A stretch of 46,533 nt of DNA from Candidatus Geothermarchaeota archaeon (GTDB taxonomy: Archaea; Thermoproteota; Nitrososphaeria; Geothermarchaeales; JDFR-13): NCBI GenBank assembly GCA_015523725.1, contig WAJV01000087.1:1-46533 (forward strand). The letters run 5' to 3'. Each line of letters begins with the position of its first letter. Position 1 is the stretch's first letter. The notes under the pieces are model-generated. The model had not been told where the DNA came from, did no database searches, and saw only the letters and a program-made list of their open reading frames with translations. The translations under genes were made by a program, and so were the position numbers. This document shows, in pieces, positions 1 through 46,533 of this stretch.

Positions 1-1259
1 GCTAAATAATAATCGCTAAGCCACCCCCTCCTCCTCCCATGCCCCCATTCAGCCCCCACAATAACCACATCTATATATTCAGCAGGCTTCACCTTAATCC
101 AATTCTTCCCCCTCACACCCAAGACATAAGGGGCATCCAACCTCTTAATCATAACACCCTCATGGCCCTCAGCAACACATCTATTATAGAAATCCCTGGC
201 CTCCTCAACACTGTCAGTATATATTTTATCAACTATAATCTCATCAGGAAATAATGATTCAAGAATCTCGACACGCCTTAAATATGGAAAATCTATCAAT
301 AATTTACCATCTAAGTACAGTGCATCAAACAAATATAGTTTTATGGGAATCTCCTCCCGAACTGCATCTACGTCCCTAATCCTCTTAAACCTCCTCATCA
401 AAACCTGGAAAGGCAGAGGCCTCCCATTCCTAAAAGCAATAACCTCACCCTCCACAATAAATTCCCTGGCCCCACTCCTAACCATCTTAGACACAATCTC
501 CCTAATCTCAGGAAGACTATCCGATACCTCAGTCAAGCGACGGCTAAAAACCCTAACCTCACCATCCTTATAATGAACCTGTATCCTGGCGCCATCATAC
601 TTAACCTCAACAGCGACTTTTCCACCGCCAGCCATGGTAAACGCCTCTTCAATAGACTCAGCCGGCGTCGCGAGCATGGGCCTCATTGGAACAAATATTG
701 TGGGCTTATCGATAAACTCATCTACATTATTCTCTAAGATAATCTCCACCACCCTCTTAAGAGACCCGTGTAACATATATAACCTCCTAATCGATTCATA
801 TGGAATACCAGATGCCTTCGATATTGATTTAAGGAGATTCCCCTCACTAACACCTATACGTAACTCCCCAAAGATAATCTTGAGCAACCAAATCCTCTCC
901 TCATCATCCATGGAGGCTAATAACCCATGCAAGATAGATTGCCTCAACCTATACGACCCTACGCCCCTAAGTCTTGACAACTCAACCAACTTATTATATA
1001 CATCTTTTATAGTTGGTTTAGGGGGAGGTAGCAGGGGCATCTGAACACTATCCAATACATTCTTAATCGTCTTAAAACCCACACCCAAGCCACCAACACC
1101 GGCACCCACTGGATCGCCAGATAATAGAAGAATAGCCGGAACCCAATCATCCCTAGGAAGACGGCTTAGGAAAGATGATATCAAATCAATCTTCTCATTA
1201 ATAGAATTAGTTACCTCGACCCTCTTACATAACCTGACAAACTCACTGAACAAAGTCAT
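1..1259 (-). CDS. lig: ATP-dependent DNA ligase (3' end truncated by window edge)
   Basis: Reverse-strand translation from ATG at 1259 gives MTLFSEFVRLCKRVEVTNSINEKI..., the adenylation motif VEVKYDGARIQVHYKDG, EGVMIKR and C-terminal KNWIKVKPAEYIDVVIVGAEWGHGRRRG. No stop before position 1, so it is absent from the ORF track. Confidence 0.93.
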   Translation of the reverse strand, partial: MTLFSEFVRLCKRVEVTNSINEKIDLISSFLSRLPRDDWVPAILLLSGDPVGAGVGGLGVGFKTIKNVLDSVQMPLLPPPKPTIKDVYNKLVELSRLRGVGSYRLRQSILHGLLASMDDEERIWLLKIIFGELRIGVSEGNLLKSISKASGIPYESIRRLYMLHGSLKRVVEIILENNVDEFIDKPTIFVPMRPMLATPAESIEEAFTMAGGGKVAVEVKYDGARIQVHYKDGEVRVFSRRLTEVSDSLPEIREIVSKMVRSGAREFIVEGEVIAFRNGRPLPFQVLMRRFKRIRDVDAVREEIPIKLYLFDALYLDGKLLIDFPYLRRVEILESLFPDEIIVDKIYTDSVEEARDFYNRCVAEGHEGVMIKRLDAPYVLGVRGKNWIKVKPAEYIDVVIVGAEWGHGRRRGWLSDYYL

Positions 1260-1260
1260 C

Positions 1261-2427
1261 TTAGACACGTTCAGCAGCCAACTCATCAAACAAATCTATA
1301 AACATATCCTTCTCACCATATGGTATGACCGCCGAACCCTTATCGGCATAGCCATAACCCAATCCACCAACAGTAAATGCAGCGGCCTCGACCAGAGCCG
1401 AGACCGGCTGCCTACGCCCCAAAGATATTCTCAAGGAGAGAGACTTCGAAGTCCTAACAGCAACATTAATCCAATCCCTCGGGAGATATCCATATCCAGG
1501 AATATAAGGATTCCTCTCACACAAGCCAAGTAAGTATCTCGTCCTATCATATAACCTAACTTGGTAACTCAAGTAACTAGTGAAGCTATCAAACACACGA
1601 GTACTTACATTGTAAAACCAATTATTATAATCCTCAAACCAATTTATAGAGCCCTTCTCACTAACCCCCTCAACCTCAATAAATTCAAGCATATCCCTAA
1701 ATAAACGTTTCCTAACCTCCCTATACCTATTAGAACGATCAATGATGAAACGGTTATCACCATCAATCAGCACCTGAAATAAATCCAGATAGCTGTCTTG
1801 ATAATAACCTACGGAGGAAATTAAGGTCACCTCCTTATATAATCTCCTATAATCTTTATTAAATCCACTATAAGCAATCTTAATCGAATCACCCTTCTTA
1901 ACAACGACGCCATATTTAATGGCTTCATACATAATCCTCCAATTCAATCCAGATGGATAATTCGGTGACTCACCATAACCAAGCACAGCCAACCAAGACC
2001 ATCTCCTAAACCTATCACGGTCAAATTCCCTACATAATAAGTAAGCTAATATGGATGAAGATGGAGACTCATCCTCTCCAAATCCTAAATCAACTGGATT
2101 GATATACATCAAATCCTCAGGAGGCCTTATAGACTCGGAATGATGATCAATAATTAATACATTATCCAATCTCCTCATATACTTATAGAAAGCACCACCC
2201 AAATCACTAAATACCACCAAATCATATCCCTGATCCTCAATATCCCTAAGTATATCTGGATAAACCTTATCTAAACATATGAATCCATACTCAATACCCA
2301 ACTGATCATATAAAAGTTTCAATAAAAGAGCTGAAGCTAATCCATCTCCATCATCACTAAATAGAGTCAATATGTACTTAGACTTAACAATTCTATCCAA
2401 AGCCTTAGACACACCATCCATTAACAT
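1261..2427 (-). CDS. DHH-family phosphoesterase, RecJ/GAN/Cdc45-like
   Basis: Motifs LFSDDGDGLASALLLKLL, VVFSDLGG and VLIIDHHSE. The ORF runs to 2514, but an internal start near 2427 avoids overlap with polB. Confidence 0.8.
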   Translation of the reverse strand: MLMDGVSKALDRIVKSKYILTLFSDDGDGLASALLLKLLYDQLGIEYGFICLDKVYPDILRDIEDQGYDLVVFSDLGGAFYKYMRRLDNVLIIDHHSESIRPPEDLMYINPVDLGFGEDESPSSSILAYLLCREFDRDRFRRWSWLAVLGYGESPNYPSGLNWRIMYEAIKYGVVVKKGDSIKIAYSGFNKDYRRLYKEVTLISSVGYYQDSYLDLFQVLIDGDNRFIIDRSNRYREVRKRLFRDMLEFIEVEGVSEKGSINWFEDYNNWFYNVSTRVFDSFTSYLSYQVRLYDRTRYLLGLCERNPYIPGYGYLPRDWINVAVRTSKSLSLRISLGRRQPVSALVEAAAFTVGGLGYGYADKGSAVIPYGEKDMFIDLFDELAAERV

Positions 2428-2449
2428 AGAGACATTATCCAAAACACAT

Positions 2450-4825
2450 TCACCTAAAAAACCTATCCAACCCCGTGCCAACAGCCTCTGCAATAGAAAA
2501 CAAAACCTTATCACTAACCCCTATAGGCTCCAACACCCTAGCAACAACTGGTAAAAGCTGATTCTTAATATAATATTCCTTATCAACCACCTCTGGAGTA
2601 GCATCTAAATAATGGACAGCCCTCTTATATAGAGGGCCCTCACCCTTAACGATAACATAACCAATAAACATACCCTTCCTAATCCTCCACCCCCTACTAC
2701 TCAATAACCTAGCAACAGCTATATGAGGGGCATTAGCCTTATATTCACTCAAATCCCGAGTTATCTGCTCCCAAATAACAACCTCATCAATACTGAAATC
2801 CCCAGACCTAACCCTATTAACCACATCCCTAAACTCATCCAACAACCTATTCCTAGAAGCCCCCTCTAACAATAGTTTTAAAACCCTATACTGTAGAGCC
2901 CTAGCCAACTCACACCAATCCCTCCTAACATACTCTAGGCCTACAATATCGATCTTATCATCTACAGTCAAACCTGCATACCTCTTCTTAGCCTCAGTAA
3001 ACAATACACGTCTATACAACTTATCTATCTTAGCCTCCATACCCAAAGAAGAATTAATCCAATCCAAAAACTCCCTAACCTTATCCTCATCATACCCAAT
3101 AAAAACACTATCCGTATCACCATAAACAATATTCAACCCCAATTCCCTGGCCTTCTCAATACTCTCCTTAATAATCCTCCTACCCAAAAAAGTTATTAGA
3201 GAAGCTCCCTCAAACGAATACCACCTAGCCCCAAGCCAACCCATATAACCATACATCGTATTAGCAAGAATCTTTAGTATCCTCTGCTTAGAATCCAATA
3301 TCCTATACATTGGCGATTCCCTAGATATACTCCTCATCAATCTCCTAACTTCATCCCTCTCCCTAACCAAATTCTCCACTATATCCGGCAAGATCCCCCT
3401 AACATCCCTCCTAACGCCAACACCCAATTCACTGAAAAACTCTACACCCTCACCAGCCTCCTTAACAATAGTGTCTGGAGAAACATTATACTTCATTATA
3501 ATTGATGGATACATACTCTTAAAATCAATGACAGCGATATTCTCATGCAGACCCTTCTTAGGCGTCAACACAAGCCCCCCAGGATAACTCCTGGCCCTCC
3601 TACCCAAAACCTTGGGAACCAACTCGCCACGCTTCCTACTCATCTTAATAATATAATGCTCGGCCTGCCTACCCGATGAAGCAGTCAATACATAATCAGG
3701 AGGAATACCAGTAACACTCGACAATCCAAATATCTGATCAATCAACTCCCAAAAAACAGCGTAAATAGCCCTAACCCTCCATTTAACATAATTAATCAAA
3801 TAATCACGATTCCTCTCCCAATAAAGCGGATAACCAAAGACATCGATAGACTTTTCGGGGTAATCAATACCAACATAACCAGCCAATTCCTCCAAAGTCT
3901 TCCTCTCAAAAATCGGGTTATCATCCACATACTCTTTCAAATCAATATTAATCCTTCCAAAGAATGAGAAGTGGCCATAAAGACTCTGATGAATCTCCTG
4001 ACCACCCATACCCAATCCAATACCAATCCCCAACCGCTTCCCACGAGCCAATAGATAAGGCCATATAAACGAATTACCAGCAAAAGAAACGACAACATTA
4101 GGATTTAACCTAGAAAAATCGCGGTTCAAGGCTTTAATAAGCTCTAAATCCCCTCTATCTCCCAAATATTCATAATAGTCATTACCATCATAAAGAACAA
4201 TATAGTTAATAGGGTCCCTCTTAGGATCGGGTTCACCCAACTTAGAAACAACCACCATATCAATAGCCAACACCTTAAGAGGCGGATAACCCAAGTCGGT
4301 ATCTAAAGGTTCTAGACCCTTCAAACTAAATATTTTAATACCCGAGTAAACCCCAACATCGATGGCATTAACCCTATACCAAGTACAGGGAGAAACTTGA
4401 TTATCAACCATATATTTAATAGTATCCCTAATATCATCCTCAAATAAATTCTCCTCGCCAAGCCTACGCCTCAATACATCCCTAATACGCCTCAATACTT
4501 CAGCATCACCAGATACCCTATATAAAACCACATCCTTACCAAATAATTTCCTAACTACCTCATCCACCATTACTCCAGGAAACTCTCTAACCACCTCACC
4601 GATAACCTTTTCAGAACCTTGTTTCTTCAAAACGAAGAAATAGTCATCAAAATGACTATTCAACTCAACCACATTCCCTTCACTATCGAGACCGAGTAAA
4701 CAAATATTCTCCCCACTAGAACCAGTATATAATGGGTGTGCAACATCAAATATCCATATATTTTCAACCGCCATACTAGAAGAATTATTATCTACTCGAC
4801 ATATAAAATATTTATTAGGAGCCAT
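2450..4825 (-). CDS. Family B DNA polymerase with degenerate exonuclease motifs
   Basis: Pol motifs VIDFKSMYPSIIMKYNVSPDT (A), KQRILKILANTMYGYMGW (B), YGDTDSVF (C), plus KKRYAGL and EYVRRDW. 791 aa. Confidence 0.95.
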   Translation of the reverse strand: MAPNKYFICRVDNNSSSMAVENIWIFDVAHPLYTGSSGENICLLGLDSEGNVVELNSHFDDYFFVLKKQGSEKVIGEVVREFPGVMVDEVVRKLFGKDVVLYRVSGDAEVLRRIRDVLRRRLGEENLFEDDIRDTIKYMVDNQVSPCTWYRVNAIDVGVYSGIKIFSLKGLEPLDTDLGYPPLKVLAIDMVVVSKLGEPDPKRDPINYIVLYDGNDYYEYLGDRGDLELIKALNRDFSRLNPNVVVSFAGNSFIWPYLLARGKRLGIGIGLGMGGQEIHQSLYGHFSFFGRINIDLKEYVDDNPIFERKTLEELAGYVGIDYPEKSIDVFGYPLYWERNRDYLINYVKWRVRAIYAVFWELIDQIFGLSSVTGIPPDYVLTASSGRQAEHYIIKMSRKRGELVPKVLGRRARSYPGGLVLTPKKGLHENIAVIDFKSMYPSIIMKYNVSPDTIVKEAGEGVEFFSELGVGVRRDVRGILPDIVENLVRERDEVRRLMRSISRESPMYRILDSKQRILKILANTMYGYMGWLGARWYSFEGASLITFLGRRIIKESIEKARELGLNIVYGDTDSVFIGYDEDKVREFLDWINSSLGMEAKIDKLYRRVLFTEAKKRYAGLTVDDKIDIVGLEYVRRDWCELARALQYRVLKLLLEGASRNRLLDEFRDVVNRVRSGDFSIDEVVIWEQITRDLSEYKANAPHIAVARLLSSRGWRIRKGMFIGYVIVKGEGPLYKRAVHYLDATPEVVDKEYYIKNQLLPVVARVLEPIGVSDKVLFSIAEAVGTGLDRFFR

Positions 4826-4864
4826 GCCGATTATGTTATAACATCGTTAACGATGGTGTATATA

Positions 4865-5539
4865 ATGAGTAATGGACTACTATCTGAAGAAGATAAGAAA
4901 ATAATAATGAGTGACTACTGGTCCAGACTCGAAGATAACGTAAAACTAATCTATATAAATAAGAAGGACACCTCAAACTGTCAATACTGCGACATAATTA
5001 AACAACTCTACACCGAATTAACAGGTATGAGTGAAAAATTAAGCCTAGAGGAATACTTCTATGAGGAACTAGATAATGAATTAATTGATAGATTTAAGAT
5101 AAAATCAGCACCAGTCGTAATAATTCAAGGAAAAAACAAAGGTCTAATAAAGTTTTACGGAATCCCATCCGGAATGGAGTTCCCCAGCTTCATAGAAACA
5201 ATAGTAAAAGCCTCAAAAGGAGAGACAGATCTACCAGAAGAAATAATAAATGAAGTTACAAACATAGAGAAAGACGTAAACATAAAAGTATTCGTAACAC
5301 CCACATGCCCCTACTGCCCAAAAATGGTCTCAACAAGCTATATGTTCGCCATGCTAAATGAAAAAATAGATGCAGAGGCATGGGAGTCCATAGAATTCCC
5401 AGATATAGCAAGAGACTATGGAGTACACGCCGTACCAAAGGTCGTAATAAATGATGAAGTTTCGTGGGAGGGGATGGTCCCACCAGACTACCTACTACAC
5501 AACATATACCACGCAATAGGACATGAACACGAGCACTAG
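4865..5539 (+). CDS. Protein disulfide oxidoreductase (tandem thioredoxin/glutaredoxin-like)
   Basis: Two CXXC sites (NCQYC and CPYC) in two thioredoxin-fold halves; VFVTPTCPYCPKMV; VHAVPKVVIND. Start taken at MSNGLL. Confidence 0.87.
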   Translation: MSNGLLSEEDKKIIMSDYWSRLEDNVKLIYINKKDTSNCQYCDIIKQLYTELTGMSEKLSLEEYFYEELDNELIDRFKIKSAPVVIIQGKNKGLIKFYGIPSGMEFPSFIETIVKASKGETDLPEEIINEVTNIEKDVNIKVFVTPTCPYCPKMVSTSYMFAMLNEKIDAEAWESIEFPDIARDYGVHAVPKVVINDEVSWEGMVPPDYLLHNIYHAIGHEHEH

Positions 5540-5545
5540 TTAAAT

Positions 5546-6397
5546 ATGGCTAGAAGAATAATAAGGGAATTAGCAGCCAAGATATTCAAAGGAGAATCCT
5601 ATAGAATATTGAATAGCATAGATATAATTGGAGACATAGCTATAATAAAAGCTGAAGAAATAGATGAAAAAGCCCTAAACATATTTGGGGAAGCCCTTAT
5701 AAAAGAATTAAAGTACATAAAAACAGTATTGAGGCAAATAACCCCAGTAAGTGGGGAATATAGAATAAGAAGATTCAAATATATAGCTGGTGAAGACAAG
5801 AGAGAAACAATATATAAAGAACATGGCATAAGGATAAAGGTAGATGTCGAGAAAGTATACTTCACCCCAAGACTATCAACCGAGAGAAAAAGAATAATGG
5901 AGCAAGTATCCCAGGGAGAATCAGTCTGCAACATGTTCGCCGGAGCGGGACCCTACACAATCCTAATCGCGAAATATAGAAACCCAAGGATAGTTCATAG
6001 CATAGACATAAATAAATATGCAATAGACTATCACCTCGAGAATAACTATCTAAACAAATTTGAGGACAAAATAATTCTATATAGAGGGGATGCTGCACAA
6101 ATGGTTGAGAAGTATATAGTAAATAAAGTGGATAGGGTATTAATGCCATTACCGGAAAAAGCACTTACCTACCTAGAATACGCATTAAAGGCATTGAAAG
6201 ACACAGGATATATCCACATATATTTACATGTAAAATATAGCCAAGACTGGAGAGAATCACTAGTAAAAGCGTCAGAAATAGTTAGAAATACATTAACGGA
6301 AAAATGTAAAATAATTAGTTTAACCCCTCATAAAGTAAGGGAAGTAGGGCCTAGGACAATGCAGGTATGCGTAGACACATATATTAAAAAACTTTAA
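5546..6397 (+). CDS. tRNA (guanine-N1)-methyltransferase, Trm5 family
   Basis: Class I SAM motif VCNMFAGAGPYTILIA, SIDINKYAIDYHLENNYLN, RVLMPLPEKALTYLEYAL. Confidence 0.85.
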   Translation: MARRIIRELAAKIFKGESYRILNSIDIIGDIAIIKAEEIDEKALNIFGEALIKELKYIKTVLRQITPVSGEYRIRRFKYIAGEDKRETIYKEHGIRIKVDVEKVYFTPRLSTERKRIMEQVSQGESVCNMFAGAGPYTILIAKYRNPRIVHSIDINKYAIDYHLENNYLNKFEDKIILYRGDAAQMVEKYIVNKVDRVLMPLPEKALTYLEYALKALKDTGYIHIYLHVKYSQDWRESLVKASEIVRNTLTEKCKIISLTPHKVREVGPRTMQVCVDTYIKKL

Positions 6398-6507
6398 ATC
6401 AGTTAAAAGTAACCAGTAATAACAATAAATACTATAAAATATTTATAGTTAGGCTCCTAATCAAATTTTTAATTAAGATGCTAGAAAGGTGGTGAATTAG
6501 ATAAAAA

Positions 6508-6813
6508 ATGGGTAACTGCCCTGTTTGTGGATTACCAGAGGAATTATGCATATGTGAAAAACTAGAGGCTGAAGAGACACTAATAAAAGTAAGAGTCGAA
6601 CACCGGAGATACAACAAACCCGCCACAATAATAGAAGGAATAAATCCTAAACACAATGATTTACATAAAATAGCCAAGAAACTAAAGAATTGGCTGGCCT
6701 GCGGAGGAACAGTAAAGGATGATAAGATAATACTACTAGGCGATCATAGATACGACGTACCAAAATATTTAGAGAAACTAGGCTTCAATAAAGAAAGCAT
6801 CCAAGTTTTGTGA
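6508..6813 (+). CDS. Translation initiation factor aIF1 (SUI1)
   Basis: N-terminal CPVCGLPEELCIC zinc motif and SUI1 core LACGGTVKDDKIILLGDHR. Confidence 0.92.
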   Translation: MGNCPVCGLPEELCICEKLEAEETLIKVRVEHRRYNKPATIIEGINPKHNDLHKIAKKLKNWLACGGTVKDDKIILLGDHRYDVPKYLEKLGFNKESIQVL

Positions 6814-6823
6814 GGATATTCTA

Positions 6824-7006
6824 ATGAAAAAAAGGAAAATAAGGATTAAAGTATGCCCCGTATGTGGATCAAGGAAAATAAGGCTATCAAGTTCCTTAGA
6901 TGGATGGCTGACCCCCGAGATATACATATGTGAAGAATGTGGATATAGAGGGCCAATATACTTAGAGCTACAGATAGAGGCAGATAAGAATGATAAAAGA
7001 AGCTAG
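6824..7006 (+). CDS. Small zinc-ribbon protein
   Basis: CPVCGSRKIRL...YICEECGYRG, two CXXC knuckles. Confidence 0.7.
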   Translation: MKKRKIRIKVCPVCGSRKIRLSSSLDGWLTPEIYICEECGYRGPIYLELQIEADKNDKRS

Positions 7007-7976
7007 GAGATTAGCTGGATTCCTAACAAATATATCGGCCTTAATAATAGCAATAACAATTGCAGTTGACCTCATAGTGGGAGCCAGATATGCAGTAGAT
7101 ATAACATACTCACTGAGCAACCTCACCAAAGTGCCGGAGATAAATTATATCCCAATGTACATATTTATGCAAACAATTTATATACCGATACCAATGAATA
7201 TTACATTAACCCAATTGGCAACAATATTCATATCAGTATATGCGGCACTATTCACTATCTCAATATTTACAGAACAACCCATAACAAAACTAAAGAACGT
7301 AATAACAGGATATACAGGAAACGATGCAATTGAGACAGTAAAAATAATGAGCATCACACTAGCATCAATAATAATTGTCGAAGGCATACAAGAGAGGACA
7401 GGCATACCGACAGGAGAACTACAGTCTCCCAACGAATATATAAGATACATATCCGCACTAATAGCACCATTCATAGAAGAAGTAGGATTTAGACTAACAA
7501 TAATTGGAGTAATAGCACTAATAATATATCTCCTATTCGCACAAGCTAATATAAAACCAACCGCTATAATAAAAATCCTGTGGAGACCATATAATGGAAA
7601 AAGATACTTGAATAATGGAAGTTATTTAACAGCCATATACATAACGATGGTGGCGACAGCATTCCTATTTGGATTATCTCACCTACTAGCAGGTGGCGGA
7701 TGGAAACTAGGGAAAGTATCCACAGCCACAATAGCTGGATTAGCCCTCGGATACTTATATATAAGGCATGGCTTCCACTCCGCCGTCATCGGACACTCAT
7801 TCTTCAATGTATATTTACTAAGCATGTATTATATAGAAAAGACTGGTGGAGTAATGACAGCGATAGTCGAATCAACATATTTAAGCATACTCATACTATC
7901 ATCAATATATACATTCTACATTATACTGGGAGTGGAGAAGATGTTTAAACATGGTTCCCTAAACCAAGTATATTGA
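6990..7976 (+). CDS. CPBP/Abi-family intramembrane metalloprotease
   Basis: Polytopic; motifs APFIEEVGFR, FGLSHLL and GHSFFN in order. Confidence 0.85.
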   Translation: MIKEARRLAGFLTNISALIIAITIAVDLIVGARYAVDITYSLSNLTKVPEINYIPMYIFMQTIYIPIPMNITLTQLATIFISVYAALFTISIFTEQPITKLKNVITGYTGNDAIETVKIMSITLASIIIVEGIQERTGIPTGELQSPNEYIRYISALIAPFIEEVGFRLTIIGVIALIIYLLFAQANIKPTAIIKILWRPYNGKRYLNNGSYLTAIYITMVATAFLFGLSHLLAGGGWKLGKVSTATIAGLALGYLYIRHGFHSAVIGHSFFNVYLLSMYYIEKTGGVMTAIVESTYLSILILSSIYTFYIILGVEKMFKHGSLNQVY

Positions 7977-8023
7977 ATAAATTATGCCACAATAAATAAA
8001 ATATTTTATTATATTTTGGATGG

Positions 8024-8392
8024 TTGAGAGAGATGAAGTATAGGTTATTGAACTACATCATATGCCCAAAATGTAAGGAGTTCCCATTCAAACTCACAGT
8101 CCTAAAACAGGTTAAATTAAATAGAGAAGCTGAGCTACCACCCTGCGACCTCTACTGTGGATACATGGAGGAATATATCGAGAAACTTGGCGACCCACCA
8201 TGCAAAGAATGTATTAAATATGAAGTTATAGATGGCTACCTAACCTGTAAAGGATGTGGAGAAACCTACCCAATAATAGACTCGATAACGATACTCCAAC
8301 TCAAATACCTAAAACCAAAGAAAGCGATTAAGGAATTCATAGAAAAATATAGAGACTCAATGCCAGAAGACGTATACAAAAGGTGGATCTAA
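8024..8392 (+). CDS. Trm112-like zinc-ribbon protein
   Basis: MKYRLLNYIICPKCKEFPFKL...YLTCKGCGETYPIIDSI. Confidence 0.75.
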   Translation: MREMKYRLLNYIICPKCKEFPFKLTVLKQVKLNREAELPPCDLYCGYMEEYIEKLGDPPCKECIKYEVIDGYLTCKGCGETYPIIDSITILQLKYLKPKKAIKEFIEKYRDSMPEDVYKRWI

Positions 8393-9025
8393 TTGATATT
8401 GATAGATGATAGGGAGCCTCAAACAATTAGGCATATATTAATGAAAGAGGGTATAGCCATTAAACCAATAAGGCTAACAGTAGGGGACTATATATTAGGT
8501 GAAGTCGGGATAGAGAGGAAAAGCGTCTCAGACCTATATAGATCAATTATAGATAGAAGACTATTTGACCAAGCGAAGAGACTAAAGGAAGCATATGAAA
8601 AACCAGTATTCCTAATTGAAGGAGACCTAGATAACCTATTGTATACAATCACTAACCCCCATGCAATATTGGGGGCTCTCACCTCGATAGCGATAGACTA
8701 TTCCATACCACTACTATATTCAAGAAATGAAGAAGATACTGCAAGAATAATAATTTATATTTGGAGGAAAGTATATAGAAGCCATAAGCCAGCCCAGCCA
8801 AGATATAAACCGAAGCTGATGACCGATAAAGAAAGAATCGAATTCATCGTCCAGAGTTTGCCAAATATAGGCCCTAGACTCGCTAAGAACATATTAATAC
8901 ATTATAGGACATTAAAAGCACTATTCACTACAACCCCGAGTGAACTAAAAAGCGTCGAGGGAGTTGGTGAAAAGAGAGCTGAAGAAATATATAGATTAAT
9001 CAACCTAGATTACACAAAACTCTAG
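8393..9025 (+). CDS. xpf: XPF/ERCC4-type structure-specific nuclease
   Basis: TTG start; LIDDREP, GDYILG, GIERKSVSDLYRSI (ERKxxxD) and C-terminal HhH (LPNIGPRLAKNIL, VEGVGEKRAEEI). No helicase domain. Confidence 0.93.
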   Translation: MILIDDREPQTIRHILMKEGIAIKPIRLTVGDYILGEVGIERKSVSDLYRSIIDRRLFDQAKRLKEAYEKPVFLIEGDLDNLLYTITNPHAILGALTSIAIDYSIPLLYSRNEEDTARIIIYIWRKVYRSHKPAQPRYKPKLMTDKERIEFIVQSLPNIGPRLAKNILIHYRTLKALFTTTPSELKSVEGVGEKRAEEIYRLINLDYTKL

Positions 9026-9032
9026 ATAGATG

Positions 9033-9701
9033 TTAAAAAAGCATTAGGATATATTTGTCAATAAACTCACTAAACTCCTCTAGAGTCATCTTAGAGAACA
9101 TAGTGACAATTAGATTCCTCGTCAAACCAACTATATATCCTGTCTCCCTATGAGTAAACACAACATACCATATCAAACCATGGTCAAGATACATTTTATA
9201 TAAAGAAGAATCGGCTAAGGCATCCCCATAAAGAGCGAGTTTATTAACATTAGGTATATCTACATTATCAAAATAAATAACCTTAGTACTCTCCGGACTA
9301 GACTCATGAATAGACTTCAATATCTCATGGCTAATCCTCGCCTCAACTACACCGCCTACATGGCCAAACAAAACCTCAGAGATTAAATTAGCTATCCTAT
9401 TAGCCCTATTCTTCTTCTCAAACACCGTCAATATAATTTCTCCATCCCTATCCCTAAAAGAAACCAAGGCCTCCCGCCTAATAGGAAGTACCCTAGTCTC
9501 GCCCCCCACATTAAGAACCTTAGGCTCATCAAAAACGAAATATGTCTTCAACAATAAACCAATTACCTTAACACTATCGAAATATCGCTTAAGCTGAACG
9601 CCTTGAAACTCCTCGACAACATTATAATTAGATAGTTTATCAGCGATAACATCAATAGGATTATAGTTCTTTAACCTAAAGATCTTAGCCGATAACGCCA
9701 A
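9033..9701 (-). CDS. Conserved hypothetical protein
   Basis: 222-aa ORF with strand-typical codon usage; no family recognised. Confidence 0.6.
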   Translation of the reverse strand: MALSAKIFRLKNYNPIDVIADKLSNYNVVEEFQGVQLKRYFDSVKVIGLLLKTYFVFDEPKVLNVGGETRVLPIRREALVSFRDRDGEIILTVFEKKNRANRIANLISEVLFGHVGGVVEARISHEILKSIHESSPESTKVIYFDNVDIPNVNKLALYGDALADSSLYKMYLDHGLIWYVVFTHRETGYIVGLTRNLIVTMFSKMTLEEFSEFIDKYILMLF

Positions 9702-9706
9702 TAAAT

Positions 9707-10477
9707 CTACACCTCAACAGATTTTGCAGTATCCCAGAGCTTATCAAAATAAGTCTTAGCTAGATAAATCAATGTATAATGAGTCGACCAAATAGCTGTA
9801 TTAATCTTATCCTCACCCAGTAATAATAATGCCTCCTTATTATCAGATATAACACCTCCACCGAATAAAACATCCCTATACCTCAACTCTGCACCGTACT
9901 TAACAAAGTATTTAGCATCATCGACTAAGTCAGCAGGCACAAGAATCTTAACCATCTTGGGAGCATATACACGACTCAACTTCTCAATAACATTCAACTG
10001 ATCAAATAGAGACTCCAACCGCCTGTGGATAGCCATCAATAACTCAAACTGAGACTTCAACAACAAATCAAATACTTTTGATGAGATATTCTCCTCACCC
10101 TTGACAATCCAGACATCCGGACTCTCACTAACATGAGTAGTATCATAAATCGATTGGAGTATTGGAACAACCTTGCCGACAGCCTCGTCCCACTCCCTCT
10201 CCATATTAATCCTAGCCCTCCTCACAGCCTCATCAGGAGAGAGGGAAACATATTTGGTCGGCCGAGAGTCCGAAGAAGATATCCACCCCTTCTTCTCTAA
10301 AGAATTCAATACAATGTATATCTTTGAGAAGGGAACCTTCGCATAATCAGAAATCTCCTTAGCAGTCAATGGACCCGAGCTAAGGAGCAACATATATACC
10401 TTTATCTCATTACCAGTCAAACCAAGCTTCCTCAATATCTCTTCAATATCCCTTGGCACATTCATACCGACATTCAT
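9707..10477 (-). CDS. TrmB-family transcriptional regulator
   Basis: N-terminal wHTH LRKLGLTGNEIKVYMLLLSSGPLTAKEISDYAKVPFSKIYIVLNSLEKKGWI. Start placed at MNVGMNVPRD. Confidence 0.8.
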   Translation of the reverse strand: MNVGMNVPRDIEEILRKLGLTGNEIKVYMLLLSSGPLTAKEISDYAKVPFSKIYIVLNSLEKKGWISSSDSRPTKYVSLSPDEAVRRARINMEREWDEAVGKVVPILQSIYDTTHVSESPDVWIVKGEENISSKVFDLLLKSQFELLMAIHRRLESLFDQLNVIEKLSRVYAPKMVKILVPADLVDDAKYFVKYGAELRYRDVLFGGGVISDNKEALLLLGEDKINTAIWSTHYTLIYLAKTYFDKLWDTAKSVEV

Positions 10478-10544
10478 ACATATTATATGTTGAAAAGTAT
10501 TAATAAATAAGCATTTGTATGTATATCCTTGTTGTTGATGAAGA

Positions 10545-11231
10545 ATGAGTAATGAATCCTGGGATAGACCTGAGGAAATCGGTCTAGAGAGACTAAAAAA
10601 GCTAAAGAATGAATTAATTGAAAGAGTCAGGGGAATAGTTGGAATCAAATTAAGCGGCTCAATAGCAGACGGCAACTTCTTCCTACTCCAATTCAAAAAC
10701 ATCTACATAGCGAGCGACTACGATATATTGGTAATAATAGATAGATACCCAAGCAGGGAAGAGCTAGATACTATAAAAAATATCTTGACCAAAGAAGTAT
10801 ATGGAACAGACATAGAGAGAATCTTAATAGAAAATATCGATATAAAAGTATTGACAACCGAGTATCCCTATAAGGGAGAAGGAGTGAAAATACCCACAAT
10901 ATATGACCAAGATGTAAGTGTATCTAGACACTTATATGGAGGATTAATAGTATATGGAGAAGAATTCTTCAAAAATATTGGGCCCCCAACCAAATGGATT
11001 AAGAGACAAATTATACATAGAATATTAAAGCGGAAAAAGATATTCGATATATTTACTGAACTGGGTGCATATGATAGAGTGGCAGCGGCACTAAACAGAG
11101 AAGATATTAGAGAAGAAATAAGCAGAATCGTAACAAAATTTAGAAACTACCATATCCTCTCAAATGAGGATATAGAGAAACTAAACCAAGAGCTTAACAG
11201 ATTAAAGAATATTATCAGTGTATATATCTGA
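10545..11231 (+). CDS. Nucleotidyltransferase-domain protein (Pol beta-like)
   Basis: KLSGSIADGNFF...ASDYDILVIID, the GS-x...D-x-D nucleotidyltransferase motif. Confidence 0.75.
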   Translation: MSNESWDRPEEIGLERLKKLKNELIERVRGIVGIKLSGSIADGNFFLLQFKNIYIASDYDILVIIDRYPSREELDTIKNILTKEVYGTDIERILIENIDIKVLTTEYPYKGEGVKIPTIYDQDVSVSRHLYGGLIVYGEEFFKNIGPPTKWIKRQIIHRILKRKKIFDIFTELGAYDRVAAALNREDIREEISRIVTKFRNYHILSNEDIEKLNQELNRLKNIISVYI

Positions 11232-11263
11232 GGAACTCTAATTTAAATATTTAAGTAGGGGAA

Positions 11264-11842
11264 ATGTTCGAAAAATATAGGAGATATATAGAAATAACTC
11301 AGGCAAATAAAATAGCAAGAAGATACTTCATAATGAATTCATTCGATGGAATTGTAACAGTATTAGGTGTTATAACCGGCTCCCTATTCAGCGGAATAAT
11401 AAACCCGACTATAATACTAAGCATAGGCATAAGCACAGCACTAGCTATGGGAATATCAGGAGTCTCAGGAACATTAATAGCCGAGAAAACAGAGAGGGAT
11501 TTAGAATTAAGACGCCTAGAGGAATCGATGCTCAGCGATCTCAGCGACTCACTATACGCAGATGCACAGAAATTCACTGTAATATATGTAAGCCTAGTAG
11601 ACGCATTGAGTCCCCTAATAGCATCTATTTTCTCCCTATCACCACTCTTCCTAAGCATATTCAACCTAATATCCAATATACAAAGCATATATCTTTCAAT
11701 TGGAACAGCACTAACATACCTATTCATAATAGGTTTATCCATGGGAGCCATCACAAATAGGAATATTTTACTCGAGGGGTTGAAGATGCTCGGCATAGGG
11801 GTATTAACAACAATAATTATATACATTATATTCGGTAGATAA
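11264..11842 (+). CDS. VIT1/CCC1-family membrane protein
   Basis: RRYFIMNSFDGIVTVLGVITGSL followed by TM segments, VIT1/CCC1-like. Confidence 0.78.
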   Translation: MFEKYRRYIEITQANKIARRYFIMNSFDGIVTVLGVITGSLFSGIINPTIILSIGISTALAMGISGVSGTLIAEKTERDLELRRLEESMLSDLSDSLYADAQKFTVIYVSLVDALSPLIASIFSLSPLFLSIFNLISNIQSIYLSIGTALTYLFIIGLSMGAITNRNILLEGLKMLGIGVLTTIIIYIIFGR

Positions 11843-11915
11843 AGCGAAATAAAATTAATGTTAATTAAATAGTATAAAAAAACATAATATATTTACTTGG
11901 AGGGGATATTAAGAG

Positions 11916-12194
11916 TTGGAGAGCGATGGAGTAAGGCCGAAAATCAAATACCTCACACTCGATGTATTGAAGCCCCACAACCCATCGATCGTCGACTTAT
12001 CGAAAGGCATAGTATCAGGAGTAAATGGCGTCTCAAAGGTTGTAACAGAGATCGTTGAAATGGATCAAGATACTGAGAGCATAAGAATGAAGATATATGG
12101 ATCGGACGTCGACCTAGATAAGCTAAAAAAAATATTGAGAGAATATGGGGCCTCACTACACAGTATAGATGAGGTAATAGTGGAAGATAGATAA
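11916..12194 (+). CDS. DUF211 family protein
   Basis: RPKIKYLTLDVLKPHNPSIVDLSKGI...GVSKVVTEIVEMDQDTESIRMKIYG matches the DUF211 pattern. Confidence 0.8.
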   Translation: MESDGVRPKIKYLTLDVLKPHNPSIVDLSKGIVSGVNGVSKVVTEIVEMDQDTESIRMKIYGSDVDLDKLKKILREYGASLHSIDEVIVEDR

Positions 12195-12250
12195 ATATGT
12201 GTAAGCCAAAAATAAATTACTCCCTTAAATAATTATCTAGATGGAGAATA

Positions 12251-15055
12251 ATGAATAGTCTACTTGAACCAGCCCTAGAGGAGCTTCTAAAGGAAAGGGG
12301 CTTCACAGAATTAACAGAACCCCAGAAAAAAGCGATACCACATATACTGAGGGGAGAAAATACACTAATAATGGCTCCCACAGGTAGTGGTAAAACCGAG
12401 GCGGCCCTCCTACCAATTCTACAGAAGATGATGGAAGAAAATGAAAAAGGAATAAAACTAATATATATAACTCCCTTAAGAGCATTAAACAGAGACTTAA
12501 TCGACCGTATAGCTTGGTGGGCCAACAGACTAGGCTTCAGAGCAAGTGTTAGACATGGAGATACACCCACTGGGGAGAGGAGGAGTCAGGCAATAATGTC
12601 TCCCGACATATTAATAACAACACCAGAAACCTTCTCCCTCCTATTAAATACCAAGATAATGAGGAAGCACATAGACTCAATAAAATACATTATTATAGAC
12701 GAACTACACGAACTAATCGAGTCAAAGAGAGGAGTCCAACTTAGTATTAACATGGAGAGACTAGCCTATGAGACGGGAGACTTCCAAAGAATAGGTCTAT
12801 CAGCCACAATAGGCTCACCAGAGAAAGCCCTAAAATTCCTAGTTGGAAACCATGGAGAAGGAGTTATAGTAACAACTGACATAACTAAGAGGATGAAGAT
12901 AGACATATATTATCCCAGACCAGAGAATATCGATTACCAACTCTCTGGAAAACTATATACATTCCCAAGTGTAGTAGCTAGGGTGAGGGCAATTAGAGAC
13001 CTAATAAAAAAGAATAGAGCCACACTAGTATTCACAAACACCAGACCAATGGCGGAGATACTAGGGAGCAGGTTATATCTATACGATGAAAACCTACCCA
13101 TAATGGTCCACCACGGCTCCCTAAGCAGGGACATAAGAGTAAAAATAGAGAATATGCTTAAAACAGGTAAGATAAAGGGGATCATATGCACATCATCACT
13201 AGAACTAGGAATCGATGTAGGCCATATAGACATGGTAATTCAGTATAACTCCCCCCGACAGGCAAGCAGACTAGTGCAGAGGGTTGGTAGAAGCGGACAC
13301 TGGATTGAAAAAGTTTCAAAAGGAGCCATAATAGTACAGGATTTAGACGACTACCTCGAATCATTAGTGATAAAGCAAAGGGTATTAAGAGGCGAGCTGG
13401 AGGAAATAAAGATACTCAATAAACCATTAGATGTCCTGGCCCATGAGATAGCTGGAATACTTACACGTAAAAATAATATAGAATTAGATGAGCTCCATTC
13501 AATACTGAGTAAAAGCATCTATTATAAAGACTTGAGGAAAGATGAATTAGAAGAATTACTTATATTTCTAAGCAACCTCACAAATAGATATCTATACTAC
13601 GACCAAACCGAGAAAGTCATTAAGAAACCAATAAATAGAAAACGTTTATTCGAATACTACTACAGTGTATTATCAATGATCCCAGAAGTCAAACAGTACT
13701 TAGTCATAGATGACGACACATCTGAGGCAATAGGCATCCTCGATGAGGAATTCATCACTGTATATGGTGAACCCAACACAAAATTCATAATAAGTGGAAA
13801 ACCATGGAGAATAATCCAGATATATAAAAACAAAGTATTTGTAAAGTCTGAAGAAGACTTCCTGGGGGCAATACCACACTGGATAGGTGAAGAAATTCCT
13901 GTTCCCTATGAAGTAGCCCAAGAAGTCGGTAGAATAAAGCGTATTATCGAAGAAAATTATAAAGATGGATTAGGAATAGATGATATAATAAACAAACTAG
14001 GCATCGATAAAAATGTACTCAAAAAATTAATCGAGACACTTGAGATGGGATATAGGCTCCCTACTGATAAAAGAATCGTTATAGAGTCTCAAGAAAATAA
14101 GATCTTTATAAATATCCATGGAGGAACATTAATAAACCGCAGTATAGCAAGTATATTAGCAACAAAAATATTCGACCTATATGGAGAGACCATAGAAGTC
14201 TCAAGCGATCCTTATAGAATAATAATTAAATCCATCGGAGTAAAGCCTACAGATATAGAGAAAATATTATCTAGTGGACTATATCTTGAGGAGTATTTCA
14301 AGAAGGCAGTAGTATCGAGCAATATATTTCTATGGAGATTAATACATGTAGCCAGAAGAATGGGAATATTATCTAGGGAAAAAAGCTTATCAAAGAGGGA
14401 GGCAGAGATGTTGAGAAATGTACTAGATGGTACACCAGCATATTTAGAGGCTTATAGAGAGACTAGCCTAAAAGACTATGATAAAGAGAATACAATCAAA
14501 TTACTCAAGAGAATAGCAGAAGGGGAGATCGAGATCATAACATATAGAAATTTAACCCCACTCACAAAAGAATATATCGATAAATATGACATAAAATTTG
14601 AGGCCATCGAAGTAGACAGAGGAAGAAAATTAAGAATATTGTCCAAGAAAGTCAGGCTATTAAATGAAGTAAGGACATTCATATGCCTAGAATGCCTCGA
14701 AAATATATGGGAAGCCAGACTCAAAGACTTAGATGAAAAAATAATATGCACAAAATGTGGAAGCGATAAAATTGGAATGACGATAAAGAACATAGATGAA
14801 ATATTACCACTAATATACCGTTATAAAAGGGATCAAAAAAGTCTAAAAAGGAGTAAGATATGGAGAGATATCGTCAAGAGCTCTAAATATATATCTAAGT
14901 ATGGAAAAATAGCGGCCTTAACAATTGCGTCGGAAAACCTAAACTGGAGGGACATCGAAGAAATATTAAGTGAATATAATGAACCAACCGACAAATTCTA
15001 CGAAGAAATATTAAAGAGGGAAAACATCAACCTCCTCCGGAGGTTTCAGAGCTAG
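12251..15055 (+). CDS. lhr: Lhr-like ATP-dependent helicase
   Basis: Motifs APTGSGKTEAALLP, DELHEL, RIGLSATIG, TSSLELGIDVGHID, RLVQRVGRSGH; zinc-binding C-terminus CLECLE...CTKCGSDKIG. Confidence 0.92.
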   Translation: MNSLLEPALEELLKERGFTELTEPQKKAIPHILRGENTLIMAPTGSGKTEAALLPILQKMMEENEKGIKLIYITPLRALNRDLIDRIAWWANRLGFRASVRHGDTPTGERRSQAIMSPDILITTPETFSLLLNTKIMRKHIDSIKYIIIDELHELIESKRGVQLSINMERLAYETGDFQRIGLSATIGSPEKALKFLVGNHGEGVIVTTDITKRMKIDIYYPRPENIDYQLSGKLYTFPSVVARVRAIRDLIKKNRATLVFTNTRPMAEILGSRLYLYDENLPIMVHHGSLSRDIRVKIENMLKTGKIKGIICTSSLELGIDVGHIDMVIQYNSPRQASRLVQRVGRSGHWIEKVSKGAIIVQDLDDYLESLVIKQRVLRGELEEIKILNKPLDVLAHEIAGILTRKNNIELDELHSILSKSIYYKDLRKDELEELLIFLSNLTNRYLYYDQTEKVIKKPINRKRLFEYYYSVLSMIPEVKQYLVIDDDTSEAIGILDEEFITVYGEPNTKFIISGKPWRIIQIYKNKVFVKSEEDFLGAIPHWIGEEIPVPYEVAQEVGRIKRIIEENYKDGLGIDDIINKLGIDKNVLKKLIETLEMGYRLPTDKRIVIESQENKIFINIHGGTLINRSIASILATKIFDLYGETIEVSSDPYRIIIKSIGVKPTDIEKILSSGLYLEEYFKKAVVSSNIFLWRLIHVARRMGILSREKSLSKREAEMLRNVLDGTPAYLEAYRETSLKDYDKENTIKLLKRIAEGEIEIITYRNLTPLTKEYIDKYDIKFEAIEVDRGRKLRILSKKVRLLNEVRTFICLECLENIWEARLKDLDEKIICTKCGSDKIGMTIKNIDEILPLIYRYKRDQKSLKRSKIWRDIVKSSKYISKYGKIAALTIASENLNWRDIEEILSEYNEPTDKFYEEILKRENINLLRRFQS

Positions 15056-15578
15056 CCTTCAACCTACCAACCAATAATGCACCAAACTTATCCACATCAA
15101 TCTCCAACAATGTCCTTAACCCAGTATAGAGCTTATCATCCCTCTCCAACAAATATCCATACCTAATTAATCGACCAAGTGATATCAACGCCCTATTCTT
15201 ACCAAACTTCCTAGCCAATACATCGACAACCTCCTTTTTAGGAACACCGCCCTCACTAGATAAAACATAAGCCAAGGAAACAGCCAACACAGCCAAATCA
15301 ATTTGATTCAAGGAACTCGTCTTAATATCAGTAAGTGAAGAACCGTAGATAGGCTTAACAACATAATGTCTCCAACTCTCACCGCCAAACTCAACCTCAA
15401 CTTCTTCAACCCTCAAACCCAATGGCTCAATATATTTATTAAACTCAGCAATAACCTCCTTGTAATTCCTACCAAGGTACTTCTCCAACTCCCAATCCTT
15501 ACACCCGGGATAACCATGCCTCCTAAAAAACAATAAATATGCTAACCTACTGAACTTAACAAACTTATCCCTCGCCAT
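15027..15578 (-). CDS. ScpB-like (kite) winged-helix protein
   Basis: Two wHTH-like halves: DWELEKYLGRNYKEVIAEFNKYIEPLGLRVEEVEV...HYVVKP and LAVLAVSLAYVLSSEGGVPKKEVVDVLARKFGKNRALISLGRLIRYGYL. Located directly after the scpA-like gene. Confidence 0.65.
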   Translation of the reverse strand: MARDKFVKFSRLAYLLFFRRHGYPGCKDWELEKYLGRNYKEVIAEFNKYIEPLGLRVEEVEVEFGGESWRHYVVKPIYGSSLTDIKTSSLNQIDLAVLAVSLAYVLSSEGGVPKKEVVDVLARKFGKNRALISLGRLIRYGYLLERDDKLYTGLRTLLEIDVDKFGALLVGRLKASSETSGGG

Positions 15579-16320
15579 GCCCCAAAACCACCACCACACT
15601 AGCAGGATCTTTAAAAACTAACTTCTCACTCCTAGGCCTAATAAAAATCTTCTTCTTCAACCTATCAACCTTAACATCAACCCATCCATCACTAATTAAG
15701 AAACTAATTGCATAAGCCCGTAATACAGGTGAATCCCCCCGATAAATAAAATCAAAATAATCAATAAACTCCCCCTTAGAAAACTCCATCAACTCACGCT
15801 TAAGCCCCTCAACAAAAACCTCCAAATCAATAGGCTCATTAAATAACTCGGCACTAATGTCTAAAGCAACCTCCCTAAAACTAGGCACCAACCTACTCCT
15901 TAAAGCAAGATCAACTAAATTAAGATAATAAGTGAAGGCTTCATCCAACAAATCTTTATCCATATACTCCAACTCCATAATAGGCCTCCAAGAAGCGCTT
16001 AACACATTGACAAGCTCATCAACACCAAGCTTCTCAACAGCCATCCTAATCAACAACCTATTCAAATAGAGACCATACCCCCTATCCCTCAACCTCCTAC
16101 TCTGAGCCTCCAATATGGTAACCAATCCATGTAGAGCCCTAACATCCAACATCAGTAAATCAGTAAACTCCGGGTCAATATCAAGACCACTTAGTCTATC
16201 GAGGAATTTACCGACATCCACATCAAATGGGTCGATCCTACCCTCAGCAACACCAATAGCCAAATCAATAATCCTCTCATATAACTCGGTATCCCTACTC
16301 CCTCTCCTCAACAGCACCAC
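15565..16320 (-). CDS. ScpA-like kleisin
   Basis: N-domain IIDLAIGVAEGRIDPFDVDVGKFLDRLSGLDIDPEFTDLLMLDVRALHGLVTILEAQSRRL resembles ScpA (I-D-x-x-D-I-D; L-L-E-x-K-S-R-x-L). Possible C-terminal wHTH. Probable GTG start near 16320; the ORF is open to 16389. Confidence 0.72.
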   Translation of the reverse strand: MVLLRRGSRDTELYERIIDLAIGVAEGRIDPFDVDVGKFLDRLSGLDIDPEFTDLLMLDVRALHGLVTILEAQSRRLRDRGYGLYLNRLLIRMAVEKLGVDELVNVLSASWRPIMELEYMDKDLLDEAFTYYLNLVDLALRSRLVPSFREVALDISAELFNEPIDLEVFVEGLKRELMEFSKGEFIDYFDFIYRGDSPVLRAYAISFLISDGWVDVKVDRLKKKIFIRPRSEKLVFKDPASVVVVLGHGEG

Positions 16321-18076
16321 CCAATACCTTGGGAACAGACTGCCCCTCATACTTCTGGACAACAATAATATGTGCATCCCTAAACTCATCAGATATATAG
16401 CCAGGCGTAATGATTATATACTGATCCTCACGCCCGCGCATCAAGTCAATAATATAATTCATAATAATATTCCTATTCCTAGGATCCATATGAACATCAA
16501 ACTCATCCACAGCCCTAAAGGGTGAAGTAATATATTTTTGAAGCGCAAGTAAGAAACACATAGATGCAACGGTACGCTCCCCACCACTCTTAGAATACAC
16601 ATCCAATATAGTAGGCTCAATACCGCCAAAACCCACATACAACTCTAAACCTGCCTTATCTACATCCTCAATATTTATGACCTTAGCATATCCAGATCCG
16701 CCTAAACCCTCCAAGATAGACCTATAATCTAGGGAAACCCTCTCAACATAATTACTAACAACCTCCCTCCACTTCCTAACACGCCTCCCAAGCTCCGCCA
16801 AAGCCGCCTCCTTATCCCTAAGTATCTTCTCCATCCTCCGCTTAGTATCCTCATGCATCTCCAGATAATATCTATATGTATCCTCAACACTATCATCAAC
16901 ATCCCTATAATCATTTAACCTCGCCTTAACAAACCGTATATCAGCCAATATATCTTGCAAGGATCTATCAGTAGACACCTCCTCACCATGTGCCTCCGCC
17001 TCTGCCCTGAGCGCCCTAACCTTGGCATCCAACTCACTGATCTCACCCTCCAACTTCCTAATCCTAGCCTCTAAACTATCGACCTTGAACTCCGATATGG
17101 CCTCACCACCCCTCACACCACCATAAGTATGGAATAACTCCCTAATCCGCTCCAAATAATCAGCTATAGAAGCCGAATCAACCTTAGCACCAGACCTCAA
17201 ACCAATTATAATATCATCAACAGTGCCCTGAATATCCTCCAGAACCCTATTAAACTCAACCTCGATATCCCGAACCCTCTTTCTAAATCTCATTAAATTG
17301 ATCTCCTCGTTATGGAGATCTTCCTCAACCCGGGAAAGCTCCTCCTTCAAAGCCAATAAATCATTATAAGCCCTACGATACTTCCCCCAAGCCAACTCAC
17401 TATTAAGATAATCAAGCCTACTAATCAACCTCCTCTTCTCAACAAGCCTATTATATAACTCCTCCCACTTCTTAACAGTCTCCTCTACATTACGCAGAAC
17501 ACCCCTAATCTCCTCCTCCTCACTAGAGACCTGCCTAAGCCTCTCCCTCGCATCAAGAATCTTCTCCCTAAACTCACTAATCCCAAGAGCATCCTCAAAA
17601 AGCCTAAGCTTCTCACGGGGATCTAGGAAAGCAAAAACCTCAATCATATTTTGATGCATGATAATAAGCATATTACTCGGATTAATCCCAGCATTCCTCA
17701 ACAGATTCTCAACCTCAGCCTTACTAGCAGACTTATAATTAACGTTATATAAATACTGCCCATCCCTCTTGAGAACCCTAGTAATCGTAACCTCATCACT
17801 CCTTATATAGGGGAAGGGCCTACCTCCCTCAGAACTATTATCCAACGTAATGGAGACAATGGCATAATCCTTACCCACCCGAATCAAATCAGATAGCCTC
17901 CTCCCCCTCTCAGTATGAGACAAACCCAATGCCACAGATATACCTAGTAAAATACTAGATTTACCGGCTCCATTAGGACCCGTAATTATATTTAAACCAG
18001 GTGAAAAAGGAATTCTAGAATATTCATGAGACATAAAATTCTCCAACACAACCTCCTTAATTATAGCCTTACCCAT
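16295..18076 (-). CDS. Short SMC-family ATPase, Smc5/6-like head
   Basis: Walker A GPNGAGKSS, signature SKSGGERTVASMCFLLALQ, Walker B region FRAVDEFDVHMDPRNRNIIM, central coiled coil. About 594 aa from MGKAIIKEVVLENFMSHEY. Confidence 0.92.
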   Translation of the reverse strand: MGKAIIKEVVLENFMSHEYSRIPFSPGLNIITGPNGAGKSSILLGISVALGLSHTERGRRLSDLIRVGKDYAIVSITLDNSSEGGRPFPYIRSDEVTITRVLKRDGQYLYNVNYKSASKAEVENLLRNAGINPSNMLIIMHQNMIEVFAFLDPREKLRLFEDALGISEFREKILDARERLRQVSSEEEEIRGVLRNVEETVKKWEELYNRLVEKRRLISRLDYLNSELAWGKYRRAYNDLLALKEELSRVEEDLHNEEINLMRFRKRVRDIEVEFNRVLEDIQGTVDDIIIGLRSGAKVDSASIADYLERIRELFHTYGGVRGGEAISEFKVDSLEARIRKLEGEISELDAKVRALRAEAEAHGEEVSTDRSLQDILADIRFVKARLNDYRDVDDSVEDTYRYYLEMHEDTKRRMEKILRDKEAALAELGRRVRKWREVVSNYVERVSLDYRSILEGLGGSGYAKVINIEDVDKAGLELYVGFGGIEPTILDVYSKSGGERTVASMCFLLALQKYITSPFRAVDEFDVHMDPRNRNIIMNYIIDLMRGREDQYIIITPGYISDEFRDAHIIVVQKYEGQSVPKVLGGAVEERE

Positions 18077-18956
18077 CCCTATCCACCGGATGCTCACTAT
18101 ATAAAATATCCCTATATGCCTCTAATTGATTTAACTTAACCCCCATAAACTCAGCCACAGATACAACATCAATACTCTCCATAACCCTAAATAAATACTT
18201 ATTAAGCCACACATGATAATCCCTATCCCTAAGCAAATGATGATCAATAACCACCCTCGAGAGATTATCCAAGCTCCTAAGAAGCCCAGCCAAGGAAAAA
18301 CCCGAGTAATCAATAACCTCCGAGGGAACCCTATCCCCAAGATATGTAAGAGGACCATCAACATAAATTAATTCCGGATCAACACTCCTAATAAACATGG
18401 ATACATCCTCATCAACATAGGACTCAATATCACTAGTATATAAAAAGCTGGAGCCACCATACTCCAAATACACCATAACAACAAAACCCAATCTATCATC
18501 AGGTCCATGTTTAACCGGCCTCGAAAACCTTATATATAATCCCCCCAAATCAACCTCAACACCATCACATACATTAATATCCACATCAACACCCTCCTCA
18601 CGAAGCCTATGTAAAAGGAAATGACTCCGCCTAATCTGACTGGGATTAATATTATTATCGGGATCCTTCATATACAAAACCTTTCCTCCAAAAACCCTGT
18701 CAACATCCCTCCTCGGACTAAAGTGGTCAAAATGATAATGAGTCAAGATAATAATATCGGACCCCTCAGCCAGATCAACAATTCTACTCCACGCCTCCTC
18801 CATAGCCTCCCGCTCAATAGGATGAGGGGGAAGACCATACCTCCATGGACCCAAGGCCACACCAGGATCAATAAAAACCTTATAACCCCCAGCCTCAACA
18901 TATGTAGCCATACTCCTAACTCCTAACGAATCAGCGGCAACAAACCTAATCCTCAT
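18069..18956 (-). CDS. Metallo-beta-lactamase-fold hydrolase (UPF0282-like)
   Basis: THYHFDHFSP (HxHxDH), KHGPDD, LYTSDIESY, IDHHLLRD. Confidence 0.82.
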   Translation of the reverse strand: MRIRFVAADSLGVRSMATYVEAGGYKVFIDPGVALGPWRYGLPPHPIEREAMEEAWSRIVDLAEGSDIIILTHYHFDHFSPRRDVDRVFGGKVLYMKDPDNNINPSQIRRSHFLLHRLREEGVDVDINVCDGVEVDLGGLYIRFSRPVKHGPDDRLGFVVMVYLEYGGSSFLYTSDIESYVDEDVSMFIRSVDPELIYVDGPLTYLGDRVPSEVIDYSGFSLAGLLRSLDNLSRVVIDHHLLRDRDYHVWLNKYLFRVMESIDVVSVAEFMGVKLNQLEAYRDILYSEHPVDRDG

Positions 18957-19081
18957 ACACACTCCACATCGAGAAACATCTAACCATCATAATTAGAAAA
19001 CCAATCAATATAAATCTTAGATTCAATAAAGAATAACAATAATATTAAACATCAAATCAAAATATAGATAAATAAATCAAC

Positions 19082-19630
19082 TTAACCAATATCATACTTA
19101 ACTACACTATTAGGATCAATAGTCATGAAATGCCCCTCCGAAATATATAGAATAGGGCGGTAAGAAGTAGGATCCCAATGCGTACTATATTTATCCTTAA
19201 CATATGCATCAACAACATCACCTATAAACAAATCATGATCACCCGCCTCAACAATCTTTAAAACCCTACACTCAAGAATCCCCAAAGCCTCCTCAACGAC
19301 GGCGATAGGAAGCGTCCTACCAACACCCCTAGTCAAACCACATACACTAAATTTATCCTTAACATCCCACCCAGATATAGTACCAGCCTTATAAACACTA
19401 TCAACATACCCAAACTCCATAATATTAACCGCAAACATCCCACTACCCTTAATAATATTGTACGAGAAGCGTTCCCTAGAAATCGCTACAGCAACCCTAC
19501 TAGGCACATAAGACACAGGAACAACCCACCCAACAGTCAACAAAGCATCCCTACCCTCAAAACTCGAGCTAACCAAGACAGCGATCGAGGGCTGTACTAG
19601 GCGAATCTGATCGACATTCACATCAATCAT
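19082..19630 (-). CDS. Flavin reductase-like domain protein
   Basis: LLTVGWVVPVSYVPSRVAVAISRERFSYNIIKGSGMFAVNIM...DHDLFIGDVVDAYV. Confidence 0.82.
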   Translation of the reverse strand: MIDVNVDQIRLVQPSIAVLVSSSFEGRDALLTVGWVVPVSYVPSRVAVAISRERFSYNIIKGSGMFAVNIMEFGYVDSVYKAGTISGWDVKDKFSVCGLTRGVGRTLPIAVVEEALGILECRVLKIVEAGDHDLFIGDVVDAYVKDKYSTHWDPTSYRPILYISEGHFMTIDPNSVVKYDIG

Positions 19631-19727
19631 AGACAATATATTATCAAAGACCCAACATATAACCATATCTATTAATAATAAAAAATAAAAATAATAGAGA
19701 CATAAAGATACTTAATTAGAACTAAAG

Positions 19728-19841
19728 AGCCCCGTCGTCTAGCGGCCAAGGATGCCGGCCTCTGGATCGGCGCGAGAAGCGCCAATGGAATACGGCTGGA
19801 GGAGATAGCCGGTGACCCCGGTTCGAATCCGGGCGGGGCTA
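19728..19841 (+). tRNA. tRNA-Gln (anticodon CTG) with intron 19766-19806
   Basis: Acceptor AGCCCCG/CGGGGCT, T-arm CCCGG-TTCGAAT-CCGGG, anticodon stem CCGGC/GCCGG, loop CTCTGG|intron|A. Confidence 0.92.
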
Positions 19842-19869
19842 TTAAATTAAATTTCTGAAAAATAATTAA

Positions 19870-21711
19870 TTATTTTATTGGGTATTTATCTAAAATTATC
19901 AATCCTATTACTCCAATAATTGTGAGTGTTAACAATATATAATTATTGATATACATATATTTAGCTATTGCTATTTTAATCGAAGTTCCGTCAGATGTAA
20001 AGGTAGCAATCGATATTTTAATTAAAGAAACACCATCATCCAATAGCAATCCAGGGGAGAATATTTGATCTCTATTTGCTTGAAATAATCTTTTAATACT
20101 ATATTCTAATCTGTCTATTTTTAAATGTAACTCGATTCCATTATATAAAGGAAAACTTGCATTACCATCGTTCGACAATACAATATTAGAGCTATTCAAT
20201 ATTTCATGCCCCAAATAAGTAATTGAATGCCCCGAAATATGTATGGATCTTCTCTTAGCAATATCATAAAAAGAATAAAAATCACTTCCAGAATAACTCT
20301 CAGTAAATAATATAATTAAAGTTATACTCATTATGAGAGAATGCAATAAGAAACCCTGTTTCACCTTTTTCCTAAATGCCCAATAAATTATTGATAAAAA
20401 GGGGATAAGCAATAACATTGGAACATATGGCTTAGGTTCAAAGAGATTATATGTCTTCAATCCAATGAAAAATAATAATAAAAATAAAATTATTCCATAT
20501 ATTATATAGAAATTCTTCCACTTTACTAAAACTAATGAAATTAATGACGGCAATACAGCTGAAATAATAAACATCACAAATATAGCATATGTAAAATCTT
20601 CGCTAAGTATGGGATTAGCTCCATATGAAAAGTGAACGGATAAATTAACTGTCATAATCAGTGATATTAAAATAATTAATAAATATATAGAGGAGGTTGA
20701 TAATCTTATGTAATATTCTTCATCATCAGAAAACCATGGATAAAAAGGCCTTTTATAAACTTCTCTTCCCATTAATATGAAACCAACTATTGAAGAAAAA
20801 AGAATAGACTCGGCTACTTTATTAACATCGACCCCATTATAGCTACCAATTATTACTGGAGGAACCAAAAAAGTATTCAATATGGTAAAAAATATAAGTA
20901 AAAGAGTGGACGAAAATGCTAAACTACCTATTACTCTTTTATAACCCAATCTTAGAGAATCTTTCGTATACAGTAATACACTTAGACCAGCTATAATTAG
21001 AATATCAATTATCGAAAAGGAGGCTATGGTTCTGCCCGACTGATTAACAATCATTATATAGATTCTAAGCATAAACGATATAAAAAGAAAGACAATCGCT
21101 ATATTAATTATCTTTCTAATTATTCTGAGGATCCTATCTAATTTCTTTATCCATGTAGTAGAAATAAGTAATCCAAGAAGAATACTCATTAAAACAGATG
21201 AAAATATAAAAACATATGTGATAATAATCATGGGTTCATCTTGATAAATGTAACCTCCCATCCCATTATTTATGGTTATGCCTCTATTAGAATATATTCC
21301 TGAAAAAATCATAATTATATGTAAAACTATAACATATAAGGAGGTTCCCCATATAAATTTCCTAAACTCAATTCTCCCCATGTATCCATTTAATATAATC
21401 CTAATTATTCCCATGCTTATTATGAGAAAGAATGATAGAATAAGATACGTGTTACCAAATATAATAGAAGATATTACATGTATAAAAGATGCTCCGTTAT
21501 ACATATATTCAAAAACTATATCAAAAAGATAATTTTTAATATACATCATATGAGTATACAATCCAAATTCTAGTAATATTAGAAAAAACTGAATTATAAA
21601 TATAAATTTTTCAAGCAATCTCCTTTTATATGTATATCTTATTACAAAAAATATATGCAAAAAAGATACTAGAATAATAATATATGTGATTATTATCAGT
21701 AGATTAAGCAT
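19870..21711 (-). CDS. Large polytopic membrane protein, possibly distant CcmF/heme-lyase-like
   Basis: 613 aa with many TM segments. C-terminal extracytoplasmic domain (GHSITYLGHEILNSSN...) followed by a last TM, an architecture reminiscent of CcmF. No WWD-type signature seen. Confidence 0.4.
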   Translation of the reverse strand: MLNLLIIITYIIILVSFLHIFFVIRYTYKRRLLEKFIFIIQFFLILLEFGLYTHMMYIKNYLFDIVFEYMYNGASFIHVISSIIFGNTYLILSFFLIISMGIIRIILNGYMGRIEFRKFIWGTSLYVIVLHIIMIFSGIYSNRGITINNGMGGYIYQDEPMIIITYVFIFSSVLMSILLGLLISTTWIKKLDRILRIIRKIINIAIVFLFISFMLRIYIMIVNQSGRTIASFSIIDILIIAGLSVLLYTKDSLRLGYKRVIGSLAFSSTLLLIFFTILNTFLVPPVIIGSYNGVDVNKVAESILFSSIVGFILMGREVYKRPFYPWFSDDEEYYIRLSTSSIYLLIILISLIMTVNLSVHFSYGANPILSEDFTYAIFVMFIISAVLPSLISLVLVKWKNFYIIYGIILFLLLFFIGLKTYNLFEPKPYVPMLLLIPFLSIIYWAFRKKVKQGFLLHSLIMSITLIILFTESYSGSDFYSFYDIAKRRSIHISGHSITYLGHEILNSSNIVLSNDGNASFPLYNGIELHLKIDRLEYSIKRLFQANRDQIFSPGLLLDDGVSLIKISIATFTSDGTSIKIAIAKYMYINNYILLTLTIIGVIGLIILDKYPIK

Positions 21712-21712
21712 C

Positions 21713-22645
21713 TTAACCCCTCCTTACTCCTAGTTTATTAATTAGTAATCTCAGAATATTTTTATAAAAAGATTCTAGTGGTATGTCATCTATAATCGCT
21801 TGCGATTTAGTCATATATTTAGATATCAATTCATAAGAATATTCAAGTGCTTTATTTATTTCCATATTATAAGTATTAGTCAATACACCGATTAAATTTG
21901 GTTTGCCCACATCCATACCACTTGGTTTCCCCATAGTATTTGGATCGCCTACAAAATCTAGTACATCATCTCTATATTGGAAAGCCATACCAAGATACCT
22001 ACCCAATTTTTTAAATATGTGTATTAAATCATTTCTCCTCGCCACTAATGCGGTTGCTTCTAAAACTTTCTCGAAAAGGATAGCAGTCTTTTTATACACG
22101 ATTTTATTATAAACTTCTAGATCTACATTATATATTCTCCCAAGATAATTAAGTTCTAAAGCCTCTCCATCGCACAGATTTATTCCTGCTTCAGCAAATA
22201 TCCTAATCACATCACCGCCTAGACTAGATAATAGATAATTTGGATAAACTATCAATAAATCTCCCGCAATTATGGCCCTATTTATACCATATTGTCTATG
22301 CACTGTAGGAAGCCCTCTCCTAAAGCTTGAATCATCGATGATGTCATCATGAATAAGACTAGCGGTGTGATAGAGTTCTGCGGATGTCGATATTATTAAA
22401 ATTTTCTCTTTATCTCCCCCAATAGAAATACCCAAAATATAACTAAATATTCCGCGCACAAGTTTCCCTCTTCCAACTAGATGATATACAGCCTTTTTAA
22501 GTAGTTCATCATCAATAACTAGTCTTGAAAGAGCCTTTCTTAAGCTCTTTAGAATCTTTTTACCTACATCTTCTAAAAAATCAACATATTCCTTTGGAAC
22601 GTCGTCATCACCGATAAGCAAACTAACATTGTACCTGGTATCCAT
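21713..22645 (-). CDS. Polyprenyl (geranylgeranyl/farnesyl) diphosphate synthase
   Basis: First Asp-rich motif LIHDDIIDDSSFRRGLPTVH, second GMAFQYRDDVLDFVGDPNTMGKPSGMDV. Confidence 0.92.
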   Translation of the reverse strand: MDTRYNVSLLIGDDDVPKEYVDFLEDVGKKILKSLRKALSRLVIDDELLKKAVYHLVGRGKLVRGIFSYILGISIGGDKEKILIISTSAELYHTASLIHDDIIDDSSFRRGLPTVHRQYGINRAIIAGDLLIVYPNYLLSSLGGDVIRIFAEAGINLCDGEALELNYLGRIYNVDLEVYNKIVYKKTAILFEKVLEATALVARRNDLIHIFKKLGRYLGMAFQYRDDVLDFVGDPNTMGKPSGMDVGKPNLIGVLTNTYNMEINKALEYSYELISKYMTKSQAIIDDIPLESFYKNILRLLINKLGVRRG

Positions 22646-22767
22646 ATTTATCCTCCCACATAGAGCATTTTTAATAAAAAAATAATAAATAAATACTTAA
22701 TTCAGATACATACTTTAGTAGTAATTAACACTAATATATAAAATATTTTTTGGAGTGGTGCTAAGAG

Positions 22768-23421
22768 ATGCCGGGGTTTACATCGATTCTTTTAGCTTTA
22801 TCAGCTGCTTTTGGTGGTTTGATTTCAATATTCACATGGTATATATTTAATTCGATAAATCATATCTATAAAACATTTCAATTAAAAGAAATTAAATTAA
22901 TATATTATGGATTTACATCTTTTTTTATATCTTCATTATTCCTATTCATTATGAACACTATATCCCTAGCTGTAGATATTACGATGTCTATTCCTGAGAA
23001 TACTCTAAAAACGATTAATGAAATATCGTATATCTTTTACAACTTATATTTAATTATAGGGCTCATGCTACTAATTACTTCCTATCAAAGAACCGAGAAC
23101 TTGCGAACTGGCTTATCATTGATTTTTATAGGACTCCCATTTGGCATAGAATTTACAGACATATTGAGAATCATGTCAACTATATTAATTGTTGAGTTAA
23201 TAATTTTTACATCCATTACAATTAGGAATAAACATAAACTATTTAGTAGTAGTCTTTGGATAATATCACAATTATTAATAATGACTGGACGGTTAATTAA
23301 TCTCATTTTTCCAGGCGAATTCACATATATTGCTGTAATATACTTCGACTTATTTGCATTTACAAGTCTCGTTTTAATGATGCTAGAAGCTAAAGAAAAG
23401 GTAATGAGAAGTGAAATATAG
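22768..23421 (+). CDS. Hypothetical polytopic membrane protein
   Basis: 217 aa with about 7 hydrophobic segments; family not recognised. Confidence 0.6.
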   Translation: MPGFTSILLALSAAFGGLISIFTWYIFNSINHIYKTFQLKEIKLIYYGFTSFFISSLFLFIMNTISLAVDITMSIPENTLKTINEISYIFYNLYLIIGLMLLITSYQRTENLRTGLSLIFIGLPFGIEFTDILRIMSTILIVELIIFTSITIRNKHKLFSSSLWIISQLLIMTGRLINLIFPGEFTYIAVIYFDLFAFTSLVLMMLEAKEKVMRSEI

Positions 23422-23704
23422 ACCAGATTTAGTAATATTGTTAGATATATTGGAATCCCTCAACAAGGAAGGGGTAACGATAAGTCATATATGCACCTAC
23501 TCAAATATGCCCAATCCAAGGGTAAAAGAGAAACTAAGCCAGATGATAGAAGGGGGATTAATAGAGGAGATAAGAAGGGAGGATGGGAAGAGACTATATA
23601 GAATAACAGATAAAGGAATCAAGACGAGAAACAAAATAAGGGAGATAGTAATCTTATTAAATGAATTAGGCCTCATAAACGTAAATAGGAAAAACTTAGT
23701 ATGA
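23411..23704 (+). CDS. Winged-helix transcriptional regulator-like protein
   Basis: GVTISHICTYSNMPNPRVKEKLSQMIEGGLIEEIRREDGKRLYRITDKG. Overlaps the preceding membrane protein gene. Confidence 0.75.
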   Translation: MKYRPDLVILLDILESLNKEGVTISHICTYSNMPNPRVKEKLSQMIEGGLIEEIRREDGKRLYRITDKGIKTRNKIREIVILLNELGLINVNRKNLV

Positions 23705-23708
23705 CAAA

Positions 23709-24398
23709 TTATATATATTCCAAAAACTTATAACCACCACATTCAACCAAGAAACCAATCAAAGACTCATGCCTCACAGTATACTCCAAATCCTTATCAA
23801 CAGGAGTAATCCTAAGATCCTCAACTCCATTTCCACCAAGAAAATCAAATTTATTGAAAAGAATCCACTCCCCCAAAAACGACAATATAATTCTAGATAC
23901 ATACATATAACCCATCAAGGCAGAGACCAGATCCTCATCCGTAGCGACAAATACGGGTAGTGAACTGCCTAAGACTACCTCCACCCCACCGACACCATCA
24001 AGCTTCACAACACGCCTCCCATCCAGAAAACCCTCCAACTTACCTCTACCCAATTGAATAACATCACTATACCTAACAGAATCATCAACACCACCAACCC
24101 CATGCAGTAGAGTAAGGTCGATAGACAATATATTGTGTTTATAGGAAAACAGTCTCAGAACCCTATTTAATCTACGGGAATTATACATAATACCATATAT
24201 CGGTCTCCTACGCACACCCAAAGTCTCACTAGCCCCTAGCAAATCATAAAGCTTCACCGGATTAACCACTACAGAATCACGAGTCAACATATATAGCGAC
24301 TCATCCAAATAAATCTCCCTAGTCTCAAACCCACTCAAGAAACCATTGACATAATCCCCTAGTAAATTAGAATAAAAAGATTTTAGGCAACTATACAT
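23709..24398 (-). CDS. Hypothetical protein
   Basis: 229-aa ORF directly downstream of the GAPDH gene on the same strand; no family recognised. Confidence 0.55.
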   Translation of the reverse strand: MYSCLKSFYSNLLGDYVNGFLSGFETREIYLDESLYMLTRDSVVVNPVKLYDLLGASETLGVRRRPIYGIMYNSRRLNRVLRLFSYKHNILSIDLTLLHGVGGVDDSVRYSDVIQLGRGKLEGFLDGRRVVKLDGVGGVEVVLGSSLPVFVATDEDLVSALMGYMYVSRIILSFLGEWILFNKFDFLGGNGVEDLRITPVDKDLEYTVRHESLIGFLVECGGYKFLEYI

Positions 24399-24410
24399 CG
24401 AATCCTATCC

Positions 24411-25415
24411 TCATCCAACCAATCTCCCAATCAACTTAGCCAAATGATAGGAATACCCAAACTCATTATCGTACCAAGCCACCGTCTTAACGACACGCCC
24501 CCCACTAACTGAAGTGAGTAGACTATCATATATCGATAGATATGGTAAATCAATTATATCGCTAGATACAACGGGATCCTCAATATACAGCAGGGACTCA
24601 GATAACTCACCCTCCGCAGCCTCCCTGAAAGCCTTATTCACATCCTCCTTACTTACCTCCTTAGAAACCAATACATTTAGGTCCACTAAAGACCCATCGC
24701 TAACAGGAACCCTAACAGCGATAGCATTCAATCTACCCTTTAGATGTGGATATATTTGGAAAATTGCCTTAGCCGCACCAGTACTGGTTGGGACAATATT
24801 GACAGCCGCAGCCCGAGCCCTCCTAAAATCCCTATGAACACTATCCAATAACCTCTGATCATTTGTATAAGCATGTATAGTAGTCATCTGACCAGCCTCA
24901 ATACCAAAATTCTCCTCCAAAACCTTAATCAAGGGAGCCAATGCATTCGTAGTACACGAACCCATTGAAACGACCTTATGCTTACTCCCATCAAATTCAC
25001 TCTCATTAAGATATGGAAGAATCATTATATCTGGGTCTGGCATAGGGGCGGATACAAAGACATATTCTACACCATTGCCTAAGTGAAGGGACGCTGCCCT
25101 ATGCTCCCTAAAAATACCCGAGGCTTCAACAACGACATCAACATCCTTCTTATGCCAAGGAATCTCAGCCGGATTCTTATAACTAAATACCTTAACCTCC
25201 ATGTCTCCAACAACAATATTATCCCCATTCACCGATACACTATGATTCAGCCTACCATGTATACTATCATACTTCAATAAATGGGCCAAGAGAGAGACAC
25301 TAGTTATGTCATTAATTGCAACTACATCAACGCCATCAATCTCCAAAGAACTCCTGAAGAACATCCGACCAATCCTACCGAAACCATTAATACCAACTCT
25401 AACCAATCGATACAC
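24411..25415 (-). CDS. gap: Glyceraldehyde-3-phosphate dehydrogenase, bacterial/eukaryotic (class I) type
   Basis: VGINGFGRIGRMFFR, VVAINDI, VVVEASGIF, SMGSCTTNALAPL, TTIHAYTNDQRLLD, RRARAAAVNIVPTSTGAAKAI, WYDNEFGYSYH. Confidence 0.93.
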   Translation of the reverse strand: MYRLVRVGINGFGRIGRMFFRSSLEIDGVDVVAINDITSVSLLAHLLKYDSIHGRLNHSVSVNGDNIVVGDMEVKVFSYKNPAEIPWHKKDVDVVVEASGIFREHRAASLHLGNGVEYVFVSAPMPDPDIMILPYLNESEFDGSKHKVVSMGSCTTNALAPLIKVLEENFGIEAGQMTTIHAYTNDQRLLDSVHRDFRRARAAAVNIVPTSTGAAKAIFQIYPHLKGRLNAIAVRVPVSDGSLVDLNVLVSKEVSKEDVNKAFREAAEGELSESLLYIEDPVVSSDIIDLPYLSIYDSLLTSVSGGRVVKTVAWYDNEFGYSYHLAKLIGRLVG

Positions 25416-25565
25416 CCCCCGACAAGCAGTAGAGATAACTCGATAATTAATAAATTAACAAACAACCCCTTATAATTATATAAGACTCCGCGATAATATT
25501 ATATCAAGGAGGTATCCACTAATAAAATCCAAATAAATACTGAAAAATATCCCACATTTAGGTTA

Positions 25566-26195
25566 ATGGAGTTGATTAGCTTGGAAATTAGGGAGGAGCT
25601 CGTGAAAATAATAGCCAGGCTAGGAATACTCTCCTTCGGAGATTATATACTTGCCAATGGAATACATACACAATATTACCTAGACTTCTCACTTCTAGCC
25701 AACAACCCTAGATATCTAGATAAAGTCGTCGACTTTATAATATATAAAATAAAGAACAGGAATATAGATACAGATGTAACGAAACTAGTAGGGATCATGA
25801 ACAAAGGATCACTCCTAGTAATTCCCTCATCCATAAAGATGGGGAAGCCATTCGCCCTCTTCGGCAAATACGAGAATAAGGTCTTAATAGGCACCCTAGA
25901 CCCAAACGATAAAGTACTAATAATAGATGATTTAATCAGTAGCGGTAAAACAATAAGTAGAATATCGAGAATACTGAAAAATATGTATAAATGTAGTATA
26001 AATAAGGCAGTGGTAATCTTGGACAGGGAGGATGGAGGGATACCCAGGTTAAAGAAAATGGGAATCAACGTATATCCGTTAATAAAAATGAGTGAACTAA
26101 TAGACCTAATGTATGGAATGGGAATAGTAGGTGATGAAGAGAAGGATATAGTTTATTCAGAAATTAAATTAAGGAAAAGAGGATTACGGCGATAA
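25566..26195 (+). CDS. pyrE: Orotate phosphoribosyltransferase
   Basis: LGILSFGDYILANGIHTQYYLDFSLL and PRPP-binding VLIIDDLISSGKTISR. Confidence 0.88.
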   Translation: MELISLEIREELVKIIARLGILSFGDYILANGIHTQYYLDFSLLANNPRYLDKVVDFIIYKIKNRNIDTDVTKLVGIMNKGSLLVIPSSIKMGKPFALFGKYENKVLIGTLDPNDKVLIIDDLISSGKTISRISRILKNMYKCSINKAVVILDREDGGIPRLKKMGINVYPLIKMSELIDLMYGMGIVGDEEKDIVYSEIKLRKRGLRR

Positions 26196-27045
26196 CCCCA
26201 CCAACAAAACCAGATATAAAATTAACCATATGATTATCAATAAACCTAACTCCAGATAAATACATAGATTCCTTACCGCAATGAATATGTGACTCAACCA
26301 CATTCCCACATACAACACACTTATACTTACCCTGAATAGAAGCCCCCAAGAAACTATCGAAAAAGCTCCCCAACGCACCGGAAACAGCAATAACAAATAA
26401 TATAACATATTCCCTTCCCTTAGAATAAATCAATGGAGAAAAACCAATCAATGTAAATCTAGTCAATGGATTAAAACCACTCACCAAATATGCAAGGAAA
26501 CCAAACAATATAGAGAAAAGTATACTAGCTAAACTACCCAATAAAGTCACTCCACCGGACGACCCAGGCTCCACATAACTATCAGGATCAATTATAAATC
26601 TAGGTTTATGCCTACTCAACATACCTATCTCGGTCGCCGAAGTGTCAGCCACCATACTCGCCAAAGACCCCATAAAAAAGATCTCCCACAACAGCTTAAC
26701 AGAGGGATCCTTAAAAAAGTAAATCATAACAGATGATATCATCGGCCAAAAACCATTAGCAACAACATTTGGCCAAGCCCTCGTCCCAACCTTCTCACCA
26801 ATAGGATTATATAACCTCTTAATATCCCTACCAATCCTCGACAAAACACTACCCAAGATAAGGAAACTTAACAATAGAATAAAATTATCAAACCCTCCAA
26901 ATACCAGAATCGGAACACCCACAATCAAGCCTGCTACAAATCCATCCAACGTTAAAACATTTAAATAAAATGCCGTAAGGCCGATTAGGCATACTATACC
27001 AAAGCCATATAGAAGTGTTGAAACATAAAGTGGTTCTAGGAACAT
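26164..27045 (-). CDS. DUF92-family membrane protein
   Basis: Polytopic; SLASMVADTSATEIGMLSRHKPRFI and EPGSSGGVTLLGSLAS. Confidence 0.85.
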   Translation of the reverse strand: MFLEPLYVSTLLYGFGIVCLIGLTAFYLNVLTLDGFVAGLIVGVPILVFGGFDNFILLLSFLILGSVLSRIGRDIKRLYNPIGEKVGTRAWPNVVANGFWPMISSVMIYFFKDPSVKLLWEIFFMGSLASMVADTSATEIGMLSRHKPRFIIDPDSYVEPGSSGGVTLLGSLASILFSILFGFLAYLVSGFNPLTRFTLIGFSPLIYSKGREYVILFVIAVSGALGSFFDSFLGASIQGKYKCVVCGNVVESHIHCGKESMYLSGVRFIDNHMVNFISGFVGGVIAVILFSLI

Positions 27046-27050
27046 CGTAA

Positions 27051-27782
27051 CTACCTACCCAACAACCCCTCCGAAAATCTTATAAGTCTATCCACAAGCT
27101 CATCATCAGACTCCACATTGGATAAAACATAGATAACCCTCTCCCTCTCAGCCAGCTTAATAGAAAGCCTATCAACAACCCTAGGCCTATGGATTACAAC
27201 CATCCTAGGCTTCAGAGGATATACCCTAACAGCCACCATAGGAGACCTCCCAGTAGAAACATTGGTAAATATCACAGCCCTCTCAGTCGTCCTACCAAAA
27301 AGCCTAAAGAAACTATCACCACTCATTAATAAAATAGCTTTCAAGCTATCTATTAAAGTAAAACCATACAATAATGACTTATCAACCAAATCTCCATTAG
27401 CTAATACCTCACCATCAACAACATCAATAAACTCAGAAGCCCTAAACGGCTCCATAAAATCCTTAATAACCAATACAGGCTCAGGGATATCCTCACCCAA
27501 AGCCATATTCAAGACAAGAGAAAGAGCCCTACCACCCCTCCTAAGATCCAACTCAACCAAAGAATCAACAAACTTTTTAAGAAACCTAGTTCCAGGAGTC
27601 CTACGACGCTCACTCTCATACTCAGAAATCACTGAAGGAGAAATACCCATCCACTCCGCCAAATCAACCTGACTAACCCCAAATAGATTCCTCCACTTCT
27701 TTAAAGCCTTATTAATAGATGGAGAAACCAATATATCACCAAAAATATAACGCTTCACCCTATCAATAGAATACTGACTCAT
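27051..27782 (-). CDS. Archaeal HTH (Cro/CI-type) transcriptional regulator
   Basis: WRNLFGVSQVDLAEWMGISPSVISEYESERRRTPGTRFLKKFV. Start placed at MSQYSIDRVKRY. Confidence 0.85.
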   Translation of the reverse strand: MSQYSIDRVKRYIFGDILVSPSINKALKKWRNLFGVSQVDLAEWMGISPSVISEYESERRRTPGTRFLKKFVDSLVELDLRRGGRALSLVLNMALGEDIPEPVLVIKDFMEPFRASEFIDVVDGEVLANGDLVDKSLLYGFTLIDSLKAILLMSGDSFFRLFGRTTERAVIFTNVSTGRSPMVAVRVYPLKPRMVVIHRPRVVDRLSIKLAERERVIYVLSNVESDDELVDRLIRFSEGLLGR

Positions 27783-27856
27783 CACCACCACTACAACACA
27801 GAAATACAAATCATTATTATAACCAAATAATATGTAAATATTTATTTTGACCAAAC

Positions 27857-28831
27857 ATGAAAAAAATAGATTTCAGACTCACACCAACGGAAAGAAAAGA
27901 TTGGATAAAAATAACAACAGAAACAAATAATTTAATAAATGAAGTGAAGAAAGAAATCTCAACACTACTTAAAATAGAGCCTAGAGACATATACCTAACT
28001 AATAACATAAAACCCTGGTACTTCCTACCACACCTACTTGTCGAGGGAATAGACAGGTCAATCAATATAGTACTCGATGATGAAAATAAAATACTCATCG
28101 AGACCTCAAAATTGATAAGAAAAGCCGGGATGACCCTAGAATACATACCCCCACCCAAAAGACTCGATGAAAAAATATTCGAACACTACAACCCACGACA
28201 CATATTCAGCCTAATAACAAGCCTAGTAAAACCAGTAACAGGTCGCAGGATAAGGATACAAGATATAGCAAAATATCTGTACTCAAATAACATAAAGCTA
28301 ATATTAGACATATCCTACGCACTAGGAACAATCAACATAAATTCCAAAAAAATAAACCCAGACATCCTAATATCAAACCCATACTTCGTATCAGGCTCGA
28401 ATCAAATAGGAATAATATACATAAACCAAGACACAATCGAAATACAAGAGTTAAAAAGGCCATACAACCTAATAGAAAAGTTAAGCAACGTAATTCAAAA
28501 ATCAACACTTAAAACCCTATTAAACAACCTAAAAGAGATAAATGAGACAGGTATAAAAGAGATAGAGAATAAAATATTATCCCTAGGCGGCTGGATGATA
28601 GATGAACTAAGGAAAAAAGGATACAAAATATTAACACCAATACAGAGAGACGAGAGAGCAGGAATAATATCTATACAAACCGATGAGAAAACCAATGTAT
28701 TATATAGGGAATTGGAAAAGGAGAATATATATGTAGATAATCTAGGAGGAATTATAAGAATATGTCTAACTCACAGACATAATGATGAAGATATAAAGCA
28801 ACTACTCAAAATATTTAGCAGAGTAAGTTAG
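27857..28831 (+). CDS. Divergent class V aminotransferase/cysteine desulfurase-fold protein, apparently lacking the PLP lysine
   Basis: IFSLITSLVKPVTGRRIRIQDIAKYLYSNNIKLILDISYALGTININSKKINPDILISNPYFVSGSNQIGIIYIN collinear with Csd/SufS; C-terminal GGIIRICLTHRHNDEDIKQLL. Confidence 0.72.
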   Translation: MKKIDFRLTPTERKDWIKITTETNNLINEVKKEISTLLKIEPRDIYLTNNIKPWYFLPHLLVEGIDRSINIVLDDENKILIETSKLIRKAGMTLEYIPPPKRLDEKIFEHYNPRHIFSLITSLVKPVTGRRIRIQDIAKYLYSNNIKLILDISYALGTININSKKINPDILISNPYFVSGSNQIGIIYINQDTIEIQELKRPYNLIEKLSNVIQKSTLKTLLNNLKEINETGIKEIENKILSLGGWMIDELRKKGYKILTPIQRDERAGIISIQTDEKTNVLYRELEKENIYVDNLGGIIRICLTHRHNDEDIKQLLKIFSRVS

Positions 28832-28850
28832 GATCCAAAATATACGAAAA

Positions 28851-29138
28851 TCAAGTCTCTTCCCTAGCCAACCTTTCAGCATAACCACCTATCCTGACTA
28901 CACCGAAATGAATGGCGCATGAAACACAATATTCCTTAACAATCTTCTTTCTAAATATCACCGCACCCTGCTTCTTAAGCTCCTTCTCCAACTGCCTATC
29001 AACCAGTGAAACCCACCTCTCAACCCTAATCGCCTTATCCCTAGGAATCCTAGCACCACAGTTAGAACAATACGTATATCCCTCTCTACCCTTACCCTTC
29101 CTCTTAGCCCTACCACGATTCTTCCTCTTCTTCGGCAT
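28851..29138 (-). CDS. rps26e: 30S ribosomal protein S26e
   Basis: MPKKRKNRGRAKRKGKG...YCSNCGARIPRDKAIR...VKEYCVSCAIHFGVVR. Confidence 0.92.
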   Translation of the reverse strand: MPKKRKNRGRAKRKGKGREGYTYCSNCGARIPRDKAIRVERWVSLVDRQLEKELKKQGAVIFRKKIVKEYCVSCAIHFGVVRIGGYAERLAREET

Positions 29139-29201
29139 CACATCCACCTTGCTAACCAATATTTAGCCTAGTAAGTATATTAACTTTTATTTAGAGAAAA
29201 G

Positions 29202-29969
29202 ATGTCCTTAAAAGAAATAATAAATATAATCAATGATAATACACTAGGCTCAAAACAAATGGCACTAAAAATATTAGAGAAAATTAAGGATCTACCAAAG
29301 GAAAAAGCAGCAGAAATAATCGAATACGCCGCCAACAAACACCCAACAATGGCGATACTAAAACATATTAACGACCAAATAAGGAGTGGAAAAACAAGTC
29401 CAGAGGACCTAATCAATGAATTGAAGCGGATGGATGTAAAGATAGCTCACAACCTAACCAAAATACTAGATAAGAATCTGAGAATAGTAACATATAGTAG
29501 AAGCCAAACATTACTAAACATATTCAGAACATTATATAAAAACGGTTATGTAAAAGAAATCTATTTATCAGAAAGCAGGCCGACAATGGAGGGAATAAAA
29601 TTTGCAGAAGAGCTGGCCGAGACAGGAATAAAAACAACACTAACGATAGACATATACCTACCAGAACTGATTAAAGAAGCCGACATAGTAGTAATTGGGT
29701 GCGATGCAATACTACCAAATAAAGATATAGTAAATAAGATTGGGAGCAAGCCTCTGGCCATAGCAGCAAACTATTATAAAAAACCCTTCATCGTAACAGG
29801 AGACGAATTTAAATACACTAATAAAGACGTATTAATAAAGTACGGGGACCCAAGAGAAATATATAGTGGAGAAAAGAACCTAATAGTAGTGAGAAACCCG
29901 TACTTCGAGATAGTTCCACATAAACTAATAACCTATTTAGTGACAAACAAAGAAATAATTAGGCCATAG
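29202..29969 (+). CDS. aIF2B/ribose-1,5-bisphosphate isomerase-like protein
   Basis: RIVTYSRSQTLLNIFR, IYLSESRPTMEGIKFAEEL, ADIVVIGCDAILPN, NKIGSKPLAIAANYYKKPFIV. Confidence 0.85.
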   Translation: MSLKEIINIINDNTLGSKQMALKILEKIKDLPKEKAAEIIEYAANKHPTMAILKHINDQIRSGKTSPEDLINELKRMDVKIAHNLTKILDKNLRIVTYSRSQTLLNIFRTLYKNGYVKEIYLSESRPTMEGIKFAEELAETGIKTTLTIDIYLPELIKEADIVVIGCDAILPNKDIVNKIGSKPLAIAANYYKKPFIVTGDEFKYTNKDVLIKYGDPREIYSGEKNLIVVRNPYFEIVPHKLITYLVTNKEIIRP

Positions 29970-29983
29970 AATCTAAAAATAGG

Positions 29984-30562
29984 CTATCCCCAAGAAACAT
30001 ATGTATAATTCCAAATAATGACATCTCCATCATAAACCTTAGTCTGAAACGCACCCTTATCTGATAACCTAAAATTGACATAAAACATCCAATAATAACC
30101 ACTGGTAGAATTAACATTCCGATTATAAACACCATTTATTCCATTAATAAAATAGTCACCATAAGATGCATAATAAGTATAGTTCACAACAGCAACAGAA
30201 ATAGTTAAGTTAAAAACCGTATTATTAACACCCTCCACAAAATACACCTTATGATGCTCTATAGTACCATTACCATAGTCAATAACCAAAATAGCTACAG
30301 AACGTTCCAGCAAAGACTTCAATCTAGATATTGTATCCATATATGATCTATTATAAAGCTCCAACTGATTACTTAAGTTACGCAACTCATTCTTCAAATT
30401 ATCCAGAACACCTTGAAACTCACTAATCCTACTAGATAAGGAAGCCTTACTTCTCTCCACATCAACATATAAATTAAAATAATAACCCAGAAAAACTGTG
30501 GAAATAACCGCCCAAACCAATAACACAGCCGCCAAAACCCTATAAACCGATAGACTACTCAC
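29984..30562 (-). CDS. Membrane-anchored protein with DUF4430-like C-terminal domain
   Basis: N-terminal TM, coiled-coil stretch, then VFNLTISVAV...INGVYNRNVNSTSGYYWMFYVNFRLSDKGAFQTKVYDGDVIIWNYT. Confidence 0.65.
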   Translation of the reverse strand: MSSLSVYRVLAAVLLVWAVISTVFLGYYFNLYVDVERSKASLSSRISEFQGVLDNLKNELRNLSNQLELYNRSYMDTISRLKSLLERSVAILVIDYGNGTIEHHKVYFVEGVNNTVFNLTISVAVVNYTYYASYGDYFINGINGVYNRNVNSTSGYYWMFYVNFRLSDKGAFQTKVYDGDVIIWNYTYVSWG

Positions 30563-31094
30563 CCAACATCACCCTAATATACTCATTACGCCTAAATAGA
30601 CCCAACAAATAAGTCGATAAAAAAGCAGTCGAGAACTCATGAACAGGCCCCATAGGATACGGAACAACCCCAATAAACACAGGGGTAAACAAATTAATCA
30701 AGGCAACCCAAACAGGAGTGCCAAAAAACACAGAGATAGTTAATATACTAGTAACCACATCATAAAACAGTGTCAATAAATAAGCCAACACAAACAATAA
30801 AACCTTATCACGCACCCGAGGTAATATAAAACCCGATAAAAAACCCACCAACCCCATGGAAATAGAGGTAACAATCGTCCAAGGACCAAAACCCAAGTAC
30901 ATATCACTAATAATCATTGATATAAAACCAACCAAGAAACCACCAAGTGAACCAAGATAGAAACTCGATAATATGGTTAAAGGAGTCGTTAGAGAGATAT
31001 TTGGGAGAAAAGCCAACATAATCCTTGAGGCAACGGATAATGATGTAAAGATTGATATCATAGCAACCTTAACTGTAAAATGAGTTGGTGCCAT
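30555..31094 (-). CDS. ECF transporter S component-like membrane protein
   Basis: VASRIMLAFLPNISLTTPLTILSSFYLGSLGGFLVGFISMIISDMYLGFGPWT, typical ECF S-component arrangement. Confidence 0.75.
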   Translation of the reverse strand: MAPTHFTVKVAMISIFTSLSVASRIMLAFLPNISLTTPLTILSSFYLGSLGGFLVGFISMIISDMYLGFGPWTIVTSISMGLVGFLSGFILPRVRDKVLLFVLAYLLTLFYDVVTSILTISVFFGTPVWVALINLFTPVFIGVVPYPMGPVHEFSTAFLSTYLLGLFRRNEYIRVMLGE

Positions 31095-31179
31095 AAAATT
31101 ATAAATAGGTTTATCTATCCTATATTTAAATCTTTACGCCAAATAAAACTATCTAGAAAATGAAATAATTATAATTATT

Positions 31180-31917
31180 ATGAGAGTTAAAATTGGTTGC
31201 TGTGGATACCCCATATCAATGAAAAAATATTTCCGAGAATTTAAACTAGTCGAGGTCCAAACCACATTCTATAATATACCGAGAGAGAGTACATTAGCTA
31301 AATGGAGAGAAGAGGCCCCCAACGACTTCGAGTTCATAGTTAAGGCATTCCAAGGCATAACACATCCAATAACCAGCCCTACATGGAGAAGATATAGGGG
31401 GGAATTACCTGGATCAAGAGATGGATATGGTTTATTAAAACATACGGATGAAGTTTTTTGGTCATGGGAGCAAACCCTAAAAATATGTAATTTACTAAAA
31501 GCAAACAAGGTCCTCATACAACTACCACCGAAGTGTACCCTAACAAATGAAGCTACAGAGACAATAAGAGAGTTAAATAAAGCAGATTTATTACTAATTA
31601 TAGAACCTAGACACAGCTCATGGTTTAATGAAGAAATTATAACACTATTTAGAAAAGAAGATATTGTATTATGCGTGGACCCATTCAAGAACAAACCAAT
31701 AACTACAAGCAAAATACATTACTGGAGACTCCACGGTAGAAATGGATACAAATACGGATATAAATATACAGAAAAAGACTATGAAGAATTAATAGCATTA
31801 ATTAACTCAATTAGGGACACAAAAGAAGTCTATGTCATGTTTAACAATAAATATATGTATATTGATGCAACAACCTTCAGGAACTTCATTAGAGATGAGG
31901 GACTCGAAGCATTATAA
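31180..31917 (+). CDS. DUF72 family protein
   Basis: VKIGCCGYP...FKLVEVQTTFYNIPRESTLAKWREEAPNDFEFIVKAFQGITH. Confidence 0.9.
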   Translation: MRVKIGCCGYPISMKKYFREFKLVEVQTTFYNIPRESTLAKWREEAPNDFEFIVKAFQGITHPITSPTWRRYRGELPGSRDGYGLLKHTDEVFWSWEQTLKICNLLKANKVLIQLPPKCTLTNEATETIRELNKADLLLIIEPRHSSWFNEEIITLFRKEDIVLCVDPFKNKPITTSKIHYWRLHGRNGYKYGYKYTEKDYEELIALINSIRDTKEVYVMFNNKYMYIDATTFRNFIRDEGLEAL

Positions 31918-31983
31918 ACCTTAATAACCAAGAATATTTTAATTAGATATTACTGCAAAACATGATAATAATGGTGTAAACAC

Positions 31984-33435
31984 ATGGTAGAAGTGGTAGA
32001 GGCAGCATTACCAGACAAATATGAAAACATGAGTGAATGGTATTCAGAGATTTTAGATAGAGCCGAGATAATAGACATTAGATATGGGGTCAAGGGATTC
32101 GTTGTATACAGACCATTCGGCATGACAATAATGAAAAACATCATTAAACTATATGAAGAGGAACTGGAGAAAACAGGGCATCAACCATTCCTATTTCCAG
32201 TAGTAATACCAGAGAAGAACCTTAGAATGGAGAAGGAACATATCAAGGGTTTTGAAGGCGAGGTATTCTGGATAGAGAAAGGTGGATACACACCACTAGA
32301 AGAGAGACTTGCATTAAGACCAACCAGTGAAACAGCAATATACCCAATATATGCATTATGGTTCAGCAGCTACAAAGAATTACCATTCAAAGGATACCAA
32401 ACATGCGCAGTATATAGATATGAGACAAAAGCTACAAGGCCACTCCTAAGAGGGAGAGAATTCCTTTGGATAGAGACACATAACCTCTACTTCACCGAGA
32501 AAGAGGCAAGAGACCAAACTATCGAGGATGCAGAAATATTCTATAGAGTAACAACTGAGAAGCTGGGCATCCCATTTATACATCTAAAAAGAGAGGAATA
32601 CGATAAGTTCCCAGGTGCAGTGGACACATATGCGTTTGATACCCTACTACCAGATGGGAGGGTACTACAAATAGGTACAACCCACTACCTAGGGACAAAC
32701 TTCACAAAAGTATTTAATGTACAAGTTCATGATGAAGAGGGAAAACTTGTAAACCCACACTCAACCTGCTATGGAATAGGACTATCAAGAATACTCGCAT
32801 CAATCCTACTAGTCCATGGAGACGAATATGGCGCTGTCCTCCCCTTCGAAATAGCACCAATCCAAGTAGCTATAATACCCATATATAAATCCGGATACAG
32901 CAACGAAAAAATAGACAAGTATTGTGAAAAAATATATAGCGAATTAAAAGGCCAAGGTTTTAAAGTAGTCTTCGACAACAGTGAAAAAACACCTGGAGAA
33001 AAATATTACTACTATGACATGAGAGGAGTTCCCTTCCGAATAGAAATAGGGCCTAGGGAAGTAGATACAAACAAAGTAACAGTATTCCGGAGAGATATTA
33101 GACAAAGAAAAACCATACCCTACGAAAAACTAATAGAACATATACAAAAAGAGGCGAGGGATATATTGAGAAACCTAAGGGAAAAAGCCGAGAAAAGACT
33201 AAGGGAAAATATAATTGAGGTCAATAGTAAAGAAGAATTAATAAAAACGTATAGAGAACACGGTAGAAAAATTTATAAAGTCTACTTCTGCGGTAGAAAA
33301 GAATGTGCGGACGAGATCAAAGAAGCATTAGATGGACTGGAGACTAGGGGGAAGCCGCTTAACCTAGAGGGAGAAGGGCCATGTATATGGTGCGGTAAAC
33401 CAGGACACATATGCTATTTGGCAAAGGCTTATTGA
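31984..33435 (+). CDS. proS: Prolyl-tRNA synthetase (archaeal type)
   Basis: RPTSETAIYPIYALW, ATRPLLRGREFLWIETHNLY, QIGTTHYLGTNFTKVF, HSTCYGIGLSRILAS. Confidence 0.96.
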   Translation: MVEVVEAALPDKYENMSEWYSEILDRAEIIDIRYGVKGFVVYRPFGMTIMKNIIKLYEEELEKTGHQPFLFPVVIPEKNLRMEKEHIKGFEGEVFWIEKGGYTPLEERLALRPTSETAIYPIYALWFSSYKELPFKGYQTCAVYRYETKATRPLLRGREFLWIETHNLYFTEKEARDQTIEDAEIFYRVTTEKLGIPFIHLKREEYDKFPGAVDTYAFDTLLPDGRVLQIGTTHYLGTNFTKVFNVQVHDEEGKLVNPHSTCYGIGLSRILASILLVHGDEYGAVLPFEIAPIQVAIIPIYKSGYSNEKIDKYCEKIYSELKGQGFKVVFDNSEKTPGEKYYYYDMRGVPFRIEIGPREVDTNKVTVFRRDIRQRKTIPYEKLIEHIQKEARDILRNLREKAEKRLRENIIEVNSKEELIKTYREHGRKIYKVYFCGRKECADEIKEALDGLETRGKPLNLEGEGPCIWCGKPGHICYLAKAY

Positions 33436-33458
33436 ATAGATATAAACAATAATATTAT

Positions 33459-34073
33459 TTGATGCAAAATTGGGAGAAAATATTGGTAGAAGTAAATAGA
33501 TCCATTGGTAGAAGGTTAGTCAGCCCTGCCGAATTATTCCTAATACTGAAGATTATAAGTGAGATGGAGTATGTGGGAAGATACTACCTAAGTGAAAAAC
33601 TAAATATGGGAGAAGCCACCATCAGAAATATCCTAAACACATTAAAACAATTAAATATAATTGAGGCTTATAGAGGTGGCCATAGATTAACTAGCTATGG
33701 AAAAAACTTGATAAATGAAATCAATAGTATAATAGAGATACACGTCGATATGGAGACTGGCATATCCGGTGAGACAGCTGTATTCGTGGTAAAAGGCTTT
33801 TCAAATAAGATAGGGTCAATACTAGAGTTCAGAGATGAGATCATTAGAAATGGAGGGAGGGGGGCCATCATATTAGAATATAAAGATGGAAAACTTATAT
33901 TCCCCGACTCAGGCCTCCCCATAGATATATGGAGAAGTGATATAAAAGAGGAAATCCTAGAGAAAACCACATTAAATGAGGGGGATATAATAATTATTGT
34001 AAGCAGTGACACACAGAAAGAGGCTATCCTAAGTGGACTAAACACGATAATCAAATACTTATACATCCAATAA
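33459..34073 (+). CDS. Winged-helix domain protein (DUF4443-like)
   Basis: YLSEKLNMGEATIRNILNTLKQLNIIEAYRGGHRLTSYGKNLI wHTH plus an alpha/beta C-terminal region. Confidence 0.6.
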   Translation: MMQNWEKILVEVNRSIGRRLVSPAELFLILKIISEMEYVGRYYLSEKLNMGEATIRNILNTLKQLNIIEAYRGGHRLTSYGKNLINEINSIIEIHVDMETGISGETAVFVVKGFSNKIGSILEFRDEIIRNGGRGAIILEYKDGKLIFPDSGLPIDIWRSDIKEEILEKTTLNEGDIIIIVSSDTQKEAILSGLNTIIKYLYIQ

Positions 34074-34128
34074 AACCCATTAATAATTATTTACTAAGAA
34101 TAGACAATATTATAGAGGCTGTGGATAA

Positions 34129-35736
34129 ATGAGTACAAAAGAGATTATAGGTAGGGGAACCTGGATAGATAAAGTGGCCCATGAATTAATAGAACGCGAG
34201 AAAAAACTAGGTAGAAGCTTAGACTTAATAAGGACAGAGAGTGGATTAGGGGCTTCCGGAATCCCACACGTGGGAAGCATGGCGGACGCAGTAAGAGCAT
34301 ATGCAGTATCACTAGCCCTTAAAGACATGGGATACAATAGCGAGACAATAGCGTTCTCAGACGACCTAGATGGCTTAAGAAAGATACCTGAAGGACTACC
34401 CAAAGAACTTGAAAATTACTTACTCTGGCCAGTCTCCCTAATACCCGATCCATACGGATGCCACGAATCATACGGTAAACACATGAGTAGCCTACTACTC
34501 GAGGCACTCGACAAAGCCGGGATAGAGTATACACATAAGTCAGCATACGAAGTATATAAGAGCGGCAAAATGGTTAATGAGATCCATGAGATACTTCTAA
34601 ACTGGAGAAGAGTAGGCCAAATAATATATGAAGAAACGGAGCAAGATAAATTCCTGAGAACACTACCATACTTCGCCATATGTAAGCGTTGTGGAAGAAT
34701 ATATACCACAGAAGCATATGAATACGACCCCAATGGAAAGAAGGTAAAATATAGATGTGTAGGTGCCGAAATAAGGGGAAAGTGGCATGAGGGATGTGGA
34801 TATGAAGGCTGGGCCTACATATATAAAGCAGATGGAAAACTATCTTGGAAGAGTGAATTCGCAGCCAGATGGAGAATGCTAGACATTAGATTCGAGGCAT
34901 ATGGAAAAGACATAGCAGACTCAGTAAGAGTAAATGATAGGATATCAAAAGAAATCCTAAAATTCGAGCCACCCTACCACGTAAGATACGAAATGTTCCT
35001 AGACACAAGTGGAAGAAAAGTCTCTAAATCAAGGGGAAACGTATTCACACCCCAACTATGGTATAGATACGGAGCCCCCGAAAGCCTAATCCTATTCCTA
35101 TTAAAAAGGTTTACAGGGACGAGGAAAGTGAGCTTCAACACAGTAGTCCAGATGATGAGAGAACTAGATATGCATAAAGACGTATACTTCGGAAGACTAA
35201 AAATAGAGAATCCATTGAAAAGGGAGAGAATGAAGGGATTACTAGAATACTCTTATAGACTGGGGGAGATACCAGATATAAAAGTACCATATGACCTAGT
35301 ACTTAGCCTAGCTGAAGTAGCACCAGAAGGAAAAGAAACTGAATTCATAACTACACGCCTAAAAAAATATGGATATAATGTAGACTCCAAAGAAATAAGC
35401 GACATTATAACTTACGCCATAAATTGGGTAAAGGACTTCGGACCAACACCAGAGAGAGAAAGAGAAATCGAGCTAGATAATACTACAATAACCGCATTAA
35501 AGGACCTAATCAAAGAAATAAGAGGATTAAGTGATGGGGAAGAAATACAGGGCAAAATATTCACAGTAGCAAGGCGACACAGAATAAGCCCAAGAAAATT
35601 CTTCAAAACCCTTTACCAAATAATTATAGGGAGAGACCGCGGACCCAGAATGGGCCCCCTAATAGCCGATATAGGAGTGGAACGTGTTATACAGCAAATA
35701 GAGAAAATTATAGCAAATAAAGAACAACCAAAGTAA
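34129..35736 (+). CDS. lysS: Class I lysyl-tRNA synthetase
   Basis: ASGIPHVGSMADAVRA, SDDLDGLRKIPEGLP, ICKRCGRIYTTEAY, GRKVSKSRGNVFTP. Confidence 0.95.
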   Translation: MSTKEIIGRGTWIDKVAHELIEREKKLGRSLDLIRTESGLGASGIPHVGSMADAVRAYAVSLALKDMGYNSETIAFSDDLDGLRKIPEGLPKELENYLLWPVSLIPDPYGCHESYGKHMSSLLLEALDKAGIEYTHKSAYEVYKSGKMVNEIHEILLNWRRVGQIIYEETEQDKFLRTLPYFAICKRCGRIYTTEAYEYDPNGKKVKYRCVGAEIRGKWHEGCGYEGWAYIYKADGKLSWKSEFAARWRMLDIRFEAYGKDIADSVRVNDRISKEILKFEPPYHVRYEMFLDTSGRKVSKSRGNVFTPQLWYRYGAPESLILFLLKRFTGTRKVSFNTVVQMMRELDMHKDVYFGRLKIENPLKRERMKGLLEYSYRLGEIPDIKVPYDLVLSLAEVAPEGKETEFITTRLKKYGYNVDSKEISDIITYAINWVKDFGPTPEREREIELDNTTITALKDLIKEIRGLSDGEEIQGKIFTVARRHRISPRKFFKTLYQIIIGRDRGPRMGPLIADIGVERVIQQIEKIIANKEQPK

Positions 35737-35791
35737 CATATTCTTCAATAAATATACACCTAAATTCAGTGTATTTTATAGTATTTTTAGG

Positions 35792-35878
35792 GGGCCCGTG
35801 GCCTAGCCTGGATAGGGCGCCGGCCTGCGGAGTAATGTAGAGAGCCGGAAGTCGTGGGTTCGAATCCCACCGGGCCCG
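35792..35878 (+). tRNA. tRNA-Arg (anticodon GCG) with 12-nt intron 35831-35842
   Basis: Acceptor GGGCCCG/CGGGCCC, anticodon stem CCGGC/GCCGG, loop CTGCGG|AGTAATGTAGAG|A, T-arm GTGGG-TTCGAAT-CCCAC. Confidence 0.92.
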
Positions 35879-36247
35879 CTCAATTATTTTATTTAATTAA
35901 ATAGTAAAAAAACAATATAATTGAATTAATTAAAAATAGTAAATCGGTTATGGATAGATCTCAAAATTATTCATACATATCTTTATTTTAATTTTATAAT
36001 ATAATCTTTTACATACATCGAATACGAAATAGCTATGATATTTATACTATATGTATAGAAATTTTCTGATATGACTATTAATAGTTAACTATGATCATTC
36101 GCATTATTTATAGCATTCTCAATAAAATGACCTAATCTCTTGTATCTAAATAAAATTATTTATATTAAAAAAATTTATAGACGCCATAAAAATACCTCAG
36201 CTTCGCATTAATCGATTAATAACCATATCTATTTGATCTTATAATCT

Positions 36248-36670
36248 CTATCTCCTAATAAATACCCTCTCTAAGATAAATATTTCTTCTAAATAGCGCA
36301 AAATATTGGTAAGCTCTCCAAGATTACTTATGTAAAAAAGGTGAGACTTAGATGGTTTATCACTTGCTCCAAACCTCTTGATAGAAGATAGGCATCTAGC
36401 TAGGAGCCTCGCTAATTCAACTTCTCCACCATCCAAACCATGAATAATGTATCCATCAACAGCTGGATAATAACGAGTCAAATAATCTATATGCCATCTA
36501 ACCCTCTTCCTCTTTGTAAAATGCCTCTTAATCCGTAAATATGGATTCCTCCCCCCAGACCCAACATAAATATAATAACCCCTCTTAAACAATATTTTAC
36601 CTAATGCTCCGACCTCTATCAACGAGTCTTTAGGCACAAATATAATGACAATATACGCTGGATACATCAC
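36248..36670 (-). CDS. DUF123 / GIY-YIG-like nuclease-family protein
   Basis: KRGYYIYVGSGGRNPYLRIKRHFTKRKRVRWHIDYLTRYYPAVDGYII. Confidence 0.85.
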   Translation of the reverse strand: MMYPAYIVIIFVPKDSLIEVGALGKILFKRGYYIYVGSGGRNPYLRIKRHFTKRKRVRWHIDYLTRYYPAVDGYIIHGLDGGEVELARLLARCLSSIKRFGASDKPSKSHLFYISNLGELTNILRYLEEIFILERVFIRR

Positions 36671-36673
36671 TGG

Positions 36674-38311
36674 TCAAAATGGGAATATTCTTAAACTAAT
36701 TATATATGCTAATAATAAAATTAGGGTAGGATATGTATAGTGAATATCGTTATGGATGGACTTCGATATAAGTAAGCCAGATACCAAGATACTCTCCAAA
36801 TAAATTAACTTATACAATGTTGCAGCATCCTTAAATACATTCAACATCAGGCTATACGCGGGTATTGTCTGCCCACCTGATTGAGTAAATATTGTCTCCA
36901 GTATCCAGAAGTTATAGAAGCCTAGGAACACAATCATTACACCAGTTACCAGGGGAAGTAATGCGGATGAAAACTTATTTCTTTTTAGACGCATATACTG
37001 CTCACTAAGCTTCCTCAAAAATATAATCTCCTTTAACCCACCACCCATATCTGATATATAAGTAATCAGTCTTATGGAGAGTTTCGCGAGCCTAGAGTAT
37101 ATAGGAATATTAATTAAAGACCACCTATCACCAAATTCGAAATAATGCTTCATCCTACCGACGATATTCTTAAAGGATCTCCCGAAGCCGTTAACCTCTA
37201 TCCTAGCCAAAGCCTCCCTAATAGAGAAGCCGTTCCGCATCATATCCTCCAGATTAAACAAAAAATTCGACAAATCCCTATCAATAGACCTCTCTAAAAA
37301 CCAGGCATACAACGATTTAATCGATGGATAAATAATTAAAACAACAATTGAGTAGGCAAATACCTCAAAATAATCTAGGGAGAAAACACCATAGTAATTG
37401 AGTAGATAAATTAAACTCGATAAACAGATTGTAAATAATAAGATCCTACTATTAAATGTTAGCCCAGCATCCACTGGCAACCTATACAAACTTCTATCCA
37501 AATAAATATATATAATATACCCCGCAACAGGAATCAATATAGCGAGGATTAGAAAAATATCGGATACCAAATCAGAAGAAGCTATACTAATAACAGACAT
37601 TATTATAGCGGGAGACAATCCGAAGAGCAACAATATAACCTCCAGTCTACCAACCATATTCCTCCAATTATTCTCCCAATTTGTGCTAATATCCAGATAT
37701 AGATTCTCTAGAGCATTCTCCAAAAACTTACTAACCTCGCCACTGTAAGCCCTAACTCTAACCAAGTCCCTAACAAAATATTTAAACATCGATTCCTTAA
37801 ATCTCTCCAAAGATGAAAACAATATGTTATCCAATGAAGATTCAGATAATTCATAATCAATTACCCAACGCCCTAGGATGCGGCTAGTATATCTAAGCAA
37901 GTCACCAAACTTATTAACAACCAGGTGAAAGAAATTATACATATTTATTCTCGATGACACAGCATACAACAATAAGAAAATTGGATACTCAAGATTCAAT
38001 GAATTATTGGCATCACTCTCCAAGCCCAACAGATATACATTAAGAACAACCGATGTAAAAAGATACGCCACGGGCAGAGAGAAAAAATGATAATAAATAG
38101 GGAGATCAAGATAATAGATTAAATATGTAAATATAATGGAGAATAAGAATATGGAGGAGATAAATAAAATCGATAATCTATTCCTAATAGATACACCACT
38201 CATCCAAGGAACAGCATCCTCAGGACGTTTATATAGAATTAGAACTCTCTCGATAAATTGATAAAGGGATTCCATCCTAATACTTAAACGATATTTCCCG
38301 GAAAATACCAT
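36674..38311 (-). CDS. TadC/FlaJ-like type II/IV secretion membrane protein (T2SF domain)
   Basis: Polytopic, 3' of the secretion ATPase; NFLFNLEDMMRNGFSIREALARIE and LSIRLITYISDMGGGLKEII match T2SF repeats. ATG at 38311 directly follows the ATPase stop. Confidence 0.85.
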   Translation of the reverse strand: MVFSGKYRLSIRMESLYQFIERVLILYKRPEDAVPWMSGVSIRNRLSILFISSIFLFSIIFTYLIYYLDLPIYYHFFSLPVAYLFTSVVLNVYLLGLESDANNSLNLEYPIFLLLYAVSSRINMYNFFHLVVNKFGDLLRYTSRILGRWVIDYELSESSLDNILFSSLERFKESMFKYFVRDLVRVRAYSGEVSKFLENALENLYLDISTNWENNWRNMVGRLEVILLLFGLSPAIIMSVISIASSDLVSDIFLILAILIPVAGYIIYIYLDRSLYRLPVDAGLTFNSRILLFTICLSSLIYLLNYYGVFSLDYFEVFAYSIVVLIIYPSIKSLYAWFLERSIDRDLSNFLFNLEDMMRNGFSIREALARIEVNGFGRSFKNIVGRMKHYFEFGDRWSLINIPIYSRLAKLSIRLITYISDMGGGLKEIIFLRKLSEQYMRLKRNKFSSALLPLVTGVMIVFLGFYNFWILETIFTQSGGQTIPAYSLMLNVFKDAATLYKLIYLESILVSGLLISKSIHNDIHYTYPTLILLLAYIISLRIFPF

Positions 38312-38312
38312 T

Positions 38313-39770
38313 CTACGAGACACTTCTAAGCACCCAATATCCCTCACGGTACTCATAATGCCCATCATAATATAAACGCACTCTATCAATGAACTCAGGG
38401 GGAGAGGAGGCCCCTAGTCTAACCAGATAACTAAGGAAGGATTCATGTCTCAAAACCCTCGATAAATCAATATCAGAAATAGCATGATTATCATTGATAG
38501 TCTCACCATTCCTAGACTCATATATTGGCCGCCAACCACCTAATTGACGCAAAATCTTCACAACCCTCCTAATAGGCCGACCCCCAACCCTATGATAGTT
38601 AACGACCACAACAGTATCTATTAACTTCAGCATCTCTCTATCAACCGATATCGGCTTAGCCGATAAACGAGCCATCAACTCATCTATATTCGATGCATGG
38701 AACGTTGTTAAACAACCATGTCCAGTCGCTGCTCCTTGAAAAATCAGTCTAGCCTCCTCCCCTCTACTCTCACCTAACAATATATAGTCAGCCCGCTCCC
38801 TCAAAGCAATCCTGACCAAGTCAAATATAGTATAATCTTTGGCATAACTCCCTTCCCTAGTAATCAAGGGCTTCCAACTTGGGTGATAGGGCAGATGAAG
38901 CTCCTGAATATCCTCAATAGATATAACCTTATAATTAGGATGTATCAAGTTAGCCAATGCATTCAATAAAGTAGTCTTACCTGAACCAGAAGGACCAATA
39001 ATAAAGATGAACTTCTTAAGTTCAACAAGTCTCCAAAGAACAGCAGCAGCCCATGGTAAAATAAATCCACGCTGAATCAACTCAATCAAGGTATATGGTT
39101 TAGACCTAAACTTCCTGATAGTGAAATTACTCCCCATGGGCGATAATTCACGCCTATATAATGCAGTTACCCGATACCCCTCCGGTAAAATACCCTCAAG
39201 CACAGGGTTTATAAGACTAATATTCTTACCAGTCCTAAAAGCAAACTTGTGAAGCAATCGCTCCAAATCAGCCTCACTCAAAACAATATTAGTCCTAACC
39301 CAACCCCTATCATTAAACCTTTTATGCCAAATCCTAACCGGACTACCTGGAGATATACATGAAATATCCTCTACAAAATCATCCGCCATAAGAAACGTCA
39401 GCAAACCATAACCCAAATAATTTAATACCAAATAGTACTTAACAACCTCCCTTAAACTCTTCAACCTAATCCTCTCATCCTCACTCCCAGATGAAGCCAA
39501 ATCATCCAACTTGGCCAAGATAGTCTCGATAGGATTCCTCAAAAAATCATTAGAGTAGCCAATACGCCTCTTTAGATACTCAATTAAGGACTTTGCCTCA
39601 ACCAAGACATCTTCATCAAATGGTTGAATAATTTGATAAACATACTCACCATCACCAAATAATATCTCAACTTGGGCTGAGGCCTCATAATCCCTACCCA
39701 GATAATTTAATTCAGCAACCACACTATAGGAATCAACCCTCTCAAAAACGTCTTCCAATGCCACTCTCAA
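38313..39770 (-). CDS. Type IV pilus/archaellum-type secretion ATPase (TadA/VirB11-like)
   Basis: Walker A IIGPSGSGKTTLLNALANL, ISIEDIQELHLPYHPSW, Walker B ERADYILLGESRGEEARLIFQGAATGHGCLTTFHA. Confidence 0.94.
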   Translation of the reverse strand: MRVALEDVFERVDSYSVVAELNYLGRDYEASAQVEILFGDGEYVYQIIQPFDEDVLVEAKSLIEYLKRRIGYSNDFLRNPIETILAKLDDLASSGSEDERIRLKSLREVVKYYLVLNYLGYGLLTFLMADDFVEDISCISPGSPVRIWHKRFNDRGWVRTNIVLSEADLERLLHKFAFRTGKNISLINPVLEGILPEGYRVTALYRRELSPMGSNFTIRKFRSKPYTLIELIQRGFILPWAAAVLWRLVELKKFIFIIGPSGSGKTTLLNALANLIHPNYKVISIEDIQELHLPYHPSWKPLITREGSYAKDYTIFDLVRIALRERADYILLGESRGEEARLIFQGAATGHGCLTTFHASNIDELMARLSAKPISVDREMLKLIDTVVVVNYHRVGGRPIRRVVKILRQLGGWRPIYESRNGETINDNHAISDIDLSRVLRHESFLSYLVRLGASSPPEFIDRVRLYYDGHYEYREGYWVLRSVS

Positions 39771-42052
39771 CCACCCACCCTACTAAGATTAAAAACCCTA
39801 ATCCAGACACTCCCTCCCCACTCAATCATGACGAGAAAATCACCATATATATTAAGTGAATAAGCTAAATCACTCGATGAGTCCGTAATCCAGTCGAGCC
39901 TCCTATAACCAGTTCCATCATTCATATACAGACCCGGATATCCACGAATAAAACCTATGTTAGGCGGCCTCTCAACCCAATGAAAACCAATCAACAGCCA
40001 ATAATCATAACTTAAAATACCAGGATAGTCATCCGGGTCTACAACTATCACTGACTTATTCAAACCAAACCAATAATGCCCACTAAAAAACGTATTATTA
40101 AACACAACTATATCACTGGAGTGAATATAGTCTGTGTAATGATGATAAGGTAGCTCAGTAAATCTCGGCTTAAGTGGGCCAATATAAGTTATACTCCTGC
40201 CACCACCTGCAAATAGAACTTCTTGAACATATAAGCCTGCCATAACTTGATACTTTGGCCAATCAGGTAGGGGAACATACAAGTCATAAATTATATTCGA
40301 ATATAATATCATTGACAAGCTAAAATTAGCAGTAGGCATCGGTATACTAAGATATATTGATTCATTCCCTCTAACAAGATGGTCTCCCCACTCATCAATA
40401 AATAAAAACTCGATAGAGTTGCTGGAGTCCCTCCTAAAACCAATTAACCCATAAAGCCAAGTATAGCTTGGATATTCAACATAATTTCTCTTTACATAAC
40501 TAGCCGCATAATAATAATGATAGGGTTCGCCACCATAAGGCGAATTATAGACCTCCAATATACTTAGATTCAATAACCAACCAATCGGAAATATACTGTT
40601 TTTACCCTCACCATGAACACCTACAATCGATAAATTAAAATAATAACTAACATAACTGGACTCAAACACTATTGAGAAATTAAAATTCTCACTATAGGGA
40701 AAATATAAAGCCTTCTTATTAAACACAAGAAACCTAAACCAAGTTATTTTACCGGAGCCTAATACATCACTAGCCCTATAATTAAGAAAACCAGTTAAAC
40801 TCGTGGAAACAGGATTACTCGACTCATTCTGCCAAGCATAAATTGCTATAGGGCCGACCCAGGCCTCAGGAAGGTCTCCACTATATTGATTCAATATATA
40901 TTTATGGAAGATCTTTAGATTATCCGCATATCCAAGGACCAAGTCACCTGAATAAGACCACCCACTCAAAACATCTCTTCTTAAAAATTTCTTTCCAATG
41001 ACACCAAAGTATTTGGGAGAATAAAGAGAGTGGCCCTTATAATCCCCATATCTTTCTAATATTAGTGTATATAGCAGCTCCCCATCATCGATAACCATAT
41101 ACAACCTATTATTAACCAATCTAATACTCCTAAATACCAACTCAGCTGGATCATGATAGAATTTTAAATAAATGGCTTGTTTAAATGAGTCACTCACTAC
41201 TAGGAATGAGGTTATATAACTTCCATTACCCAGTGAAGTATAATTACCTAAGAACCAGAACTCATCACCAACACACTCTAAAAACAAGCTAGAATTATAC
41301 CTTAAAATAGTCCCATTCGAGAAATAAATCACGTAATTATATGGCTCTTTAAATATCAAGTAATCTAAACCCAATCCATAAATAGTTCCAGATACCAAAT
41401 CAAGAAATCTACCATCGAGAAATAATAGACCACTACGCCCTAAATACTCCAATCTACCGTCTAGAGATTGTAATATATAGTCCCCGCTATGAACAACCGA
41501 TAAATTATCCATATATAACTGTATCCACTCACCACCCAGAACCAATAGGAGTGTATATGGCGGAATGTAATCCATAGTAAATGAGTTATCCCTAAAACCA
41601 ATCGAGTCATTGATAATCAAGAAACCGCTATTCGAGGCCCTTGAGACATTAGATTTCTTAACTACAGGTATAAAGTTTCCGAGGCCAGTAACTAGATAGA
41701 GATAAGTAAACACAGATTCATTACTTATTAATATGGACTTTGACTCACCACCCTCCAATACAATACCCAACTTCCTAATATCAACAATATCATCATTATA
41801 GAATAATAATAGATACTTCAACTGTGTAGCAAATGAGGCGTGACTAACTACAGTAATATTTAGACCAAAGGATGTCTCGGAGTAACTTGCATCCAAAAAT
41901 TCGGAGCCCTTCCTGATAGCCTCCAAATCCTTATCGGCCTCACTCCTAATAACAGAGGAATTCAATCTAGAAGCATAATAAAGAGTAGCTATAGATGTAG
42001 ACAATAATGTCACGATTATAATAGCACCCAATACAGAAGATACTCCCCTCAT
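39767..42052 (-). CDS. Large secreted/pilin-like protein with class III-type N-terminus
   Basis: 761 aa; MRG|VSSVLGAIIIVTLLSTSIATLYY N-terminus followed by a large Tyr/Ser/Asn-rich ectodomain; 4-bp overlaps with both neighbours. Confidence 0.7.
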   Translation of the reverse strand: MRGVSSVLGAIIIVTLLSTSIATLYYASRLNSSVIRSEADKDLEAIRKGSEFLDASYSETSFGLNITVVSHASFATQLKYLLLFYNDDIVDIRKLGIVLEGGESKSILISNESVFTYLYLVTGLGNFIPVVKKSNVSRASNSGFLIINDSIGFRDNSFTMDYIPPYTLLLVLGGEWIQLYMDNLSVVHSGDYILQSLDGRLEYLGRSGLLFLDGRFLDLVSGTIYGLGLDYLIFKEPYNYVIYFSNGTILRYNSSLFLECVGDEFWFLGNYTSLGNGSYITSFLVVSDSFKQAIYLKFYHDPAELVFRSIRLVNNRLYMVIDDGELLYTLILERYGDYKGHSLYSPKYFGVIGKKFLRRDVLSGWSYSGDLVLGYADNLKIFHKYILNQYSGDLPEAWVGPIAIYAWQNESSNPVSTSLTGFLNYRASDVLGSGKITWFRFLVFNKKALYFPYSENFNFSIVFESSYVSYYFNLSIVGVHGEGKNSIFPIGWLLNLSILEVYNSPYGGEPYHYYYAASYVKRNYVEYPSYTWLYGLIGFRRDSSNSIEFLFIDEWGDHLVRGNESIYLSIPMPTANFSLSMILYSNIIYDLYVPLPDWPKYQVMAGLYVQEVLFAGGGRSITYIGPLKPRFTELPYHHYTDYIHSSDIVVFNNTFFSGHYWFGLNKSVIVVDPDDYPGILSYDYWLLIGFHWVERPPNIGFIRGYPGLYMNDGTGYRRLDWITDSSSDLAYSLNIYGDFLVMIEWGGSVWIRVFNLSRVGG

Positions 42053-42474
42053 CCAACACCACCAAGATCGATTGAGTATGGAGTGTCATTCAAGAAGAAA
42101 GTTAAATAACTTGAAACTGGTTCATCGAAATAGATTAGAGCAAAATTATTGGAGTCTATTAATCTACTTGGAATCCAAGAACCGTTAAAAACAAATATAC
42201 TTATATTCCTAGGCACTCCATCCACATAAACCTTATCTAAATATAGCGTCGACTCACCATAGTTATATATAATAATTTTATATGGCGAAATCCTCTTGAT
42301 ACCTATCTTAATCATACCTTCTTGAACCGATTCAGACAATGATTCACTAGCCATATTTAGCCCTACCTGACTCTCTGAATGATAAGTGGAGTAGATTAAC
42401 GGAAATAAGGATATTAAGATAAATAGTAGTATCAATGCGGAGACCATATTAGAGAAGCCCTTCATAAAACTCAC
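42049..42474 (-). CDS. Type IV pilin-like protein
   Basis: MSFMKG|FSNMVSALILLFILISLFPLIYS class III-like signal; pilus operon context. Confidence 0.7.
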   Translation of the reverse strand: MSFMKGFSNMVSALILLFILISLFPLIYSTYHSESQVGLNMASESLSESVQEGMIKIGIKRISPYKIIIYNYGESTLYLDKVYVDGVPRNISIFVFNGSWIPSRLIDSNNFALIYFDEPVSSYLTFFLNDTPYSIDLGGVG

Positions 42475-42869
42475 TGCATCGGCAGTCGATACTTTATTAC
42501 AGAGCCATCGGCCAGTCTAACAACGATATCAATCAGCTGACCAGTAACCAATTGTCCACTCGAAGTAACTTTAAATGCCACCGACTTCCCCGGCTCAATC
42601 CTAACCATAGTATTATTGACACCAACTTGGGAGACTCCACTATATACCTCCACAGCAGATACATTAACCGGAGCATTACCTGCATTCTTAAGGGTAATGA
42701 TTATGTTCGATGGACCTATTAAATATGCACCCGATGCAATGACCTGACTCGACGTACCCCAATTCCCTAGAAGCCCAGCTGCACCACTGTACATTAATAC
42801 ACCCACCGCCGAGACCAATGCAACCATAATAACTACTTGTAAAAAATGTGATACACCCGGCCTCAACAC
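42471..42869 (-). CDS. Type IV pilin-like protein (archaellin-like beta domain)
   Basis: MLRPG|VSHFLQVVIMVALVSAVGVLMYS, then SNIIITLKNAGNAPVNVSAVEVYSG. Confidence 0.72.
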   Translation of the reverse strand: MLRPGVSHFLQVVIMVALVSAVGVLMYSGAAGLLGNWGTSSQVIASGAYLIGPSNIIITLKNAGNAPVNVSAVEVYSGVSQVGVNNTMVRIEPGKSVAFKVTSSGQLVTGQLIDIVVRLADGSVIKYRLPMQ

Positions 42870-42933
42870 CGCATAATCACCACCAATTCAATTGCGGATT
42901 TATTTTTAAACCCGTGAATAACATTTTTCAATA

Positions 42934-44088
42934 TTGGGTAGCATGGTTGGAATAGCATACCTCCCCCTACACAGGGGAAAAGCGCCTAAATGGTTATTCC
43001 AGAGAATGGTGAAATTAGGTAGAATAGTAGTCAATTCAATAGTAGACCTCTATGGACAAAATGAATTGATAGAAAGGCTTGCCAACCCAATATATTTCCA
43101 GAGCTTCGGATGCCTCCTAGGATACGACTGGCATTCATCGGGAGTAACCACCGTAATGACCGGGGTGCTCCAGAAGGCACTGGAGTCAAACGACATAGGT
43201 GTATATATAGTTGGGGGTAAAGGTAGGAGGGGAAGGGGAGTACCCGATGAATTAAGAAATAGATTCGGTGAATACTTTCCAAGCGGCTGGATAGACAAGT
43301 TAATAAACTATAGTAGACTATCCGCAAAGATAGATACCGTATTACTACAGGATAACTATAGTATATATCACCATGCACTACTATTTACAGAGAAGGGTAG
43401 ATGGCTAATAATTCAACAGGGAATGAATCCACATCTAAAACTAGCGAGGAGATATCATATTAAAGATAAGCTATTAACAAGGGACATAGACTATATAACT
43501 GAACCACATGAGGGAATCTCAGGATCTAGAAGAGAAAAGATAGTACTAGACCTCACAAACAGAAAAAGTCTAGAAAATAAAAAGATAATGTTAGACATCA
43601 TACGAGAAAATAGATTGAGGAGGGACTGGGAAAAACTAATCAAAGCAATTAAGAAAGACACACTTTATAAATGGATAGAGAAAGAAAATGTAGAGACCAA
43701 TATAAAAAACATAGAACAAGAAAACATCTTAATAATGCCTAGAACACTAAACTGGAAAATAGTTAGAAAAATATATGACTACCAGCCAAGAAACATAAAT
43801 GAACTCCTACTACTAAAAGGCGTAGGAGGAAAAACAGTGAGAGCAATATCACTAGTAGCCCAATTCATATACGGAGCAGAATCATCCTACAAAGACCCAA
43901 TAAGATACACATTCACAACAGGCGGCAAAGATGGGGTCCCGTATCCAGTCGATAGAAAAGTATATGACGAGCTGATCGACTTCTATAAGTCGGTACTTGA
44001 ACATGGTGAGCTTGACAGAAATAAGAAGAAGGAATTGATTATGAAATTGTCTGAAATTTATCGGCCGTTAAGTAATTCTATTTTATAA
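42934..44088 (+). CDS. DUF763 family protein
   Basis: GIAYLPLHRGKAPKWLFQRMVKL, SFGCLLGYDWHSSGVTTVMTGVLQKAL, HHALLFTEKGRWLIIQQGMN; C-terminal HhH (LLLKGVGGKTVRAISL). Confidence 0.9.
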   Translation: MGSMVGIAYLPLHRGKAPKWLFQRMVKLGRIVVNSIVDLYGQNELIERLANPIYFQSFGCLLGYDWHSSGVTTVMTGVLQKALESNDIGVYIVGGKGRRGRGVPDELRNRFGEYFPSGWIDKLINYSRLSAKIDTVLLQDNYSIYHHALLFTEKGRWLIIQQGMNPHLKLARRYHIKDKLLTRDIDYITEPHEGISGSRREKIVLDLTNRKSLENKKIMLDIIRENRLRRDWEKLIKAIKKDTLYKWIEKENVETNIKNIEQENILIMPRTLNWKIVRKIYDYQPRNINELLLLKGVGGKTVRAISLVAQFIYGAESSYKDPIRYTFTTGGKDGVPYPVDRKVYDELIDFYKSVLEHGELDRNKKKELIMKLSEIYRPLSNSIL

Positions 44089-44116
44089 TTTTTTTCCGGT
44101 GTTAATTGTTTTTTAG

Positions 44117-44404
44117 ATGAGAGTATATCTGTCGTATCCTATTATTTTGTACAGGTGTAGTAAGGATTACATCCATTTATTAAGAACAATTTTCGGTGAG
44201 GATATAGAAATTGTTGATCCGTCTCAGTATGAAAATAGACATGGTAATATAAACTTTTATTTGAATTTAATTAAGGATGTTGATGCAGTGGTTTATGTAC
44301 CATTTTTGGGTTTCATAACTGCCGGTGTTTTGATGAAGTTATGTATGCTCTTCGTCGAAGAAAGAGAGTCTACAGATTATCTGGTAATAAGATACGTCAA
44401 ATAA
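44117..44404 (+). CDS. Small protein, possibly nucleoside deoxyribosyltransferase/DUF4406-like
   Basis: VYLSYPIILY...EDIEIVDPSQYE...LIKDVDAVVYVPFLGFITAGVLMKL. Confidence 0.45.
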   Translation: MRVYLSYPIILYRCSKDYIHLLRTIFGEDIEIVDPSQYENRHGNINFYLNLIKDVDAVVYVPFLGFITAGVLMKLCMLFVEERESTDYLVIRYVK

Positions 44405-44625
44405 GAGATTATAAAGATATTAGGGAGGATTATCTTGATATAGAGGCTACTAGGGCTTTATATGATGCTCTAAAAACTGTAGACGAATATGTATTAGCTA
44501 ATGAACTTCATAATATAATGGAGGAGTATCTAGTTGATAGAAGGGAGGCGTTGAGAATATTTTATGAGCAAAAACTAGATAGTTATAGGAACACACTAAT
44601 AAATATGGATCCAAGTGAAAGATGA
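44341..44625 (+). CDS. Hypothetical small protein
   Basis: 94-aa ORF overlapping the upstream ORF, with G/T-ending codons like its neighbours. Confidence 0.45.
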   Translation: MYALRRRKRVYRLSGNKIRQIRDYKDIREDYLDIEATRALYDALKTVDEYVLANELHNIMEEYLVDRREALRIFYEQKLDSYRNTLINMDPSER

Positions 44626-45825
44626 TATCATTGGTGGCAGGAAAACGATTATATCTATATACCTATTGACACCAGAGAGTTAAGAAGATTAATTTTACAA
44701 AAAATAAATGAAGTTCAAGCAAAAAGTTTAAAGGATTTTGCATTAAAGTTCGGGTTAAGTGAACACAGAGCTAGTTACTATAGAAAGGGTTACTTGAAGG
44801 AGAGAATTAAGGCACCCTATGTCAAAGGATTGAAAAAGATATCCATGGAGTTAAATATACCTTACCACGAACTGGAGAGGAAAGTTATACCTAGATACCC
44901 CGTTGACCTTGCCAATCCATATCTATGGCGATTGGCAGCACATATGCTGAATGACGGTCATTTAGATAAAGACCTAAAGGATGCTACATATGTTAATAAG
45001 GATCCTGTCTTGCATTGGCATGTGAAACAGAATCTTGAAAAGATCGGTGGACGAATAACATCAATGAATTTCATAGAATATGGAAAAGGAAAGTATCTAA
45101 AAATAGAAAGTATTATCGACGCCAGAACAGTAAGACTCTTAAATAGGATTGGAGTGCCATGTGGTAATAAAACCGTGAATTAACCAGCTATAAATCTTCA
45201 AAAAATGAATCGTGATATTTGGAGATACTATATACAGGTAGCTTTTACTGAGGATGGATATGCGCCTCTTGAGATTCTTAATAACAAGTATTTAAGATTA
45301 AAATTGGGAATAGGGAGATCAGTAGATATTACAGAACATATTGATAAAAATAAGATACTTAATCTTCTCTATGGATCAACCAACCTACAGTACGCTATTA
45401 AAAATAAGCTGATAGATAAGAACTTCTTAGATATAATTTTTGACAATCCACCAAAATTATTACTTAAAGAAACTGCAGAATTTAAAAGAAGACATCCAGA
45501 CATCGCTAAATTGATCCCTAAAATTAGACCAAAACTAATTTATAGAAGGAAAGACAATCGAGTGACAGTCGTATGGAGATTTCACGTATCTAATAAGAAA
45601 GTATTGGATGTATTCTATAATAATTATGGAATGTTGCCTCATTCAAAGAAAAACGAGGCATTTGTAGCTAGATACAAATTCTATAAAAAATATGGAGGAA
45701 AACGTATCGACAAAGATATATATGCAAAGTATAAGATTTTAATTGAAAAATATCCATACAAGATCACTAAGGAATATACAATAAGAAAATTTCATGAGCT
45801 TTTTGGTGATAGAATATGGAAATAA
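44626..45825 (+). pseudogene. LAGLIDADG homing endonuclease-like gene interrupted by in-frame TAA (45181-45183) and lacking an obvious start for its HTH region
   Basis: The two listed ORFs (44794-45183, 45205-45825) are in the same frame. Motif 1 LWRLAAHMLNDGHL and motif 2 IWRYYIQVAFTEDGY lie on either side of the stop; GVPCGNKTVN*PAINLQKMNRDIW reads through as a normal inter-motif linker. Confidence 0.65.
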
Positions 45826-46058
45826 ACGCTGAGACTATAAAGAGTATAATAAGTGAGTTATTCAACAAATATAAAAAAACATACATCTATGAAGAAGAAT
45901 ATGTTGAGTTTTTGAAAGAAAAGGGATTTGACTTAGAGCAAGCTAAAGAGATTATCTACGAAGCTTTCGGACTCGGTCTAATTGAAATGGGATTAGACGT
46001 AATTGATGAAAACCATTATAAAATTTGTATTTGGAGGCCGGAGGATGTTGAGGATTAG
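45816..46058 (+). CDS. Hypothetical small acidic protein
   Basis: 80-aa ORF overlapping the end of the preceding frame; composition matches the same cluster. Confidence 0.45.
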   Translation: MEINAETIKSIISELFNKYKKTYIYEEEYVEFLKEKGFDLEQAKEIIYEAFGLGLIEMGLDVIDENHYKICIWRPEDVED

Positions 46059-46155
46059 TGGTTGTGTCAGACTATCCCCAGGTGTAATCATCTATTCATT
46101 CTGGGACGACGTCATCATCCACAATAATCCAAGTATCCATCTATCCATATAAATT

Positions 46156-46533
46156 TTACAGTTTAAGGAACAAATTACTTAATATAATGGCTGCAGTTGC
46201 GGCTGGTGGCAGAATATTCTCCAATCCAATATGGACCGGGGTTCCATACTCAAGTTCCTTAGCCGTGAATGTAGACTCACTCCCACCGATACTCACCAAT
46301 ACACGTTTACCTTCTTCTAAGGCCTCCCTAACACTATTCAGATCAATCTGATCCTCAGCAACACGCATTGGAACAATCATCAGATGCATATCTGGATTAA
46401 AGACGTCTATTACATCACGAAGATCCGGGACATATAATACCCTCATCCCCCTCAAGAAAGCCCTCTTCTCAACCTCTGGAACACCCTGCTGGGCGGCGGA
46501 GCTCGATGCCTTAGAGATAATGAACAAATCCAC
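46156..46533 (-). CDS. Conserved hypothetical protein (may extend beyond window)
   Basis: FIISKASSSAAQQGVPEVEKRAFLRG...LVSIGGSESTFTAKELEYGTPVHIGLENILPPAATAAIIL. Host-like codon usage for this strand. Family uncertain. Confidence 0.6.
   Translation of the reverse strand: MDLFIISKASSSAAQQGVPEVEKRAFLRGMRVLYVPDLRDVIDVFNPDMHLMIVPMRVAEDQIDLNSVREALEEGKRVLVSIGGSESTFTAKELEYGTPVHIGLENILPPAATAAIILSNLFLKL

Follow-up and report, generated by a model that had tools for sequence, protein, structure and literature searches.

We found that the family B DNA polymerase encoded in the window (the whole stretch of DNA analysed, 46,533 nucleotides of a Candidatus Geothermarchaeota MAG of 1.43 Mb that is 72.7% complete) is an exonuclease-inactivated PolB3 and the only PolB3 of its organism, and that the loss is not peculiar to this genome and is common to a large part of the Thermoproteota. 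The features on which the analysis rests are as follows.

1261..2514, minus strand, DHH-family phosphoesterase (RecJ/GAN-like), directly downstream of polB3 on the same strand
2450..4825, minus strand, PolB3-family DNA polymerase, 791 aa as listed and stop-free (Pfam, 5mdn match, tree)
2453..2473, minus strand, GLDRFFR, PIP-box-like C-terminus, similar in orthologs (sequence and alignment)
3107..3124, minus strand, motif C YGDTDS (residues 568-573), intact
3497..3526, minus strand, motif A DFKSMYPSII (residues 434-443), intact
3776..3778, minus strand, R350 in place of the catalytic Asp of ExoIII (alignment)
4064..4066, minus strand, I254 in place of the catalytic Asp of ExoII (alignment)
4253..4261, minus strand, ExoI, D189-M190-V191 against D-I-E (alignment)
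4643..4645, minus strand, D61 at the Pro36 position of the uracil read-ahead pocket (alignment)
4736..4738, minus strand, H30 at the Tyr7 position of the same pocket (alignment)

The reading frame matched Pfam DNA_pol_B (1.9e-66) and DNA_pol_B_exo1 (6.5e-12), and the closest solved structure, 5mdn, PolB3 of Pyrobaculum calidifontis, aligned over the full length (4.7e-153). Homologs begin at about residue 18, and therefore the true start is probably M18 at 4774. In a tree of PolB1, PolB2 and PolB3, where 24 PolB3 rows together with PDB 4k8z (a Thermococcales-type PolB) and the P. calidifontis enzyme formed one side of a branch, the protein was placed inside PolB3 with a support of 100/97. Its motif B (KILANTMYG) and KKRY motif (AKKRYAG) are intact, as are motifs A and C, so that both tree position and motifs A, B and C are those of PolB3. 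The exonuclease carboxylates are usual in characterised PolB3 and, like the uracil pocket, which is a functional trait, are not a phylogenetic criterion; the window protein has neither of these traits in full. PolB2 is marked by an altered motif C in which the first Asp is missing, and both the intact YGDTDS and the tree exclude that assignment.

Only two genomes in the phylum sample of 397 gave two PolB3 matches. Since PolB3 is nearly always single-copy, the window gene is the resident PolB3 with its proofreading removed and not a spare copy, and the word paralog, used in the first-pass annotation, is misleading, there being no exo-intact PolB3 beside it. The same annotation had called the protein the reverse of PolB2; it is indeed not a PolB2, but PolB2 can no longer be regarded simply as a degraded polymerase, because an active Dpo2 is known (PMC8764526). 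The source genome encodes three family B polymerases: the window PolB3; on contig C107, a PolB1 with intact exonuclease motifs; and on contig C34, a divergent PolB2-like protein with HAIVDS where YGDTDS is expected. Exonuclease motifs of PolB1 were likewise intact in all the relatives checked.

The exonuclease motifs were assigned by aligning the sequence, directly and through a profile, with proteins whose structures are known. Alignment to 5mdn and to a profile built from the exonuclease domains of exo-intact PolB3 (E 1e-53, top posterior confidence at ExoI, ExoII and ExoIII) was confident and gap-free at the motifs, and left one of the four DEDD carboxylates, D189 alone. In ExoI the Asp is kept and V191 occupies the Glu position; in ExoII (FAGNSFIWPYL) the segment N-S-F-I254 aligns with N-x-F-D; and in ExoIII Y346-V-K-W-R350 aligns with Y346-x-x-x-D. 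An earlier alignment by eye, which had described the loss of the ExoI Glu, the change of the ExoII Asp to Ile, the loss of the ExoIII Asp and the intact polymerase motifs A and C, was thus correct at every motif, and the proofreading deficiency proposed from it is the natural prediction from the missing carboxylates. The ExoI Glu, ExoII Asp and ExoIII Asp were lost in all 17 class orthologs (10 in the window's family; three family codes), whose amino acid identity to the window protein reaches as low as 37%. Because identical columns are affected in 17 of 17, the loss exceeds what chance or sequencing error would give, and we regard the absence of these carboxylates from the aligned sequence as certain.

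PolB3 was found in 226 of the 397 sampled Thermoproteota genomes (E 1e-60 or better). Among 84 PolB3 examined, a non-random sample including 5mdn and skewed to relatives of the window (all class orthologs, the loci most like the window, and places added for family coverage), 55 had lost at least one carboxylate and 29 kept all four. In these 55 exo-dead proteins the ExoI Glu and ExoIII Asp were nearly always the lost residues, and the replacements varied by lineage (ExoI E to V/I/F/T; ExoII D to I/V/F/H/Q/W/Y; ExoIII D to R/K/N), as expected of relaxed sites. The polymerase active-site motifs were intact in all sampled orthologs. On a polymerase-domain tree with a distant outgroup, the exonuclease state needs 3 changes; when the outgroup, the longest branches and one locus (L102) were removed, the exo-dead rows lay on one side of a single branch with a support of 97. 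These trees indicate that the loss is ancient and occurred in one to about four events. Two loci, L102 and L174, keep ExoI (FDVE), have lost ExoII and ExoIII, and are nested among exo-intact PolB3; L102, which comes from a MAG with 9% contamination (G424), looks like a separate and recent loss.

The uracil and hypoxanthine read-ahead pocket of archaeal PolB consists of Tyr7, Pro36 and Tyr37 (PMC8596578). In the window protein the first two positions carry H30 and D61, and the Tyr37 equivalent is kept as Y62. All three residues were present in 28 of the 28 exo-intact PolB3 covering them vs 7 of 55 exo-dead proteins, and in none of the 10 members of the window's family; these counts are phylogenetically non-independent, as no pocket difference was seen in the one or two independent pairs that differ in exonuclease state. 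The decay of the pocket suggests that this PolB3 may no longer avoid damaged template.

Taken with the intact polymerase motifs, these features lead us to lean, if not strongly, towards a polymerase that is active but does not proofread and that would fill gaps or tolerate damage, as an analogue of Pol zeta or PolB2. In that case PolB3 would be catalytically competent, its 3'-5' exonuclease having been inactivated long ago, and the exonuclease domain would be retained as a structural or DNA-binding scaffold. Having no proofreading, the enzyme would be expected to continue synthesis from primer ends that are mismatched or damaged; lacking, in this family, key residues of the uracil pocket as well, it would be expected to copy deaminated templates at which the usual archaeal PolB stalls. 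Accurate bulk replication would be left to the exo-intact PolB1, and to PolD where present, and PolB3 together with PCNA, for which the GLDRFFR tail is a predicted contact, would serve gap-filling, repair or translesion synthesis in a manner functionally like that of Pol zeta or PolB2. Enzymatic activity, PCNA binding and biological role are all predictions in this account, and the finding that no known damage-response gene is linked to polB3 counts against its damage-tolerance part. A wider reading is more tentative and, in our judgment, somewhat doubtful: that in much of the Thermoproteota outside the exo-intact clade PolB3 may be non-proofreading class-wide and often uracil-blind, with damage tolerance by it replacing the Y-family, which would make it an ancient, conserved and independently derived archaeal counterpart of Pol zeta.

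The main rival is a replication polymerase that shares labour with PolB1 in the manner of Pol alpha, extending primers or making short lagging-strand stretches, whose own proofreading would be dispensable because PolB1 or PolD would correct the stretches it makes or replace them. A primer-extending role fits the identical sequence features, and the intact polymerase motifs, PIP-like C-terminus and single-copy state throughout the window's family agree with it. PMC7544198 links PolB3 of euryarchaea and Sulfolobus to replication. The distribution of PolD also points this way: the large subunit (DP2) was found in 41 of 45 genomes with an exo-dead PolB3 vs 2 of 23 with an exo-intact one (21 of 23 thus without PolD), absences in genomes below 90% completeness being set aside. 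This association is strong but confounded, as it rests on one or two independent pairs on the tree and ancestry accounts for most of it. For the same reason, the proposal that PolD permits exonuclease loss was not taken as causal. Moreover, two class members (G017 and G020) have an exo-dead PolB3 without PolD, and the decay of the pocket suggests that damaged template is no longer avoided, which is unfavourable to the replication role. We consider that role rather unlikely.

Several details of PolD concern individual genomes. DP2 is present in most of the window's family (G003-G008 and G010), and three MAGs of the genus (G000, G001 and G002; 73-74% complete) have neither DP2 nor DP1, which could mean that the genus has truly lost PolD or that the MAGs are incomplete. 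In G003 the genes for DP1 and DP2 are separated by about 5 kb, and for this reason the two absences in the genus are not independent. G017, a single contig of 99% completeness in family f6, has a DP1-like protein (C1:1514-1900) and no DP2 (PF03833), together with a PolB1 and an exo-dead PolB3; it resembles the Nitrososphaeria group with an inactivated DP1 and no DP2 mentioned in PMC7544198. The DP2 matches in G014, G026 and G416 are very divergent (E 1e-10 to 1e-14; relatives 1e-90 or better).

A Y-family polymerase was found in none of the 11 genomes of the window's family, and in the class it was found in 0 of 17 genomes with PolB3 vs 9 of the 15 tested without PolB3 (Fisher p 1.8e-4). This distribution was counted in favour of the damage-tolerance reading. 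Across the phylum, the Y-family is mostly absent from exo-dead and exo-intact PolB3 genomes alike, indicating that its absence tracks PolB3 rather than exonuclease loss. The idea that an exo-dead PolB3 explains the missing Y-family is thus true within the class and fails across the phylum. These absences partly reflect incomplete MAGs, that of the window included, and all the correlations with exonuclease state rest on few independent events.

A split polymerase and exonuclease is the arrangement of PolD and of bacterial Pol III, and the DHH-family gene downstream of polB3 could in principle provide proofreading in trans. Its Pfam DHH match (1.1e-5) is just below the curated cut-off, and it matches the RecJ/GAN-type structures PDB 7bhi (8.7e-15) and 5x4h (1.7e-13); its true start is probably near 2445. 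The gene adjoins polB3 in every member of the window's family with enough flank and in several other exo-dead families; the adjacency was seen in families f1, f6, f3, f35 and f47 and in one f27 genome, and the gene is nearby in others. Among archaeal RecJ2-type proteins there are 3'-5' exonucleases (PMC5615345). However, it also adjoins exo-intact PolB3 (L146, L151 and L157) and is missing beside many exo-dead ones, which indicates that it is probably an old neighbour and not a replacement proofreader. In addition, the DHH protein of the window's family (L004-L013) has a GYGY-type sequence for the GGGH of DHHA1 and has lost the first His of motif I, while keeping the DHH (DDH in two) and D-x-DG motifs; its orthologs in f3 and f6 keep both the DHHA1 His and the motif I His. 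Compensation by this protein, improbable on these grounds, was rejected as a specific explanation. The protein of the window's family has possibly drifted from a nuclease in a Cdc45-like manner.

Where dN/dS could be estimated, it was 0.04-0.14 for the polymerase domain and 0.04-0.22 for the exonuclease domain, and well below 1 in all domains, indicating that the inactive exonuclease fold is retained under purifying selection. In most exo-dead pairs the exonuclease domain evolves at a higher rate than the polymerase domain, and the N-terminal domain is faster too, as might be expected of a decaying or purely structural protein that no longer functions as a polymerase; the strong constraint on the polymerase domain, with active-site motifs intact in every sampled ortholog, makes this very improbable. 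An exonuclease still active through carboxylates at shifted positions is the least probable reading of all, given the confident and gap-free alignment at all motifs and the lineage-dependent replacements, even though D189 is kept in many members and the structure prediction (five sequences; mean pLDDT 40, pTM 0.30) is too poor to use.

The window protein shares family, polymerase motifs, domain order and PIP-like tail with archaeal PolB3 (5mdn, Pfu/KOD PolB and Aeropyrum pernix PolB3), and differs in lacking three of the four exonuclease carboxylates and in having His and Asp for Tyr7 and Pro36 of the pocket. Sulfolobus Dpo1, an archaeal PolB1, is also of family B, and the PolB1 that coexists in the source genome has intact exonuclease motifs, unlike the window PolB3. 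Dpo2 of S. islandicus has no exonuclease activity and serves as an active extender during translesion synthesis (PMC8764526); the window protein is predicted to share its lack of exonuclease activity and probably a specialised role, whereas PolB2 has an altered motif C and a separate branch, and a PolB2-like protein is encoded separately in the source genome. In Pol alpha and Pol zeta the exonuclease domain is inactivated (PMC7544198). Like Pol zeta (Rev3), the window protein is a family B enzyme with an inactivated exonuclease domain, a presumably active polymerase and a proposed use in damage tolerance, but it has no visible zinc/FeS C-terminal domain or known accessory subunits and is not a member of that group. 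Pol alpha, which also keeps an inactivated exonuclease fold beside an active polymerase (presumed for the window protein), is the second most likely functional analogue; it differs in that the window PolB3 has no sign of primase association, and no primase gene was recognised next to polB3.

In the literature PolB3 ranks as the most widely distributed archaeal PolB, and reviews regard it as an exo-competent enzyme of replication or repair. Competence is reported for S. solfataricus Dpo3 (PMC8764526) and for A. pernix PolB3, which is weak in spite of its conserved motifs (PMC5911459). Exonuclease loss is described for PolB2, Pol alpha and Pol zeta by Rogozin 2008 (PMC2527604), Makarova 2014 (PMC4104785) and Kazlauskas 2020 (PMC7544198), and the accessible parts of these three articles, supplements aside, make no mention of an exo-inactivated PolB3. 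Literature searches for PolB3, or for DNA polymerase B with exonuclease, in Bathyarchaeota/Bathyarchaeia gave no matches, and the widespread exo-dead pattern was not found described in the literature searched, supplements and subscription papers aside. If a large part of the phylum relies on a PolB3 that is exo-dead and often uracil-blind, models that assign a polymerase to each strand in such archaea would have to be revised, and eukaryotic B polymerases without exonuclease would have a parallel case. Thermostable, naturally exo-free polymerases without uracil stalling might also be useful reagents.

Upstream of polB3 and divergent from it lie a thioredoxin/glutaredoxin-like gene (4736-5539, plus strand; Thioredoxin_3, 4.1e-22), whose true start is probably near 4865 because its orthologs begin with MSN, and then a methyltransferase-like gene (5546-6397, plus strand); the pair is kept in most members of the window's family.
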